Assembly (NCBI GenBank): GCA_034003725.1
Contig: JAVEYB010000001.1
Coordinates: 518,641-582,640, forward strand
Length of the DNA: 64,000 nt
Source: Candidatus Zixiibacteriota bacterium
Lineage (GTDB): Bacteria > Zixibacteria > MSB-5A5 > GN15 > FEB-12
Reading direction: 5' to 3'
In this document: positions 1-64,000 of the stretch, in pieces
Numbering within the stretch: position 1 is the stretch's first letter
Layout of the letters: the number at the start of each line of letters is the position of its first letter
Program-made: the position numbers and the translations under genes
The notes under the pieces: generated by a model
What the model saw: only the letters and a program-made list of their open reading frames with translations
Told to the model about the DNA's origin: nothing
The model's database searches: none

Positions 1-1
1 G

Positions 2-628
2 GCGGACCGCATCATGACCATGGACCTGCATGCTAGCCAGATCCAGGGGTTTTTCGATCTTCCTCACGACCACCTTTATTCGGCGGTAGTGTTCAACGAC
101 TTTGTCCGCAACATGCACCTGGAGAACCTGGTGGTTGTTTCGCCCGATGTCGGGTCGATCAAGCTGGCGCGGGCCACGGCAAGTTCGCTGCAGGCGGAAC
201 TGGCCATTGTCGACAAACGCCGACAGGTGGCTAACGAGTCGAAGGTGATGAACCTGATCGGCGACGTCAAGGGTCGGACCGTGCTGATTCGCGACGACAT
301 GGTTGACACGGCGGGAACCCTGTGCAACGCGGCTGCGTACCTGAAACAGCGCGGCGCGGGCGACATCTACGCCGCTTGCACGCACGGTGTGCTTTCGGGG
401 ACGGCGATCCAGAAAATCAACGACTCCCCGATCAAAAAGATGATTATTTCTGATTCAATCGACATAGCCAACAAGCAGCTGTCCGACAAGTTCGAAATTC
501 TGACCTGCTCGGAGTTGATCGGCGAAGCGGTTCGGCGGATATTCGACGAGGATTCCGTCTCCTCGCTCTTTGACGAGAAGACGACCACGGTCGGCGGCAA
601 AAGCGTAACGAATACAACACGTTCTTGA
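2..628 (+). CDS. prs: Ribose-phosphate pyrophosphokinase, 5' end cut by window
   Basis: Makes PRPP from ribose 5-phosphate and ATP, for nucleotide, histidine and tryptophan synthesis in the cytosol. The reading frame is already open at the first bases, so about 208 C-terminal residues are visible and roughly the first third lies outside the window. The segment TMDLHASQIQGFFD is a family signature, and LIRDDMVDTAGTLCNAA is the PRPP-binding loop (consensus DDxxDTAGT). The tail after the last conserved block, ending near TTTVGGKSVTNTTRS, is slightly longer and more polar than usual. rplY begins 19 bases downstream, the common prs-rplY pairing, so co-transcription is likely. Confidence 0.97.
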   Translation, partial: ADRIMTMDLHASQIQGFFDLPHDHLYSAVVFNDFVRNMHLENLVVVSPDVGSIKLARATASSLQAELAIVDKRRQVANESKVMNLIGDVKGRTVLIRDDMVDTAGTLCNAAAYLKQRGAGDIYAACTHGVLSGTAIQKINDSPIKKMIISDSIDIANKQLSDKFEILTCSELIGEAVRRIFDEDSVSSLFDEKTTTVGGKSVTNTTRS

Positions 629-647
629 TGGAGGATACAGCGAGACC

Positions 648-1331
648 ATGAAAGACATTATGCTGAGCGTGCAGCGACGCTCGGACACCGGCAAGGGGGC
701 GGCCCGCCAGGCCCGTCGCGAAGGGCGCATCTCCGCCGTTGTGTACGGCCCGGAGACCGATCCGATGAAAGTGTCGGTCGAGGAAGCGGTGCTGCGCGCG
801 GCCCTGCGACAGGGCGGCCATTCCGCTCTTTACACCCTGAATGTCGACGGCGCTGAATCGAAGGTGGTGCTGCGCGAAGTGCAGCGCGACCCGGTGACCA
901 GCCGCATAACCCATATCGATTTCCATGCCGTGCCAATGAACAAGCCGATCAACGTCTCGGTGCCGCTGCACTTCGTGGGTATCGCCCCGGGCGTCAAGAC
1001 CGGGGGCGGCATCATGCAGACGACCATGCGTGAAATCGAGATCTCCTGCCTGCCGGCCAATATCCCCGAGTATATCGAGGTTAATGTCGAGCAGCTGGAG
1101 ATTGGGGACGCCATCCACGTGTCGCAAATCAAGGTGGAAAACGCCGAGATTTTGACCGAGCCCGGACGGACCGCGGTGGTGATCTCCGCTCCGACCGTGA
1201 TCAAGTCGGCCACCGTTGGCGAGGGCGAAGAAGCGGCTGCAGCCGTCGCCGCCGAGGGCGCCGAGGGAGCCGAGGGCGAGGAAAAGGAAGGCGACGAAAA
1301 GAAGGACGAGAAGAAGAAAGACGAGAAGTAG
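648..1331 (+). CDS. rplY: Large-subunit ribosomal protein bL25, Ctc (long) form
   Basis: Binds 5S rRNA in the 50S subunit. The 227-residue length matches the two-domain CTC form: an N-terminal L25 beta barrel (about 1-95, with GKGAARQARREGRISAVVYG) and a C-terminal TL5-type domain (about 100-185). The last 40 residues are a low-complexity Glu/Lys/Ala tail, which is common in this family but long here. An ATG with gatggagg upstream sets the start. It follows prs closely. A pth gene, the usual next neighbour, is missing; a strong terminator follows instead. Confidence 0.97.
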   Translation: MKDIMLSVQRRSDTGKGAARQARREGRISAVVYGPETDPMKVSVEEAVLRAALRQGGHSALYTLNVDGAESKVVLREVQRDPVTSRITHIDFHAVPMNKPINVSVPLHFVGIAPGVKTGGGIMQTTMREIEISCLPANIPEYIEVNVEQLEIGDAIHVSQIKVENAEILTEPGRTAVVISAPTVIKSATVGEGEEAAAAVAAEGAEGAEGEEKEGDEKKDEKKKDEK

Positions 1332-1366
1332 AATTCGTTCTCTTGTCTGTCGGTTCGACTACAAAG

Positions 1367-1393
1367 CCGCCCGCCCTGCGGGCGGTTTTTTTT
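1367..1393 (+). terminator. Rho-independent terminator after prs-rplY
   Basis: A perfect 8-bp stem (CCGCCCGC / GCGGGCGG) with a 3-base loop is followed by eight T residues. It lies 36 bases after the rplY stop and closes the prs-rplY unit. Confidence 0.93.
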
Positions 1394-1441
1394 GTGGGCG
1401 GGGGTGGTGCAGGAGGATGTACCACACGCACGAATCGATAG

Positions 1442-1461
1442 ATACCCGCGTGCGCGGGTAT
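1442..1461. repeat. REP-like palindrome
   Basis: A perfect inverted repeat, ATACCCGCG-TG-CGCGGGTAT, followed by GAC, sits in the 160-base gap between convergent rplY and priA. It has no T tract, so it is not a standard terminator. Its shape resembles dispersed intergenic REP/Correia-like hairpins of other bacteria, but only one copy was noticed in this window. Confidence 0.5.
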
Positions 1462-1552
1462 GACACGGTCTACCCTTGATTAGTACCCTGAGATCTCATT
1501 GGTGTTGATCATTTTCTGATAGCAGGTTCGAAGACGGACTCGCCGTACGGTT

Positions 1553-3952
1553 CTACATCATGTCCACCGGGTCGACATCAACGGCGATCGATACCGAGCC
1601 GGGCAGGCTGAACCGCGCCGACGCGTCCTCCCATTCCGTCAGCAATCGCACGAATTTCTGCATTCGGTCGGGGGCTATCCTGGCGATCAGGTGCTGTCTG
1701 AACTTCCCCCTGAGTCGCCGAAACGCGCACGGTGCGGGACCGAGAAGCGAAATGTCGATCGACCGCTGCTTCGCCAGCATATCGAGCTGGTCGCGAAAGC
1801 GGAGGGCGGACTCGATGACGGCCGTCTCGGCTGGCGATGAGAAGATGAAGTTCACCATCCGCACGAAGGGTGGGAAGTGAGCGTCCATCCGATCCTTTAT
1901 CTCCCGATCGTAAAAGGACTCATAGTCCTGCCGGGCGGCATCGGCCAGCAGCGGATGATCGGGGTAGTAAGTCTGGATCAGTACTTCGCCGGGATGAGTT
2001 GATCGGCCGGACCGGCCGGCCACCTGCACGAGCCGTGAGAAGGTGCGTTCGGCGGCGCGGAAATCGGGGAGGTCCATGCCCATATCGGCCGACAGGACAC
2101 CGACCAGCGATACATCGGGCAGGTCCAGCCCCTTGGTGACCATCTGTGTACCCAACAGCAGGTTGTACTTGCGTGCGGCAAAGTCGCTGAGAATGCGGTG
2201 GGCTCCGGTCCGTCCGGAGGCCGTGTCCGAGTCGAGTCGCACCGCGCGCGCATCAGTGAAAAGCCGTTGCACCGACTCTTCGACCTTTTGTGTCCCGGCT
2301 CCGAAGCACAAAAGCGCGGCGCCGCCGCACTTCTCGCAAAGGGAGTAATCAGTCCGGGCGCGCCCGCAGTAATGACAGGCGAGCCGGCTTCCGGTCTTGT
2401 GGTAGGTCAAACGAACCTGGCAGTCCGGGCACTCCGGGACGTGGCCGCACTCGGCGCACTTCAAATATGGGGCGTACCCGCGACGGTTCAGAAAAAGAAT
2501 GACCTGGCGCCCGGCCGAGAGATGCTGCTGCACCTCAGTCTTGAGTGTCACGGACACGAACGGCAGATCGCCGCCAAGACGCCGGGTGCGCATGTCCACG
2601 AGTCGCACGGTGGGCAGCCGGGCGCCGGCCGGGCGTTCGGTAATGGTCAGGAGGCGGTAACGGCCGGTCCGGGCGTTGTGATAAGACTCCAGCGAGGGCG
2701 AGGCCGAGCCGAGCACAACCGGGATGTTCGCTATTTTCGCGCGCATCACCGCCGCGTCGCGGCCGTGGAATCGAGGCGACGGTTCGTCCTGCTTGTACGA
2801 CTCATCGTGCTCCTCATCGACAATGATGAGCCCAAGTTTCTCCAACGGAGCGAACAACGCAGAACGCGGCCCGACCACGATCGGGTACCGGCCGGCGCGA
2901 ATCCCCTGCCAGCTGGCAATGCGCTCAGCGGGTGTCATAGCCGAATGGAGGATTGTTACCAAATCGCCGAACAATCCGCGAAAGTACGCCAACGTGTTGG
3001 AAGAAAGGGCAATCTCCGGTGTCAATACCAGGGCTGTTCTGCCCCGTTGTATGATATCGCGAGCCAGATGGCAGTATACAATGGTCTTCCCTGAGCCGGT
3101 GATGCCGTGCAGGAGAAACGGCGCATAGCCTGTATCAAGAGCGTCCCGGACTTGTGCGAACGCCTGCTGCTGTTGCTCGGTGAGGGTTATGCCGTCGAGT
3201 CCGTCGCGGGGCAGGACGAAGTCCAGCACCCTCGGCTCGGTGTCGTCGTACACAGCCTCAAGCACGCCGTTATCGAGCGCCTTCTTACGATAATGGTCGG
3301 TCACTCCGTCGGCGCGGAGATCGGCGGCCGAGCGTATTCCGTGGAACGGCGGAGGGATGTGGTCGACTCGGCGAAAGATCTCGTCGCGCCATCGCTCCGG
3401 ATCGACAAGCCGGAATCCGATCAATCGGCGCTTCGGGGCGGGCTCGGACAGGTGAATGTCCTCGACCACCACGCCGTCGCGGCGCAAGCGGTCAAGATAG
3501 CCGGTACCGACGGATCGGATTCGATTCAGCGCGGTACCGCTGAGCGGCTGCCCCGCTTTGACGAGGCGGGCGATCGAGGGTGGCAGCATGGCAGGCTCCG
3601 CGACCCCCCAGATAAGTGCGACAGGGCGTTTGGTGCGCAACTGCGGCGGCAGGGTCAGCGCCAGGCAGTCGGCGGGATTGGCGAAATAGTAGTCGGCCAT
3701 CCACTGACACAGCCTGACGAGCTCTGGCGGGATCAGAGTCTCATGGTCGACGACCGCGCGAATCCGGCGCACTTCGAAGTCGACCGGATCGGCCGGTTCG
3801 AGATAATAGCCGACGGCGGTGGACCGCCCGAACGGCACCAGAACGCGTTGACCCGGGGCCAGCGGCTCAAGCGACTCCGGGGCGGCATAAGTGAACGTGC
3901 GTCGGAGCGGACCCGAGACAGCAATCCGGGCGAATCGCGTCGTGGAAGGCAT
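1553..3952 (-). CDS. priA: Primosomal protein N' (replication restart helicase PriA)
   Basis: A 3'-5' superfamily 2 helicase that reloads DnaB at stalled forks. In the 799 residues: an N-terminal 3'-end-binding domain (about 1-110, RFARIAVSGPLRRTFTYA), Walker A at 283-290 (GITGSGKT), a DEEH box (LIIVDEEHDESYKQD), and a zinc domain with eight cysteines in CxxC pairs (CAEC, CPDC, CHYC, CEKC), then helicase motifs V-VI (QVAGRSGR) and the C-terminal domain. Length is normal. The ATG has no clear ribosome-binding site, and the terminator of the upstream gene ends only about 12 bases before it. The start is kept because the N-terminal residues match the family. Confidence 0.96.
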   Translation of the reverse strand: MPSTTRFARIAVSGPLRRTFTYAAPESLEPLAPGQRVLVPFGRSTAVGYYLEPADPVDFEVRRIRAVVDHETLIPPELVRLCQWMADYYFANPADCLALTLPPQLRTKRPVALIWGVAEPAMLPPSIARLVKAGQPLSGTALNRIRSVGTGYLDRLRRDGVVVEDIHLSEPAPKRRLIGFRLVDPERWRDEIFRRVDHIPPPFHGIRSAADLRADGVTDHYRKKALDNGVLEAVYDDTEPRVLDFVLPRDGLDGITLTEQQQQAFAQVRDALDTGYAPFLLHGITGSGKTIVYCHLARDIIQRGRTALVLTPEIALSSNTLAYFRGLFGDLVTILHSAMTPAERIASWQGIRAGRYPIVVGPRSALFAPLEKLGLIIVDEEHDESYKQDEPSPRFHGRDAAVMRAKIANIPVVLGSASPSLESYHNARTGRYRLLTITERPAGARLPTVRLVDMRTRRLGGDLPFVSVTLKTEVQQHLSAGRQVILFLNRRGYAPYLKCAECGHVPECPDCQVRLTYHKTGSRLACHYCGRARTDYSLCEKCGGAALLCFGAGTQKVEESVQRLFTDARAVRLDSDTASGRTGAHRILSDFAARKYNLLLGTQMVTKGLDLPDVSLVGVLSADMGMDLPDFRAAERTFSRLVQVAGRSGRSTHPGEVLIQTYYPDHPLLADAARQDYESFYDREIKDRMDAHFPPFVRMVNFIFSSPAETAVIESALRFRDQLDMLAKQRSIDISLLGPAPCAFRRLRGKFRQHLIARIAPDRMQKFVRLLTEWEDASARFSLPGSVSIAVDVDPVDMM

Positions 3953-3964
3953 AACGGAATATAG

Positions 3965-3993
3965 AAAAAGGCAGGCGCTTCGCCTGCCTTTTT
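3965..3993 (-). terminator. Terminator after the TPR gene, just ahead of priA
   Basis: The stem GGCAGGCG / CGCCTGCC has a 3-base loop and is flanked by A5 and T5, so it can work in either direction. On the minus strand it closes the upstream TPR gene and ends about 12 bases before the priA start. Confidence 0.88.
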
Positions 3994-4017
3994 CCGGGTC
4001 TGAGACAATATGTGATT

Positions 4018-5382
4018 CTATTTCATGTTGTCGAGCATCGATTGATACCTGGCGGCTTCCTTCGGGTGCTTTTCTTCCTTGTGCAGTTCGACAAGGCGCT
4101 CGACGATTTCACGGTTGTTCGGATCCAGCTCGATCACCTTTTCGTACGCGGGAATGGCCGGACCAAACTGCCTGAGCTGCAGGTGCGCGTCGCCGAGCGT
4201 CAGCCAGGCATCCTTGTTGGACGGATCAATGGTAGTCAACTGGGAGTACGCCCGGATAGCCGTCTCGTACTTGCCCTGTACGAACGCGATCAGGCCGAAA
4301 TTCTCGACCGCATCCTGATCGGTGGAATCGCAGGTGTAGGCGGTCTCGAAATAGACCAGCGAACTGTCAAGAATGGTGGTGCGGCGATTCATCCATTCGG
4401 TCGCCTTGGCCGAACTCTGAGCGTCACGATAGACGGTCGCCGAGTCGTTGGCCTCGCGTGCAAGCTGGTTGAAATAGTGACCGATCGACAGCAGCGCATC
4501 TTCATTGCACGCATCAAGGGCGAGAACCTCGCGGTAGGTCATCCGCGCCGAATCGTATTGTTCGCAGCGGTTGTAACAAATGGCGAGATTGACGAGGTTG
4601 CTCGTGTCGGTGGGGAAAAGCGCCATGTACTCCCGCAGCGAGGGAATGGCCTTGCAGTAGTCGCCGCCGTTAATGTAGTTGTAGGCCAGCGGCAGCAGGA
4701 GGTTGCCCTTGTCCTCGGTATACGGCAGACCTTTTTCGAGGTATACGTTGGCCGAATCGTACATATCCTGGCTTTCGTAGGCCTGCGAAATACCCACGTA
4801 GGGGCGGTAGTCGTTCGGATCGAAAATGGTCGCAATTTCGAGATTCCGGATCGTCGAATCGGTCAGCGCGGCGATCTGTGTGTCATAAAAGGCGATGTTG
4901 ACCGAGTCGGTAGCTTCGGCCCTGGCGCGTGTGGCCTTGTTCAGTTGATCGAGCTGGCCGACGCCGACGTTGAAGAACTCGCGCCAGTAGCGGACAGCGG
5001 TGGAATCAGCCTTTTTGATGAACTCGTCGCAATCCTCGCGGAATTTCTTTTTGATGTCTTTGTTCTCGCAGCACATGTGCAGCGAGTCGCGATAGGCAAC
5101 CATCGCCAGGGCATAATTCCGTTTTTCGCCGAGGTCGGCGGTCCGCTCCATGTAGTCGACCTGCATCTGGTTGAGCAGGAACAGCCCTTCGGCAATGGGA
5201 CCGTAGTCTTCGAATGCTTCCTTGAGAAGGGCCTCGGCTTCCTTGTAGCGGGCCAGATCGCCGGAGACGATCTCGATTTTGGCGCTGGAGATAAGCGCAC
5301 CGGCGGGCTTTTTGGCGAATGCCGGCCCGGCGACGGCGATTATCCCGCCGAGGATCAGTATTGTCGTTAGCAACCGTTTCAC
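4018..5382 (-). CDS. Secreted TPR-repeat protein
   Basis: A 454-residue protein of unknown specific function. The start is a GTG preceded by a strong GGAGGAAG site; it gives the signal peptide KRLLTTILILGGIIAVAGPAFA. Upstream ATG codons in the frame would bury that signal. The rest is mostly helical with tetratricopeptide-like units, clearest in the last 120 residues (AIRAYSQLTTIDPSNKDAWL, then AIPAYEKVIELDPNNREIVE). TPR proteins scaffold protein complexes, here probably in the periplasm. A bidirectional terminator follows. Upstream, the DUF4139 gene is 103 bases away on the same strand. Confidence 0.85.
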   Translation of the reverse strand: MKRLLTTILILGGIIAVAGPAFAKKPAGALISSAKIEIVSGDLARYKEAEALLKEAFEDYGPIAEGLFLLNQMQVDYMERTADLGEKRNYALAMVAYRDSLHMCCENKDIKKKFREDCDEFIKKADSTAVRYWREFFNVGVGQLDQLNKATRARAEATDSVNIAFYDTQIAALTDSTIRNLEIATIFDPNDYRPYVGISQAYESQDMYDSANVYLEKGLPYTEDKGNLLLPLAYNYINGGDYCKAIPSLREYMALFPTDTSNLVNLAICYNRCEQYDSARMTYREVLALDACNEDALLSIGHYFNQLAREANDSATVYRDAQSSAKATEWMNRRTTILDSSLVYFETAYTCDSTDQDAVENFGLIAFVQGKYETAIRAYSQLTTIDPSNKDAWLTLGDAHLQLRQFGPAIPAYEKVIELDPNNREIVERLVELHKEEKHPKEAARYQSMLDNMK

Positions 5383-5485
5383 GTTTCTTCCTCCTGACTC
5401 AACACCGTAGTCCGCGCAATTGGTGGCGAATCTAATCGATGTAGATCGTCTTGTCAACCATCATCGCCTGCCGCGCTGCGTTGCC

Positions 5486-6841
5486 TCACTGGTTGGTGAA
5501 GCGAACGGTGTAGCGGGCGGAGACTTCCGCGCCCGCCGGCACCGGCAGATCAAACGTCAGTGTGTTCGCGTCTTTCTTCTTATACTCGAACGATGCGTTA
5601 GTGACTTCCCAGAAACCCCAGAGACCTTTCTCGACCGACACGGTCACCGCTTCGTCCTTGCGGTTGTGCAGGCTGATCTCAAACGTCACGTCTTCGACCG
5701 ATTTCGAGATACGCTGGCGGTCGACGGTGAGCTCCTCGGCGACTATATCAAACGCGTAGCCGACCGTGAGTTTGACGTCCTCGTCTTTGGGGGTGTGTTC
5801 AATCCGGTCCTCACCGAGCAATATCATCGATCCATCGGTATCCGCCTTGAAGAGCCGAACGCGTCCGGCGGGAAGCGGCATGCCGAGTCCGGCGTTTTCG
5901 CTGTTATTGAATTTGACGGCCACCTTCACCTGTTTCTGGTTCTGGTTGGGTTGATACAAATAGAGTTTGGTCACGCCGGTGCGGGCCGGTTCGAACAGCG
6001 AAATCTGTTTGATCTCTTTGTTGGCGATCGTGGCTTTGCGGGGCAGCGTGTACATATGGTACTCGAAGAACGCCTTCTCCTCAAACCCGGCGCTCACGTC
6101 CGCCTTGTACAGGACAGCCTCGGACCGGCCACCGCGAATTTCGAGGTCCTGCGCGCGGCCAATGTCCCCGGCAATCAGCTTGAGGGTCGCATCCACATAG
6201 GTCTTTCCCGAGGTGTTGTTGATCGAGGCCCAGCCGGAGAGGTCGAGATTCTTGTCGTCTTGATCGAGCAGGCCGACATATTCGGCCCCCCATGAGATAT
6301 TGCTGGTCTGGTAGCCGACGCGCGCCTGGCGGCCGCCGGCGACGGAGGAATTGTAATTCCAGAACAGAGTCGGACGGGTGATCAGACCGTTGGGCAGCGA
6401 CGGGAAGTTCGTTTCCAGGATCTTGCCCATCTGGACGATCTTGATGCGGCCCGATTCATCCTGGAGCGTGACGGTTCCCCCGCCGTACGCAAGCAGCGTC
6501 CCGGTATACAGCGTGCCGTCTTCGTCGACCAATTCGATCTGCTGGTCGACGTACTTGGAGAACATCTGCTCGGAACTGACCAGGTCGAACGCGTAATTCT
6601 GCTCGAGAATGGCGACATCGTCGGACCCGTCGATCAACTCAAAGCGAACCGAGTTGGGGTCGATCGACGACGGGACATCGCGGAAGGCGAGCCGGTTGAG
6701 TCCTTTGGCAAACTCGAGCGTGCGGGTTTCGGAGACAACTCCGAGATTGCTGTTGTAGACAGTAACCGCGATGTCATCGGCGGTCGCCGCGGCGGCGGGC
6801 ATGACAATCGCGCATCCCAGTATGACAAGAGACATTCTCAT
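5486..6841 (-). CDS. Secreted DUF4139 domain protein
   Basis: A 451-residue exported protein whose body fits the DUF4139 family: an N-terminal strand region with VTVYNSNLGVVSETRTLEF, the NRLAFRDVPSSIDPNSVRF segment and a C-terminal beta-sandwich-like region ending VPAGAEVSARYTVRFTNQ. The start chosen is the ATG giving MRMSLVILGCAIVMPAAAATA, a signal peptide; a longer upstream start would add about ten residues. DUF4139 proteins have no established reaction and are often linked to the envelope. It lies upstream of the secreted TPR protein on the same strand, which may indicate a shared envelope role (inference). Confidence 0.82.
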   Translation of the reverse strand: MRMSLVILGCAIVMPAAAATADDIAVTVYNSNLGVVSETRTLEFAKGLNRLAFRDVPSSIDPNSVRFELIDGSDDVAILEQNYAFDLVSSEQMFSKYVDQQIELVDEDGTLYTGTLLAYGGGTVTLQDESGRIKIVQMGKILETNFPSLPNGLITRPTLFWNYNSSVAGGRQARVGYQTSNISWGAEYVGLLDQDDKNLDLSGWASINNTSGKTYVDATLKLIAGDIGRAQDLEIRGGRSEAVLYKADVSAGFEEKAFFEYHMYTLPRKATIANKEIKQISLFEPARTGVTKLYLYQPNQNQKQVKVAVKFNNSENAGLGMPLPAGRVRLFKADTDGSMILLGEDRIEHTPKDEDVKLTVGYAFDIVAEELTVDRQRISKSVEDVTFEISLHNRKDEAVTVSVEKGLWGFWEVTNASFEYKKKDANTLTFDLPVPAGAEVSARYTVRFTNQ

Positions 6842-6955
6842 CCGTGTTTCTCCAGTTCTTATACACCCCACGCAGGTGTGTGCCCGTGGGGCAGCTGCGT
6901 TAATCCATCTGCTGGTAATAGTCCGAAGGGCAGGGAATCTTCCACAAGTTTTTTG

Positions 6956-7897
6956 TCAGGCCGGATAGCCGAATCGATCGATTGTTCGCATGAGCCGGGC
7001 CTTGACCTCATCAGGCGTGGGCTGGAGGGCGCGGGCGCTAAACGAGCCTTTCGTAACGTTAATTCGTTCAAAAACTTGCAGGTACAGTTCGTATATTATC
7101 TCGAGGCTCAAGCGGTATTTCGGGGCGAACATCGGCCGCAGTGAGTCCAGTTTGAGGCGGGCGCGACAGCGGTAAAAATCGGCGAATCGACGGTAGCGGG
7201 CAAACAGGGCGCGCAAGCGATCCGGAGCATCGCCGGAAACCGCGGCGGCGGATAGGTCATCGCGCGTAAGCCCTTGTTCGGCAATGAGATCATCGGCGAA
7301 GTATACAAGCGAACGGCGCATATCCTTTTCGAAGTCACGGATAATATGCACCACGTACGAAAACAAGGCGAGGTCAGAGGATGCGTCGTGAACATCAAAC
7401 ACGGGGTCGAGGTTATTTCGCCCGTCGCGTCGAAGACCGCACAGATGCATGAAGATGGAAGCCGGGGCGATCGCCGCGCCTTCGGCATACCGCCGGAAGG
7501 CGAGTATCGACGAGAAGCCGTCGTGGGTCAGATCATACACCATCGCCGCACACAGGCGGCGCCAGTGCCAGGTGGGGAGCCTGAACTGCCGCATTGTCGC
7601 GAGTAATTCCTCCTGGAACTCGTCGACCGGGCGGCCGCGTTCAAGCGCGTCAAGCCAGACATCGAGAACGTTCGTGTAGTGAGCGATCTCGTCCGGCGTC
7701 AGCGCCCGTCCCCCCTCTTTCCTGTCATCGACCAGATCGTCGATACGACGCATGGACCGGTAGCACACGCGGAACGCCACGTAGCGATCTTCGTCCCAGA
7801 CGCGGGCGCCGATATCGAGGATGGGGTTGGTGAGAATCTGCTCGAAATCGAGATCACCGGCGAAATCAAGGCCCGGTTTGTCGGGGTGCTGGCTCAT
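6956..7897 (-). CDS. Squalene/phytoene synthase family prenyltransferase
   Basis: Head-to-head condensation of two prenyl diphosphates (C15 or C20) is the family reaction. Both aspartate-rich metal motifs are present: the first in RRIDDLVDD near residue 50, the second in HIIRDFEKDMRR. The start is the ATG giving MSQHPDKPGLDFAGD; about 12 further residues upstream are in frame but look noncoding. No desaturase, cyclase or second synthase (hpnC/D/E) is nearby, so squalene and phytoene as product cannot be separated from sequence alone. The 5' end faces the divergent glycosyltransferase gene 72 bases away. Confidence 0.85.
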   Translation of the reverse strand: MSQHPDKPGLDFAGDLDFEQILTNPILDIGARVWDEDRYVAFRVCYRSMRRIDDLVDDRKEGGRALTPDEIAHYTNVLDVWLDALERGRPVDEFQEELLATMRQFRLPTWHWRRLCAAMVYDLTHDGFSSILAFRRYAEGAAIAPASIFMHLCGLRRDGRNNLDPVFDVHDASSDLALFSYVVHIIRDFEKDMRRSLVYFADDLIAEQGLTRDDLSAAAVSGDAPDRLRALFARYRRFADFYRCRARLKLDSLRPMFAPKYRLSLEIIYELYLQVFERINVTKGSFSARALQPTPDEVKARLMRTIDRFGYPA

Positions 7898-7968
7898 AGG
7901 ACAGGAAATATACGCGATGATTGTCGTGTCCAAAATTTATATTTCTGGCCCAAACCCTTTTTCTTAGA

Positions 7969-9192
7969 ATGCGCATCATGGCAAAACCGGTCAAAGTGCT
8001 TCTTCTCACGCATAATTATCCGCGTCGACGGGACGACTACGCGGGGGTCTTTCTCGGACTTCTGGCGCGTCGCCTTACGGCGCTGAACATTCAGCCGATC
8101 GTGGTCGCCCCGCACGATGCGGAAGTGCCGGAGCGCGAGGAGACCGACGGCATACGGATCTACCGGTTCCGCTATGCGGCCGATCCGGAGAAACAGACTC
8201 TGGCCTACCGGGGGAACATGCACGAGCAGGTTCTGGGATCACCGCTGGGTCCGTTTCGCCTGCAGGCGTTTCTGCGCGGGTTCGAACGGCTGACCAGGGA
8301 AGTGATCGAGCGAGAGCAGATCGACATCATCGCCGGCCACTGGTTGATTCCGACCGGGGTCGTCATGAAGCGGCTTCGCGCGGTCACGAAGATACCCATG
8401 ATACTTTCGTCGCACGGGACCGATATCCGCCTGCTGGCGAAATTCGGGCGGCCTTTGTACCGGTACTTCCGGCCCCTGACCCGGAGGCTCAGCCGGTGGA
8501 CGGTCGTGTCATCGTTTCTCAGGGAGGAGCTGGTAAAACTGGATCCGGCATGCGAGGGACTGATAGAAGTACTCCCGCTGCCGCACAACGAGAAGGTGTT
8601 TTTTCGCGAGGCGGACGTCAAGCGGGAGGACAACCTGGTAGTGGCGGTCACGCGATTCACCGACCAGAAACGGGTCGACATTCTGATTCGCGCTTTTCAC
8701 TGGGTCACACGAGAGGAGCGCTCCGCGAGGCTGGAGATATACGGCAGCGGTCCTCTCGACGCCCGGATCCGGGCGCTGGTAGCCGAGCTGGGGCTGGAAC
8801 GGCAGGTTATCATCAACGAACCGGTGTCACAGGAGCGGCTTCGCGAAATCTACAACCGTGCGGCGGTGGTCGTGCTCAATTCATTCCGTGAAGGCTTTGG
8901 TCTGGCACTGTCTGAGGCGATGTTGTGCGGCACCGCCGTGATCGGTACGGCGTCGGGCGGCATTTGCGACATTATCGAGGACAAAAAGCGCGGCCTGCTG
9001 GTGGAACTGGACAACATCAATCAACTCGCCGAAGCGATCCTGACCCTGCTTAAGAACACGGTCTACCGCGACCGGCTGGCCGAGCACGGTTACCGGTTTG
9101 CGCGGTCGACCTATGCCTCCGGGCCTTTGGCGGCCCGGTATGCCGATATCGTGCGGACGGCAATAGAAGCCGGGCGGCCCGTACCCGACTGA
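7969..9192 (+). CDS. GT4-family glycosyltransferase
   Basis: A retaining GT-B glycosyltransferase that probably adds a sugar to a lipid or surface glycan on the cytoplasmic face. The N-terminal domain starts KVLLLTHNYPRRRDDYAG. The C-terminal donor domain (about 215-390) has VVAVTRFTDQKRVDILIRAF and the nucleotide-sugar motif NSFREGFGLALSEAMLCGTA, in which the two glutamates form the EX7E signature. An ATG three codons downstream is an equally plausible start; neither has a clear ribosome-binding site. The sugar-nucleotide genes at 11.3-13.1 kb may supply donors, but this link is only positional. Confidence 0.9.
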   Translation: MRIMAKPVKVLLLTHNYPRRRDDYAGVFLGLLARRLTALNIQPIVVAPHDAEVPEREETDGIRIYRFRYAADPEKQTLAYRGNMHEQVLGSPLGPFRLQAFLRGFERLTREVIEREQIDIIAGHWLIPTGVVMKRLRAVTKIPMILSSHGTDIRLLAKFGRPLYRYFRPLTRRLSRWTVVSSFLREELVKLDPACEGLIEVLPLPHNEKVFFREADVKREDNLVVAVTRFTDQKRVDILIRAFHWVTREERSARLEIYGSGPLDARIRALVAELGLERQVIINEPVSQERLREIYNRAAVVVLNSFREGFGLALSEAMLCGTAVIGTASGGICDIIEDKKRGLLVELDNINQLAEAILTLLKNTVYRDRLAEHGYRFARSTYASGPLAARYADIVRTAIEAGRPVPD

Positions 9193-9271
9193 GCATCATC
9201 GATACCGCCATCGACTTTCCGATTGCCCGTGCAACGGTAACTAGTATATTTCCAGCAGGGGTGGTATCATT

Positions 9272-9997
9272 ATGACGTCGATCGAAGCAATTATCAATCG
9301 GCAGTGTCTTCGCTGGGAACAGCGGCAGACCAAGGTCGCGGATGCGCAAAAGTCTGTGGATGCTCCGCCTCCGATCGTCACGGTATCGCGGCAGACCGGT
9401 TCGCGGGGCTCGTATTTCGCGTCGCGGTTGGCCCAGAAGCTCGGTTACCAACGGATTCACCGGGAGATAATCGACGCAATCTGCGAATCATCGGGCTACC
9501 GCAAACGGATTGTCGAATCGCTCGACGAGAAGTCGCGGTCGGAGCTGGAATTGATGGTCGAGGCGATGGTGACGGGGCAGGCGGTAGACCACCGCGACTA
9601 TATTCGGCACTTGTACCGGGTGATCCTTTCGATGTCGCGGCTCGGAGGCGTGGTGGTGGTGGGTCGGGCGGGGAACTTCATCCTCGGTCCGAAGCGCGGA
9701 TTTCACGTTCGGGTTGTCTGTCCACTGGAACGGCGGATCCGCAATCTCATGGAGTTCCGGAAGGTGGCGCGGGACGAAGCGAAACGGCAGATCGAGGAGT
9801 CTGACCGTTTGCGTCGCGAGTTCGCCCACCGGCATTTCGGCGCTGACAACAACGACCCCAGACACTACGACCTGGTGATAAACGCTGCGTACATCGATGT
9901 CGAGGAGATGGTTGCGACCGCGACGGCAGCGATTCGCGGCAAGACGGACAAGCTCACGCATCCCGACCATGATTGCCTGGGCGCGGACGCCGAATGA
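9272..9997 (+). CDS. Cytidylate kinase-like family protein
   Basis: 241 residues of the cytidylate kinase-like family (P-loop NMP-kinase fold). The phosphate loop has the form SRQTGSRGSYFASRLAQKLG (about 45-64), with Gln-Thr-Gly-Ser-Arg-Gly in place of a classic Walker GxxGxGKS/T. Later blocks include VVVGRAGNFIL and the LID-like VCPLERRIRNLM. True Cmk has a different loop, so the housekeeping enzyme probably lies elsewhere; substrates of this family are mostly unproven. The GTP/CTP specificity cannot be read here. It follows the GT4 gene by 79 bases on the same strand. Confidence 0.82.
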   Translation: MTSIEAIINRQCLRWEQRQTKVADAQKSVDAPPPIVTVSRQTGSRGSYFASRLAQKLGYQRIHREIIDAICESSGYRKRIVESLDEKSRSELELMVEAMVTGQAVDHRDYIRHLYRVILSMSRLGGVVVVGRAGNFILGPKRGFHVRVVCPLERRIRNLMEFRKVARDEAKRQIEESDRLRREFAHRHFGADNNDPRHYDLVINAAYIDVEEMVATATAAIRGKTDKLTHPDHDCLGADAE

Positions 9998-10003
9998 AGC
10001 CGG

Positions 10004-10384
10004 TCAGAACTGACCGGTCCGAAGCATAACCAGCGTGCAGGCCCGAACTACTTCGATCCCGGCAGCCTCGAGTTTGGCTGCCAGCGGCTCGTTTTCCGCG
10101 CCGGGATTGAAGACCACGCGACGGGGACGCAACGCGATAATTCTATCCAGTTCTCCGTCTGAAATCTTTTCTCCAACATACATCGTCAGCGTGTCCACCG
10201 GTTCGCGGATTTCCTCCAGCGACTTCAACGATTTTTCACCATCGACCACGTGCCCGGCCGGATGCACCGGTACCGGCACGAAACCGTGCTCCTTGAGCAT
10301 TCGCACGGCCTTAAACGAATAACGCTCTTCTTTGGGTGACGCGCCGAGAACCGCCACACGTGATCCCGGTGATGCCTTCTTCAT
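10004..10384 (-). CDS. CoA-binding (YccU-type Rossmann) protein
   Basis: A 126-residue stand-alone CoA-binding domain, related to the N-terminal part of succinyl-CoA synthetase alpha. Visible are the dinucleotide-type loop VAVLGASPKEERYSFKAVRM, the segment PVHPAGHVVDGEKSLKSL and the terminal VVRACTLVMLRTGQF, where Cys normally marks the family. The ATG giving MKKASPGSRVAVLGAS was chosen over a far upstream start that would extend across the intergenic gap. The role of such proteins is unknown. Convergent with the cytidylate kinase-like gene, with only 6 bases between the stops. Confidence 0.88.
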   Translation of the reverse strand: MKKASPGSRVAVLGASPKEERYSFKAVRMLKEHGFVPVPVHPAGHVVDGEKSLKSLEEIREPVDTLTMYVGEKISDGELDRIIALRPRRVVFNPGAENEPLAAKLEAAGIEVVRACTLVMLRTGQF

Positions 10385-10457
10385 GGTCGAGTCCTCATAT
10401 CCCTGTTCATTTGTAACGAAACGTGGCCGATGCCCGGACGGTTCCCTGTCCTTTGCG

Positions 10458-11210
10458 CTACACGACAGGCAGAATGCCCCCGGGATCGAATTTAGCCCGG
10501 ATCTTGCGGGAGTACACGGCATCAACATCGTTATTGTTCTCATCAAGTCCGGCGAGAAAGGACTGACGATCGATTGCGTTCTGCACCATAGCGGCATACT
10601 CCGGGCGGGCGGTTTCCGGCATGACGCGAAAGGTCACCGAGACAAGCAGCCCGAGCACACCCCACGAGGGCGAGAATATCTTCACGATATCGTATCCGGC
10701 AACCGACTTGAAGCAAACCGATCCGGGGCGGATAATCTCGCCGGTGGGTGTCACGATTTCGGCCTTGATGACATACTTCTTGATGGGCAGCAGATGCCCG
10801 TGCAAAGTCGCCGTGAGTCCGACCGCGACGGCCCCGCCGACCGATCCGACATACGGCAGGTCGCTGTGCGGCAGATAGAGGTGATTGTCGGCAAGAGCGA
10901 GGTTCAGCTCACGGAGCGGATAGCCGCCGCCGGCGACAGCGTAGAAGTCCTCGGGGGCGACCTGAATCAGTTGATTCAGTCGGTCGGTGCGGACGCCGAG
11001 CATGCCGGTAAACGGCTCGCCGACCGGATCGATATTGTTGCCGAATCCGGTGATAAAGAGGCGAACGCGGTGGGCGCCGGCAAGACGAACGAGCCGGGCG
11101 GCTTCGTCGGCATTCTCCGGATGAAATGTGGGGACGGATTTCTGGTACGTGAGCCGGTCGTCGGGAAACTCCGACGCGATCGCAGACAACATCGCCTTCA
11201 TGGTGGACAT
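10458..11210 (-). CDS. Short FAD-binding oxidoreductase, GlcE-like
   Basis: A PCMH-type FAD-binding domain of 250 residues. PENADEAARLVRLAGAHRV, then GFGNNID, PYVGSVGGAVAVGL and the segment VAGYDIVKIFSPSWGVLGL match the FAD domains of glycolate oxidase GlcE and related enzymes. The C-terminal RAKFDPGGILPVV equals the usual final motif of GlcE, so the protein is complete but shorter than the roughly 350-residue GlcE: most of the region between the FAD domain and the final motif is reduced. No GlcD or GlcF partner is adjacent. The longer upstream frame overlaps the divergent epimerase and was rejected. Confidence 0.78.
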   Translation of the reverse strand: MSTMKAMLSAIASEFPDDRLTYQKSVPTFHPENADEAARLVRLAGAHRVRLFITGFGNNIDPVGEPFTGMLGVRTDRLNQLIQVAPEDFYAVAGGGYPLRELNLALADNHLYLPHSDLPYVGSVGGAVAVGLTATLHGHLLPIKKYVIKAEIVTPTGEIIRPGSVCFKSVAGYDIVKIFSPSWGVLGLLVSVTFRVMPETARPEYAAMVQNAIDRQSFLAGLDENNNDVDAVYSRKIRAKFDPGGILPVV

Positions 11211-11327
11211 GCCCAAAGATACCGTCCGCACGAGAGAAGTCAATGCCCGCGCGAGCTGCTGGTTTGCCGGCAAAGCAGGGGAATTTAGTTGATACGGGCA
11301 AAACCGCGTCCTATCAATAGCACGGGT

Positions 11328-12347
11328 ATGACGACAGAACTGCCAGAGTCCGGTCGAGGAAAGGTGCTTGTCACCGGCGCGGCCGGGTATATCGGTTCGG
11401 TGCTGGTCGGGCAACTGCTGAGCGCCGGATACGCCGTGCGCGGGTTGGACAACCTGATGTTCGGCGGCCAGGGGCTGCTTGGCTGGCTGCACCGACCGGG
11501 ATTCGAATTCGTCGAGGGCGATATTCGCCACCCGGCAACGGTCAAAAGCGCCCTGTCGGGAGTCGACTCGGTCGTCCATCTGGCGGCTATTGTCGGCGAC
11601 CCGGCGTGCCGGGCGGAGCCGGCACTGGCCAGTGCGGTCAATGGCGACGGCGCGCGGCTGGTCGCAGAACGTGCCATGGAGGCGGGCGTACGCCGATTCG
11701 TATTCGCCTCCACGTGCAGCAACTACGGGAAGATGCCTGACCCGACAGGGTACGTCGATGAATCCACGCCGCTCAATCCCGTTTCCCTGTATGCAGAACT
11801 AAAGGTGGCGTTTGAGGATTTCCTGTTCGGATTACGGCAGACGCACATGGGGACGGTGTGTCTTCGATTTGCGACCGTCTACGGCCTCTCCCCCCGTCCC
11901 CGCTTTGACCTGACGGTCAACGAGTTTACGCGCGAGCTGACGCTCGGCCGGAAGCTGGAGATATACGGGGAGAAGTTCTGGCGGCCATATTGCCATGTGG
12001 TGGATTTGGCGCGCGCGTGCGTGATCGCAGTCGAAGCGCCGTCGGCCACGGTATCGCACCAGGCATTTAATGTCGGTGATACACGCGAAAACTACCAGAA
12101 AAAGGGCCTCGCGGAGTTGATTACCGCCCAACTCCCGGAGGCGGCCGGACTGGTCAGCTACGTCACACGGAACGAGGACCCGAGGGATTACCGGGTGCGT
12201 TTCGGCAAAATCCGTGAGGCGCTGGGATTCGAGATCACGCGTCGCGTACCCGACGGCATACATGAGATAATCGAGGCGATCCGATCCGGGCTGATTGCGG
12301 ACCCCGACGATCGCCGATACACCAACCAGCGGACGGTCGAGCGGTAG
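11328..12347 (+). CDS. NAD-dependent epimerase/dehydratase (nucleotide-sugar SDR)
   Basis: An extended short-chain dehydrogenase acting on a nucleotide sugar. The NAD loop is VLVTGAAGYIGSVLV (GxxGxxG, residues 17-23). The catalytic Ser/Thr-Tyr-Lys set sits in FASTCSNYGK and YAELK (YxxxK near residue 155). The ATG giving MTTELPESGRGKVLVTG is chosen; an earlier TTG would add only 13 residues. Substrate cannot be fixed from sequence; galactose, rhamnose or heptose type enzymes are possible. The next gene, a nucleotidyltransferase, starts 28 bases later, so the two likely form a small sugar-nucleotide operon. Confidence 0.9.
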   Translation: MTTELPESGRGKVLVTGAAGYIGSVLVGQLLSAGYAVRGLDNLMFGGQGLLGWLHRPGFEFVEGDIRHPATVKSALSGVDSVVHLAAIVGDPACRAEPALASAVNGDGARLVAERAMEAGVRRFVFASTCSNYGKMPDPTGYVDESTPLNPVSLYAELKVAFEDFLFGLRQTHMGTVCLRFATVYGLSPRPRFDLTVNEFTRELTLGRKLEIYGEKFWRPYCHVVDLARACVIAVEAPSATVSHQAFNVGDTRENYQKKGLAELITAQLPEAAGLVSYVTRNEDPRDYRVRFGKIREALGFEITRRVPDGIHEIIEAIRSGLIADPDDRRYTNQRTVER

Positions 12348-12375
12348 GCCGGCCGTTTACAAAGGAGTGCCTCGC

Positions 12376-13080
12376 ATGGTGGCAGTCATCCTGGCCGGCG
12401 GTCAGGGAACGCGTCTGCAGCCGTACACGGCTGTGCTGCCGAAACCCCTCGTACCGATCGGCGAACAACCGATTATCGAGATACTGCTGCGACACCTGCA
12501 CAAGTGCGGCGTGCGGCGGGTGGTGATTGCGGTCAATCACCTCGCCCACCTGATCACGGCCGTCCTCGGCGACGGCAGTCGGTTTGGGCTCGACATCGAG
12601 TACTCGCTGGAAGATACACCGCTGTCGACCGTGGGACCGCTTCGCCTGATAGCCGACCTCCCCGAGAATTTCATCGTCGTCAACGGTGACGTGCTGACCG
12701 ATATCGACATCAACGCGCTGTACAAGCGGCATTGCGAGCGCCGAGCAACGGTGACGGTCGCGGCGGCTCGAAGAGCGGAGAAGATCGATTTCGGCGTACT
12801 CGAACTGGACAAAGACAATCGAGTGGTCGGATTCAGTGAGAAACCGTCGTTCGAGTTCGTCGTGTCGATGGGCGTTTACGTGTTTTCCCGGAGGGTGCTC
12901 GAGCTGGTTCCGCGCGACGGGCAGTACGGATTCGACATGCTCATGCATGACCTGCTGAAGCGCGGTGAACGGGTGGAAAGCTTTGTATACGACGGCTACT
13001 GGCTGGATATCGGCCGGCTGGCTGATTTCGAACAGGCCCAGCATGATATCGACCATTTGAAACGGCTCGGTCTGTCATAG
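12376..13080 (+). CDS. NDP-sugar nucleotidyltransferase (GT-A-like)
   Basis: A sugar-1-phosphate nucleotidyltransferase of 234 residues. The start MVAVILAGGQGTRLQPYT carries the GG-x-GTRL nucleotide loop immediately, with PKPLVPIGEQPIIE following. The metal-binding region is FIVVNGDVLTDIDI, and EKPSFEFVVSMGVYVFS is the sugar-binding block. A clear AAAGGAG lies ten bases before the ATG, which removes the longer frame that overlaps the epimerase. Likely partner of that epimerase. Guanylyl- or thymidylyl-type specificity is undecided. A bidirectional terminator follows. Confidence 0.92.
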   Translation: MVAVILAGGQGTRLQPYTAVLPKPLVPIGEQPIIEILLRHLHKCGVRRVVIAVNHLAHLITAVLGDGSRFGLDIEYSLEDTPLSTVGPLRLIADLPENFIVVNGDVLTDIDINALYKRHCERRATVTVAAARRAEKIDFGVLELDKDNRVVGFSEKPSFEFVVSMGVYVFSRRVLELVPRDGQYGFDMLMHDLLKRGERVESFVYDGYWLDIGRLADFEQAQHDIDHLKRLGLS

Positions 13081-13103
13081 CGATAAACGGTGATTCAACG
13101 AGG

Positions 13104-13127
13104 AAGGCCGGCTCACCAGCCGGCCTT
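13104..13127. terminator. Bidirectional terminator between convergent genes
   Basis: A perfect 10-bp stem (AAGGCCGGCT / AGCCGGCCTT) with a CACC loop and short T-rich tails on both sides separates the nucleotidyltransferase (+) from the TPR lipoprotein (-). Confidence 0.85.
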
Positions 13128-13161
13128 CTTCTATAATGATGGTGGGCGAACGTACCGGAAG

Positions 13162-15354
13162 TCAGGACAACTCGCTCAGCGCGTTCCGGGCCCGTGTCAG
13201 GTCTTCACCCTGCAAGCCCATCTCAATTGCTTCTTCCAGATGCTCCCGGGCGCCGTCCTCTTTGAGCAGGTACTCGGCATAGCCGAGGTAGTACAGCACG
13301 GCGGGAGAATACGGGAAGGAGTTACGGGCGCGGATCGCCTCGCCTTTGGCCAAATCCGGCCGTCCGTTCAGCATGTAGACATAACACAGGTTGAGCCATC
13401 CTTCGAGGATGTCCACACCGGCAAAGACGCCCCGTCGGGCGAGGTTCTCCCCTTCCGGTTTGTTTCGTCCGCTCTCGGACAGGGCGGGGGCGTAGAAGCG
13501 CAGCAGGGTGCGATTGTCAGGATCGGTGTTGTACACGTCCTCGAAAATGGCGAAGGCGTCTTCCGCTCTGCCGAGTTTGTACAGCGACCAGGCGCGGTTG
13601 GAACGGACAGAGCTGTTGTTCGGGTCACGTTCGAGCGCCCGGTCCGCCAGCGTCAGGGCGCCTTCGTAGTCGCCGATCCGGTTGTATGTCTCCGCCGCAA
13701 GGGCGAGCGCATCGACGTTGTCGCCGTGAATCTCCAGGAGGGCATCGGCAATTCGTTTGGCATCGGCCGTGCGGTACACCCGCAGCAGCCAACGCACCAT
13801 CTCTTCGGAGAGTCGTGAATCGCCTGAGACCGGCCGGAAGGTTTCCAGGAAGAGTGCGACGCCTTCATCGGCTCGCTTGTTCTTCACGAGTGAGACGGCG
13901 CGGCGCACACCGAGATCCGGGTACAGTTCGGCGAATTGGGGGTAACGTTCGAAGACCCCCAGCGCATCCTGGAATCGGCGTTGCCGGTCATACATCCGCC
14001 AGTAACCGTCGAATGCAGGGCGGTAGTACGGATTGAGCGACAGCGCCTCGTCGTATAACTGGGCGGCACTGGTCAGATCCTGTACGGCCGAGTCCGCACA
14101 CACATCGGCCAAATCGGTACGATAACGGAAGTCCCGTGGTTTGATCTGGCGCAGCGAGTCGAGCATCTGGCGGTACAGCTCCGGCTGCCGGGTGACGTTC
14201 ACGAGGAAGAGTTCCGTCAACGCGTAGTTCACGTCGGAAAACCGCCTGTCGTGAAGATCGCGGAGCAGGCGGAGAGCGCCGACCGGGTCGTAGCCGGTCG
14301 ATCGGAACAGCGCCAGGTAGTAGCCATAGAAGTCACGGAAGGCGGGCTCGAAATTTCCACGCCGCATGATGTTTGAGATCGCGTTGAGATCGCCGTCGAC
14401 CATCGTGAAATTCGAGACCCGGCGATGGGCCCACGCATCGTACATCAGCGGTGAGAGCGCGGGGATCTGCATCCGCGCCAGCAAGCCGGATACGGTGAGC
14501 CCGCGGAAGTCCTGATCGGTGGCCCAGCTATAGTAGAGGTCCATGACGGTAGACAGTGTGGTGACGCCGCCGATCGCTTCGACGCTGTCGATGAGGCGCC
14601 GGGCTTCGCTGACATATCCGACGCGAAGCGCCCTGAAGAAGTGTTCGGCCATCTCGTCGAAACCGCTTTCGTTCGAGGTCAGGGACCGACCGGAGAACAG
14701 CATGGCGGAATCGAAAGCGGCGCGCTCTTCGAAATAATCGGCGGCCATGCGATTGAAAATCGATGAGGAGACGTTGGCCTGAAGGGCGCGGTCGGCACAG
14801 GCGAGAGCGGAATCCCGGTCACCCTGCATGTACAACGCACGGGCATCGAGGATGGATGCGACTGCTTCGGGCTGGCCGGCGGCGACCGCCGCCCGCACCA
14901 TGCGCCGACCGGACTCGTATTGCTCCATTTCGAGGCACAAACGGGCCGCCTCCGCCTGGACGTCGCTGCCGGCGCTGTCGATCGAGCCGGCGATAGCGGC
15001 GCGACGGAGGGCGTGCTCGAAGAGTCCGAGGCGGCGGTAGACGCGCATGGAGCCCAGGGCCCCCGCGAGTGACATGGGGTTGCGTTCGGATATTCTGGTC
15101 CAGAAATTCAGCGCATCCCAGTGGAAGAACTGCCGCTCCTGGGTCAGCGAAATACCGATCGGTCCGAGAAAACTGGTGGTGTCAGTCCACAGTACTTCCC
15201 GGAAGGTCGTGTCGGCTTCGGTATACCGGTACGTGTCAAGCAGTGACAGTCCCTCCTGAAACAACTTATCGCGTTTCTGTTCCGGGGTTTTGGCACAGCC
15301 CAACACCACGAGCAAGGCGATGAGCGTCGTGAGGGCAGCAGTACGTACATTCAT
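13162..15354 (-). CDS. Large TPR lipoprotein
   Basis: A 730-residue lipoprotein of unknown function. The start MNVRTAALTTLIALLVVLGC ends in a lipobox (VLGC), giving an acylated cysteine and predicting periplasmic attachment. An ATG with ACGGAGACAGG upstream supports it; the longer frame crosses the promoter region of lptB. Many degenerate and several clear TPR units follow, the best near the C-terminus (YEGALTLADRALERDPNNSS and GRAEDAFAIFEDVYNTDPDN). It is divergent from lptB across a 175-base gap. A role in envelope assembly is a guess from this position. Confidence 0.83.
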   Translation of the reverse strand: MNVRTAALTTLIALLVVLGCAKTPEQKRDKLFQEGLSLLDTYRYTEADTTFREVLWTDTTSFLGPIGISLTQERQFFHWDALNFWTRISERNPMSLAGALGSMRVYRRLGLFEHALRRAAIAGSIDSAGSDVQAEAARLCLEMEQYESGRRMVRAAVAAGQPEAVASILDARALYMQGDRDSALACADRALQANVSSSIFNRMAADYFEERAAFDSAMLFSGRSLTSNESGFDEMAEHFFRALRVGYVSEARRLIDSVEAIGGVTTLSTVMDLYYSWATDQDFRGLTVSGLLARMQIPALSPLMYDAWAHRRVSNFTMVDGDLNAISNIMRRGNFEPAFRDFYGYYLALFRSTGYDPVGALRLLRDLHDRRFSDVNYALTELFLVNVTRQPELYRQMLDSLRQIKPRDFRYRTDLADVCADSAVQDLTSAAQLYDEALSLNPYYRPAFDGYWRMYDRQRRFQDALGVFERYPQFAELYPDLGVRRAVSLVKNKRADEGVALFLETFRPVSGDSRLSEEMVRWLLRVYRTADAKRIADALLEIHGDNVDALALAAETYNRIGDYEGALTLADRALERDPNNSSVRSNRAWSLYKLGRAEDAFAIFEDVYNTDPDNRTLLRFYAPALSESGRNKPEGENLARRGVFAGVDILEGWLNLCYVYMLNGRPDLAKGEAIRARNSFPYSPAVLYYLGYAEYLLKEDGAREHLEEAIEMGLQGEDLTRARNALSELS

Positions 15355-15529
15355 AAGAATCCTGTCTCCGTGTGAATCAGGGTGCGGCCGATTAGCTGTA
15401 TAATGTATAGTTGTACATCGGATTACGCCAGAGTTTCCGCAGGCGGATGGATCGATAGCAAAAATGGTGCGTATCAAAGGAAAAAATAATTGAAGATGCC
15501 TTTGAGTGGGCGTATATTTTTTGAGGACT

Positions 15530-16255
15530 ATGGCCGTACTTGAATCCAAAAACCTTGTGAAGTATTACCGGAAGCGACCGGTGGTCAACGACGTGTCGAT
15601 CCAGGTGCACCCCGGAGAGGTCGTGGGGCTACTTGGACCCAATGGAGCCGGCAAAACGACCACGTTTTATATGATTATCGGGTTTATCCGGCCGGACAAG
15701 GGAAAGGTGTTTCTGGGCGATCGTAACATCTCGCGGTACCCGATGTATCGCAGGGCCGGGCTCGGCATCGGCTACCTCGCTCAGGAGCCGTCGGTTTTTC
15801 GGAAGCTCTCGGTGGAAGACAACATCATGGCGATACTCCAGTTTCGCGGGTTGAAACGTGCGGAGCGCAAGCGGCGTCTGGAGTCGTTACTGGCCGAACT
15901 GGACATAACGCACCTTCGGAAAAACAAGGCGTTTACGCTTTCGGGAGGCGAGCGGCGACGGGTGGAGATAACCCGTGCCCTGGTCAATGAGCCGAGTTTT
16001 ATCCTGCTGGACGAGCCGTTTGCGGGGATTGACCCGATCGCCGTGGAAGATATTCAGAAGATAATCGGCCGACTGGTGGAGCGTGGGCTGGGCGTGCTGA
16101 TCACGGACCACAATGTCCGTGAAACCCTGTCCATATGCAACCGGGCCTATATCATGTGCGACGGAAAGATTCTGAAGTCGGGGACGGCGGAGTTTTTGGC
16201 CAACGATCCCGAGGCCCGGAAGATATACCTGGGAGAGAAGTTCCGGTTGAACTAA
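15530..16255 (+). CDS. lptB: LPS export ABC transporter ATP-binding protein LptB
   Basis: The ATPase that drives lipopolysaccharide extraction from the inner membrane by LptFG. Length (241) is typical. Walker A is GPNGAGKT (36-43), the signature is [15 protein letters not shown], Walker B is [13 protein letters not shown], and the H loop lies in [12 protein letters not shown]. The segment [17 protein letters not shown] is characteristic of LptB and separates it from LivF/LivG. GAGGACT precedes the ATG. rpoN lies downstream, the classic lptB-rpoN-hpf order. lptA and lptC, often just upstream, are replaced here by the divergent TPR lipoprotein. Confidence 0.96.
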
Positions 16256-16392
16256 CAGCCGGGACGCGCGCTGTAGAATAAATGAACTTCGTGCCGTCGG
16301 ATTCTAAACGGCCCGAATGTCGTCGCCGATACTGTCTCTAAGGACAGCAGACTTCACCTCGTACGCGTCACGTTCGGACAGATGAGACGACC

Positions 16393-17796
16393 ATGAAACT
16401 CGGACTGCAACTCAGACAGAAGCTGACGCTGGCGCCGCAGCTGATTCAGTCGCTGAAAATGCTGCAAATGCCGCTTTTGAAGCTCGAGCAGACGCTCCGC
16501 CACGAACTCGCGATCAATCCCCTCCTCGAAGAAGTCGAAGAGCCCGAACTCGAACAGGAACAGGAACTCACGGACAGCGAGTTCGAACTGGCCGAAGAAC
16601 CCAAGAAAGAAGAGTCGGTGGACTGGGATGATTACCTGTTCGACGACGACGAAGGGTACAAAGTGCGGGAACAGCGGGAATTCCCTGAAGACACTTTCGA
16701 GGGGGGCGCCGCCGCGCAGAATGAAAACCTCTACGATCACCTGAACGAACAGCTATCGTTTTTGAAGCTCTCCGAAGAAGAGCAGTTGATCGGCGAATAC
16801 ATTATCGGCAATATAGCGCCCGACGGCTATCTGACGCTGTCGGTGGCGGAGATGGCGGCCGAGCTGCAGATCGAGGAAGCGAAGATTCAGAAGGTGCTGG
16901 CCATGATCCAGCAATTCGATCCCACCGGGGTCGGCGCCCGGGATCTTCGCGAGTCGCTCCTGCTTCAGTTGAAAGAGCGCGGTCAGGAAGGTACGCTGGC
17001 GTACCGGATTGTCGACGAGCACATCAACGATTTGGAGCGCAAATCGACTCTTCAGATCGCCAAGATGATGGGGGTGCCGTTCGAGCGGGCGCAAAAGGCG
17101 ATGGAGACGATCAAAACTCTGAACCCGACACCGACTCACGGACGGTTCGATTCGGCGGCGGTGCCGGTCGTCCCCGACCTCGTCGTCGAGCGTGTGGGCG
17201 ACGATTTCGAGGTGTTTCATAACGACCGCAACGTCCCGCGACTTCGCATCAACTCCGGCTACAAGAACCTGATCAAGCGGGGCAGCGAGAGCTCGAAGGA
17301 CACCAAGGAGTATATCCGGCAGAAGCTGGAGCAGGCGCGGTGGCTGCTGAATTCGATCAACCAGCGACGCAGCACGATGATCCGGGTGATGGAGGCGATC
17401 GTCGAGGAGCAGCGGGAGTTTTTCGAGAAAGGCGCGGCCTTCCTCAAACCGCTGATCATGGAAGATATCGCGCAGAAGGTCGAAATGAACGTGGCCACGG
17501 TCAGCCGCGTGTCCAACGGCAAGTACGTGCAGACGCCGCTGGGCGTCTACGAGATCAAGTACTTCTTCAATTCCGGAATCGCTCGGGAGGACGGCGAGGA
17601 CGTTTCCAAGCGGCGGGTCAAGCAACGGATCGAGGAAATCATCCGTGCCGAGGAGCCGGAAAAGCCGCTGTCGGACCAGGAGATATTCCGTCGGCTGAAC
17701 GACGAGGGAATTAAACTTGCCCGTCGCACGGTGACGAAGTATCGTGAGGAGTTGAAGATCAAGCCGGCCCGGTTCCGCAAGCGCGTGGTCGAGTGA
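16393..17796 (+). CDS. rpoN: RNA polymerase sigma-54 factor
   Basis: Sigma-54, which directs polymerase to -24/-12 promoters and needs AAA+ activators. The 467 residues hold region I (LRQKLTLAPQLIQSLKMLQM, Gln/Leu-rich, 7-26), a strongly acidic region II (about 55-110), a core-binding domain, a helix-turn-helix near MEDIAQKVEMNVATVSRVSN, and the RpoN box ARRTVTKYRE near the C-terminus. All diagnostic parts are present, so it is probably active. No sigma-54 activator lies in this window. A 137-base gap from lptB suggests a separate promoter is possible. Confidence 0.98.
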   Translation: MKLGLQLRQKLTLAPQLIQSLKMLQMPLLKLEQTLRHELAINPLLEEVEEPELEQEQELTDSEFELAEEPKKEESVDWDDYLFDDDEGYKVREQREFPEDTFEGGAAAQNENLYDHLNEQLSFLKLSEEEQLIGEYIIGNIAPDGYLTLSVAEMAAELQIEEAKIQKVLAMIQQFDPTGVGARDLRESLLLQLKERGQEGTLAYRIVDEHINDLERKSTLQIAKMMGVPFERAQKAMETIKTLNPTPTHGRFDSAAVPVVPDLVVERVGDDFEVFHNDRNVPRLRINSGYKNLIKRGSESSKDTKEYIRQKLEQARWLLNSINQRRSTMIRVMEAIVEEQREFFEKGAAFLKPLIMEDIAQKVEMNVATVSRVSNGKYVQTPLGVYEIKYFFNSGIAREDGEDVSKRRVKQRIEEIIRAEEPEKPLSDQEIFRRLNDEGIKLARRTVTKYREELKIKPARFRKRVVE

Positions 17797-17859
17797 GGCG
17801 GTCGGGCGGTGATACCCGGCACGATGTGAGCATCGACGTCCCGATACATAAACGGCGCC

Positions 17860-18825
17860 GTGGACAGAAATCTCGCCTTAGAACTCATACGGGCAACCGA
17901 AGCGGCGGCGCTCGCAGCCGCGTGGTGGATGGGCAAGGGTAACGCTTCGGCCGCCGACGCAGCGGCAATCGCCGCGATGCACAGGGCGCTCAATTCCATA
18001 CAATTTGACGGCACGGTCGTGATCGGCGAGGGGGACCGGGGCACGGCGGCACTCTTGTTCACCGGGGAATCGGTGGGGAAAACAAAGCCGGCGTCGTCGG
18101 AGCCGGTGGATTTAGCCCTCGATGCATTGGAATCGACACAGTCGGTCGCCTTTGGCAGGACGAATTCTCTGTCTATTTCTGTCGCCGCTGAAAAAGGCGG
18201 GTTTTTTTTGCCGCCGACGTTGTATATGGATAAAATAGCGGTCGGTCGTGCGGCAGCGGATGCGATCGACCTGCATGTCCCGATAGAGGAAAACTTGCGG
18301 CGGGTGGCGCATGCCAAGGGGTATTCGGTCACGGACCTGACGGTAGTGATCCTTGACAGACAACGCCACCGGGACTTAATTGAAGTAGTGAGACGAACAG
18401 GAGCCCGGATCCATCTCATACCCGACGGCGACATCGCCGCCTCGATTGCGGCGGCGACCGAGGGTACGGGAATTGATGTGGTGGTGGGCACCGGCGGTGC
18501 GCTCGCCGGCGTGTTGACAGCCGGCGCGCTTCGGTGCATGGGTGGCCAGTTGCTGGCACGCCTGGCGCCGACCAGCGACGAGGAGACCGAGTCGATCCGG
18601 CGCGCCGGAATAACGGATGTCTCGCGGGTTTTCACCGCCAGTGACCTTGTCGGGGGCGCCAATATCATGTTCGCGGCGACCGGTGTAACCGACGGCGACC
18701 TGCTGAACGGCGTGCGTTATCGCGCCGACGGCGCCACCACGCACTCGTTGGTCATGCGCTCGCGCAGCGGCACGCGTCGGATGATTATCACCGAGCATTT
18801 CTTTGATGAACAGCCGGAGTATTAA
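17860..18825 (+). CDS. Divergent class II fructose-1,6-bisphosphatase (GlpX) homologue
   Basis: A GlpX-fold phosphatase of 321 residues, starting at a GTG that gives MDRNLALELIRATEAAALAA, the standard GlpX N-terminus. The phosphate-binding arginines (ILDRQRHRDL) and PDGDIAAS block are kept. Several positions that bind metal or act in catalysis differ: the usual GEGERDEAPM is GEGDRGTAAL, DPxEGT is DALEST, and GGAPEGV is GGALAGV, so the final glutamate is lost. Residue roles are from memory of E. coli GlpX. It may be inactive, altered in substrate, or a regulatory paralogue. It sits unusually between rpoN and hpf. Confidence 0.85.
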   Translation: MDRNLALELIRATEAAALAAAWWMGKGNASAADAAAIAAMHRALNSIQFDGTVVIGEGDRGTAALLFTGESVGKTKPASSEPVDLALDALESTQSVAFGRTNSLSISVAAEKGGFFLPPTLYMDKIAVGRAAADAIDLHVPIEENLRRVAHAKGYSVTDLTVVILDRQRHRDLIEVVRRTGARIHLIPDGDIAASIAAATEGTGIDVVVGTGGALAGVLTAGALRCMGGQLLARLAPTSDEETESIRRAGITDVSRVFTASDLVGGANIMFAATGVTDGDLLNGVRYRADGATTHSLVMRSRSGTRRMIITEHFFDEQPEY

Positions 18826-18857
18826 CCAGGAACACTTAACCCAGGGAGATCGTCACT

Positions 18858-19217
18858 ATGCAGAAAAAAATCACTGCGCGCCACTTCGACTTGACTCCTG
18901 AGATTCGGGAAAAGGCGGAAGAAGAGATGGACGGTCTCAGCCGCTTTTTCGACAATATCATCTCCTCCGAACTCATCCTGGACGTTGAGCGCCACCGGCG
19001 CATTGCGGAACTTCGAGTCAAAGTCTACAACCAGACCATGTCGGCGTCATCGGAGACCGACGACATGTATGCGTCGATCGATTCGGCGGTAGAAAAAGTC
19101 AAAGGGCAGCTCAAGAAGTACAAAGGTAAACTGAAAGACAAGGATCCGGGCGCGATCGGCAAGCTGCAGGAAGAGCGCACGCGCCCCTCGACCAACCCGG
19201 ACGAGGTCGACGTCTGA
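18858..19217 (+). CDS. hpf: Ribosome hibernation-promoting factor, short form
   Basis: Binds the 30S decoding region and blocks translation when growth slows. 119 residues, so the short HPF/YfiA type without the C-terminal dimerisation domain of long HPF. Typical segments are ITARHFDLTPEIREKAEEEM and the beta strand region VERHRRIAELRVKVYN, then DDMYASIDSAVEKVKGQLKK. The Lys-rich helix end and a polar tail follow. GGGAG lies upstream of the ATG. Its place after rpoN is conserved in many bacteria. A strong terminator follows. Confidence 0.95.
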   Translation: MQKKITARHFDLTPEIREKAEEEMDGLSRFFDNIISSELILDVERHRRIAELRVKVYNQTMSASSETDDMYASIDSAVEKVKGQLKKYKGKLKDKDPGAIGKLQEERTRPSTNPDEVDV

Positions 19218-19245
19218 TTTACCGGACGCATTCGAAGCAGATTTC

Positions 19246-19275
19246 AGAGGCCGCCCGCACGGGCGGCCTCTCTTT
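19246..19275 (+). terminator. Terminator of the lptB-rpoN-glpX-hpf cluster
   Basis: The stem AGAGGCCGCCC / GGGCGGCCTCT (11 bp) with a GCAC loop is followed by CTTTT, about 28 bases after the hpf stop. Confidence 0.9.
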
Positions 19276-19380
19276 TATGCATACCGTTACTGCTCGCGGG
19301 AAAGCAAGGCGGAGAGAAGGAACTCGACCTTCGTGCAATGAACGGTGGGGATAATGACGACGTACCGGGGGACGCGACTA

Positions 19381-20775
19381 TTATTGCAGGGACAGCACCT
19401 GCACGAGATTGAACTCCCCGGGGCGGACTTCGAACCCGTTGACCATCTGTCTGTTCACCAGCAGGCCGCCGCTGTCGAGGAAGTCGATCGTCAGGTCGTA
19501 GATTCCGGGGTCGACCTCCAGGTCACCGGCGTAGATGCGGCCCGGCAGCAGCCGGGCGCAGCGAAGGTCGGCATTTTCGGAGATATCGGTGGCGACATCG
19601 ATCGCGGCCTTTTTCAACCAGCCCTCCAGCCCGCCCGTATCCGCTTTTTTCTTGGCTTTGTGTGCGGCCAATCCTTTCGCCACCGCACGGGCCACTGAGC
19701 GAACGTAGATCAGCGTACGCCTGGCCTCGAATGTTTCGCGTGCCACCAGCCCAACGTCTTCGAGCAATGACAACTCGGAAAGCAAAACGTCGCCGGCGAA
19801 GACGCGGATCGTGCTGACGTTGGTCGGCCGATCGTGCAAGACGGGGATCGCAAACTTGAAGTAGAAATCCTCGCTGACCGGTATCGGGAGATGCCCGTAT
19901 TCCGCCTGATCATTCGGGCCGCCGTCGTAGAGTACCTGCACGAGATTGAGATCTTTGTCGGTGCGAATACGCAGGCTCAGGGCTTCTTTCACCGGGGAAA
20001 GCCCGGTAAGCGCGACCACGCTCAAAAGCGCCTTGCCTTCATTGCACCGCCACGAGACGGCCGGCATCTCGAACGGATAGATGTGCGGCTGGCTTTTGAA
20101 CGCATCGACGAGGTAATCGGCGGCGATGCGGGCGTCATCGAACTTGCCGTCGGCCGCATACATGTGCATGGCGAGGTATCGCGCGAAGGCATCGTTGTAG
20201 AACCGCACCTCCCTGACATCGTACGCGATCGCGACGTCGGTGGTATCTTCGCTTTGGCCGCGATTGAACTCGCGGGCAGCGTCGGCGTACTTGTCCTCGA
20301 GCAGATTCAGTTTGTCCTGCGCCTGTCGTATTTCGACAAACGCGTCGTCGAATTTCCCCAGCAACAGGTAGTTGAGGGCGCCGATCAGGTCGGTGTAGAG
20401 AATTTCGTAGTCTTCCCCTGCGTATTCCAGAACGTTGTCGTTGAGCAGAAGCGAGACCGCCGCCCGCGAGATGCTTTTCGTGAACAGTTCATCGGAGGCC
20501 AGGTCCGCCTGGTCGAGCAAGATGTTGCTGGTGTCGAGATTTCCGGCGTAGTGATGGGCAAGCCCGGCATCGACAAAATACAGCAGCCGGTCCTTTTCCC
20601 CGTATTTGCCGTCGGCGCGGGCGGAATCCAGACGGGCGGCTGCCGTCCGGAAATTGCCCGCCTGCAGCTCGGTGACCACCGGTTCATAGAACGATTTCCG
20701 GGTGGTCACCGAACCACAGCCGCCCAGCCAGAGCAGCGCGAGACAACAGAAGAATACTGAGAGGCGGAATCTCAC
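19381..20775 (-). CDS. COG3014-type lipoprotein
   Basis: A 464-residue lipoprotein. The signal MRFRLSVFFCCLALLWLGGC ends in a lipobox (LGGC). The first 200 residues are helical and TPR-like (EPVVTELQAGNFRTAAARLD and LLLGKFDDAFVEIRQAQDKL); the rest matches the COG3014 uncharacterised family, with a late RTLIYVRSVARAVAKGLAAHK segment. Family members often lie beside LpoB, as here: the upstream LpoB-like gene ends 14 bases before this start. Joint action on cell wall synthesis is inferred from that pairing. Confidence 0.85.
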   Translation of the reverse strand: MRFRLSVFFCCLALLWLGGCGSVTTRKSFYEPVVTELQAGNFRTAAARLDSARADGKYGEKDRLLYFVDAGLAHHYAGNLDTSNILLDQADLASDELFTKSISRAAVSLLLNDNVLEYAGEDYEILYTDLIGALNYLLLGKFDDAFVEIRQAQDKLNLLEDKYADAAREFNRGQSEDTTDVAIAYDVREVRFYNDAFARYLAMHMYAADGKFDDARIAADYLVDAFKSQPHIYPFEMPAVSWRCNEGKALLSVVALTGLSPVKEALSLRIRTDKDLNLVQVLYDGGPNDQAEYGHLPIPVSEDFYFKFAIPVLHDRPTNVSTIRVFAGDVLLSELSLLEDVGLVARETFEARRTLIYVRSVARAVAKGLAAHKAKKKADTGGLEGWLKKAAIDVATDISENADLRCARLLPGRIYAGDLEVDPGIYDLTIDFLDSGGLLVNRQMVNGFEVRPGEFNLVQVLSLQ

Positions 20776-20789
20776 CGACGTGCTCTATC

Positions 20790-21389
20790 CTACCACTTGG
20801 TGCTGCCCTGGGAGATGCCCTTCTTGATCTTCTTCGTGCCGATCCAGACTTTCTCGATGGTCTCCAGATTCACGAGTTCGAGATCGGTCTGATAGAACAC
20901 AACGCGCTTGCCGTCTTCCTCGTCGGTGATGGTTTTGATCGCGCCCTGCAGCATGAAGTCGGCGCCGGTCTCGGCGCGCATCTTCTTGGCGGTCTCCGCG
21001 GTCGCAAACTCCTGCTGATCCTGTCGCTCGGCGCGAAGTTCGTCGCGCTGGGCCGGGGCCGCTATGAACCGCACGCTGCCCGAGTTGATCAGTTCCCGCT
21101 CGAAGTCGGCGATAAACGTCTCCATCGCGATATGCTCGTTCGAGAGGTTTCGGATGGTACCGACGGTCACGACCGGCTTCTGCCCGCTGCGTTCCACGTA
21201 ACTCATCAGCCAGGGCCGCGACAGAGCATCGGAGATCATCTCTTCGGCCACCAGCCGGGAGTCGGTGTCGTTCCAGCGGCCGGAAAGATCGGTGACGGTA
21301 TCGGTCTCAAGGCGGGTCACCTGTTTGCCACCGCCGCAGCCGGCAATCATCAACATGCCGAGAGCCAGTACGATGAGGAGGGTCTTCAT
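20790..21389 (-). CDS. LpoB-like penicillin-binding protein activator
   Basis: A 199-residue lipoprotein (MKTLLIVLALGMLMIAGCGG, lipobox IAGC). The core resembles LpoB, which reaches through the peptidoglycan from the outer membrane to stimulate a class A penicillin-binding protein: RLVAEEMISDALSRPWL, PVVTVGTIRNLSNEHIAMET, FERELINSGSVRFIA and ETGADFMLQGAIKTI. The long disordered N-terminal linker of enterobacterial LpoB is short here. It forms a likely operon with the COG3014 lipoprotein downstream. A 200-base divergent gap upstream is shared with the methyltransferase gene and probably holds both promoters. Confidence 0.85.
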   Translation of the reverse strand: MKTLLIVLALGMLMIAGCGGGKQVTRLETDTVTDLSGRWNDTDSRLVAEEMISDALSRPWLMSYVERSGQKPVVTVGTIRNLSNEHIAMETFIADFERELINSGSVRFIAAPAQRDELRAERQDQQEFATAETAKKMRAETGADFMLQGAIKTITDEEDGKRVVFYQTDLELVNLETIEKVWIGTKKIKKGISQGSTKW

Positions 21390-21590
21390 GTTTTTTCTCC
21401 ACTAGTGATGTATTACAGTATCGACCGTTTCTATTCGAATCCGCGTACGCTGTTCGCGGAATATGTCGGACAATTCCGGCCGTGGGGCAATTAGTTTTTT
21501 CACCCGGTCGGCAATCGCATTTCAGTTGGCGAATGATCTTCGGCCCGTTATCGTCCGACAGGAAAGAGAACGAACGATTCGGAGGGTGGT

Positions 21591-22301
21591 ATGAGGACAT
21601 TTGACGACCGGCTGGCGGAGCTTGACGGGGGCCGGGTCCTGGATGTGGGCACGGGCCAGGGCGATTTCGCACGGAGCCTCGCCGAGGGCCTGAGAAGCTA
21701 TACCGAGATCATCGGGATTGATTTCTCGGAATCCCGGATAGATGAAGCCCGCCACAAGGTGGTTCTGGACCGCGTGCGATTCGAACTGATGGATGCCACC
21801 TGTGTGCAGTTTGCCGGCGAGTCGTTTGATACCGTGGCCATTTCCGATACAATGCACCATCTTCCCGACCCACGGCCCATCCTGACCGAGATGAAGCGAG
21901 TCCTCAAGCCGGGCGGGTTGTTCTGTCTGGTCGAGGCGTACCGGGATGGTCAGGACGAGGCGCAGATGTCGCATGTGCTGATTCATCATTGGTGGGCGGC
22001 AATCGATACCCTTGTGGGCGTCTGCCACCGCGAGTCTTATCTCCGGGCCGAGGTTATCGGTTTGGTCGATCAGCTGGGATTTGCGAGACGCGAAGTGTAC
22101 GATCACCGCGAGCCCGATGACGACCCTCATGATGCAGACCGTATCGCGATGATCGACGGACTGATCACCAGATACGTCGCGCGAATTCCTGATTGTCCGG
22201 AGAAAGATGAACTGCACCGGCAGGGTGAGATTTTTCGTGAGCGGCTGTTTACGGTTGGATTCTCGTGGGCGGTGCACGCCTGTGTGCTGGCTTGGAAATA
22301 A
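21591..22301 (+). CDS. Class I SAM-dependent methyltransferase
   Basis: A methyltransferase of the UbiE/Methyltransf_11 type. The SAM loop is GGRVLDVGTGQGDFARSLAE (motif I, near residue 12), the acidic motif II end is IIGIDFSESRIDEA, and motif III/post lies at VAISDTMHHLPDPRPILTEM. The C-terminal half (VLIHHWWAAIDTLVGV and EVYDHREPDDDPHDADR) is less conserved, so the substrate is unknown. ATG is preceded by GGAGGGTGGT. It stands alone between divergent lpoB and a convergent small membrane protein gene. Confidence 0.88.
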   Translation: MRTFDDRLAELDGGRVLDVGTGQGDFARSLAEGLRSYTEIIGIDFSESRIDEARHKVVLDRVRFELMDATCVQFAGESFDTVAISDTMHHLPDPRPILTEMKRVLKPGGLFCLVEAYRDGQDEAQMSHVLIHHWWAAIDTLVGVCHRESYLRAEVIGLVDQLGFARREVYDHREPDDDPHDADRIAMIDGLITRYVARIPDCPEKDELHRQGEIFRERLFTVGFSWAVHACVLAWK

Positions 22302-22314
22302 CCGTCGCCGGTGA

Positions 22315-22803
22315 TCAGAGCGGCAGTTCCTGGATTACCGTCCAGTTGATCTCCCCGGCGGTTATCTCATATTCGAGCAGCAGACGGCCGGCCGTGTGTC
22401 CATCCTCATAGTACCCGATGACCCGCTGCGGAGAAATGACTCGAGACTCGGACGGAATGAATCGCATCGTGCCCCCCAGCACCCCTTCGCGGGGTATCAA
22501 TTCCGGGTGATAGGTGAGATCGGTCAGCAGATCGTTCACGGGGTCCTCCAGACCTGCCTGCCTGAGAGCCTCAATATCCGCCTCGGTCAACTGATAGGCG
22601 GGCATGCCGGGGCGAAGCGGAGGCTGGACAGGCGCCGCTTCTGTGCCGGAGGTATCGGAATCGGCAGGTTCGGTAGCCGTATCGGTTGTGCTGAGGACTA
22701 TGCGCCATACGGCGAACGCGCCGACAACGAGGACGCCGACAACAAGCACTATCACCAGCGTTTTGCCGGAGACCCGGCCCGATGTACGCGAATTTCCGAT
22801 CAT
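22315..22803 (-). CDS. Small membrane-anchored protein
   Basis: 162 residues, function unknown. One transmembrane helix near the N-terminus (TLVIVLVVGVLVVGAFAVWR, residues 16-35) is followed by an acidic Thr/Ser/Pro linker (about 38-65) and a soluble domain starting MPAYQLTEADIEALRQAGLE, so an inner-membrane anchor with the bulk outside is likely. ATG giving MIGNSRTSG was chosen over a longer frame. The stop lies 13 bases from the convergent methyltransferase stop. Confidence 0.72.
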   Translation of the reverse strand: MIGNSRTSGRVSGKTLVIVLVVGVLVVGAFAVWRIVLSTTDTATEPADSDTSGTEAAPVQPPLRPGMPAYQLTEADIEALRQAGLEDPVNDLLTDLTYHPELIPREGVLGGTMRFIPSESRVISPQRVIGYYEDGHTAGRLLLEYEITAGEINWTVIQELPL

Positions 22804-22911
22804 CGTGTTCCCTTCCCTGACGCAGGACACATCCCGGTGGTCATCCGGTCATTATCATCGAGTTCACTCGCCGGCGAATCGAGAAACCGCTGCGCATGCG
22901 CCGACGTGACC

Positions 22912-23877
22912 TTATCCTACAAAGTGAAGGTATTCCTCGGCAAGATAATAGCTCATGCGAGCTTCGAAATTGACGGCGGCAACCGCGGCCGCGTCGAGAC
23001 GGTTGTCCGAGTTCAACGCGACGAAACGGAACCCGGCAAATTCGCGCGTCCGTTCGGGGATCGCACTCAGGCGTTCGGCGAGCAGCTGACGCGTCAGAGT
23101 GCAATGTACGAGCGCAAACAACTGGGGGTTGTCGGCCCGGAACAACTCGCGTGCGAAGGCCAGCGGTGTAATCCGAAATTCGGCACGCGTCAGGAAGAGT
23201 TCCTCTTCCACTTCCTGACCGAGTGACCGCTGGATTATGTCGGCGACCGAGGTGTAATCGGGTCGAAAGTCAACGGATCCGGCAACCGATGGACCGGGCG
23301 AACCGGCCATGGTGGCGAGATTCCCGGCCCGGACGACCTGCAGCAGAAATCGCCGCCCCGCTTCCTCGATAATCACGTATCCGCACACGCCGAGACAATT
23401 GGCGAGCGGGCGGCAGGTGATTTCATCGCGCGCGTAGGTCCGGAGGTAGTAGTCCCGAAGGGTACCGCCGTGCTCGCGAAAGAGGTGGTGCGGCATATCG
23501 AGCGCGAAGCAACTGCCGGCGAAATCGCCATACGAAGTCTCCTGCACCTGCAGGACCGGGTCGGTTCCCCGGAAATCGGCGGCAAGCAGACCGGTAACCG
23601 TGGGACCATCGTAGAGTCTTCCCTGATTGCGAAGCCGCTCGGCGACACTGTCGGCATAAGTCTTTATCAGGGGATCGCCGATTGCATACCGCCCCGGTTC
23701 GACCCGTATTCCGACCCGCGAAGGATCGACGGCGTCGCTGCCGAAAAAGCGCACGATGTCGTAATAGCCGGAATCGACGGTTCGGTCGCTGCCGACGAGG
23801 CGATCGGAACGCGGCGGAAACAGCTCCGGAGAAGATTCCAGCATCGCCTCGAGCTTAGAATATTGCAAATAGTTCAT
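22912..23877 (-). CDS. Unknown protein, possible Nudix-fold domain in C-terminal half
   Basis: 321 residues; I do not recognise a named family. The C-terminal half has a pattern like a degenerate Nudix domain: strand-rich GYVIIEEAGRRFLLQVVRAG, then GSVDF and a helix with clustered acids, SLGQEVEEELFLTRAEF, in the place of the RELxEExG box, but the exact G5xE7xREUXEEXGU pattern is absent. The N-terminal 120 residues contain conserved-looking SGYYDIVRFFGSDA. The start ATG lies inside the end of the EamA gene (23-base overlap), so translational coupling is likely. No signal peptide. Confidence 0.6.
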   Translation of the reverse strand: MNYLQYSKLEAMLESSPELFPPRSDRLVGSDRTVDSGYYDIVRFFGSDAVDPSRVGIRVEPGRYAIGDPLIKTYADSVAERLRNQGRLYDGPTVTGLLAADFRGTDPVLQVQETSYGDFAGSCFALDMPHHLFREHGGTLRDYYLRTYARDEITCRPLANCLGVCGYVIIEEAGRRFLLQVVRAGNLATMAGSPGPSVAGSVDFRPDYTSVADIIQRSLGQEVEEELFLTRAEFRITPLAFARELFRADNPQLFALVHCTLTRQLLAERLSAIPERTREFAGFRFVALNSDNRLDAAAVAAVNFEARMSYYLAEEYLHFVG

Positions 23878-24808
23878 CGCCGACAAACAGCAGGGCAACG
23901 CCGATAAACGCGACAAACGCTCCGAGAATCGCCCGCGCGCTGACCTTTTCCTTGTAGTACATGATGACGACCGGGATTATCAATATCGGGGTGGTGGCGT
24001 TCAGGGTGGCGGCGATTCCGGCCTCGATATACTTGACTGCGACCAGCGACATCCAGACGCCCAGAAACGGTCCGACGACCGCTCCACTCGCAGTGAACAG
24101 CATCGCGGATCCGTGTCTTACCGCACGGATAGTTCCGCCGATCTCTCCACGAAAAGCCGCCAGCAGCCATATCATCACCATCGAGAAGAGCATGCGGATG
24201 AAGGACGCCGGCATCGGCTCGACCGTGGAACCAAGATCGAGCATGGCATGCTTGGACATCACCAGTCCGGCCGCCTGTCCAAACGCGGCGCCAAGCCCCA
24301 GCAGCACGCCTTTTGTCCGGGAACCCGAATCCGGGTGGCCGGCCGCAAGTTGCACCTGGGGACCGCTCTTGAAACGACGTTCCGATATCACCCACGCAGT
24401 ACCGGCGACCGTCAGGGCGATGCCGAACACCTCGACGATATGCAGTTGCTCGCCGAGCAAGAACCAGGCGATAACGGTTGCCATGATCGGCGCGGTCGCC
24501 CACAGCAACGTGGTCACGCGGGGACCTATCATCACCAGCGCCTTGAATCCAAGACTGTCGCCGATAACCAGCCCGATGAGACCCGAACCTGCCAGCCACG
24601 CCACTTGTGCCGGGGTGATACCGTCAGGCCAGATGCGGCCGGTCGTAATCAGCAACACGATACAGTAAATCGCGACCGCGAATACCAGTCGGATGTTGTT
24701 CACCCGGAACGAGCCGATTCGAACGCCGGCCTCGGAGAAGAAAATCGCGGTGAAGGACCAGAGGAAGGCCGTCAACAACGCGGCATAGTGTCCGACATAT
24801 TCGCCCAT
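23855..24808 (-). CDS. EamA (DMT) family transporter
   Basis: Ten predicted transmembrane helices in 317 residues, arranged as two EamA repeats typical of drug/metabolite transporters (first HYAALLTAFLWSFTAIFFSE, second GVLLGLGAAFGQAAGLVMSK). The fifth and tenth helices (FGIALTVAGTAWVI; ILGAFVAFIGVALLF) close the repeats. Substrate unknown; amino acids, nucleotide sugars or metabolites are possible. It overlaps the next gene by 23 bases and starts 6 bases after the upstream lipoprotein ends. Four genes from 26346 to 22912 thus look like one operon. Confidence 0.9.
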   Translation of the reverse strand: MGEYVGHYAALLTAFLWSFTAIFFSEAGVRIGSFRVNNIRLVFAVAIYCIVLLITTGRIWPDGITPAQVAWLAGSGLIGLVIGDSLGFKALVMIGPRVTTLLWATAPIMATVIAWFLLGEQLHIVEVFGIALTVAGTAWVISERRFKSGPQVQLAAGHPDSGSRTKGVLLGLGAAFGQAAGLVMSKHAMLDLGSTVEPMPASFIRMLFSMVMIWLLAAFRGEIGGTIRAVRHGSAMLFTASGAVVGPFLGVWMSLVAVKYIEAGIAATLNATTPILIIPVVIMYYKEKVSARAILGAFVAFIGVALLFVGDELFAIF

Positions 24809-24814
24809 ACGACT

Positions 24815-25414
24815 CTACTTGTTTCTTATCTCCACCTGTCCGGTGTCGCGTCCGAAGTCCACGGAGTCCGTACGGACCTGTTTTCTGTCAATCTCGCGAA
24901 TATACGCAGCGTCAACGACGAGGCGCTGTTCCACGTCTAGTCGCGGTCGGCCATAGACGATCACGAGGTTTCCAATGCCCTTGCCTTCAAACCGTGCGAG
25001 CCGACGCTCGTAGGCGTCGCGCGTGAGCCGCCAGGTGGTCTCGAACGTACCCTCGCCTCTCGGAGACAGGGTGTATGGGATTGGGGAGCCTTTCCAATGT
25101 TCGACCCACAGGAAATAGCGATGCTCGAGCAGAAGAGTGGTCTCGAGGAATCCTCCGTAGTCGGCAGTCCGGATATCGGTAATGACGCCCGGCCAGGCCA
25201 CAATCGTGTCGGCAGACAAGGAGTCTGCGCGGAAATCGCCGGGGTATACGCGACGGTCGGCCCGGGACAACTGCGCTTCTTCGGAGGCGGAAATTGGCCG
25301 GTAGAGGCGCGATCCGGTCGGTCCCCCGCCGCAACCGCTCGCGCAGAGCACGACGACCATAACGGCGACTACCGCAATCGGTTTATGCGGAAAGACAAGT
25401 ACGTTACGAATCAC
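24815..25414 (-). CDS. Lipoprotein of unknown function
   Basis: 199 residues with a signal and lipobox (VVVLCASGC, Cys at about 28). The body is beta-rich: DTIVAWPGVITDIRTAD, then TTLLLEHRYFLWVEHW and GIGNLVIVYGRPRLD. The layout weakly resembles the Slp/YeaY starvation lipoproteins, but no diagnostic motif was seen, so this is only a possibility. It overlaps the upstream BtuF-like gene by 4 bases and lies 6 bases before the EamA gene, which places it firmly in that operon. Confidence 0.75.
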   Translation of the reverse strand: MIRNVLVFPHKPIAVVAVMVVVLCASGCGGGPTGSRLYRPISASEEAQLSRADRRVYPGDFRADSLSADTIVAWPGVITDIRTADYGGFLETTLLLEHRYFLWVEHWKGSPIPYTLSPRGEGTFETTWRLTRDAYERRLARFEGKGIGNLVIVYGRPRLDVEQRLVVDAAYIREIDRKQVRTDSVDFGRDTGQVEIRNK

Positions 25415-26346
25415 AGCGACGGTCCGGCTCCTTGATTAAATCTGATCCAGCCCGACCCTTCATGGCCGAACGTGAAGATGGCAGGATGAAGGATTTCCGC
25501 GAGGATTTCAAGCGTTTCCGTCACGCGGGGTCCCGGCCGATTGAAAAACCGATTGCCGTCGGCAACAAACACGCGGCCGGACCGCACGGCTGACAGGTCG
25601 CTCCAGCCGGGCGGCCTGCTCAGTCGCTCCAGTTCGGCCAGTGACTGCTCGATCGTATAGCCGCACGGGGCCACGATGATCGCATCGGGGTCTGATGCAA
25701 CCAGGTTGTCCCACGACAGCACGCCGGAGTGCTTTCCCGGCGCACCGTACAAGTCTCGGCCGCCGGCCATCTCGACAAGCGAGGGCATCCAGTTCCCGGC
25801 CGCCATCAGTGGATCGATCCATTCAATCAGGGCAACAGTGGGGTGATTCGCAAGACTGCCGGCGCGGATCGCTATCGCTTTCATCCTTCGGCGCATCTCG
25901 TCCGTAAGCGTCTCCCCGGCCTGCGGGATAGCCAGCGCACGGGCGACCTGCCGGATATCCGCAAAGATATCGGCCAGAGAATTCGGTTCAAGGGCCACGA
26001 TCCTGGGCCTCGATGAAATCATCTCGCAGACAGCCTTCTCGATGTCGGACAGCGATACCGCGCAGACCGCACATTGCGTCTGCGTGATAATGACATCCGG
26101 ATGAAGGTGATCGAGACGGTCCGCCAGCACCCGGTAGACGGACAGACCTTCCTGGAGAATGGCCTTGATCCGCTGGTCGATCTCGTAACTGGAGCCGTCG
26201 AGGCGGAATTTCGGTTCGGTTACCACCGGAAGGTTGAGTACCGATGACGGGTAATCGCATTCGTGGGAGCGACCCACCTGACAGTCACCCATTCCCAGGG
26301 CATGGACTATTTCTGTGGCGCTGGCAATCAGAGACACTATCCGCAT
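25411..26346 (-). CDS. Cobalamin-binding-like (BtuF family) protein without signal peptide
   Basis: A periplasmic-binding-protein type III fold (BtuF/FepB class) of 311 residues. MRIVSLIASATEIVHALGMG, TEPKFRLDGSSYEIDQRIKA and DVIITQTQCAVCAV are shared with many cobalamin-binding family proteins. The start codes straight for the first strand, with no signal peptide or lipobox, so the protein seems cytosolic or its export differs. The Cys-Ala-Val-Cys pair near 125 is a recurring feature of this soluble subfamily. No permease or ATPase is adjacent. A TonB-dependent receptor is divergent 259 bases away, a suggestive but unproven pairing for corrinoid uptake. Confidence 0.82.
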   Translation of the reverse strand: MRIVSLIASATEIVHALGMGDCQVGRSHECDYPSSVLNLPVVTEPKFRLDGSSYEIDQRIKAILQEGLSVYRVLADRLDHLHPDVIITQTQCAVCAVSLSDIEKAVCEMISSRPRIVALEPNSLADIFADIRQVARALAIPQAGETLTDEMRRRMKAIAIRAGSLANHPTVALIEWIDPLMAAGNWMPSLVEMAGGRDLYGAPGKHSGVLSWDNLVASDPDAIIVAPCGYTIEQSLAELERLSRPPGWSDLSAVRSGRVFVADGNRFFNRPGPRVTETLEILAEILHPAIFTFGHEGSGWIRFNQGAGPSL

Positions 26347-26605
26347 ACGGGTTTATCCTCGTGCCGGGTTACCAGAGCATAACAACAGAATATGTGCAGT
26401 GTTTCTTCGCAGACCGGCCCAATCGTCGATCAACCCACAACTTCGAATGCCCGGCGGGACTGTGCTGTCGGTTGCATTATTGAGGTTGGGTCAATTCATC
26501 TATGGGCTCCTCCCAATAGGACGTAAGTCATTGGTAAAGAGTTGGATACGTAGAAGTCTTCTGATCCGCCGCCTTGGCATGCGCTTTGAGCAGTACGGTA
26601 CCAGG

Positions 26606-28912
26606 ATGAAGACCTCGACGTTCAAGCTGATACTTGCGGCGGCCATTATCGCCGGAGCCATGACGACCGGCGCCGCGGGCCTTGACGACTCGTCGGTTAT
26701 CGTTGTTGGAACGGTTATTGACCAGCAGGACAGCCCGGTTGTCGGGGCGACGGTGACGGTTTCAGCTGACGGCGGCGTGTTGGGCGCGCAGGCAACGGAT
26801 TCACTGGGGCGGTTCCTGCTGCAATTCCACGCCGATAGGCGCCGCGACCTGTCAGTCGACGTGTCCTCGGTCGGCTTTGCCCGGACGCGCACGATGCTCG
26901 TGGTTTCCGGCGATACCGCACGAGTCCGGATTCAGCTCCAAACTGAGTCGGTGCCGCTCGGCTCCATGACGATCGTCCCCACCCGGGAATTTGCCGTTCC
27001 CGGTACCAGAATAGCCGCTGAAGAACTTCGTCGAGTCTCACGTCAGGCACTCGTGCCTACCAATCCGGTCGGGGCCATTCGCAATCCCGAGGTCGTTCGG
27101 GTCGGCTCCGCTCATTCGTCGCGGATTAGAGTTTTCGGAAGCAGCCCGGCGTACCACCTCAACGGACTGCCGATCGGCGCGGATCCCGACCACTACGGCA
27201 TGTTCCACGTGCTGCCGTCATCAACGATCGACCGCCTGGAGTTGAACCTTTATGGTACCGATGTTTCGCGCGCAACGCCGTCCTCGACTGAACTCGTCAC
27301 GCCGGTTCGTTTCGGTACGCATAGAACGGGAGAGTTGAGTGTATCGACAATCGAGGCGACCGGCACCGCTTCGATAGGTACCGACCGCTGGTTCGCCCTG
27401 GGAGCCGTACGCAAGTCTGTCCTCGACAAGCTGGTAACCCGCCTCGACATACATTCCAACCGACAGACTCTGCCGCCGACCAATTTTCAGGACATCTCGC
27501 TGTATGCCGGTCTGAGACTCTCGCCCACCCTTCGCCTGTTTGTCGACCAGTACCACGTGCAGGACTTCCTGTCCTACCAGGTGGACTCATACGTCGCCGA
27601 CGGATTCGTGGATACGTACCAGCACTCGGCGCGCCATTACGGCGCGATCCGTCTGCAGGCGGACCGGGGAAGTCTCCAGCTTGTCGGCGGGATAGCGGTA
27701 CACGACTCGTTCGAGGAATACTCCGCCTCTCCCGACAGTGAGTCGGACAGGTCTCGCCTGGCAATCGATCTTGATTATAAGCGCACGAGCGCGATAGCGA
27801 CCATCCGGGGCGATTACCTGTGGCGATCCTGGCGCTTGACCGCGGGCCTCGATGACGAGACGGTCTACCGCCGTAGCATCAACCTGAGACAGCGCAACTG
27901 GAATTTCCTTTCGCCGTTTGCATCGAGCAACAATCCCTACATTTACCAGCAGGGACTGAACGAACTTTACGGATCGTTCAGCCGGGATGATAACGAGCGC
28001 AACAGCGCAGCATACGCGGCGGTGGAGTGGCAGCGCGACGGCTGGCGAGTCGAAGCCGGCCTTCGGGGTCAGTCGTTCGATCACCTCGGCGACAAAACCT
28101 CTCTGCTGCACCGCGTGAGTTTGTCGGGCGCCATTGCGGGCGACCTCAGGGCACGGCTGTTCGAAGGGACGTTTGCGGAAAATCCCGCGGGCAACGTGCT
28201 GGAGCCGTACCAGGTTATCGTCTACGACTGGCTGAGCGACCTTGCGCCGATTCGCTCGCGCCTCGTGTCGGTGAGCCTCCAGTATTCCTTCCTCACCGGG
28301 ACCGCATTTCTGCGTTCGGTAAAGAGTCTTCCCGTGCTGACGCCGGATTTCTCGCGGATCGACGAGAAGACCGGTCAACCGATCGACGGATTTCTTTCGG
28401 CCCGGTCGGACGGTGCGGCGCTGTATCGGGGAGTGACCGTGTCGATCGAAAAACGTGACCTGCTCGGTGACCGATTCGGCCTGCAGGCGTCCTACGCGTA
28501 TACCCATTCGGAACGATCGCAGGAGGCGCTGCGATACCCCGACGACCTCGACTCTCCGCACCGGCTTCGCGTGCAGGCGGATTACCGTATGGACCGCGAT
28601 ATCAGCTTCGGTGTTGAGTTCGCCGCACGCAGCGGGTATCCGTACACGCCGTTCGGCACCGCGAGTCCCGCCACGAAATCCAGTCTGTATTCCCCGGACT
28701 ACTATGAATCGCAGGCAGCGCAGATCAACAGCGAACGGTTCCCATCGAGTATTTCACTGAACGTATTCGGGGAAGTGCGGATCAAGCGGGGGGCGCTGTT
28801 TTTCTCCGTCGCAAATGTCACCAACCGGGCAAATCCGATCATCAGCACGGCGTCGGGCTATATTCACGACGCCGGGATCATGCCGACAATCGGGTACCGC
28901 CTGACTTTCTGA
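26606..28912 (+). CDS. TonB-dependent receptor
   Basis: A 768-residue outer-membrane receptor. The signal peptide is MKTSTFKLILAAAIIAGAMT; a carboxypeptidase-regulatory-like domain (about 30-105, VVGTVIDQQDSPVVGATVTV) precedes the plug (near 125-215, IRVFGSSPAYHLNGLPIGAD), then a barrel with alternating aromatic strands ending PTIGYRLTF, a typical terminal strand. An ATG nine codons upstream is possible; neither has a good ribosome-binding site. No obvious TonB box was seen. The substrate may be a corrinoid, given the divergent BtuF-like gene (inference). Only 6 bases separate its stop from the convergent protease gene. Confidence 0.88.
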   Translation: MKTSTFKLILAAAIIAGAMTTGAAGLDDSSVIVVGTVIDQQDSPVVGATVTVSADGGVLGAQATDSLGRFLLQFHADRRRDLSVDVSSVGFARTRTMLVVSGDTARVRIQLQTESVPLGSMTIVPTREFAVPGTRIAAEELRRVSRQALVPTNPVGAIRNPEVVRVGSAHSSRIRVFGSSPAYHLNGLPIGADPDHYGMFHVLPSSTIDRLELNLYGTDVSRATPSSTELVTPVRFGTHRTGELSVSTIEATGTASIGTDRWFALGAVRKSVLDKLVTRLDIHSNRQTLPPTNFQDISLYAGLRLSPTLRLFVDQYHVQDFLSYQVDSYVADGFVDTYQHSARHYGAIRLQADRGSLQLVGGIAVHDSFEEYSASPDSESDRSRLAIDLDYKRTSAIATIRGDYLWRSWRLTAGLDDETVYRRSINLRQRNWNFLSPFASSNNPYIYQQGLNELYGSFSRDDNERNSAAYAAVEWQRDGWRVEAGLRGQSFDHLGDKTSLLHRVSLSGAIAGDLRARLFEGTFAENPAGNVLEPYQVIVYDWLSDLAPIRSRLVSVSLQYSFLTGTAFLRSVKSLPVLTPDFSRIDEKTGQPIDGFLSARSDGAALYRGVTVSIEKRDLLGDRFGLQASYAYTHSERSQEALRYPDDLDSPHRLRVQADYRMDRDISFGVEFAARSGYPYTPFGTASPATKSSLYSPDYYESQAAQINSERFPSSISLNVFGEVRIKRGALFFSVANVTNRANPIISTASGYIHDAGIMPTIGYRLTF

Positions 28913-28918
28913 GATCAT

Positions 28919-29764
28919 CTACCGGCAGCCGACAATTTCCAGCAGTTCCAGCAGGCGGACGGAACTCGTTACGCCGCCAAGGTTGAGATACTCGCGGGTA
29001 TCACCTTCTGCCGATGATGAGTCATCGGTACGCCGGGCGATCGAGGTCGTGAGTACGCCGACAATCATCGCGGCCGGCTTCTCGAGGCGATTCTGCCGAT
29101 TGAATCCGAGCGGCGGGTCGACATACACCAGCCCGCCCGAGTTCCCCTCGTACACGACACCATCGATCAGAAACAGCCTCTTTGGATCGATCGGATACGA
29201 CGCCGCGGCGCCGGTGCGGAGAATCGGGAAGTCTCCCTCGCCGGAGCTGTAGCCGCGCGGATAACCGAGATAGTGCACCGGGCCGCCCGGAGCGATCTCA
29301 TAGCGGTTGAACGCCGACAGATCGGCGAGAAGCGCCTTGTTGGCCACGCGAACCGTAAATCCGGGGGGGAGCGGAACGGCGACAACGGCCAGATCGACCG
29401 TGCTGTCGGGATGGCTGATGTACAACGATGTGTCCCCGGAGCGAATGGGCACCGGGTATGCGAACACCTCGTAGACGTTTCGTTCGTTCTGTTTACGCAG
29501 ATAGACATTGATGGTATCGCCGTCGACATTGTCGAACACATGGCGGGCGGTGACGAGCAAGCTCGAAGCGTCGCCCGACGAATCAGCGCAGGAGACGAAA
29601 AAGCCGGTGGCGATATCGCCGTCGGCGCCGACCACCCGGTAGACGCATTCGAAGACCTGCTCGGCGAAGGGCCGGGAGAGGGATTTGGCCCACACACCTG
29701 ACTCGAAAACAAGCAGGGCCATACAAACGCCGATGATAAAAGCCGAGATGCGTTGTGTGCTCAT
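28919..29764 (-). CDS. Secreted trypsin-like serine protease
   Basis: A 281-residue exported protease with a signal peptide (ISAFIIGVCMALLVFESGVWA). The catalytic triad is visible: His75 in LVTARHVFD, Asp124 in STVDLAVV and Ser209 in YEGNSGG, the standard trypsin/HtrA-like order. It has no PDZ domain, so it is not HtrA. The segment GPVHYLGYPRGYSSGEG between Asp and Ser is Gly/Pro-rich. Target unknown. A gyrA terminator lies upstream, so this gene has its own promoter in the short gap or relies on read-through. Confidence 0.87.
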   Translation of the reverse strand: MSTQRISAFIIGVCMALLVFESGVWAKSLSRPFAEQVFECVYRVVGADGDIATGFFVSCADSSGDASSLLVTARHVFDNVDGDTINVYLRKQNERNVYEVFAYPVPIRSGDTSLYISHPDSTVDLAVVAVPLPPGFTVRVANKALLADLSAFNRYEIAPGGPVHYLGYPRGYSSGEGDFPILRTGAAASYPIDPKRLFLIDGVVYEGNSGGLVYVDPPLGFNRQNRLEKPAAMIVGVLTTSIARRTDDSSSAEGDTREYLNLGGVTSSVRLLELLEIVGCR

Positions 29765-29770
29765 GGCAAG

Positions 29771-29805
29771 AAAAACTCCGGCCGTCGATATCGCCGGCCG
29801 GAGTT
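29771..29805 (-). terminator. Terminator after gyrA
   Basis: An 11-bp perfect stem (AACTCCGGCCG / CGGCCGGAGTT) with a 10-base loop, followed on the minus strand by TTTTT. It lies 20 bases after the gyrA stop. Confidence 0.9.
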
Positions 29806-29824
29806 CCGTATTTACGTGAGTGTA

Positions 29825-32254
29825 CTAGTCCTCCAGTATCAGCCGCGCGACATCGGTTACCTTGTCGCCGCCCTTGAGGGAGATCAGGCGCACGCCCTGC
29901 GTGTTGCGGCCGATCACCTTGATATCCTTGACGGCCTGTCGGTTGGCGATCCCTTTGTGCGTGATCAGGATCAGTTCGTCCTGTTCCAGTACGTCGCGGA
30001 TCGCCACCACCTCGCCGTTGCGTTCGGAGGCCTTGATATTGATCACGCCCTTGCCGCCGCGGTTGGTGATGCGATAGTCCGACAGCTCGGTGCGTTTGCC
30101 GTAGCCGTTTTCGGTCACGACCAGCAGGCTCGACTCGCCCTTTGAGGCCACCATGTCCACGACATAGTCGCCGGGCGCGAGGTTGATGCCTTTCACACCG
30201 TAGGCGCTGCGGCCCATCGGACGGACGTTGTCTTCCTTGAAGTGGATGGCCATGCCTTTGCGCGTGCCGAGGACGACATCGTACGTACCGTCGGTGATGC
30301 GCGCATCGATCAGCTCGTCCTCGACCGGCAGGTTCATGGCGTTGACGCCGGCCTTGCGCGGGTTGGAGAAAGCATCCAGCGACGTCTTTTTCACCACGCC
30401 TTTGCGCGTCGCAAACATGACAAACTTGTCTTGGGCGAACTCCCGCACGTTGCAGAAGGCGTTGATCCGCTCGTCGCTGGAAATCTGGCACAGATTGACG
30501 ATCGGTTTGCCTTTGGCGAGTTTGCCGCCGGTGGGAATCTCGTGCACTTTCACCCAGTAGCACTGGCCCCGGTTGGAGAAGAACAGGATGTAGTCGTGGG
30601 TCGAGGCGACAAACAGGTGCTCGGCGAAATCGTCTTCCTTGGTCTCGACCCCGATCACGCCCTTGCCGCCGCGCTGCTGCTTGCGGTAGGCCGACACCGA
30701 CAGGCGCTTGACATATCCCTGGTGCGAGATCGTGATCACCATGTCTTCCTCGGCGATCAGGTCTTCCATCGTCAGCTCGTCGGCGGCATCCTGTATTTCG
30801 GTACGACGGTCATCGCCGTACTTCGTTTTCATCTCGGTCAATTCATCCTTGATGATCTGCATGCGCAGGGCGCGCGAATCGAGAATGCTTTTGAGTTTTG
30901 CGATCAGCTTGATCAGCTCGGCGTACTCGTCTTCGATCTTCTGCCGTTCCAGCCCGGTCAGGCGCTGGAGACGCATCTCGAGGATCGCGACTGCCTGGCG
31001 CTCCGACAGCTTGAACTTTTTCATGAGCCCGTCGCGCGCGGTCGGCGTGTCTTTGGACTTTTTGATCAGCTCGATGACGGCGTCGATGTTGTCCAGCGCG
31101 ATCCGGTAGCCTTCGAGAATGTGCGCGCGCTCCTCGGCCTTGCGCAGATCGAACTCCGTCCGCCGGACGACCACTTCATGGCGATGGTCGACAAACGACT
31201 GCATGAGCTGCTTGAGCGACATGGTGACCGGTACCCCGTGGTCCAGTCCCAGCATCTGCACGGAGAAGGTCTGCTGCATGGTCGTGTGCGCGTACAACTG
31301 ATTGAGGACCACTTCGGGCGGCATGTCGCGTTTCAGTTCGACCACGATCCTGAGGCCGTCGCGATCGGACTCGTCGCGCAAATCCGAAATACCGTCGATC
31401 TTTTTGTCCCGCACCAGTTCGGCGATCCGCAGGATGAGATTGGCCTTGTTGACCTGATAGGGGATTTCGGTGATGACGATGGCATCTTTGCCGTTTTTGC
31501 CGTGTTCGGTCACGGCCTTGGCGCGAACCGGAATATGTCCCTTCCCCGTTTCATACGCCTGACGAATCCCGTCGCGGCCGTTTATGATGCCGCCGGTCGG
31601 GAAATCCGGACCCGGGACGATTCGCATGAGATCACGGTTGGTGCACTCGGCGTTGTCGATGACATGAATGATGGCGTCGACGATTTCCCGCAGATTGTGC
31701 GGCGGGACATTGGTGGCCATGCCGACGGCGATCCCCGATGTCCCGTTGCACAACAGGTTGGGGAATTTGCCGGGCAGCACCCGCGGCTCTTTAAGGGTGC
31801 CATCGTAGTTATCCATGAACGGGACGGTTTCTTTTTCGAGGTCGGCGAGCATCTCGACCGCGATCGGGGTCAGGCGCGCCTCGGTATAGCGCATGGCCGC
31901 GGCCTCATCGCCGTCGATCGAGCCGAAGTTGCCCTGTCCGTCGACCAGCGGATACCGCATGTTAAATTCCTGCGCCATGCGCACGAGGGTCGGGTAGACG
32001 ACCTGCTCACCGTGCGGGTGGTAATTACCGGATGTATCGCCGCAGATTTTGGCGCATTTGCGATGCGCGCGGCCCGGCGCCAGGTTAAGGTCGTTCATCG
32101 CCACCAGAATACGCCGGTTCGACGGCTTCAACCCGTCCCGGACATCGGGAAGGGCCCGGTTGGTGATGACCGACATGGAGTAGTCGAGATACGAGGAGCG
32201 CATCTCCTCTTCGAGGAAAATCTTTTCAATGCGCTGGCGTTCGAGTGCGGACAT
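29825..32254 (-). CDS. gyrA: DNA gyrase subunit A
   Basis: Breakage-reunion subunit of gyrase. Catalytic tyrosine is Tyr123 in AMRYTEARL. The C-terminal domain has six-bladed propeller repeats and a GyrA box in the form QQRGGKG (usual QRRGGKG), so it is gyrase rather than ParC. The quinolone-determining region reads [20 protein letters not shown]: Gln84 and Pro88 lie where E. coli has Ser83 and Asp87. The 809-residue length is normal, though shorter than E. coli. gyrB is not in the window. The 168-base gap upstream probably holds its promoter. Confidence 0.96.
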
Positions 32255-32422
32255 AATGTGAGATATCCTTATCAGTTACAGACGAAAGTATTTTCCAGAC
32301 AGCCAGTAGTATAGCAGAAAAAAATACCCTGCGCAAACAAAAAGACCTGCGAATGAGCGGGATAACTCTTTGAGGGTCAGCGGATTGCAAAGAAGGGACG
32401 GGCCCCGTGGCAGCCGAAAACC

Positions 32423-32932
32423 TCACCTGTCATAGGCGGTGCGCACAACCCGGCTTCGGTGGCCTTCCCGGCAGTTCAGCTCGATATGATTGTGGATGAC
32501 AATATCCCAGTCCACGAAGTGGATGATGTTCGGAATCTCCCGAGCGACAACGGCAGCCTTGCGCAGGGCCGAAATCTCCTCCCTGATCGGTTCGAGTTCC
32601 GCCATCCATGCCGGGCGGCCGGTCTCGCGGAAGATCGTGGCGACCACATATCGGTCGACAAAACGCCGACGGCGATAGGATTCGATATCGACCATCAGGC
32701 GCACGGATTTTTCGACTTCGCGAAGAAGCGGCTGCCGATAGTCCAGCGATACTTTGAACGTTACCAGGTATTGCTGGTCGTTGACCGCTTCGGCTTTTTC
32801 GTCTCGGGTTTGCTCGAATACATCGCGGAGCCGTTCGATTGCCTGCCGGGAATCGGAAGCCTCAACCAGGGCGCGCCCCTGATTTTTGACGAACTCCACC
32901 ACCCCTTCGGCATAATTGAACTTGTAGATCAT
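32423..32932 (-). CDS. Hypothetical protein
   Basis: 169 residues, not recognised. Helical, highly charged; no signal peptide or transmembrane helix. Notable segments are EGVVEFVKNQGRALVEASDS and LRKAAVVAREIPNIIHFVDW. The ATG giving MIYKFNYAEG was chosen because the longer frame runs into the M15 peptidase gene. It begins 55 bases after the end of that gene on the same strand and may belong to its transcript. Confidence 0.6.
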   Translation of the reverse strand: MIYKFNYAEGVVEFVKNQGRALVEASDSRQAIERLRDVFEQTRDEKAEAVNDQQYLVTFKVSLDYRQPLLREVEKSVRLMVDIESYRRRRFVDRYVVATIFRETGRPAWMAELEPIREEISALRKAAVVAREIPNIIHFVDWDIVIHNHIELNCREGHRSRVVRTAYDR

Positions 32933-32987
32933 ACCGATAGGATCGGCAATCGCGGGTATCGAATTGAGAGGGGGACTCGATTCAGGG

Positions 32988-33575
32988 TCAATCGTCGCCG
33001 ACGAACATCCAGTGCCAGCTTTCCCAGTGGAGCCCGCCGGCAAAATCCCGGGGATAGGACTCGCGGAATCCGAACGAAGCGGCGTGCTCGCTGAGCCAGG
33101 CATAGGTCTTGCTATTGGCGAAAGACGGATCCGACGGGATCAGGTCTACGGCCCGGCCGGTGTGGTGCTGGCTGTAACCGGGTGGCGCCACGAATTTCGT
33201 TATGGCGGCGAACGACTTGCCATCGGCGAGCCGCCGCGCAATCAAACGCCGCTGGTAAGCCACAGATCGATATCCTGAATCCGCGATCAGCCGGATTCCG
33301 TCCTGTCGAGCGGCGGCCGCCATGGCCAGAAACGCGCGGCGGGTGGCGGGGCTGACGTAGATGCGGTAATCTTCGAACGACAGAGAATCCGGAAGGCGCA
33401 CCAGTTCGGATGGTCGGGCGATCGCAGCGCTGTCCAGCCGGCGCCCGCACCACGGTTCGCCTACGGCGTAGCTGACCGAGTCAAACCGAACGGAATCGGT
33501 GCAGCCGCTCGCGGCGCCGGCAGCCGGCGCAAGGCAAAGCGTCGCCAACGCGAAAAGAACAACTGTACGACCCAC
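32988..33575 (-). CDS. M15 family D-Ala-D-Ala carboxypeptidase (VanY-like)
   Basis: A secreted zinc peptidase that trims the terminal D-Ala of peptidoglycan stem peptides. It has a signal peptide (MGRTVVLFALATLCLAPAAG) and both zinc motifs of M15B: SQHHTGRAVD (SxHxxGxAxD, residues 135-144) and the ESWHW block near 185-189, which supplies the catalytic Glu and third His. RLIADSGYRSVAYQRRL precedes them as usual. 195 residues. Its ATG is 3 bases after the flavin reductase stop, so the two are co-transcribed. A role in wall turnover is likely. Confidence 0.93.
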   Translation of the reverse strand: MGRTVVLFALATLCLAPAAGAASGCTDSVRFDSVSYAVGEPWCGRRLDSAAIARPSELVRLPDSLSFEDYRIYVSPATRRAFLAMAAAARQDGIRLIADSGYRSVAYQRRLIARRLADGKSFAAITKFVAPPGYSQHHTGRAVDLIPSDPSFANSKTYAWLSEHAASFGFRESYPRDFAGGLHWESWHWMFVGDD

Positions 33576-33578
33576 GGG

Positions 33579-34061
33579 TTAACCGGCGTAATGCAGTTTG
33601 CCGTTGGTGGTCGACAGGATCGGGCCGTCCGTTTGCAGGGCGCCGTCCACCACTTCAGCGACAAAAAGCGTGTGGTTTCCGGTTTTCACACGGTCGACAA
33701 TCTTGCAGTCGAGATAGCCGATTGCGCCGTTGAGACGAACCGTACCGGAGACGGGGGCCGCCGAGATGTCTTTGGCTTTCAGTTTGTCATAGCCGGACTC
33801 GGCCGGGCCATAGTAGGCCCTGGCGGTCGGCAAACCGCTTTCGGGCAGAATGTTAATGACGTACGACTGGAGATCGTTGAGGTGCCAGGCTGACTTGTGC
33901 TTGTTGTGAACGGCCGCCGCGACCATAGGCGGTTCCGAGGACACCTGTGTCACCCAGCTGGCAGTGAATGCGTTTCCCTCGGCCCCCTTCCCCAGTGTGA
34001 TCACATAGATGCCGTACTCGAGTTTGCGAAGCGCCTTTTTGATGTCCTTTTCATCGGCCAT
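33579..34061 (-). CDS. Flavin reductase family (FMN-binding split barrel) protein
   Basis: A 160-residue flavin reductase-like protein. KLEYGIYVITLGKGAEGNAF and TASWVTQVSSEPPMVAAAVH are the FMN-binding part, and HTLFVAEVVDG closes the barrel. It could supply reduced FMN to a partner oxygenase or a rubredoxin-like acceptor; no partner is adjacent. It starts 76 bases after the FKBP gene stop on the same strand and is 3 bases before the M15 peptidase. Confidence 0.9.
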   Translation of the reverse strand: MADEKDIKKALRKLEYGIYVITLGKGAEGNAFTASWVTQVSSEPPMVAAAVHNKHKSAWHLNDLQSYVINILPESGLPTARAYYGPAESGYDKLKAKDISAAPVSGTVRLNGAIGYLDCKIVDRVKTGNHTLFVAEVVDGALQTDGPILSTTNGKLHYAG

Positions 34062-34137
34062 GCAGGAAGCCCTTTCGTGCGAGTTCAGTTAGAGTCAGCG
34101 GCGGAAGCGCGTTACGGGTGTATCGCGCCCGCGTCAC

Positions 34138-34566
34138 TCAGGCAATTTCTACGACAGTAATATCGAACGTCAGATCTTTGCCACACAGCGGGTGATTGGC
34201 GTCAAGCGTGATTTCCGACTCATTGATATCGGACACCTCGACGGTCAACTGATGTCCGTCAGACCGCTGCAAGGTAAGGTGTTCGCCTTTTTTGGGGTTA
34301 AAATCCAGATTGAGGTCCTTCAGCGCGACCGTCATGACGTTTTCGTTGCGGTGCGGGCCGTAGGCTTTGTCGCACGGGATGGTGAAGGTCTTGGTCTGCC
34401 CGGTTTCCATCCCCACGACTGCTTCCTCAAAACCGGCGATCACCTGACTTTTCCCCAGCGTGAACTGGATCGGATCGCGTCCGTCGGAGCTATCAAAGAC
34501 CGTCCCGTCATCCAACCGACCGGTGTAATCGACTTTTGCGGTGTCGCCGTTTCTTGCGCCTGCCAT
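34138..34566 (-). CDS. FKBP-type peptidyl-prolyl isomerase (SlyD-like)
   Basis: 142 residues. The FKBP core (DTAKVDYTGRLDDGTVFDSS; FTLGKSQVIAGFEEAVVGM) encloses an insert-in-flap (about 70-125, with LTVEVSDINESEITLDANHP) that matches SlyD-type chaperone-isomerases. The C-terminal His-rich metal tail of E. coli SlyD is absent. The start has GAGAGGAGCAG upstream, and the longer frame into the gap is rejected. Cytosolic folding helper. Confidence 0.93.
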   Translation of the reverse strand: MAGARNGDTAKVDYTGRLDDGTVFDSSDGRDPIQFTLGKSQVIAGFEEAVVGMETGQTKTFTIPCDKAYGPHRNENVMTVALKDLNLDFNPKKGEHLTLQRSDGHQLTVEVSDINESEITLDANHPLCGKDLTFDITVVEIA

Positions 34567-34747
34567 CGAAGCTGCTCCTCTCTTGTGCGGCGCGAGTCGG
34601 ATCGGTGCGGCGGAGAGCCTGCCGTGACACGATCGCGCTGCCGATGCCGTTAAGTTTCCAGCCACCGCTCGAGTGTCAGCCCGACAGCAACCGTAATACA
34701 CAACGTTCTATGATTGTCGTTAGCGGACGTTCCGGTCCGCATTACCG

Positions 34748-35245
34748 TCATAAATGTTCGTATGTGACAATCGGTTCCAGGGTTTGTAGTTCGACCCGCA
34801 CCTGTATCCACGATTCCGGCGGATTGTCCATGGTCGGCAGCGCGTTGTACCAGTATTCCATGGCAGACCGTGCGTCGCCGGCGGTCGTGATTCCGCCCAA
34901 GAGGATATAGTTCACCAGGATAGCGGGCGACTGGTCCTCGAGGATGCCGATAAACTGCCGGAAATAGCGGTCTCGATGCTGTTCGAAGCCCGGATGCTTG
35001 CGCACAATTTCTTCGACAGCAACGGAATCAGCCAGCATCACCTGGTCCCGACGGGGATGGAACAACTCCACATTCTCACTTTCCAGACCGAGGGCGGCTG
35101 GATCGATATCGCTGATCACCACCCACTCGAACGGCTCGCCGGTATTGCCCGGCGTATTGACGGTGGCGTCCTTGTCGGAACAGGCCGCCGCCACGAGCGC
35201 GATCACCGCGATCACCAAAAACAGCAGAAAAGTTCTAAATCTCAT
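34748..35245 (-). CDS. Small lipoprotein of unknown function
   Basis: 165 residues with a lipoprotein signal (FLLFLVIAVIALVAAACS, lipobox AAAC). No known domain: the body is helical with PFEWVVISDIDPAALGLESE and a late ILLGGITTAGDARSAMEYWY. An ATG with AAGGAG upstream gives the start; the frame extends 11 codons further but lacks a site. It stands alone, 181 bases upstream of the FKBP gene; a weak hairpin without T tract lies between. Confidence 0.75.
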   Translation of the reverse strand: MRFRTFLLFLVIAVIALVAAACSDKDATVNTPGNTGEPFEWVVISDIDPAALGLESENVELFHPRRDQVMLADSVAVEEIVRKHPGFEQHRDRYFRQFIGILEDQSPAILVNYILLGGITTAGDARSAMEYWYNALPTMDNPPESWIQVRVELQTLEPIVTYEHL

Positions 35246-35519
35246 CGCAACCACTCCTTGCCTATACCTACGGCACACATACTAGACGCCGTTCGTTTTG
35301 CAAAGCTAAAAAGTTCGAAACCACCGGCCTCGCTGCAGGTCGGGGCCCGGAATGCGCTGTGCGATGGTGGCATACGAAAGTCGAAAAGGCGGATTGATAT
35401 AGTCTAAGTTATGATATACATGGACGCAGATTCTGCGGACCCTCGGACAGGGCACGGGCGAGGACTATAACCGGCGGCGGAAAAATGTCAACATTCTGCT
35501 TGAAATATCGTCCTTATAT

Positions 35520-36076
35520 TATAATATTACAGCGGTAGGATTCGGGAAAAACCCGGGAGGACGATCACCTGGAGTAACACTGAAGAGCCGTGGTACCTGC
35601 GTATATTCCTTTCACATAACGGTCCATCAATTTGAGAGCAAGGCTCCCCGCCGCCCGATTGTTGTATTGCCTCACCGTCGATCGGACAGTGCTTTCGTAA
35701 CAGCGGAGCCTCGATGTCGTTATCCGTATCTTTGGATAACCGGGCACCCGGAACGGTCTGCAGGGCCGTCCGGAAGAAGTAGACAGGCTATTTACATCAG
35801 ATGTCATTGTCCTTTACGAAACGCGAATCGTTCTTTCACTACCTCACGAGCGGGTTGTGTGTGACCAGCCACGACCCAAAGCGAGCGGCGCGGATTGAAT
35901 CGGCGCCAGGAAAGGAGGGTGCGACGGCATCAACGGGAGCGTTAGACGTCAGTGGGGATGGCAATGCAACCATCCCGGCATCATCAATGATTTACCATGT
36001 CAAGACTCAGATAGGCAATGCACACACTGTGTGCACAAACATGTAACAGCGTAAGGGCGCTCGAAAGGAGCAAGGA
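35520..36076 (+). promoter_or_regulatory. Long structured leader with candidate promoter
   Basis: This 800-base gap between 35245 and 36077 has no confident gene. A perfect TATAAT at 35520-35525 is the best -10; the -35 is weak. From there a roughly 545-nt leader would precede the dockerin protein. It can fold: CGGG-A5-CCCG at 35543-35555, a long-range stem AGGCTCC (35641) with GGAGCCT (35705), and GTTATCC/GGATAAC at 35719-35740. It matches no riboswitch class I know. A weak 81-codon frame (35801-36046) ends 30 bases before the gene. Confidence 0.45.
36019..36035. promoter_or_regulatory. Inverted repeat, candidate operator
   Basis: TGCACACA-C-TGTGTGCA: two perfect 8-base arms around one base, 42 bases before the start of the dockerin protein gene. 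The size and symmetry suit a dimeric regulator, or a small hairpin in the mRNA near the ribosome-binding site. Confidence 0.4.
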
Positions 36077-39000
36077 ATGACGAAAAGGGTATGTGCCGTG
36101 GCGGTAGTCGCGCTGCTCGTCATAGCTATCGGAGCTATGCCGGCCTTTGCGGCGAAGTATCGCCCGGAGACGAAACTTGACCCGCGGATCAAAACCTCGA
36201 TGGACTTTGCGTTCCGTTATGGGACGCCGGTCGAACACACCGGTGTGACCGGGACCATCGATCGTCCGGCCCAGCAGTCCTCGCTGGGTGACCCCAACCT
36301 GTCCGATTCCCCGGGCTCGGTGATGGGTTTCACCTATTACGAACTGCAGAAGAACGGCTCGATTGGCCGTCGCGTTGAAAACCGTGGTGGTGCGCAGATC
36401 CATGTCACCTTCACGGCGGGTCTGGACGCCGGTTCGCCTACCCCGGCGGCCCGCAACCAGTGGTACAACTACTATGACCCGGTGAGCGGTACGGCCATCA
36501 CGGCCGGCGGCGGCACGGGTCCCGGCTCGACCTATTCCGGTTTTGGCGGCATCGATGCGGTGCCGATCACCGGCGGGACATTTGACACCCGCGCTCTGGT
36601 GGCCGGACACTATACGCGCGGCGGGGTAAACCGCGCGGAAGTCAACTTCCAGGAAGACGGTGCCCCGTTTACGTTTGATTTCAAGGTGGTACCGGAATCG
36701 GCCGAGCCGGTTTCGAGCGGAAACCCGCTTTGGCCGATGATCGAGTATCACAAGAACGGTTCCAACGAGTACATATATTTGATCGCGCAGGGCGATAGCA
36801 GCTCGGCGACCAATCCACTGTACTTCTTCCGCAAGGCCGGCACCGATACGCTCGGCACGTGGGAAGGCACCGTGATTGACACCATCCGCTTCCAGGGTAT
36901 CGCGCTGATGAGTTCGCGCACGACCCAGAAGGTGGCGGTGGGGTGGATCGGCGCTGCGGCGGTATCGGCAAACGATCCGGGCTGGCGCGCCGACGTCTAC
37001 TACAAAGAGTCGACCGATATGGGCGCCACCTGGCCCGCGGCTCCGACCAATATTACCAACTTCCCGGAACCGGGTCCGGCTCCGGACACCGCGTTTGGAT
37101 ACCCGAACATCGAGCTCGCCGGTATCTATGACGCCAATGATAACCTGCACTTCGTGTGGAACTCCGGTATTTTCACCGATGGTTCCTACTTCTTCTCGTC
37201 GCATATTTATCACTGGGCGTCGCATGTCGGCAATATGGACCTGGTCACGAAGCACATCTGGAACGACCTTGGCCCGAACTGCGGTAACGGCGTCAACAAC
37301 CTGTCGACCGGTAACAAGATTTCCATCTCGGAATGCGACGGGAATCTGTACACTATCTGGTCGCAGGCGAACGACGTCGAAGGCGGCGTCTATGACGACT
37401 GCGCCAACACCACCGCTGCCGGCGGCGGCCTGGCGATCAACTGGACGGGTAACCACGAGCTGTGGATGTCGGTGTCGACCGACCTCGACGGCGACGCCTG
37501 GGATGCCCGCCGCAACCTGACCAACAGCTACGACCCGGCCTGCTCGCTGAATGTGGCTGCCGGCCGTGGCGACTGCAACGACGACATCATGGGCTCGGTC
37601 TCTCGTTACGGACAGGATATCAGCGTGCTGAGCCTGGACGAGAGCGACTATCCGGCCGGTTCCATTGTGGACGTCGATCCGAGCTATGCCGGTTCGTATT
37701 ATCTCGACGTGACCTACATCAACGACGAGATGCCGTCGGTCTCCGTCTACACCTGGCCGAACGCCACCGGGCTGCAGGGTCCCAAGACCCGCAACAACGC
37801 CAAGTGGTTCCGCATTCCGTGTGTTGACCCGGTTGTCGAGGCCCGTCTGGCTCTCAACCAGAGCAGCATCGGCTTCCCGGAATACACCGAACACGGCCAG
37901 CTTTACCAGTTCTACCTGAAACTCGAGAACATCGGTAACCTCCAGCTGGGCGTGACGGGCATCACCGAGAACGAGACGACCGGTCCGAGCGGCTGGCTTG
38001 ACGTCTTCCCGACCACCGTGAACGTCGACCCGTCCGGCGGTGTCGACTCGGTGCAGGTGACCCTGAACGCCGGCGGCGTGGTGAACAGCCCCGGTACGGT
38101 GGTCAGCCTGAACGGCTCGCTCGACTTCATTTCGAACGCTGCCGAAGGTGTGGTTTCCTTTACGATCGACAACTTCATCGTTGCTGACACGGTCGTGGGC
38201 GTCAACTACGACACCATTTCGACCGGCTGTATCCGTCTTGCCGTTGGCCGCAACGGCAACATGGGCGGTCAGGCCGGCGAAAACGGTCGCGCCAACATGG
38301 ATTACTTCCTGTCCGGTTTCGAGTGCGATGCTCCGCCGGATACTGTGACCGACACCATTCTGGGTGACGCCAGCGTCTACATGTACGACGCGTCGCCGAT
38401 CATCATGTCCGGTACGCTGGGCAACCTGACGGCTTCCTGGTCGATCTTCCAGGATGGCTTCGAAACCGAGTACGGCTTCAAGCCGGTCGCCGATCTGGAA
38501 ACCTACGGCCCGGTCACCGGCGCCAACTACGACGGATGGACGTCCGGTACGTTCGTGACCGTCGACTCCGCGATCGCGGTTGAGAAGACCTGGTATGCTC
38601 CGACCGACGGGTCGACTCCCAACTGCGGGTCCTCGTTTATCGTGCAGGTCATGAAGATCTACTCGTACGACGGCGCGGCCCACAATGACCTCGTCATCGG
38701 CGAGGCCATGGACTGGGATATTCCGTCCGATACCGGTTCGAACAACGGCGCCGGTCTGGACTTCCCGAACAACTACATCTACCTCCGTGGCGCTGAGTAC
38801 GACGCCGACCCGGTGGAGTGCCAGCAGAACAACGCCCGTTTCGGCGGCGCCGCGTTCATCGGCTGGGAGACCCAGCTCGGCGGTACGTTCAACGACGGTA
38901 ACGATGCGTTGAATTACTACGGTATGTACACCGCCCTGAACGAAGACTTCGTCTATCCGCGCCCGTCGCGGCTGGAAGGCGGCTTCGATCCGGATGAGCT

Positions 39001-39463
39001 GTACACCAACATGACCGACAACAGCGGTCTCACTGCGAATCCGACGCAGACCGACCAGCACATGGTGATGACGCTGTCGACCGATTTCGATCTGGCCGGC
39101 AACGACACGCTGTGGGTCTACACGGTCTTCGCGACCGTCCGTAACGGCGCTCCCGCCGACTTCGGCACCGCGATCGCTGCGGGTCGTCAGTGGTACCAGG
39201 ACAACCTCGCCGGCGGCGGTGGTTGCTGTGTCGGCAACACCGGTAACGTGAACAACGACGTCGGTGGCGCGGTCGACCTGTCCGACCTGATCTACTTCGT
39301 GAACTTCCTGTTCCTTGGTGGTCCGGCTCCGGCCTGTCCGGCTGCTGCCAACATCAACGGCGACACCGGCTGCGCGCTTGACCTGTCGGATCTGATCTAC
39401 CTCGTGAACTTCCTGTTCCTTGGTGGTCCGGCTCCGGCTGCCTGTCTGCCGCAGTGCGAATAG
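36077..39463 (+). CDS. Large secreted protein with two C-terminal dockerin-like repeats
   Basis: 1128 residues of unknown function. MTKRVCAVAVVALLVIAIGA is a signal peptide; AAAGGAGCAAGG sits before the ATG. The middle (about 200-500) has beta-propeller-like patterns such as YYKESTDMGATWP that recall BNR/sialidase units. The C-terminus holds two dockerin-like units (AVDLSDLIYFVNFLFLGGPA and ALDLSDLIYLVNFLFLGGPA). The gene favours C-ending codons, as in strongly expressed genes, and has a long leader. Perhaps a surface or extracellular structural protein anchored through those repeats; cohesins are not seen in this window. Confidence 0.85.
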   Translation: MTKRVCAVAVVALLVIAIGAMPAFAAKYRPETKLDPRIKTSMDFAFRYGTPVEHTGVTGTIDRPAQQSSLGDPNLSDSPGSVMGFTYYELQKNGSIGRRVENRGGAQIHVTFTAGLDAGSPTPAARNQWYNYYDPVSGTAITAGGGTGPGSTYSGFGGIDAVPITGGTFDTRALVAGHYTRGGVNRAEVNFQEDGAPFTFDFKVVPESAEPVSSGNPLWPMIEYHKNGSNEYIYLIAQGDSSSATNPLYFFRKAGTDTLGTWEGTVIDTIRFQGIALMSSRTTQKVAVGWIGAAAVSANDPGWRADVYYKESTDMGATWPAAPTNITNFPEPGPAPDTAFGYPNIELAGIYDANDNLHFVWNSGIFTDGSYFFSSHIYHWASHVGNMDLVTKHIWNDLGPNCGNGVNNLSTGNKISISECDGNLYTIWSQANDVEGGVYDDCANTTAAGGGLAINWTGNHELWMSVSTDLDGDAWDARRNLTNSYDPACSLNVAAGRGDCNDDIMGSVSRYGQDISVLSLDESDYPAGSIVDVDPSYAGSYYLDVTYINDEMPSVSVYTWPNATGLQGPKTRNNAKWFRIPCVDPVVEARLALNQSSIGFPEYTEHGQLYQFYLKLENIGNLQLGVTGITENETTGPSGWLDVFPTTVNVDPSGGVDSVQVTLNAGGVVNSPGTVVSLNGSLDFISNAAEGVVSFTIDNFIVADTVVGVNYDTISTGCIRLAVGRNGNMGGQAGENGRANMDYFLSGFECDAPPDTVTDTILGDASVYMYDASPIIMSGTLGNLTASWSIFQDGFETEYGFKPVADLETYGPVTGANYDGWTSGTFVTVDSAIAVEKTWYAPTDGSTPNCGSSFIVQVMKIYSYDGAAHNDLVIGEAMDWDIPSDTGSNNGAGLDFPNNYIYLRGAEYDADPVECQQNNARFGGAAFIGWETQLGGTFNDGNDALNYYGMYTALNEDFVYPRPSRLEGGFDPDELYTNMTDNSGLTANPTQTDQHMVMTLSTDFDLAGNDTLWVYTVFATVRNGAPADFGTAIAAGRQWYQDNLAGGGGCCVGNTGNVNNDVGGAVDLSDLIYFVNFLFLGGPAPACPAAANINGDTGCALDLSDLIYLVNFLFLGGPAPAACLPQCE
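39275..39438 (+). repeat. Tandem dockerin-coding direct repeat
   Basis: Two nearly identical stretches of about 59 bases (39275-39333 and 39380-39438) code for the two dockerin-like units. Each encodes DLSDLIY(F/L)VNFLFLGGPAP. DNA identity is much higher than needed for protein conservation, which suggests recent duplication or strong codon bias. Confidence 0.85.
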
Positions 39464-39514
39464 CGCTGATGAATCGATAGCCCGCTGAGGTTAGACTCGG
39501 CAGGCCCAAAGAGC

Positions 39515-39550
39515 AAGGCCGCCCTCTCCGATGAGGGCGGCCTTCTTGTT
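39515..39550 (+). terminator. Terminator after the dockerin protein gene
   Basis: The 11-bp stem AAGGCCGCCCT / AGGGCGGCCTT with an 8-base loop and a CTTGTT tail follows the stop by about 50 bases. Confidence 0.87.
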
Positions 39551-39564
39551 GTGATGCTGTCCGT

Positions 39565-39906
39565 TTAGTCAGCGTTTTGTAAGAGAGTCCTCGTGGTCAG
39601 GATATAGGATTCTTCCGTCTGATTCGGCGTTTTGTATCCCAGCGCCGAATGCGGGTAATGCTCGTTGTACTCCTCCTTGATCGTCCGCATCAGCCGCTCG
39701 GTGTCGGCGTTCCTCTTCGGATTGTTGTAGCTGGTGAAGGCGTGGTGAACATCCAGCAACGAACAGGTCTGCATGAACCTTTTAGTGGTCGCCCGCGGAC
39801 CGCAGTGATACCCCGCGATCCGCTTGGTGTACCAGTCCAGGACCAGCATCCGGTAGGCCCAACCCGAACCGGTCATCACCTTGGTCATGTCGATCCCCAC
39901 CTTTGC
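39565..39906 (-). pseudogene. IS3-family transposase (orfB) remnant
   Basis: The C-terminal part of a DDE integrase-core transposase survives: GIDMTKVMTGSGWAYRMLVLDWYTKR (first Asp), then FTSYNNPKRNADTERL with the final Glu, then YPHSALGYKTPNQ. Between these, blocks normally present are missing without breaking the frame, including the SDNGSQ segment with the second Asp, so the protein cannot be active. It continues in frame from the receptor remnant upstream. No matching terminal inverted repeats were established. The final frame ends near the terminator of the dockerin gene. Confidence 0.8.
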
Positions 39907-40427
39907 CGGCGGCAGATCGCGCTTGCCGTCGTCGTATCCAAGCCAGTCCTTGCTTCCCTCGTTCGAAAAGAGGATCGACTTTCCCGTGGTCTGTGAGTTA
40001 TGTCCGGCCGAGGTTGAGAATGTAAAGGTCCGAACATCGGGAAAATCTTTGGTCGTCAGATCCACCGAGCCGCCGGTGAAATTGCCTGGCTTGTCCGGTG
40101 TGAATGTCTTCTGAACGGGGCATAACCGATCGCGCGAACCAGCAGTGTGACGATGCCGGTCGGTACCAGACGAATCCGGTAACTGCCGTCGAGATCGGAC
40201 TGGGAGCCCAGCTGCGTTCCCTCGATCATCACAGTCGCGCCGATAAGCGGCTCGCCGGTCCTGGAATCGAGCAGTCTGCCGCCGAGCGTCCCGGTCTCCA
40301 CTTTGTTTGTTTGGCTGTACCCGTCCACGCCGGGTGCCATCATGGCACACAGCACCGGAAGGGTCACCACGACCCGGCTGGTGATTACGCGGTTAACCGT
40401 CCTGCGCAAAGACATTCGGCTGTTCAT
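39907..40427 (-). pseudogene. TonB-dependent receptor remnant with plug deletion
   Basis: The start is intact: ATG with AGGGAG upstream, a signal peptide, and a carboxypeptidase-regulatory-like domain (GTLGGRLLDSRTGEPLIGAT, ending VRAIGYAPF). Near 40113 the frame changes, and the part after it (KTFTPDKPGNFTGGSVDLTT) belongs to a later stretch of the same receptor family. The missing stretch, normally over 100 residues, would include the early plug. The receptor then stops at DDGKRDLP and continues as a transposase. No barrel remains, so it is nonfunctional. Confidence 0.82.
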
Positions 40428-40706
40428 TGCGTTTCTCCCTGGTATCCCTGACAGATGTTCAAGACATTTCCTCGCTGCCTGCGGGAGGTAGGGTAGCCGC
40501 GGCGTATTAGGAGAAGATGAGCGCCAAACTAGATCTCTGCGAGATTCACGCTGTGTTTCAGGCTTTGCAGGGTACTGAGGGGTAATGGGATGGATTTCAC
40601 GAAGGACGGTTCAAGGGGCGATTGCCGGATTTTGCGCTGAACAAAAGGACCCCCTGCCGGGAGGGGGTCCGATGTCGGGTGATCGCGATCGAGAACCGTA
40701 AGAGGG
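40428..40706. other. Gap between receptor remnant and peroxiredoxin
   Basis: About 280 bases with no gene: the upstream region of the receptor remnant, then the terminator of the peroxiredoxin gene. Confidence 0.6.
40643..40670 (-). terminator. Terminator after the peroxiredoxin gene
   Basis: On the minus strand, GGACCCCCT / AGGGGGTCC (9 bp) with a 6-base loop is followed by TTTTGTT, about 37 bases after the peroxiredoxin stop. Confidence 0.88.
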
Positions 40707-41297
40707 CTAGACGGAGTGTCTGGCCAGATAGGATGCAACGCCGTCGGCATCGGGCCGTATGGCTTCATCACCGGCATGCCAGTTGGCCGGGCACACCTCG
40801 CCGTGGGTCTCGACATACCGAAGCGCGTCCAGCATCCGCAGGGCTTCGTCGACACTGCGCCCCAGCGGCAGATCGTTTATGACCGCGTGGCGGACTATAC
40901 CCTTCTTGTCGATCAGGAAGAGCCCGCGCAGCGCAACCTCGTCGCCGATCAGCACGCCGTAGTCGCGCGAGATGCTTTTCGACAAGTCGGCTACCAGCGG
41001 ATACTGGATGTTGCCGATCCCGCCCTGCTCGCGGGGGGTATTCTTCCAAGCCAGGTGCGTGAAGTGTGAATCAACCGAGACGCCGATCACCTCGCAGTTT
41101 CTCTGGCGGAACTCATTCAGCTTTTTATCGAAGGCAATGATCTCCGACGGGCACACGAACGTGAAGTCCAGCGGATAGAAGAACAGAATCACGTACGTGT
41201 CGCGGTATTCGGACAACGTCAGTTGTTTGAAGGAGTTGTCCGGCATGACCGCCTGGGCGGTGAAATCCGGAGCCGATCTCGTGACCAATACAGACAT
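40707..41297 (-). CDS. Typical 2-Cys peroxiredoxin (AhpC/Prx1 type)
   Basis: Reduces H2O2, organic peroxides and peroxynitrite in the cytosol. 196 residues, with the peroxidatic Cys49 in DFTFVCPSE and resolving Cys169 in HGEVCPANW, so a dimer with intersubunit disulfide. GGIG (92-95) is present as in overoxidation-sensitive enzymes, while the C-terminal YF motif is YL here, so sensitivity is uncertain. The ribosome-binding site GGGAGA supports the ATG. AhpF is not nearby; a thioredoxin system probably reduces it. The ferritin-like gene 176 bases upstream on the same strand suggests a peroxide/iron defence pair. Confidence 0.95.
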   Translation of the reverse strand: MSVLVTRSAPDFTAQAVMPDNSFKQLTLSEYRDTYVILFFYPLDFTFVCPSEIIAFDKKLNEFRQRNCEVIGVSVDSHFTHLAWKNTPREQGGIGNIQYPLVADLSKSISRDYGVLIGDEVALRGLFLIDKKGIVRHAVINDLPLGRSVDEALRMLDALRYVETHGEVCPANWHAGDEAIRPDADGVASYLARHSV

Positions 41298-41473
41298 AGG
41301 GTGTCTCCCGTGGCAGTGATGTGCGCAGTTAAGTCGCCGTATTCATCCCGCGAAACGAGGCTTTCACCAGGTGACACCGGCACATCGGCGGCGATCAGGT
41401 ATCATCCTCATCGCCGATGGGTGCCGCCCTGCGTGCGCGCTCGATTGTGCGGCAAACGGGAATACGGCGGCAA

Positions 41474-41926
41474 CTAATTCTCGGTAAGGATGACCTCGTC
41501 GTACTCGACCTCGAAACGAAGCTTGTGTTTGGCCTCCTCGTGAGCCAGCGACAACAGCAGTTCGCGAAGGTCGGCGTTGTCGGTTGCGGCAGCAAGATCG
41601 CTGTACAGCTTGAAGGCCGCTTTCTCGGCCTTCATCGCGAGTATCAGGGCCTCCTGGTAGCCGACATTGGCGGTGAGTTCGATATCTGCGAGATGATCGC
41701 CGATCTTGAGATCCGCGACTTTCTTCTCGGCGGAGAGCATCAAACGACCGTCCTTTACGGCCAGCAGTTTCGCCTTGTGCCCCATTTCTTCACGGGCGAA
41801 GCCTGCGAAAACGTCCTTCATGCCCTTGCGGTTCATTTTGGCGGCGAGGCTGTTGTAGAAGTCGGCTGCGTCCTGCTCTTTTTCTATGGCAAAGTCCAGG
41901 ATTTCTTCAACCGATTTGAGCTTCAT
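41474..41926 (-). CDS. Ferritin-like diiron protein (rubrerythrin type, no rubredoxin domain)
   Basis: A 150-residue four-helix ferritin-like protein. Iron ligands are visible in helix pairs: EKEQDAADFY, FAREEMGHKAKL (ExxH), and LAHEEAKHKLRFE (second ExxH). The rubredoxin Cys4 domain of full rubrerythrin is absent. AGGAGGATACAAG precedes the ATG, which overrides a longer frame into the importer gene. It may detoxify peroxide or hold iron beside the downstream peroxiredoxin. A good promoter lies upstream. Confidence 0.9.
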   Translation of the reverse strand: MKLKSVEEILDFAIEKEQDAADFYNSLAAKMNRKGMKDVFAGFAREEMGHKAKLLAVKDGRLMLSAEKKVADLKIGDHLADIELTANVGYQEALILAMKAEKAAFKLYSDLAAATDNADLRELLLSLAHEEAKHKLRFEVEYDEVILTEN

Positions 41927-42012
41927 CTTGTATCCTCCTGACCCGATAGGAACGGTGCGCCGTTCCACACACCGGTGGCCTGCGGGCCGTTGTTTGTATT
42001 CAAGCTTCGGGA

Positions 42013-42041
42013 TATATACGGAAAAGGAGAGCCTTTGTCTA
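42013..42041 (-). promoter_or_regulatory. Sigma-70 type promoter upstream of ferritin-like gene
   Basis: On the minus strand, TAGACA and TATATA are 17 bases apart, in the 157-base gap between znuB and the ferritin-like gene. Confidence 0.5.
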
Positions 42042-42083
42042 CTGTTTTGTCCCTGATTGCCGGGCCGGTCCACGCGAGCGTAA

Positions 42084-42920
42084 TCAGCCGCGCCCGCGCA
42101 CGAGGGATACAGCGAGGAAGGTGACGCCGGCGACCAGTATGATGGTCGGTCCGGCCGGCCAGTTGGGCGTGAAGCTGACCGCCAGGCCCAGTGTCGTGAA
42201 GACCGAACTGACGCCGACCGCAAGCAGCATAGTCTGCCACAGAGTGCGAGTGAACCGGCCCGCAACGGCTACTGGAATCGTCAGCAGTGCGATCACCAGA
42301 ATTATACCGACCACGGACACCAGCAGGACCACTGTCAGCGCCGTCAAACACAATAGCAGTATGTAATACGCGCCGACTGCCAGCCCGCGCACGCGTGCGA
42401 ATTCCTCGTCGAAACACACGGCTGAAAGCTGACGGTAGAAGAGGAAACAGACGATCACGACTACCACATCGAGCAACGCCAGCAACCGTATGTCCGAACC
42501 GGAGACCATAAGGATGTTGCCGATCAGATAACTCATCAGGTTTTCCTGATAACCCGGGGTGGCGGCGATAAAGAGGATGCCCGCAGCCATTCCGACCGCC
42601 CAGATGGCCCCGATCACGGTATCCTCGCGCTGGCGTGCCTTGAGACTGACGAACCCGATAGTGACGGCCGAAGCGAGCGCAGCCACAACCGCGCCGTGCA
42701 ACGGGTGCAGCCATGTCAGACCGTGGACAACGGCCAGATAGTGAGCGAGGCCCATCCCACCGAGAACCGAGTGCGCGATGCCGGCTGCGATGTATGAAAT
42801 GCGCCGCGCCACGACATAGGTCCCGACCACCCCGCAGGCAACTGACGCCAACAGGCCGGAGAGCAGGGCGTATTGGAGGAATGTGTGGCGGACAAGCGCG
42901 TCAAAGAAGCCCAGATTCAC
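42084..42920 (-). CDS. znuB: Zinc ABC transporter permease (ZnuB-like)
   Basis: A 278-residue ABC-3 family inner-membrane permease with about eight helices (first VRHTFLQYALLSGLLASVAC; last FTPNWPAGPTIILVAGVTFL). The start is a GTG preceded by GGGGGATC; it overlaps the ZnuC stop by 4 bases. A longer frame inside znuC is rejected. It forms the channel for the ZnuA-delivered metal. The His-rich loop of the neighbouring binding protein indicates zinc rather than manganese. Confidence 0.93.
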   Translation of the reverse strand: MNLGFFDALVRHTFLQYALLSGLLASVACGVVGTYVVARRISYIAAGIAHSVLGGMGLAHYLAVVHGLTWLHPLHGAVVAALASAVTIGFVSLKARQREDTVIGAIWAVGMAAGILFIAATPGYQENLMSYLIGNILMVSGSDIRLLALLDVVVVIVCFLFYRQLSAVCFDEEFARVRGLAVGAYYILLLCLTALTVVLLVSVVGIILVIALLTIPVAVAGRFTRTLWQTMLLAVGVSSVFTTLGLAVSFTPNWPAGPTIILVAGVTFLAVSLVRGRG

Positions 42921-43669
42921 TGAGATCCCCCGTGAAACTGCTGGTCGTGGCGGACCATTCGGATCGGCCTGCCGTACAGCTCGCTCATGATCTCGCTGTC
43001 GATGGCTGCGGTCGGATGCACATGGACATGCCCCTTGACGCACACTACCGACTTCACGAACGGTGACACAAAGGCCGGGTCGTGCGATACCATGACAATC
43101 GTCAGCTTCTCGTTCAACCGCTGCAGCAGCTCGAACACCTCCTGTTCGATCCGCAGATCGAGATTGGCGGTCGGTTCGTCCAGCAGGAGCAGCCGCGGGC
43201 GGGCTGCCAGCGCCCGCGCGATCAGGATGCGACGCTGCTGGCCGCCGGAGAGGTGAGCGAACTGCCGCTCGGCGCTGTCAGCAAGCCCAACCTCACTCAG
43301 AGCCTCCAGAGCATGGGTCCGATCTGCCCGCGAAACACGACCGACTGGATGAAAATTGCCCAACAGCCCCATCAGCACCACATCCAGCACCGTGACCGGA
43401 AACTGCGGGTCAAGACTGACATGCTGCGGCATGTAACCGATTGTCTGCCGTACGGCGTGCGGCGGCTTGCCAAGCACTGTCACCGAACCCTCGGACGGCT
43501 GCAGCAAACCGATCATGAGCTTCAGCAACGTGGTCTTCCCGCCGCCGTTCGGACCAACTATCCAGGCGAAGTCTCGGTCCACGACTCGGAGGTTCACCCG
43601 GTGGAGTACCGGGATGCCGTTGTAGGCGAAGGTGACATTGTCGATGTTGATAACTGCTGAGTCGGTCAT
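42917..43669 (-). CDS. znuC: Zinc ABC transporter ATP-binding protein (ZnuC-like)
   Basis: A 250-residue ATPase of a metal importer. Walker A is VGPNGGGKTTLLKL (38-51), the signature is HLSGGQQRRILIARAL, Walker B is RLLLLDEPTANLDL, with the H loop in TIVMVSHDPAFV. MINIDNV-type N-terminus as in ZnuC. Overlap of 4 bases with the permease shows coupling. The gene begins 76 bases after znuA; this AT-rich gap may contain an extra promoter or operator. Confidence 0.95.
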   Translation of the reverse strand: MTDSAVINIDNVTFAYNGIPVLHRVNLRVVDRDFAWIVGPNGGGKTTLLKLMIGLLQPSEGSVTVLGKPPHAVRQTIGYMPQHVSLDPQFPVTVLDVVLMGLLGNFHPVGRVSRADRTHALEALSEVGLADSAERQFAHLSGGQQRRILIARALAARPRLLLLDEPTANLDLRIEQEVFELLQRLNEKLTIVMVSHDPAFVSPFVKSVVCVKGHVHVHPTAAIDSEIMSELYGRPIRMVRHDQQFHGGSQ

Positions 43670-43745
43670 GCCAGTTCCGTTCGCCCCCTTATATATCGAA
43701 AAGTACGCAATACTACTATAAGAACTCTATTAATCATTAATATGC

Positions 43746-44666
43746 TCATCTGGTGGCTTGAGAAACTCCGAGGGCTTCGATCACCTCGCGGGCAACGGAC
43801 CGTAGGTTTTCCACATAGTCGTAGGCAAGCGGATCGACCAGAACGATCCGAGCCCCGATGGCGTCGGCAATAACATGGGGACTTTGTGACGCATATTGCA
43901 TTTGCACAAAAATCGCCCGCACGCTGTCAGCGGCAGCATGTTCGGTCAGCTCGGCCAGTTGACGGCTTCCCGGTTCTTTCCCTTCGCTCTGAATCGGGAC
44001 CTGTATCAACCCGTACTCGTCGGTGAAATACCCCCAGGCCGGGTGAAACACGTACATCTTCCTGCCTGCGGTTCCGTGCAGCATCTGTCTGATCTCGGCG
44101 TCGAGCGCCTCAATATCGCGTACCAGGCTGTCGAGATTCCGGCGGTATGTTTCCGCATGACCGGAATCCAACGACTCGAGTTCTCGCGCGATCGCCCTGG
44201 CATGTACGATGGCGTTCCGTGGGCTCAGCCAGGTGTGAGGGTCGTTATCGGTATGGTGATCGTGATCACCATCATGACCGTCGATTCCGGACTCCTCGGA
44301 CCGCCGCACCGGTATACCATCGCCGCTGGGGATAACCCGCATATGGGGATTCACACTGTGCAGCCTTGGCAGCAACGCCTCCTCAAACGGCACGCCGGCC
44401 ACAAAAAGGACATCCGTTGTCGCCAGCTCGGTCATCTGGCGCGGCGAGGGATCATAGGTGTGCGGTGACGAGCCCGGAGGTATCAGCACCGTGACTGCCG
44501 CATTGCCGCCTGAAATCCGATCGACAAAATACGCCTGGGGCAGGATACTCACCGCCACGTGGAGTTTTTCGTCACTGTCTTCCTGTTCGGACGTCCGGCT
44601 TCCACAACCGCTGAAAAGGGCTACGATCGCCAGCGCGGCGACAACCCACATGCGCTCACTCTTCAT
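43746..44666 (-). CDS. znuA: Zinc-binding lipoprotein (ZnuA-like)
   Basis: The substrate-binding part of the importer, 306 residues, lipid-anchored (signal MKSERMWVVAALAIVALFSG then Cys). Metal ligands of cluster A-I proteins: His in SSPHTYDPSP, His in NDPHTWLSP, His in VFHPAWGYF and Asp in VDPLAYDY. A His/Asp-rich loop (DGHDGDHDHHTDNDPH) is typical of zinc-specific members. Its start lies inside the last codons of the ribbon-helix-helix gene (11-base overlap), so expression is coupled to that regulator. Confidence 0.94.
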   Translation of the reverse strand: MKSERMWVVAALAIVALFSGCGSRTSEQEDSDEKLHVAVSILPQAYFVDRISGGNAAVTVLIPPGSSPHTYDPSPRQMTELATTDVLFVAGVPFEEALLPRLHSVNPHMRVIPSGDGIPVRRSEESGIDGHDGDHDHHTDNDPHTWLSPRNAIVHARAIARELESLDSGHAETYRRNLDSLVRDIEALDAEIRQMLHGTAGRKMYVFHPAWGYFTDEYGLIQVPIQSEGKEPGSRQLAELTEHAAADSVRAIFVQMQYASQSPHVIADAIGARIVLVDPLAYDYVENLRSVAREVIEALGVSQATR

Positions 44667-44913
44667 GGGTGCAAACCAGATGAATCTCGTGGCAGTCGGA
44701 ACACTCGGCAACCGCGTGATCGCGACAAAATTCCTCCCAGTGCCTTTTCTGCGACGGCGTCAGCGCGCCGCGCCCCTGACAGAGCGGACACAGGTTATCC
44801 AGAGCGGTCAGCAGTGCCGCCCGGATGAACTCCGACCGGTTAGGGATTCGGCTGAGCGCTTCCACGAGGGAATCATCCGCCTTAAACGTGATAATCTCGG
44901 ACTTCTGCTTCAC
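44656..44913 (-). CDS. Ribbon-helix-helix regulator with Cys/His-rich tail, likely metal sensor
   Basis: 85 residues. The N-terminal half is a ribbon-helix-helix DNA-binding domain (EIITFKADDSLVEALSRIPN, then RSEFIRAALLTAL). The C-terminal half carries six cysteines and five histidines: CPLC at 42-45, then His58, Cys63, His66, CSDCH at 71-75, His78, Cys81, His83. This suggests one or two structural or sensory metal sites. It has no ACT domain, so it is not NikR. It is first in the operon and overlaps znuA by 11 bases, so it probably represses the importer when zinc is plentiful (inference). Confidence 0.87.
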   Translation of the reverse strand: MKQKSEIITFKADDSLVEALSRIPNRSEFIRAALLTALDNLCPLCQGRGALTPSQKRHWEEFCRDHAVAECSDCHEIHLVCTHEE

Positions 44914-44953
44914 AGATCCGCCTTTTCTTATTACCCGTTTGAACTGGTGGGGT

Positions 44954-44982
44954 AGTATTACTTTTTATTACGGCATTGTCAA
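44954..44982 (-). promoter_or_regulatory. Promoter of the regulator-znuACB operon with repeated GTAATA
   Basis: Minus strand: TTGACA and AATACT are 17 bases apart. Within and next to this are GTAATA direct repeats (GTAATAAAAAGTAATA), a third copy lies downstream, and GTAATACTAC covers the -10. An operator overlapping the -10 would suit repression. Confidence 0.6.
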
Positions 44983-45017
44983 CAGGGAATTGTGGAGACA
45001 GCGGAAAAATCGGTTGG

Positions 45018-45704
45018 TCACTCTTTGAATCGATAGCCGATACCTCGGACGGTCTCTATCATCTTCCCGGCCGCGCCTAGCTTCTTGCGAAGACCCACCA
45101 CCTGAACGTCAACGGAGCGGTCGGTCACGAGATAGTTCTCGCCGTGAACGGCTTCGATAATCTGGTATCGGGTGAACACCCATCCCGGCCGGGAGGCCAG
45201 CAGGTGAAGCATGCGGAATTCGGTCAGGGTCAGGTCGAGCTTATCGCCGGCGATCGTAACTTCGTGGCGCCCCGGATGGATAACCATATCGTGGATGTGC
45301 AGCGTTTCCTGCTCGTCGGCGGGGGCAATCTCAAGGCGTCGAAGCACGGCACGAACGCGGGCAAGCAGAACACGCGGGCTGAACGGCTTGATGATATAGT
45401 CATCGGCGCCCAGTTCCAGTCCGGTCACGACATCGGCCTCTTCCCCCTTCGCGGTGACGATCACGACCGGGACCGACGACGTGCTGGCGGTGTTTTTCAC
45501 CCGGCGACACACTTCAAGACCGTCCACGCCGGGCAGCATAAGATCGAGCAGCACGAGATCGGGAGCGGATTTTCGGACCGCCTCGATAGCGGCCTCGCCG
45601 GAGGCAACCGACACCACCTGAAATCCCTCACGGACGAGATTGTATGTGATCAGTTCCCTGATGTCGTCTTCGTCTTCGACCACCAGTATCGACTGACGTT
45701 GCAT
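45018..45704 (-). CDS. OmpR/PhoB-family response regulator
   Basis: 228 residues: a receiver domain (phosphoacceptor Asp54 in VLLDLMLPG, Lys in DYIIKPFSP) and a C-terminal winged helix (LTLTEFRMLHLLASRPGWVF; VDVQVVGLRKKLG). No cognate kinase is adjacent; the nearest sensor kinases are the two histidine kinases at 51-58 kb. The ATG giving MQRQSILVVEDEDD was chosen; the GGAGGTGG before it is a good site. A 193-base gap precedes it, with a 7-bp stem (45771-45793). Confidence 0.95.
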   Translation of the reverse strand: MQRQSILVVEDEDDIRELITYNLVREGFQVVSVASGEAAIEAVRKSAPDLVLLDLMLPGVDGLEVCRRVKNTASTSSVPVVIVTAKGEEADVVTGLELGADDYIIKPFSPRVLLARVRAVLRRLEIAPADEQETLHIHDMVIHPGRHEVTIAGDKLDLTLTEFRMLHLLASRPGWVFTRYQIIEAVHGENYLVTDRSVDVQVVGLRKKLGAAGKMIETVRGIGYRFKE

Positions 45705-45897
45705 CCCAGACCACCTCCGGTTCGCCCTCGCGCGGCAAACCGTCCTGCGAATATGTCGCGAATCGACCGAACCGGCCAAATCGGGCGGCCGGTCAATTGC
45801 ACCTGTGATTGCGGAGAAAGTGACCAACGTCGGCAGGAAAAGCAAAAAATATGTAGCGTCAGAATGACTAGAATTGTGTTAGGGGTCGGCCGTCAGA

Positions 45898-46395
45898 TCA
45901 GACAAACGTCTTGACTATCTCTTTGTGCAGTCCCTCGAGTTCACCGTAGGCGCGATTGATTTCCTCGATCTTTTCCTGCAGCCGCTTCATCAGATGCTGC
46001 TTCTCCATCCCGTTGCGGAGAATGATCAGTAAATCGTCGTTGTCCCACGGTTTTTCGAGATACTGGAACAGCCCCACGTCGTTGATCGCTTTAATCGCGT
46101 TTTCCTTGTCGGCATATCCGGTGAGGATTATCCGCGGCACTTCCGGCCGGAGCTTTTTCACTTCCGCCAGAAACGAGATACCGTCCATTTCCGGCATCAG
46201 GTAGTCCGACATGACGATGTCGACTTCGGTGCTCCGGATGAAGTCAAGCGCTTGCCGGGCGGAGAGAAAGGGCCTGACGTCGTAATCGGTCTCGAGCGTA
46301 AGAAACGACTTCAGGCTGGTGAGTACCATTTCTTCATCGTCGACGATAACGATTACTCCGGCGTTATCGGCGTCTTTATCAGCTGATGCGGTCAT
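45898..46395 (-). CDS. Single-domain response regulator with C-terminal helix
   Basis: 165 residues: a receiver (Asp64 in IVMSDYLMPEMDG; Lys in YLEKPWDND) followed by a charged coiled-coil-like helix (KRLQEKIEEINRAYGELEG). No DNA-binding or enzyme domain. The receiver resembles that of the REC-PP2C protein immediately upstream: both have LTGYADKENAI and EVGLYHYLEKPWDND-type blocks. It overlaps that gene by 4 bases (ATGA), so they are made together. It may act as a phosphate sink or bind a partner. Confidence 0.9.
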   Translation of the reverse strand: MTASADKDADNAGVIVIVDDEEMVLTSLKSFLTLETDYDVRPFLSARQALDFIRSTEVDIVMSDYLMPEMDGISFLAEVKKLRPEVPRIILTGYADKENAIKAINDVGLFQYLEKPWDNDDLLIILRNGMEKQHLMKRLQEKIEEINRAYGELEGLHKEIVKTFV

Positions 46396-47630
46396 TCCGC
46401 GCTCCTGTCTTCAATCATTTCAATCACCAGCGCCGTCAGGTCGTCTTCGGCCATGCGCCCGTTGCGAAAGGTACGTACCGATGCAACGATTTCGTCGAGC
46501 AGTTCGTTTCCCCGGCGAGGGATATTTTTCGCCAGGGCGGCTCCGAACGCCCGCTGTTCAAACATCTCTCCGTCGCCGTTTTCGCATTCGGTAAGACCGT
46601 CGGTGTACAACAGCAGACCGTCGCCGGGCTGCAGGTCAATACCGTGTTCCTGGCCCGGTCGAAAAGCCTTCGGATCGGCGACACCGAGCAAAAGCCCCTC
46701 GGCCGGCAGCCTCTCACATTTCGCGAAATGCCGCCGAAGCACCATGGGGTGCGGCGTTCCGGCGTTGGCAATATGGCACCGTCCGGACACTCTGTCAATC
46801 GCAACCACCACGGCCGCCGCAAAGATGCCGTCGGGCAGGGCCGTGTACAAAACGTCGTTGATCCCACTGAGTATTTCGCAGGGCCGGACGTCGCGACCGG
46901 CAAACTGGGCGAACGCGAACTTCAAAAGTGCCGTCGAGAGCGCCGCCTGGATGCCGTGCCCGGTGACGTCACCCACGAGCACCCCCATGCGATTTCCGGC
47001 CAGCTCGATGATGTCGTAGAAATCTCCGCCGATCTCCATGGCCGGCTCGTAGTGCACCGCCACGGACACCGAACCGTCGGCGGGCAGTCGATCCGGCATC
47101 AGGCGCCGCTGGAGTCGCCGGGCCAGCTCGAGTTCATCCCGCAGTCGATCTGCGGTTTCGCTCAGTTCGTCGGCCCTGCGCTGTGCCCGTTCGAGTCGGC
47201 GAATATGATCCCGCAGGGTTTCGTGGAGGTTTTTCTGATGCACCCCGTTTCGCACCAGCACGGTCAAGTGGTCGTTGTCCCACGGTTTTTCGAGGTAATG
47301 GTAAAGCCCCACCTCGTTTATGGCCCGGATGGCGTTTTCCTTGTCGGCGTATCCGGTCAGTATCACGCGGGGAACGTCGGGATAGAGCTTGCGGGCATGG
47401 TCCAGAAACTCGAGCCCGTTCATCTCGGGCATCAGAAAGTCGGAGATGATCATGTCGACCGGCTGGCGATGCAAATGGTCCAGCGCCAGGCGCGGCGACT
47501 GAAAGGCCACCGTACGGTACTCGAGCTCCATTGAGATGAGCGCGCTGATGCTGGCGGTGACCATTTCCTCGTCGTCGACAATCATCACGGTCGGCACCGC
47601 CGCAATCGTCTGTCCATGTGATTCCGTCAT
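46392..47630 (-). CDS. Receiver-PP2C (SpoIIE/RsbU-type) phosphatase
   Basis: 412 residues: a receiver (Asp64 in MIISDFLMPEMNG; KPWDND), a coiled-coil linker (about 145-190), and a PPM phosphatase domain from about 200 (EIGGDFYDIIELAGNRMGVL and VGDVTGHGIQAALSTALL), as in RsbU-type regulators of anti-anti-sigma factors. A longer upstream frame is rejected; MTESHG has a better start. Its target, usually an anti-sigma antagonist, is not in the window. Dephosphorylation is probably controlled by receiver phosphorylation. Confidence 0.93.
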   Translation of the reverse strand: MTESHGQTIAAVPTVMIVDDEEMVTASISALISMELEYRTVAFQSPRLALDHLHRQPVDMIISDFLMPEMNGLEFLDHARKLYPDVPRVILTGYADKENAIRAINEVGLYHYLEKPWDNDHLTVLVRNGVHQKNLHETLRDHIRRLERAQRRADELSETADRLRDELELARRLQRRLMPDRLPADGSVSVAVHYEPAMEIGGDFYDIIELAGNRMGVLVGDVTGHGIQAALSTALLKFAFAQFAGRDVRPCEILSGINDVLYTALPDGIFAAAVVVAIDRVSGRCHIANAGTPHPMVLRRHFAKCERLPAEGLLLGVADPKAFRPGQEHGIDLQPGDGLLLYTDGLTECENGDGEMFEQRAFGAALAKNIPRRGNELLDEIVASVRTFRNGRMAEDDLTALVIEMIEDRSAE

Positions 47631-47713
47631 ATTCCGTCGCAGATGTCGCCCCAATGCGTCGATGATTGGCGGGGGCTGCAAGGTTCTCCAGTCAGGGTCC
47701 GCTACTTTCAGTC

Positions 47714-48157
47714 TCAGTGACGTGGGGCGCCTTCAACCGCGACACGGTCTACCAGTCCGCGAAGGCGGCCGGCCAGCGCCTTGAGCACGCCTTGGGTGAT
47801 CTGGACGTGGTCGGCCAGCAAATCCACGAAGTCGTCGCGATTGATCCTTAGCAGATGACAATTGTCCACTGCCACGGCCCCCGCCACACGCGGTTGCTCG
47901 TCGAACAGCGCCCACACACCGAATGCCTGCCTCGGACCGGCCACCGTAATCTCCCGCCCGTCGCGTTCCAGACGCACCGATCCGTCCAGAACCAGGTACA
48001 GCGCGTCCGACGGTCCGTGCTCCTTGTAGACTGTCTCCCCCGCATGATATTCGACTTCGTCGGCAATCGCGGCCAGATAGGCGAGATGCTCGGTCGGCAC
48101 ATCGGCGAACACGTCGACATTTTGCAGGAAAATCACCTTCTCGATCACGGTCAGCAT
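47714..48157 (-). CDS. Cyclic nucleotide-binding domain protein
   Basis: A 147-residue single cNMP-binding domain: VFADVPTEHLAYLAAIADEV, then GETVYKEHGPSDALYLVLDG and GAVAVDNCHLLRINRDDFVD. The phosphate-binding cassette is poorly matched: AFGVWALFDEQPRVAG keeps the Gly and acid pattern only loosely, so it may not bind cAMP. No DNA-binding helix-turn-helix follows, so it is not a CRP regulator. It lies just downstream of the HEAT-NTT gene, suggesting that it controls that transporter. Confidence 0.85.
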   Translation of the reverse strand: MLTVIEKVIFLQNVDVFADVPTEHLAYLAAIADEVEYHAGETVYKEHGPSDALYLVLDGSVRLERDGREITVAGPRQAFGVWALFDEQPRVAGAVAVDNCHLLRINRDDFVDLLADHVQITQGVLKALAGRLRGLVDRVAVEGAPRH

Positions 48158-48215
48158 CGTATGATCTCTTTCCGTTTACACGTTACGGTTTCAACGCACG
48201 AAGTGCTCTGCAGGT

Positions 48216-50990
48216 TCACTGCCTGCTCACCAGGAGGGCGGTCTGCTTTACGACCGGGTCGGTGTCGTCGCAGGCGGCGTTGATCTTGTCTTGAACCGGC
48301 TGAGCGACGTTCGGCCCCGCCGCATATATCGCGCAGGCGCGAAGCCACGTGTCCTGTCCTTCAATCAGATATTCCATAGCCTCATCGCGTGTCGTAATCA
48401 CTGTGCCCGTGACCTCGCGCCCGCGTCGAATAATCGAATCGACCGAATCCTCGTCGACAATCGGCAACAGCATGCGCTTGAGGTCTGTCCGCAGAAGATT
48501 GTCAAGAAATTCGACGGCACTGGCTCGAAGAGCTTTCTTCCGGCTGACGATGCCGAGGTACGCGCTGTAGATATCATTCGGCGGGTACTCCAGCCCGAGC
48601 AGGCGAAAGATCCGTTCGAGATTGGCGTCCTGCTTCTCGACGAGTGCGCGCTTCAACAGGGCACTGGCGGGCGTGTCCGGCTCACCGTCGTTGCATCGCA
48701 GCACCTGCAGTATCTCATAGTACGACCTTGTCTCGTCGAGCAGGGCGTCATCAACCGCCCTCGTGTCGAACGCCAGGTGGGGACTTTTGACGCGCAAATG
48801 GTTCAGGCCCTTGACGACATAGTACTTCATCCGTGGGCCGACTTTTCTCATCGCCGCGGTAAGCCCGTCGACCGACTCCTGTTCCGAAATACCCGCGATC
48901 ACCCGGGGTATGTGTCGCCTGACCGCAAAATCCACGGTGGGGTCTACAAGGTAATCGTACAATGTGCCGAGGATTGCGGAACCGTAGTTGACCAGCGCCG
49001 CGCGGGCAGTCGCGCGCATCGGCTGCACGGCCAGTTGGCCGATCAAATGAGACACCAGTTCGCGGTCGCGCATTCGACCGACCGCGGCGAGGGCCTCGCA
49101 CCGGACCGCGGGGGATTCATCGCCAAGCAGCTGCTGCACGTACCCGCGAAAGCGCATGTGGCCGAGCGCTCCGAGCGACCGGGCCACCTGCAGCCTGATC
49201 TCCACCGGTTCACGCTCCCGGGCAAGCAGACTGCCGATCAGCCCGGGGGTGATCAGTTCCTTTTCCCCGGCCGTCCCGTATTCCGCGACACAGGTGAGGG
49301 CCGTACACTGCAGGTGCGGGTCCTCGTGCCCGAGGTAGTCGCGCACGAGTCCCTGCCGATCCCGGTCAAACAGGTAAAGGATATGAAACGCCTCACGTCG
49401 AACCAGCGGATCGCTGTCGACAATCGCCGGCTTGATCGGTACGATCAGCGACGCATCGCCGTTCAGCTGCAGCACCTTCAGGGCGCGGAAGCGGACTTCG
49501 GCGTCACGATGCTGGACAAGCGGCAGGACGTGTTGCACCAGCGATTTGTCTCGAACCGACGCCAGCATGTCCAGCGCGTACGAAATCTCTCTGTCGTTGT
49601 GCGACGACAGCGACGACAACAGCGCCCGCATGGTCGAGGCTTCGGCGATGTTGATACGAATCTCTCCAGGGTCGATCGCCCTGCGCTGCAGCGCCGAACG
49701 GAAGGTGTTGACGTACTCCCGACGCATCAGCAGCGACATGCCGATCCACACGACAAGCAGCCCCGCCACCACCAGGCTGAACTTCCACATTTCAGTCGCG
49801 GGGTCCGCCCCCTTGAACCCGAACAGCCAGATGAGAAACAGCAGCAGTGCACCCGCGACGCCCCGGAACCACCGGTCGACCAACACGTCGATGAACACCT
49901 TGGTCTTTTTCTTGACGTCGAGCGGGATCGGCAAAAAGAGCAGTTCCCGTCCGGTCTTGTCGAGCGAATAGCGCAGCGAGCCGTCGGCGCCCCGGAGCAT
50001 GACGGCCGCCGTCAGTCCCGCCGACAAAAGCATGGCCGTCGACCCAATCAGTAAGCCCACCGGCAGAAAGAGTATGATTCCGCCGACGCCCAGCCGCCGG
50101 AGTATCCCGTAGCTGAAAAACAATTGCAGCAACAGCGACACCAGCGACAACCGGCCGTAGAAGGTCCCGAAAAACGCCCCCAGTTCCTGCGGGGAGTCGA
50201 ACGACATTTTCGCGATAGCCTTGAATTGCCAGTCCACGATTGATGCGACGATCATGGCAATCGATATAATGCCGACCATCAGGAGCAGATGCCGCGAGCG
50301 CGCAATCTCTCGATAGAGATCGAGCATGCTTTCCCGGCGTTCGCTGTCGCGCGACGGCCGAGATTGCTCTTCGAGCTCGGCGCGACGACGACCATGAACT
50401 ATGTTCGTGAGCAGGATACTGACCAGCAGAAAACCGGCACAGAACAGTAACAGGTTCTCCAGTCCCAGATCGAGCTGCTTGAACTGGTGCAGCAGCAGGC
50501 TGGTCAGTTCACCGCCCAGCCATGCGCCGACTATGGCGCCCAGGCCGAGCACGGGGAATATTCGCTTGGCCTGCGATGCGGTAAACACACCGTTGGCAAG
50601 AAGCCAGACTTGCGATGTAGTCAGGGCGCCGTATATCGATACCCAGACATAAAACGCGTACGGAACCCACGGATACGGCAGCTTGATGAAAAAGTAGAAA
50701 AAGACCAAAAAGCCGATAATCAGCAGCAGCGTTGCGTTGATGAGCTGATGCAGCTTCAGCCGCCGTCCGGCGCGCGAGTACATCGACACAACCGGCGCCG
50801 ACACCAGCGCCGTCAGGATAAACACCCAGGGAAGTCGTTCGACGTCCACCTTGGTCAGAAACAGCGAGTCACGCGCCGGCTTCAAAAAGTAGTATGTGAC
50901 CATGATGGCGATGATATTCGCCAGCATAAGCATGCTGATCCCGATCTCACCGCGACGTATATCGGCGAATGACCGAAGGAACCGTTTCAT
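48216..50990 (-). CDS. NTT-type nucleotide transporter fused to HEAT repeats
   Basis: 924 residues. The N-terminal 430 form a 12-helix transporter like the ATP/ADP antiporters and nucleotide transporters of Chlamydia and Rickettsia (TYYFLKPARDSLFLTKVDVE; DKTGRELLFLPIPLDVKKKTKVFIDV). The C-terminal 480 are HEAT-like repeats (RFRALKVLQLNGDASLIVPI; EIRLQVARSLGALGHM). Fusions of this type are known in bacteria outside intracellular groups, and some carry a cyclic-nucleotide-binding domain; here such a domain is the next gene. Whether it exchanges nucleotides or acts as a sensor is unknown. Confidence 0.9.
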   Translation of the reverse strand: MKRFLRSFADIRRGEIGISMLMLANIIAIMVTYYFLKPARDSLFLTKVDVERLPWVFILTALVSAPVVSMYSRAGRRLKLHQLINATLLLIIGFLVFFYFFIKLPYPWVPYAFYVWVSIYGALTTSQVWLLANGVFTASQAKRIFPVLGLGAIVGAWLGGELTSLLLHQFKQLDLGLENLLLFCAGFLLVSILLTNIVHGRRRAELEEQSRPSRDSERRESMLDLYREIARSRHLLLMVGIISIAMIVASIVDWQFKAIAKMSFDSPQELGAFFGTFYGRLSLVSLLLQLFFSYGILRRLGVGGIILFLPVGLLIGSTAMLLSAGLTAAVMLRGADGSLRYSLDKTGRELLFLPIPLDVKKKTKVFIDVLVDRWFRGVAGALLLFLIWLFGFKGADPATEMWKFSLVVAGLLVVWIGMSLLMRREYVNTFRSALQRRAIDPGEIRINIAEASTMRALLSSLSSHNDREISYALDMLASVRDKSLVQHVLPLVQHRDAEVRFRALKVLQLNGDASLIVPIKPAIVDSDPLVRREAFHILYLFDRDRQGLVRDYLGHEDPHLQCTALTCVAEYGTAGEKELITPGLIGSLLAREREPVEIRLQVARSLGALGHMRFRGYVQQLLGDESPAVRCEALAAVGRMRDRELVSHLIGQLAVQPMRATARAALVNYGSAILGTLYDYLVDPTVDFAVRRHIPRVIAGISEQESVDGLTAAMRKVGPRMKYYVVKGLNHLRVKSPHLAFDTRAVDDALLDETRSYYEILQVLRCNDGEPDTPASALLKRALVEKQDANLERIFRLLGLEYPPNDIYSAYLGIVSRKKALRASAVEFLDNLLRTDLKRMLLPIVDEDSVDSIIRRGREVTGTVITTRDEAMEYLIEGQDTWLRACAIYAAGPNVAQPVQDKINAACDDTDPVVKQTALLVSRQ

Positions 50991-51027
50991 AACAGACCTG
51001 CCGCTGGGCGCGTCTCTCCGTTTAAGG

Positions 51028-53250
51028 TCAGCCTATCCTCGTATCGAGATCGGTCGGCAGGGTGATCGTGAAAGTCGTGCCCCGACCGATTTCGCTGTGG
51101 ACTTCCATCGTCCCGTGGTGCTTTTCAATGATGGAGCGGCAGATGGACAGGCCGAGTCCCGTACCGATGCCGACTCCTTTGGTCGTAAACCCCGGCTCGA
51201 AAATCCGCGACAAATGTTCCGGCTTGATACCGGTCCCCGTGTCTGCAATGGCGATTCGAATCTTGTCCCCGAGGGACTCCGTCCTGATCGTGATTGTTCC
51301 GTCACCGACAATCGCCTGCCGTGCGTTGTTCAGCAGATTCAGAAAGACCTGGTTCAGTTGCGCCGGATAGCAGGCGATGTGGGGAAGATCGCCGAATTGC
51401 CGCACGATCGTGACATGGTGTTTAATCTCATGGTGTATCAGGGTAAGGGTGTCTTCGAGCCCTTCGTGTATGTCGACGGTCTTCAGATCGGCGTCGTCGA
51501 GCCGGGCGAAATTGCGCAGCCGCCGCACGATATCGGTGACCCGCTCGGTGCCGCTGCCGATCACGCGGATGGCGTTGTCGATAGCTTCAAAGTTGCGCTG
51601 TAAAACGGTTTCGCTTTCCGGCTTTTTTCGGTTCACGGGCGCGAGCGCCTCGCGGATATTGGCGAACGCCCGCATGAGCGTGTGGTGCATGCTGTTGACG
51701 GCACCGATCGGGGTATTGAGTTCGTGCGCGATCCCCGCGACCAGCGACCCGAGCGACGCCAGCTTCTCCGACTGCACCAGCTGCGCCTGCGTGTCGCGAA
51801 GCGTCTTCTCGATTCGGGCCAGCTCTTCATGCGCGTTCTCTAAAGCGCGCTGCCGGTCCAGCTCGCGTTGCCGGTGCTTCTGTTCCGTCTCGGCAAGTTT
51901 CTCTTCCAGTTCCACTTTCTGCGCCCGGCATCGCTGTTCTATGGCCGCGGCCGACTTCTCCTCCAACTCCTGAAGCTTACAAGAGAGATTATCGCGTTCG
52001 ACAACGGCGGCCCGAACGAGGTAAGTGGACATCGAAACCAGCAGAGCAAGTATACCCCACATGTAGAAGGGATAATCAGACGACCGGATGTACGGCATAA
52101 ACACGGGTAATTCCGGCAGCATCTGGTACGCGGCGGCCGCGACAAACAGTATATAGCCGACACCTATCAGCCAGGCGAACGGTCTTCGGCGAAGGATGGC
52201 CAGTACCACCACCCGAAGCGACTCGCCGAGTCCCGCAAACGTAAGCGCGTACACCCACTCCAGCGGCAGCCACCATGCGACGGCCATCAAGGCCACACCC
52301 ACTACGGCCACGGCCGTCGCGAATCGAGGCATCTGCAGGTAGAAGACCGCGTAGAGCAGCAGCGGACCAGCAACCGCACTCATCAGCAGGGATATTTTGA
52401 ATGCAAGCATATGCACGGCGAACGGCATATATCCGGACAGCAGCGTCAACTGCGACGGGAAGTAACATATTCCCGCAAGGCTGACAGCCAACAGCGCATA
52501 AAAGAGGTTTTGCCTCGACGGACGGTGAGCCAGATACAGCAGGAGGTGTACCAGCGCCAGGGCCAGCGCGAACGCCACGAAAAACGCCTGGTGTCGCCCG
52601 CCCGACAACAAACGGGACGCGTAACCGCCGATCATGCCGTCGGCCTCCCCTATCTGAACGAGGAACCCGGCCGCGCCCCCCCAGATGACCATCTGGTACC
52701 AGCGATGATTCGAGTAGCGTACCGCAAGGACGTTGTCGCCCGGCCGGTCGAACGAAAACGTGTGCGGCTGAGACCACGTGCGAATGTCGTTAACTTCGGT
52801 GAACTGCGTTGCGCCCACGGTCCCGAATCGAAACAGCAGCTTGCCGTTCAGGTAGATATCGGCCGCACCCGCCTGCTGCAGCATCAGGCCCAGCGGCACG
52901 CCGACCAGCGCAGAATCCACTTCCAGATGGAGACGAAACCAGCCGATACCCGGCCAGAGCGAATCGCTGACAATTTCGCGGGCGAGCGCAGTGCTTACGC
53001 GGGCCCACGAACGGTCGTCATGATCCGGGCTCGCCCATACGGCATTGTCACCCGCATGGTATCGCCACGCCCCGGATAGATCGCAAATGCGATCCGGACC
53101 GACAAAACCGGCCTGTTCAATTCGTGTCGATCCGTCGAGAACCTCTGCACCGGCGCCGCCCGCCGACAATAACCATACGGCTGCCAGCATCAGCGCCATG
53201 CGTATTCCGCCGTTGCGGGGCGGCTTGTTGCCGTGGGCGGCATCCATCAT
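51028..53250 (-). CDS. 7TMR-DISM sensor histidine kinase
   Basis: 740 residues: a signal helix, an extracytoplasmic DISM beta-sandwich (about 40-210, GWFRLHLEVDSALVG; LNGKLLFRFG), seven transmembrane helices (about 215-420), a coiled coil, then a HisKA helix (LVAGIAHELNTPIGAVNSM, phospho-His) and HATPase (IADTGTGIKPEHLSRIFEPG; GLGLSICRSII). The core closely resembles the upstream 1609-residue kinase, with whose stop its start overlaps in ATGA. It senses an external or envelope signal, perhaps a carbohydrate. Confidence 0.93.
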   Translation of the reverse strand: MMDAAHGNKPPRNGGIRMALMLAAVWLLSAGGAGAEVLDGSTRIEQAGFVGPDRICDLSGAWRYHAGDNAVWASPDHDDRSWARVSTALAREIVSDSLWPGIGWFRLHLEVDSALVGVPLGLMLQQAGAADIYLNGKLLFRFGTVGATQFTEVNDIRTWSQPHTFSFDRPGDNVLAVRYSNHRWYQMVIWGGAAGFLVQIGEADGMIGGYASRLLSGGRHQAFFVAFALALALVHLLLYLAHRPSRQNLFYALLAVSLAGICYFPSQLTLLSGYMPFAVHMLAFKISLLMSAVAGPLLLYAVFYLQMPRFATAVAVVGVALMAVAWWLPLEWVYALTFAGLGESLRVVVLAILRRRPFAWLIGVGYILFVAAAAYQMLPELPVFMPYIRSSDYPFYMWGILALLVSMSTYLVRAAVVERDNLSCKLQELEEKSAAAIEQRCRAQKVELEEKLAETEQKHRQRELDRQRALENAHEELARIEKTLRDTQAQLVQSEKLASLGSLVAGIAHELNTPIGAVNSMHHTLMRAFANIREALAPVNRKKPESETVLQRNFEAIDNAIRVIGSGTERVTDIVRRLRNFARLDDADLKTVDIHEGLEDTLTLIHHEIKHHVTIVRQFGDLPHIACYPAQLNQVFLNLLNNARQAIVGDGTITIRTESLGDKIRIAIADTGTGIKPEHLSRIFEPGFTTKGVGIGTGLGLSICRSIIEKHHGTMEVHSEIGRGTTFTITLPTDLDTRIG

Positions 53251-56200
53251 CCACGCTCACTTTTCGACATAATATGATCATCAAGCGTCATGGGCAACCT
53301 GATCGTAAAGGTCGTCCCCTTTCGCGGCTCGCTTGCGGCGGTGATCGTCCCTCGATGGTCCCTGATTATCTGATAACAGATCGACAGTCCCAGCCCGGTC
53401 CCCACGCCCACCCCTTTGGTGGTGAACCCCGGGTCGAAAATCCGGCGGAGGTGTTCGGGCTGGATACCGGCGCCGGTGTCCGCTATCTCGATAACCGCAG
53501 TATCGCCTTCGGCATGCGTCGAGATCGTTATTGTACCGTCCCCGATAATGGCCTGACGAGCGTTGTTCAACAGGTTCAGGAACACCTGATTCATTCGCCC
53601 GGGATAGTGGTTGAAAGGCGGCAGAGGACCGTAGTTGCGCACAATCGCAATATGGTGCTTGATCTCGTGATGAATCAGCGTCAGCGTATCCTCGATACCC
53701 TCGTGGATATCCGCGCGCTTGAGTTCAGCTTCGTCCAACCGGGCGAAACTACGCAGCCGTTTGACGATCGTCGTCACCCGCTCGGCCCCGTTGGCTATCA
53801 CACGATTGGCGTCGTCTATCGCAGCCAGCGCGGAGACAATCGTCCGGCTGCCGGCATGATCGGCGCTTGACACGTCCAGGCTCTTCTTGAGCTTGTCCAC
53901 CGCGCGGACCAGCGTGTCATGCATGCTGGACATGGCCCCGATCGGCGTGTTGATTTCGTGGGCAATCCCGGCGACAAGCATACCCAGCGACGCCATCTTC
54001 TCCGACTGCACGAGTTGCGTCTGCGTGTCGCGAATCTCGCGGTTGGCCCGTTCGAGATCCTGCAGCAGGCGGCGCAATTCCGTAACATCATGCGCCACCC
54101 CGATCACGTCGATTACATTACCCTGCCCGTCCCGGAGCGGATTGCCGTGCGCGGACAACCAGCGCGTCGATCCGTCCTTGTGCCGCACCCGCACTTCGAC
54201 TTCCGAGGGCGTTCGGCCGGAGAGGTACGGCTCCCGAAATTCCTCGCTGAAGCGCGGGAAATCGCGTTCGTGAAGCACCGTCTGCAGACTCGTGCCGAGA
54301 AATTCCTCGACCGCATACCCGGTGGCCGTGGTGAAATTCGGCGACAAATACGTGATCCGGCCCTCGGCATCCACCGAGAAGATGATGTCCGCGGCGTTTT
54401 CGACCAGGCGACGAAACCGTTCTTCGCTTCTCCGAAGCGCCTCAGCGACCCGACGACGCTCCAGGTAGATGCCGATCATTTCCGCGCCGGTGGTGAGCGA
54501 CCGAACATCCTCCTGGCTCCACTCGCGTTCCTGCACCAGATCGTCGAACCCGATATAACCGTACCACGATCCGTCGACCATGATCGGCACCAGCAGAATC
54601 GATTTGATTCCCTCCCGACGCAGCAGGCCGGCTTCGGACTCGGGTAACGAGGCGACCGGACCGGCTACCGGTCTTCCGCTGCCGAGTTCATCGGCCCAGC
54701 GGAACAACCCCGATTCATAGGGATAGCGCCACGCCTCGTGCTGCGCTCCCCACGGCTGCAGGCCGCTCGCGCACGCGTCGTGCTCCAGCCGCATGAACAA
54801 GCGGCCCTGCTCGTCGCGTTCATTCTCGAACACGTGAGCGCGGCCCACCACGGCCGCCTCCATGAGATAGCGAATCGCCTCATCGAGAGAGTCGCCTCGA
54901 CCTCGCTCGGAAAGCAGCGCCCGCGAACACGCCGCCAGGCCTTCCTCGTAGCGAAGCCGGGCGCCGAGTTCTTCCTGCGCCTGCCGGCGGTCTCGCACTT
55001 CGTCGGAAAGCGCCTGGTTCAGTCGCGCCAGTTGAGCCGTGCGCTGCTGCACGCGCTCCTCGAGTTCGTCATGCGCCCGCTGCAGGGCCTCCTCGGCCCG
55101 CCGCTGTTCGGTGATATCGCGCACGATTGCGAGCACCGCATCGTCGCCCGACACGACAAGGCGCGCCTCAAAGTGGTGCTGCCTGCCTTCGTGCGGCAGT
55201 TCGTATTCCAGCCGCTGCATCTGTCCGGTCGACAAGGCACGGTCGATCGCTTCCATGGTCCGCTCGGCGAGCCCGGCTGGAAGAAAGTCACGCACGTGGC
55301 CGCCGACGATCTGTTCGCGCGGCACCTGCAGCGGGCTCCCCTTGGGAGCTTTGTAATCCAGGTAGATGCCATCGCGCCGCAGCCGGAACATCAAATCCGG
55401 AATCGTCTCCAGCAGGGCCCGATTCTGCGACTCGCTCTCCGCCAGATCACGATTGACACGGGCCAGTTCGGCCGTGCGCTGCTCCACCCGAAGCTCCAGC
55501 TCGTCGTGGGCTCGTTGCAGCGCTTCCTCGGCGCGCTTTCTTGCGGTAATGTCTCTGCCGATGCCCACATAATACAGCGTCTCCCCGGCCTCCCCTTCGA
55601 TCGTGAACACCGACAAATCGAGCGGAAACGGCTCGCGGGGGGGCAGATCGATCATTATCTCTCCGCGAAACGCACCGTCTTGTTCGATCGCCGCGCCGAT
55701 GCGATCGACGTTTTCCAGCCCAATCACCTCGACCAGATGCATCCCCACCGCCTGCCGGTCCGGGATGCCCGAGGCGATGTGGTGTGCGGGGTTGCGCTCA
55801 ACCAGCTTCAAATCCCGGTCGAAAATGGTAATCGAGTCGTTGGCACGATCGAAAATCTCCCGGTATAACTGCAGCTTGCGCTGGGCCTCTTTTTGCTCCG
55901 TGATGTCGATTCCGGTGGCTACGACATACTCGACTTCACCGCCGGGAGTGCGCAGTGCCGTATTGAGCCACGTGATCCGGCGGCGGTCCCCGTCGCGGGT
56001 GAGCCAGTCGTTCTCGCCGTGAACCGTCCCGGTCGACGACATGATCGCCTGATAGAGGTCGTCGATATACGCTTTGTCTTCGTCGGCAATGGCAACCTCG
56101 ATAAGACTCTTGCCTTCGACTTCATGAAACCGGTAACCGCTCGTCTCTTCGGCGGCCCGGTTGAAGCGGACAATTCGTCCCTGCGGATCGAGCACGACAA

Positions 56201-58076
56201 CCAACGCACCCACGGTGTCGAGCACGGCGGTGACGAAATTGCGCTCGGCCTGCAGCGCCTGCTCCGCGTGTTTCCGCTGGGATATGTCGTACACGCCGCC
56301 GATGATGACCGGCTCGCCTCCGAGCACAGTCGAGTTAAGTGAAAACATCGACCAGAACACGGTCCCGTCGACACGCTTCAGCTGGACTTCCAAATTCTCC
56401 ACCCGGCCGTCACGAGTGAGCATGTCGATTACCTGACTGCGGTCTTCAGGCCGGGCGTAGAAGTCCGGTGAGCGCTGTCCGATCAATTCTCGCGCCGACA
56501 AACCGACCAGGGCGCCCAGATGATCGTTGGCGTATATGATCCGGCCCGTTTCGATACTGCTTACGATGGTCGGTACCGGCGACGCGTCGATGATGATTCG
56601 CAACTGCTCGTCGGCCTGCTTGGCACGTGTGATGTCCGTGTACACCCACACGCGGCCGTGGTCGGTCGCATCCTGTCCGGTGACCGAAAAGCTGTAGACG
56701 GAAACGACGCGGCGCACCGGTTCCAGCAGGGTGAATGCGCGCTGGTACAGCGTGTCCGGCTCGAACACCTCCTGCGAGAGATCGTCGGGCGTATCGGCAA
56801 GCCGCATGATAAGCTCGCGATAGTGCTCGCGATGCTCGAACCGCGACTCGGCCCGGCAGTGAAACGTGCGCACCGGCTGCCCGATCAATTCGGCGGCGTC
56901 GATGCCGAAGAACTCGGTCACCCCGAGATTGGTGGTGATGACCGTCCCCTGATGATCGACCATGACGATTGCGCTGAACGACGTGTCGATCAGCGCCTGC
57001 AGCCGGGCGTTGGTCTGCGCCAGCTGCGCGCGGTGCTGCTCCAGGTGCGCGGCGCGGTCTTCCAGCTCGCGGTTGAGACGCTGCAGATCCGACGTACGCT
57101 CCGCCACCGCCTGTTCGAGCGTCTGATAGGCGCGGATATTTTCCAGCGCGGATCCGGCCAGCGTGGCGTACATCTCGACCCGTGCTATATCCTGGTCGTC
57201 CATGGCCCGGTCGTGATATTGCATGTTGCCGATGATGACGCCGATCGGCGTACCGTGCACCCGAACCGGCGTTATGACCAGCGCCTTGGTGCGGATGACG
57301 CGATTCGGCTCGCGCGGCCAGCGGGGATCCGCGTTCAGGTCCTCGATGAACACCGTCCGGTTCTCCGCATAACTCTCCATCACATGCGGCGGGCGAGGCA
57401 TGTGTTCGTCGAGAACGTTGCGTTTGAAGTGCTCGATACGATCCGGCGGGTCGAACGGCCAGCAGAGTGACCGAAGTCGCAGCGCCCCGTCATCCACGAG
57501 AAACAGCATCGACCGATCGAAATCGAGACTGGACGTCATCAGCTCCGGTATCAGATCGAGCAGCTCGTCCTCACGATACACCTGCGAGAATCGGTTCGAA
57601 ACGTTGTTTAGCGCCGCCAGCTGCCGATTGGCGAACTCCAGCCGTTCCGTCCGTTCCGAAATCCGGCGCTCCAGATCACGCGAATAATCAGTCAGTTCGC
57701 GATGCAGCCGGGCGTCTTCGATCGCCTGATAGATCGTAATTTCAAGGTCGTTGATTTCGAGAGGCTTGAGGATGAAATGGTATGCGCCTCGTCGGATTGC
57801 GTCGCGCGCGTGCGACACCGATCCGTGAGCCGTCAGGACGATCACCGGAACCTCCGGTCCCCGCTCCTTCATCCTGGCGAGCACATCCAGGCCGTTGCGG
57901 TCAGGGAGGTTCAAGTCGCACAGGACCGCTGCGATTGCGTCCGGGTCGAACTTCGCCAGCCCCCTGGCCCCCGACGGCGCCGTGATAACCCGAAAGCCGC
58001 GTGCCCGAAGGCGGCGCGACGTTACGCCCCGCTCCACGGCATCGGCTTCGATGTATAGAATGGTGATCCTGGTCAT
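53247..58076 (-). CDS. Receiver-GAF-multi-PAS hybrid sensor histidine kinase
   Basis: 1609 residues, no membrane segment. Order: receiver (about 1-120, Asp in VLCDLNLPDRNG), a GAF domain (LDFDRSMLFLVDDGALRLRS), five PAS (for example SFSAIVMVDHQGTVITTN; GALVVVLDPQGRIVRFNRAA), a second GAF (GIKSILLVPIMVDGSWYGYI), a sixth PAS (ADIIFSVDAEGRITYLSPNF), HisKA (LVAGIAHEINTPIGAMSSM) and HATPase (DTGAGIQPEHLRRIFDPGFT). The start ATG gives MTRITILYIEAD, a receiver strand. A cytosolic integrator of several ligands. No output regulator is in its operon. Confidence 0.94.
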   Translation of the reverse strand: MTRITILYIEADAVERGVTSRRLRARGFRVITAPSGARGLAKFDPDAIAAVLCDLNLPDRNGLDVLARMKERGPEVPVIVLTAHGSVSHARDAIRRGAYHFILKPLEINDLEITIYQAIEDARLHRELTDYSRDLERRISERTERLEFANRQLAALNNVSNRFSQVYREDELLDLIPELMTSSLDFDRSMLFLVDDGALRLRSLCWPFDPPDRIEHFKRNVLDEHMPRPPHVMESYAENRTVFIEDLNADPRWPREPNRVIRTKALVITPVRVHGTPIGVIIGNMQYHDRAMDDQDIARVEMYATLAGSALENIRAYQTLEQAVAERTSDLQRLNRELEDRAAHLEQHRAQLAQTNARLQALIDTSFSAIVMVDHQGTVITTNLGVTEFFGIDAAELIGQPVRTFHCRAESRFEHREHYRELIMRLADTPDDLSQEVFEPDTLYQRAFTLLEPVRRVVSVYSFSVTGQDATDHGRVWVYTDITRAKQADEQLRIIIDASPVPTIVSSIETGRIIYANDHLGALVGLSARELIGQRSPDFYARPEDRSQVIDMLTRDGRVENLEVQLKRVDGTVFWSMFSLNSTVLGGEPVIIGGVYDISQRKHAEQALQAERNFVTAVLDTVGALVVVLDPQGRIVRFNRAAEETSGYRFHEVEGKSLIEVAIADEDKAYIDDLYQAIMSSTGTVHGENDWLTRDGDRRRITWLNTALRTPGGEVEYVVATGIDITEQKEAQRKLQLYREIFDRANDSITIFDRDLKLVERNPAHHIASGIPDRQAVGMHLVEVIGLENVDRIGAAIEQDGAFRGEIMIDLPPREPFPLDLSVFTIEGEAGETLYYVGIGRDITARKRAEEALQRAHDELELRVEQRTAELARVNRDLAESESQNRALLETIPDLMFRLRRDGIYLDYKAPKGSPLQVPREQIVGGHVRDFLPAGLAERTMEAIDRALSTGQMQRLEYELPHEGRQHHFEARLVVSGDDAVLAIVRDITEQRRAEEALQRAHDELEERVQQRTAQLARLNQALSDEVRDRRQAQEELGARLRYEEGLAACSRALLSERGRGDSLDEAIRYLMEAAVVGRAHVFENERDEQGRLFMRLEHDACASGLQPWGAQHEAWRYPYESGLFRWADELGSGRPVAGPVASLPESEAGLLRREGIKSILLVPIMVDGSWYGYIGFDDLVQEREWSQEDVRSLTTGAEMIGIYLERRRVAEALRRSEERFRRLVENAADIIFSVDAEGRITYLSPNFTTATGYAVEEFLGTSLQTVLHERDFPRFSEEFREPYLSGRTPSEVEVRVRHKDGSTRWLSAHGNPLRDGQGNVIDVIGVAHDVTELRRLLQDLERANREIRDTQTQLVQSEKMASLGMLVAGIAHEINTPIGAMSSMHDTLVRAVDKLKKSLDVSSADHAGSRTIVSALAAIDDANRVIANGAERVTTIVKRLRSFARLDEAELKRADIHEGIEDTLTLIHHEIKHHIAIVRNYGPLPPFNHYPGRMNQVFLNLLNNARQAIIGDGTITISTHAEGDTAVIEIADTGAGIQPEHLRRIFDPGFTTKGVGVGTGLGLSICYQIIRDHRGTITAASEPRKGTTFTIRLPMTLDDHIMSKSERG

Positions 58077-58151
58077 GGTTGTCGAGGCGCCTCGTCTGCG
58101 CCGCGCCCCGGCTCGCACGGGGCCGGGGTGCATATACCTGCGCCGAGGTCG

Positions 58152-61100
58152 CTAGCTTGTCAGTTGGGCAAGGCGGGCCCGCGCATCGGCGATTTCCTTC
58201 AGCTCTGTGTCGGGATTGCTCCAGAATCGAAGCATCTCGCGAAAATGCTCCACTGCGGTCGTCCGATCGCCCAACTCCTGTGACGCAACGCCGAGATAAT
58301 AGTGCGTCATGGGATACGTGAACCCGGAGTTCGTGCGTTCCGTCCCCTCGACGAGAGGCGTGAGCACGTCAATGGCCTCCTTGTAGCGCCCTGTCTTCAC
58401 CATTATCTGCCCGATGGCATAGTCATTTCCCGTCTGGTTCGGCTGCGACGACTTGATAAGGTAGTACGCGCGGATCACGGCGGCGGTATCGGCGGCGGCG
58501 TGCGCCTCGAACAGCGAATCCAGACCATCGGCCAGCGAATGCATTTGCTGCGGGAGTCGGTTGCGAAAGTCCGTGATTTCGCGAGTGAACAGGGCGCGCA
58601 TTTCCTCCGCCTGACTGTGATCCATCGCCACGACCTCGATCGGGTAACTCATGCGCTGAAACGTGCCCGCGACCTTGTACGCCTGCCGCAGATAGTAGTG
58701 TGCGCTGTCGCGCTGCCCCATGAGATCGAAAAACCCCTTGAGGACGCCGTAACTCGACGATATCAGGTTTTCGTCACCCGTCTTCTGCGCGTGCTCCAGG
58801 GCACGGTGCCGCCAGGCCAGATTTTCCTTGAAACGCCCCCGCCACAAAGACAGGTTGCCCATCGAGTTGTCGTACTGACGCATCTCGTACGGGTCGTCGC
58901 CGAACTCCTTCGGAATGCGGGCCAGAAGCTGCTCCGCCTTGTCCAACTCCCGCTTCTGCACGTACGCATTCGCGAGCGACGAGATCGGGTCGGGATCGTC
59001 GGGGAACCGCTCCATTGCTTCCCGGTACAGCTCGATAGCATCGTCGAACCTGTTCAGCCGAAAGTACAGTGTGCCGAGGGATTGATAGTAGTCGGCGGTC
59101 TGCGGCGAGGTCTCCAGCAGCCGTTCGTACGACGGAATGGCCCCCTCGAAATTGTTGTACTGCGATCGGAGGTCGGCGTACTGCTGCAGCGCGAACGGAT
59201 ATTCGGGGTCAATCATGAGCACGGTGTCCAGTTGAATGAATGCCTGGACCGTGTCCCGCTCAAACGCACTGATCGCGACCGCGTAAAACGTCCGACCCTC
59301 TTTGTCCTCCGGATAGGTCTCCACAAACCGCTTGATCTTGTCGTACGCCGGTTCGTACTGCTGGCGCTGCCACAAGTCCACATAGATATCGAGCAGCGAG
59401 CGCTCCCGCCGGGGCAGCTTGTCCTGGTACACGAGCGCCTTGCTCAGGTAACCGACCCCCTTCTGCTGCCGTCCCTGGAACACGTGGACCATTCCGATAC
59501 GCATGTATGGAAGCGCAAAGGTGGAATCGATCTCGATCGCCTTCTCGAACTGCTTGATCGCCTCTTCCCATTGCGACAAACCGAACAACTCGACACCCTT
59601 GTGATATTCTTTATAGGCTTCGGGTGACGAGGCAAAACTGGAGGCGCTGATATCGCGCGCGTCCGCCTGCGCCACGTTCAGCGAGGTCGCGATTTTCGTG
59701 GTGAGAGAATCCACCAGAACGAACGGATCCGACCCTACGACTTTTTCGCCCAGCAGAATCGTGCCGGAGGTAATATCCTCGAGCCGGGCATCGATCCGAA
59801 TCTGATCGCCCACTTTGAAGAATGACCCCGACAGCAGCTTGGCGGCGCCGAGCGCCTTGGCCGCATCGACATAATCCTCCCGGGAGTACTGCTCGTCGCT
59901 TCGAACGCCAAGGTGATCGAAAACACGCTCCCGGCTGATGATGTTGATGGAGCCGCTTTGCGACAGATCGGTGAGCATGATTTCCGGCAGCCCCGTCTGC
60001 AGCCAGTCCAGTTCCGGGTCGCCGGTCTTGTTGCTGAAACTGAGAATCGCCAGGCTGTTGACGCCCTGCGCGAGACGGCCCGCGAGCGACAGGGCTTTGT
60101 CGATCTCGCCCCCGCCCGGAAGATCGCTCATGCGGGTTTCGACGTCTACGTCCAGGCACTGCTCGATCAGACCACTGACGATTACCATGCCGACAAGGAT
60201 GACGATCACGAGCTTCCACGTCAGGTTGATCTTGAACGTCCGCCCGCCAGCAGGCATGCGGTCGGTGATCGCCGACACCGTTTCAGTCACCCCGGAGTCG
60301 TACTGGCGGCGAAGGGACCGCAGGTCGACCACGAGGTCGCGGGTGTCCTGGTAACGGTCGGCGGGATCTTTTTGCAGGCACTTGGCGATAATACGCTCGA
60401 GCTCGGCGGGGATATCCGCATTCTTCAGATGCGGCGGCTCCGGCTGCGACTCGAGAATTTTCGCCAGCGTCGATACTTGCGTCTTCCCGGCAAACGGCAT
60501 TTCGCCGGTCGCCATCTGGTACAACAGGATCCCGAAAGAGAAGATGTCGGAACGGTTGTCGACTTTCTCGCCGCGCACCTGTTCCGGCGACATGTAGGTC
60601 ACGGTCCCCAGAATTTTGCCGGCCCTTGTCAGCTCCTGACTGACCGTGCGCGTGCTGTCCTCCCCCTCCTTCTCGAACTGCACCGGCGTCACCGGCTTGG
60701 CCAGACCGAAATCCAGCACTTTCGGCTCCCCGCTCTCATCGACCAGGATGTTCTCGGCTTTGATATCGCGGTGGACAATTCCCTTCTGATGGGCAGCGGC
60801 GAGGCCGGAGGCTATTTTCGATGCGTACCGAAGAATCGTCGCCATGTCCGGTTTGTCTTCCCGGAGAATCGACGCCAACGACCGTCCGGCGATATACTCC
60901 ATGACTATGTAGTTCATGTCGCGATTGCTGCCCGGCTCCTTCTCGACCCCGAGATCGTAGATCCCCATGACATTCGGGTGCGACACCTGTGCGGCCGTTC
61001 TTGCCTCGCGATAAAAGCGCTCCCGGCGCTCCGCATCGTCGAAATACTCCGCGAGCAGGATCTTCAGCGCCACCTGACGTCCCAGCTTCTGGTCTTCGGC

Positions 61101-61187
61101 AAGAAACACGGCTCCCATGCCGCCCTCGCCGATCTTGCGATCGATCCTGAAATGCGCGAATTGCTGTCCGGGTGTTAGCATCGTCAT
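58152..61187 (-). CDS. Membrane Ser/Thr protein kinase with TolB-like and TPR domains
   Basis: 1011 residues. The Hanks-type kinase occupies about 12-290: Lys42 (VALKI), HRDIKAEN with Asp141, DFG at 159-161 and SPEQVRG; all are intact. A single transmembrane helix (LVIVILVGMVIVSGLIEQ) is followed by a TolB-like N-terminal domain (ILSFSNKTGDPELDWLQTGL) and about ten TPRs (GRIYTEKAIEI-like ALPYMRIGMVHVFQGRQQK). So a cytosolic kinase with an outside sensor/scaffold. Its start overlaps the PP2C stop by 4 bases. Confidence 0.94.
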   Translation of the reverse strand: MTMLTPGQQFAHFRIDRKIGEGGMGAVFLAEDQKLGRQVALKILLAEYFDDAERRERFYREARTAAQVSHPNVMGIYDLGVEKEPGSNRDMNYIVMEYIAGRSLASILREDKPDMATILRYASKIASGLAAAHQKGIVHRDIKAENILVDESGEPKVLDFGLAKPVTPVQFEKEGEDSTRTVSQELTRAGKILGTVTYMSPEQVRGEKVDNRSDIFSFGILLYQMATGEMPFAGKTQVSTLAKILESQPEPPHLKNADIPAELERIIAKCLQKDPADRYQDTRDLVVDLRSLRRQYDSGVTETVSAITDRMPAGGRTFKINLTWKLVIVILVGMVIVSGLIEQCLDVDVETRMSDLPGGGEIDKALSLAGRLAQGVNSLAILSFSNKTGDPELDWLQTGLPEIMLTDLSQSGSINIISRERVFDHLGVRSDEQYSREDYVDAAKALGAAKLLSGSFFKVGDQIRIDARLEDITSGTILLGEKVVGSDPFVLVDSLTTKIATSLNVAQADARDISASSFASSPEAYKEYHKGVELFGLSQWEEAIKQFEKAIEIDSTFALPYMRIGMVHVFQGRQQKGVGYLSKALVYQDKLPRRERSLLDIYVDLWQRQQYEPAYDKIKRFVETYPEDKEGRTFYAVAISAFERDTVQAFIQLDTVLMIDPEYPFALQQYADLRSQYNNFEGAIPSYERLLETSPQTADYYQSLGTLYFRLNRFDDAIELYREAMERFPDDPDPISSLANAYVQKRELDKAEQLLARIPKEFGDDPYEMRQYDNSMGNLSLWRGRFKENLAWRHRALEHAQKTGDENLISSSYGVLKGFFDLMGQRDSAHYYLRQAYKVAGTFQRMSYPIEVVAMDHSQAEEMRALFTREITDFRNRLPQQMHSLADGLDSLFEAHAAADTAAVIRAYYLIKSSQPNQTGNDYAIGQIMVKTGRYKEAIDVLTPLVEGTERTNSGFTYPMTHYYLGVASQELGDRTTAVEHFREMLRFWSNPDTELKEIADARARLAQLTS

Positions 61188-62830
61188 TCCTTTTTCACTA
61201 CGAGCATGGTCACATCGTCAGACTGGGCCGCCCCCTGAATGAACTGCTCGATATCCCGCCGCAGCTCACCCGTGATCTCCGCCGGCGTGCCGTGCCGCGC
61301 GCCGGTCAATGTCCTTGAGGTCCGCTCTTCACCGTACTGCCCCTCCGGACCTTCGGCTTCCGTCACGCCGTCGGAGAAGACGAACAGCACGTCCCCTCTG
61401 CGGAACGTCGCCTGCGCTTCCTGCCACGTATTAAAATTGAACGCGCCGATCATGGTCCCCGACGCCTCCAGCAGTTCCAGCGTACCGTCGCTGCGAACGA
61501 GCATCGGCGGATTGTGGCCCGCGTTAATGTAGGTCATGGCGCCGGTCTCCGCATCAAGAATACCGATAAACAGGGTGGCAAAATCGCCGGGATCGCTGAA
61601 TTTGTACAACTGATACGAAACCTGCTCCACCGTGCGCAGCAGGTCGAACGGCTTCTGCTCGTACAGGATGCGGAACGACGCCAGGATATTGGCCATCAGC
61701 AGCGCCGCACCCATCCCTTTGCCGGACACGTCGGCCACGAGAAACAGCAGCCGCCCGTCCGGCAGCAGGGCGAAGTCATACATGTCGCCGCCGACCGAGC
61801 GCGACGACTCCACGGTCGCGTGCAGCGAAAACCCCGGCAGTTCCGGCTTGTCAACCCGCAGCAGCCGACGCTGGATTCCGGCTGCCCGATTCAGCTCCGC
61901 GTCCATCACCTGCTTTTCTTCGCGCTCCTCCAGCAGTTCATAGTTGAGCAGCCGGGAGGCGATAATATTGCCGAACATTGCCAGCAGACGGAGATAATCG
62001 TTGTTGTATCGATGCATCGGGTTGGTGGTGTCGACGTACAACACCCCGAGGACACGCCCCTCGTCGAACAACGGCGCGGCCATGGCCGACTTCAACTCCG
62101 ACAGGATGATGGACTGCTGCGCGGCGTAGCGCGGATCCACCGTCGGATCGCCCACCAGGATCGCCGACTTCTCGTCGAGAATCTGCTGGATGATGGTCCG
62201 CGACAACGTAAACGAGCCGAGGTCCTTTCCCCCCGGTAAAAGCGTGGCTGCCGTATAAACGTCGCCGGTTTCCTCGGACGTGAACAGGATAGCCAGACGG
62301 TCCGCGGGCACGACCCGGCCGACCAGCCCAAGGGCACGCTCCAGCATTACCTCTCGCGGCTCGGAAAGCACCAGCATCCGCGCCATCTCCGACAGGGTGG
62401 GAAACAACTCGGGGTTATCCGACGCTTTCTGCGGAAGCGGCTTGAGGGCCTCGTTGATGTCCAGAAAAACCGATTTCTCCGGATCGAAATCCGACAACTG
62501 CGCACGGTGTGACCGCGTATGGTCGGCCGAAGGCTGGTCGCTGTCGGACAGCCTGAACTCGGTGCTGCCAAAAGCGATCTGGTCGCCGCTTTTCAGTTCC
62601 GTGCGCGCGCTGACCCGCACCTGGTTCACCGTCGTTCCGTTGTGGCTGCCCAGATCGGTCACAAATACCTGTTTCCCTGCAGCGTCGACTTCGACTTCGG
62701 CATGGCGTCTCGACACCGTGCCGTTCGGCACGCATATGTCACAGTCGGATTTGCGCCCCACCAGGAAGCGACCCGGTGAAAGTTTGAACGTGTAATAGTG
62801 TTCCCCGTCGGTGCCAATAAGTGATAGCAT
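61184..62830 (-). CDS. FHA-GAF-PP2C (SpoIIE-type) phosphatase
   Basis: 548 residues. FHA domain (about 22-95, with FLVGRKSDCDICVPNGTVSR and DLGSHNGTTVN), a phosphothreonine reader; GAF (about 155-310, DRLAILFTSEETGDVYTAAT); and a PPM phosphatase domain (VGGDMYDFALLPDGRL; VADVSGKGMGAALLMANI). It can thus read phospho-Thr marks, perhaps those of the downstream kinase, and dephosphorylate a target. First gene of the minus-strand signalling operon, translated in coupling with the kinase. The 301-base gap upstream should hold the promoter. Confidence 0.94.
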   Translation of the reverse strand: MLSLIGTDGEHYYTFKLSPGRFLVGRKSDCDICVPNGTVSRRHAEVEVDAAGKQVFVTDLGSHNGTTVNQVRVSARTELKSGDQIAFGSTEFRLSDSDQPSADHTRSHRAQLSDFDPEKSVFLDINEALKPLPQKASDNPELFPTLSEMARMLVLSEPREVMLERALGLVGRVVPADRLAILFTSEETGDVYTAATLLPGGKDLGSFTLSRTIIQQILDEKSAILVGDPTVDPRYAAQQSIILSELKSAMAAPLFDEGRVLGVLYVDTTNPMHRYNNDYLRLLAMFGNIIASRLLNYELLEEREEKQVMDAELNRAAGIQRRLLRVDKPELPGFSLHATVESSRSVGGDMYDFALLPDGRLLFLVADVSGKGMGAALLMANILASFRILYEQKPFDLLRTVEQVSYQLYKFSDPGDFATLFIGILDAETGAMTYINAGHNPPMLVRSDGTLELLEASGTMIGAFNFNTWQEAQATFRRGDVLFVFSDGVTEAEGPEGQYGEERTSRTLTGARHGTPAEITGELRRDIEQFIQGAAQSDDVTMLVVKKE

Positions 62831-63131
62831 GAAGTGTGTATTCCTTTTTCGCGGCAGTGGCGTCGGTGCATATCGTCTGCCCGCCTCACATGCCCTCGGT
62901 TCGGGCCGCGGGCGGCCTGGTATTGGTTGTGAAGTCCCGACGCCGTGGCCGATAATGTACGTGGCCGACCGACTTTTGACAACCCCTGTTTCAGACCACC
63001 TTTTGCCCCGCCGGGCGGCCCGTGGCCCGTCCTTGCCAGCCGGTATCCATAATCCTATATTGAACCCGAGACGGGCCGCTCCCCAACGGCGGACCCATTC
63101 TGCTGTCGCGTTGGTACGAGGGTGTCATTGC
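62831..63131. other. Divergent intergenic region
   Basis: About 300 bases between the signalling operon (-) and the PEP-synthase-like gene (+). No gene is seen. CG-rich stretches could pair, but no convincing terminator or T tract exists. Promoters for both directions are expected here; none was confidently placed. Confidence 0.5.
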
Positions 63132-64000
63132 ATGGTTCGATTCCGCGATCCCCGCAAGAGCACAAAGCGAAAAGACGACAACGCCCTGGAATCGGTTCGC
63201 TCCAAGTTCGCCGCCTTCCTGGCGTTACTGGAACGCCACCATCAGGCGATGTCGATTATCAGCGACATGGAAGAAAAGTCGCAGGGCGAATACCTGTTCG
63301 ACCTCAACTACATACGAACCAGTGTCGCCCAGATTCGAAATTGCGTCACCCGACTCATCGAAATCATGATCGAACTCGGTGGTCCCCGCTACGAAATACT
63401 GCGCGATCGTTTTGCCGAAATCGGCGCCCGCATCGATGACTCCCTGCCCTGGTGCCGGTCGACCGGCACCGACCGGTTCGTGTTGCCGCTCGAAGAGGTC
63501 GGCCGCGACCGGGCTTGCAGCGTCGGCAGCAAATGCGCGCAGCTGGGCGAAATGAAGTCCCGGCTGCAGTTGCCCGTACCCGACGGGTTCGCAATCACGG
63601 CCTGGAGCTGCCGGCACTTCCGCCAGGTCAACAACCTCAACGACCGTATCAGCAAACGACTGGCCTCGGTGAACTTCCTCGAGTACGACGATCTCGTCCG
63701 CGTGTCCGGTGAAATCCGGTCGATGATCAGCGAATGCCCCCTGCCTGACGATCTTGCCGATGCAATCCGACACGCCTACGAGGAACTGGCTGCACGCAAC
63801 CCATCGGCGAAGTTCGCCCTCCGATCAAGCGCGCTCGGCGAGGATTCCTGGTTCAGCTTCGCCGGCCAATACGCCACCTTCCTCAATATCGAACCCGATC
63901 GCCTGCTGGAATGCTACCGCGAGATCCTCGCCAGCAAGTTTACGCCCAAAGCTATCTATTACCTGCTGTCTCATTCTCTGGTTGAAGATGATCTGGCGAT
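63132..64000 (+). CDS. PEP synthase-like (PEP/pyruvate-binding domain) protein, 3' end cut
   Basis: The frame is open from the ATG to the end of the window (289 full codons). After a charged N-terminal region of about 130 residues (MVRFRDPRKSTKRKDDNALE, then a helical block with AQIRNCVTRLIEIMIELGGP) comes a pyruvate phosphate dikinase PEP/pyruvate-binding domain: VGSKCAQLGEMKSRLQLPVP and FALRSSALGEDSWFSFAGQY. The N-terminal block is unlike PpsA, which starts close to the SxKxAxLGEM motif. GAGGG upstream of the ATG. It may be a multidomain phosphotransfer protein rather than plain PEP synthase. Confidence 0.8.
   Translation, partial: MVRFRDPRKSTKRKDDNALESVRSKFAAFLALLERHHQAMSIISDMEEKSQGEYLFDLNYIRTSVAQIRNCVTRLIEIMIELGGPRYEILRDRFAEIGARIDDSLPWCRSTGTDRFVLPLEEVGRDRACSVGSKCAQLGEMKSRLQLPVPDGFAITAWSCRHFRQVNNLNDRISKRLASVNFLEYDDLVRVSGEIRSMISECPLPDDLADAIRHAYEELAARNPSAKFALRSSALGEDSWFSFAGQYATFLNIEPDRLLECYREILASKFTPKAIYYLLSHSLVEDDLA

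Follow-up and report, generated by a model that had tools for sequence, protein, structure and literature searches.

Zur represses znuABC and, in Pseudomonas aeruginosa, znuD, and AdcR, a member of the MarR family, is a zinc-responsive regulator of zinc import (PMC6103462). These are the uptake sensors given in a 2018 review in which CopG or ribbon-helix-helix (RHH) proteins go unmentioned (PMC6103462), and the open-access literature that we searched holds no description of an RHH/CopG regulator of zinc importers, only unrelated mentions. Among RHH proteins, NikR has a metal-binding domain with square-planar His3Cys nickel sites (PMC7949043), and in RelB, adjacent RHH dimers occupy the same face of the DNA at short palindromic repeats (PMC2812701).

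Here, we describe an 85-residue RHH protein encoded in a window of 64,000 nucleotides from a Candidatus Zixiibacteriota genome. As in NikR, an N-terminal RHH DNA-binding domain is joined to a C-terminal metal module, and the genes apparently controlled belong to metal homeostasis, but the tail is short and Cys-rich, the operator subsites are 10 bp apart and the linkage is to a zinc importer. The job proposed for the protein, repression of zinc uptake, is that of Zur, although fold and operator are unrelated and there is no Fur domain. AdcR differs in its MarR fold, and Pfam comparison found no sequence relation to the RHH protein. The likeness to RelB, CopG and Arc, of which RelB places adjacent dimers at short palindromic repeats, lies in operator layout, whereas the protein studied here has no toxin partner, carries a Cys/His module and is encoded beside metal-transport genes.

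An RHH gene heads a zinc importer operon

Pfam matches identify the three genes that follow the RHH gene as znuA, then znuC and znuB (Table 1), which bears out the preliminary description of the RHH gene as the first in a zinc importer operon. The 11-base overlap with znuA reported there also holds, since znuA starts at 44666 (ATG AAG AGT GAG CGC) and 44656 is the last base of the RHH stop codon. By motif comparison, ZnuA has a His-rich loop (GIDGHDGDHDHHTDN) and the third-ligand motif FHPAWGYF; the best NCBIfam match of ZnuC is AztA-type. The RHH open reading frame is a real gene, because 45 of the 132 phylum genomes searched, its own counted, carry homologues at 55-83% identity. Elsewhere in the window, the C-terminal part of a minus-strand open reading frame (39565-40350) resembles, by eye, an IS3-type transposase remnant.

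Table 1. Positions of the operon genes and of the putative promoter and operator elements in the window.
Feature	Coordinates	Strand	Description
RHH (CopG-type) regulator gene	44656..44913	-	GTG start, 85 aa; C-terminal Cys/His module
znuA	43746..44666	-	zinc-binding lipoprotein; PF01297 1.5e-62
znuC	42917..43669	-	ABC ATPase; PF00005 2.6e-30
znuB	42084..42920	-	ABC-3 permease; PF00950 3.3e-69
Putative operator	44955..44971	-	GTAATAA-AAA-GTAATAC, one mismatch to GTAWTACWWWGTAWTA
-35 hexamer TTGACA	44977..44982	-	similar distance from operator in most homologous loci
-10-like hexamer AATACT	44954..44959	-	17 bp from -35, overlaps operator

The protein belongs to the RHH superfamily, which is marked by an N-terminal beta strand and two helices: it matches the RHH_1 profile just below the cut-off in a Pfam scan (E=5.4e-4, 20.3 bits vs 20.5) and the NCBIfam aCcr1 RHH model under that model's cut-off (E=1.8e-6). 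As first described, it lacks the NikR ACT domain: the Pfam scan found no NikR/ACT C-terminal domain, and the chain extends just 44 residues past the RHH domain. The protein is not NikR, because this defining domain is absent. Nor did it match the FUR domain PF01475 or the Zur equivalog (Pfam, NCBIfam), or the MarR winged-helix domain (Pfam scan). By its sequence, it is none of NikR, Zur and AdcR, and would be a zinc-uptake-type repressor on an RHH scaffold.

Homologues are linked to zinc importer genes

We counted 63 RHH homologues, 45 in the phylum of the window and 18 in other phyla, from assemblies many of which are fragmented. The search of the 132 in-phylum genomes returned one homologue in each of 45 genomes, the window's own included, and all 45 adjoin a znu gene; based on ZnuA positions and local tblastn, 43 adjoin znuA, and the other two (genomes G090 and G092) adjoin znuC and znuB, with znuA located elsewhere. 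A wider sample of 386 genomes, reaching other phyla, gave eight further strong matches, every one directly preceding znuA, followed by znuC and znuB where the contig permits. Separate searches of two of those other phyla added ten homologues, eight of them adjoining znu genes, for 16 of 18 outside the phylum. The neighbourhood survey suggested in the preliminary description thus places 61 of the 63 homologues directly before zinc-importer genes, and the mostly unlinked pattern that would have spoken against the proposal was not seen. The remaining two precede an unidentified membrane protein gene (G395) and an ArsP_2-type exporter gene (G462).

We saw no toxin-like partner beside any homologue, the neighbours being znu genes (61/63) or membrane-protein genes (2). 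Searches of viral contigs and plasmids for relatives of the RHH protein gave no credible match. In G078, the znuA-like open reading frame (L147 3574-5016, 480 aa) matches ZnuA in its N-terminal part only and is followed by flagellar hook-type genes, possibly reflecting a fusion or a rearranged importer.

A conserved predicted operator overlaps the promoter

A recurrent site, GTAWTAC-N3-GTAWTA with WWW as the recurring spacer, lies upstream of the RHH genes; this predicted operator, which the preliminary description does not mention, is found in front of 55 of the 63 homologues, at a position overlapping the -10 hexamer of a promoter with TTGACA. In the first set of 31 loci from 30 genomes (L004 and L006 are one contig), all 31 upstream regions carry it with ≤2 mismatches, where 0.1 would be expected from dinucleotide shuffles. 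In the extended set, the count is 47 of 55 loci vs 0 of 55 control stretches of equal size from the same loci, none of which fell below 4 mismatches. The site is also present in the other 15 in-phylum genomes with a homologue, in G018 by inference across a contig break, and, with ≤2 mismatches, in front of 10 of the 18 homologues from other phyla. The eight members of the G249 clade have a diverged upstream site, typically GTGATAATATTTTGTGACAC.

At most loci, TTGACA lies 4-6 bp ahead of the operator, and a -10-like hexamer at 16-18 bp spacing falls inside it, in its downstream half. In the window, where one half of the operator is imperfect, the predicted site falls within the stretch proposed earlier for binding assays (44920-45000). 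Consensus boxes of Fur, Zur and PerR fit the region upstream of the window operon poorly, and a functional zur site in front of the operon, which would have counted against the RHH protein as its regulator, is not evident there.

Each GTAWTAC subsite is palindromic, with 10 bp between the centres of the pair. The layout typical of RHH operators, in which short palindromes neighbour each other at a distance of roughly one helical turn, is thus present in 47 of the 55 regions, and by analogy with RelB (PMC2812701) it would be that expected for two RHH dimers side by side on one helix face. The NikR half-site is GTAT-like and resembles GTAWTAC. Linkage and the conserved predicted operator together support the candidacy of the RHH protein as regulator of the operon, with zinc sensing a further step of inference.

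The operator, as GTATTACAATGTAATAC and again accompanied by TTGACA, also occurs before genes for a BrnT-like toxin and its CopG-type antitoxin in G100 (L118 926), a genome in which we detected no RHH regulator homologue.

The operator recurs at unlinked zinc-uptake genes

Two genomes, G090 and G092, have the importer genes on separate contigs as RHH-znuCB and znuA-DUF192 units, and the operator is present at both promoters. It is also present at the znuA promoter of G091, an incomplete genome and the exception to the rule that genomes with an operator near znu genes also have the RHH gene. The operator is thus found at zinc-uptake promoters that include unlinked ones. One such exact site in G092 stands ahead of genes for a small exported protein rich in Cys and His, a 292-aa protein and a TonB receptor, the last with ZnuD as its best NCBIfam match (9e-65, below the curated cut-off). 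Operators with one mismatch precede genes for a small Cys/His-rich protein and for a TonB receptor in two genomes of other families, G082 and G045; for the receptor of G082, a haem-type model ranks first and ZnuD third.

The small Cys/His-rich proteins between operator and TonB receptor gene (L126 1924-2226, L143 4509-4814 and L138 3994-4197) are exported or membrane proteins and come from three bacterial families; that of L126, the one scanned, has no Pfam match. In G462, a second exact operator (L203 1501) precedes a gene for a His-rich lipoprotein.

The window's own genome has a single exact GTAWTANNNNGTAWTA site, at the promoter of the operon itself. One-mismatch sites, mostly intragenic among those inspected, are no commoner than those of a control pattern (9 vs 12), and we claim no wider regulon there. 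An expanded regulon in G067, suggested by ten motif clusters, was rejected, as nine are in copies of a dispersed repeat; each copy, on nine contigs (L104-L112), contains the operator sequence, either by chance or as a decoy.

Proposed mechanism

What we observe is the gene context, the conserved operator with its promoter overlap and its recurrence at unlinked targets, and the conserved ligand-type residues of the tail. Because gene context, operator and unlinked targets point the same way, the RHH protein is very likely a regulator of zinc uptake, as judged from sequence. We infer that it binds the operator as two dimers and represses, with zinc as both ligand and corepressor, and on balance it is probably a zinc-corepressed autorepressor of the zinc importer. 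Such a protein would combine the RHH DNA-binding domain with a Cys/His metal module of ~44 residues. Once loaded with zinc, the module would bring two RHH dimers side by side onto the two palindromic GTAWTAC subsites, where they would mask the -10 hexamer and so turn RHH-znuABC transcription off. When zinc is scarce, the RHH protein would be released and the importer made. Separate znuA units and TonB-receptor operons would come under this operator as well in some relatives.

Which metal is sensed

RHH-linked SBPs average 4.1 His in the 45-residue stretch preceding the site-2 His, compared with 1.5 in the other set, and most of them carry FHPxxGYF where most of the others carry AHDAFxYF. This contrast is if anything understated because the sets are partly mixed: L060 and L063, placed in the "other" set, are linked to an RHH gene, and the RHH set includes an L128 SBP that is the second, MntR-type protein of that locus. 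In the window's own genome, the second SBP cluster is headed by an MntR-type regulator and has an SBP with a different ligand motif. The SBP motifs and His loops, together with the ZnuD-like receptor, point to zinc, short of proof, and zinc is the likely ligand of the regulator.

A repressor that responds to another metal (e.g. Mn, Fe, Ni or Co) or to a broader set of metals is unlikely, although this ABC transporter family carries several metals and sensor ligand sets leave specificity unfixed. The ArsP_2-type exporter behind the G462 homologue fits such a repressor, and the genes behind the G395 and G462 homologues suggest that the RHH family may not be strictly zinc-specific. Against it stand the linked SBPs, most of which combine a His-rich loop with FHPxxGYF rather than the AHDAFxYF of the MntR-type cluster, the ZnuD-like TonB receptor among operator-bearing operons, and a Cys-rich ligand set that suits Zn.

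The Cys/His tail

The tail of the window protein, residues 42-85 (CPLCQGRGALTPSQKRHWEEFCRDHAVAECSDCHEIHLVCTHEE), contains the six Cys and five His counted in the preliminary description, and the 85-aa open reading frame is as given there. The composition is thus sound, but C63, H75, H78 and H83 are not conserved among homologues. In contrast, C42, C45, H66 and C81 are invariant in the 55 distinct homologues, C71 is present in 54 of 55, and H58 and C74 in 46 each. The pattern suggests a core metal site of C42, C45, H66 and C81 and a second site of H58, C71 and C74, and the second site may be more closely tied to control of zinc importers than the core.

The eight G249-clade sequences (L188-L195) have Cys in place of H58 and have lost C74, which looks like a ligand exchange that occurred once, in one clade; here the upstream site is GTGATAATATTTTGTGACAC-like, so that operator and tail are both altered. 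The G462 variant (L198 5891-6163) is without H58, C71 and C74, and a gene for a His-rich small protein is also downstream.

With 30 sequences, AlphaFold2 folded the tail confidently (pLDDT 89.3), whereas 15 sequences gave a poor model (70.7). The model (84-residue chain numbering) has helices at 13-20, 25-38 and 52-64 and a hairpin at 65-69/76-80, the last helix and the hairpin making up the tail behind RHH helix 2; the RHH beta strand is unassigned in the monomer. Reasoning on tail geometry from secondary structure, the predicted hairpin would put H66 near C81 at its base and C71/C74 at its tip. PDB sequence and fold searches returned no convincing solved relative of the protein or its tail.

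The tail shares a CPxCxGxG-type knuckle with the modules of anti-TRAP and DnaJ, but the likeness is weak and at motif level, with no fold match (DnaJ_CXXCXGXG, E=0.046 in Pfam; anti-TRAP profile, E=0.0017-0.026). Modules of this type are often structural, and RHH antitoxins repress without metal. Should the zinc of this anti-TRAP-like tail be purely structural, the protein might sense thiol oxidation or a small molecule, or act as a constitutive autoregulator. We consider this very unlikely given the zinc-importer partner genes of 61 of the 63 homologues, the lack of a toxin-like neighbour at any of them, and the operator at unlinked zinc-uptake genes, where a mere autoregulator need not have sites.

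Fur-family proteins

The earlier statement that no Zur is seen holds within the window. The genome as a whole has three Fur-family proteins, none of which reaches the Zur model cut-off: a PerR-like protein encoded next to a Dps-like gene, a second protein next to a FeoA-like gene, and a third that is PerR/Irr-like. These three could include an unrecognised Zur. We detected no Fur-family protein in the in-phylum RHH genomes G069 (97% complete), G036, G067, G078, G081 and G087, or in G167, G249, G312 and G433 outside the phylum, and eight of these (all but G249 and G433) keep the operator. In G199, a Fur-family gene adjoins the RHH gene, so both regulators may coexist there. The Fur gene ~3.3 kb downstream of znuA in G103 was considered as a Zur and rejected, as it scores PerR-like.

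That Zur or another Fur-family protein controls the operon, with GTAWTAC as its box and the RHH protein as an accessory, is scarcely credible despite the three proteins of the window's genome and the G199 gene pair, given the eight Fur-less genomes that keep the operator, the poor fit of the Fur, Zur and PerR boxes, and the tracking of RHH-bearing genomes by operators near znu genes, incomplete G091 apart.

Implications

If the RHH protein is the zinc-corepressed repressor proposed here, its homologues may, more tentatively, constitute a new multi-phylum family of RHH metalloregulators with a largely fixed operator, a GTAWTAC pair, and an invariant C42-C45-H66-C81 set, in which a changeable H58-C71-C74 site sets the metal system; this broader reading is possible, if somewhat short of probable. 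If it is true, members with H58-C71-C74 would mostly govern zinc uptake, and a member without the site a heavy-metal transporter. The RHH proteins would then add to Zur and AdcR a third structural type of sensor for zinc uptake, on a scaffold known for nickel from NikR, and would explain the control of zinc import in lineages without a recognisable Zur. The RHH domain, the CPxCxGxG...H...H...CxxC...C tail and the GTAWTAC operator would provide an annotation signature, and the operator would make the zinc regulon predictable in many uncultured bacteria. At 85 residues, the system may also serve as a very small model for how metal specificity is set.
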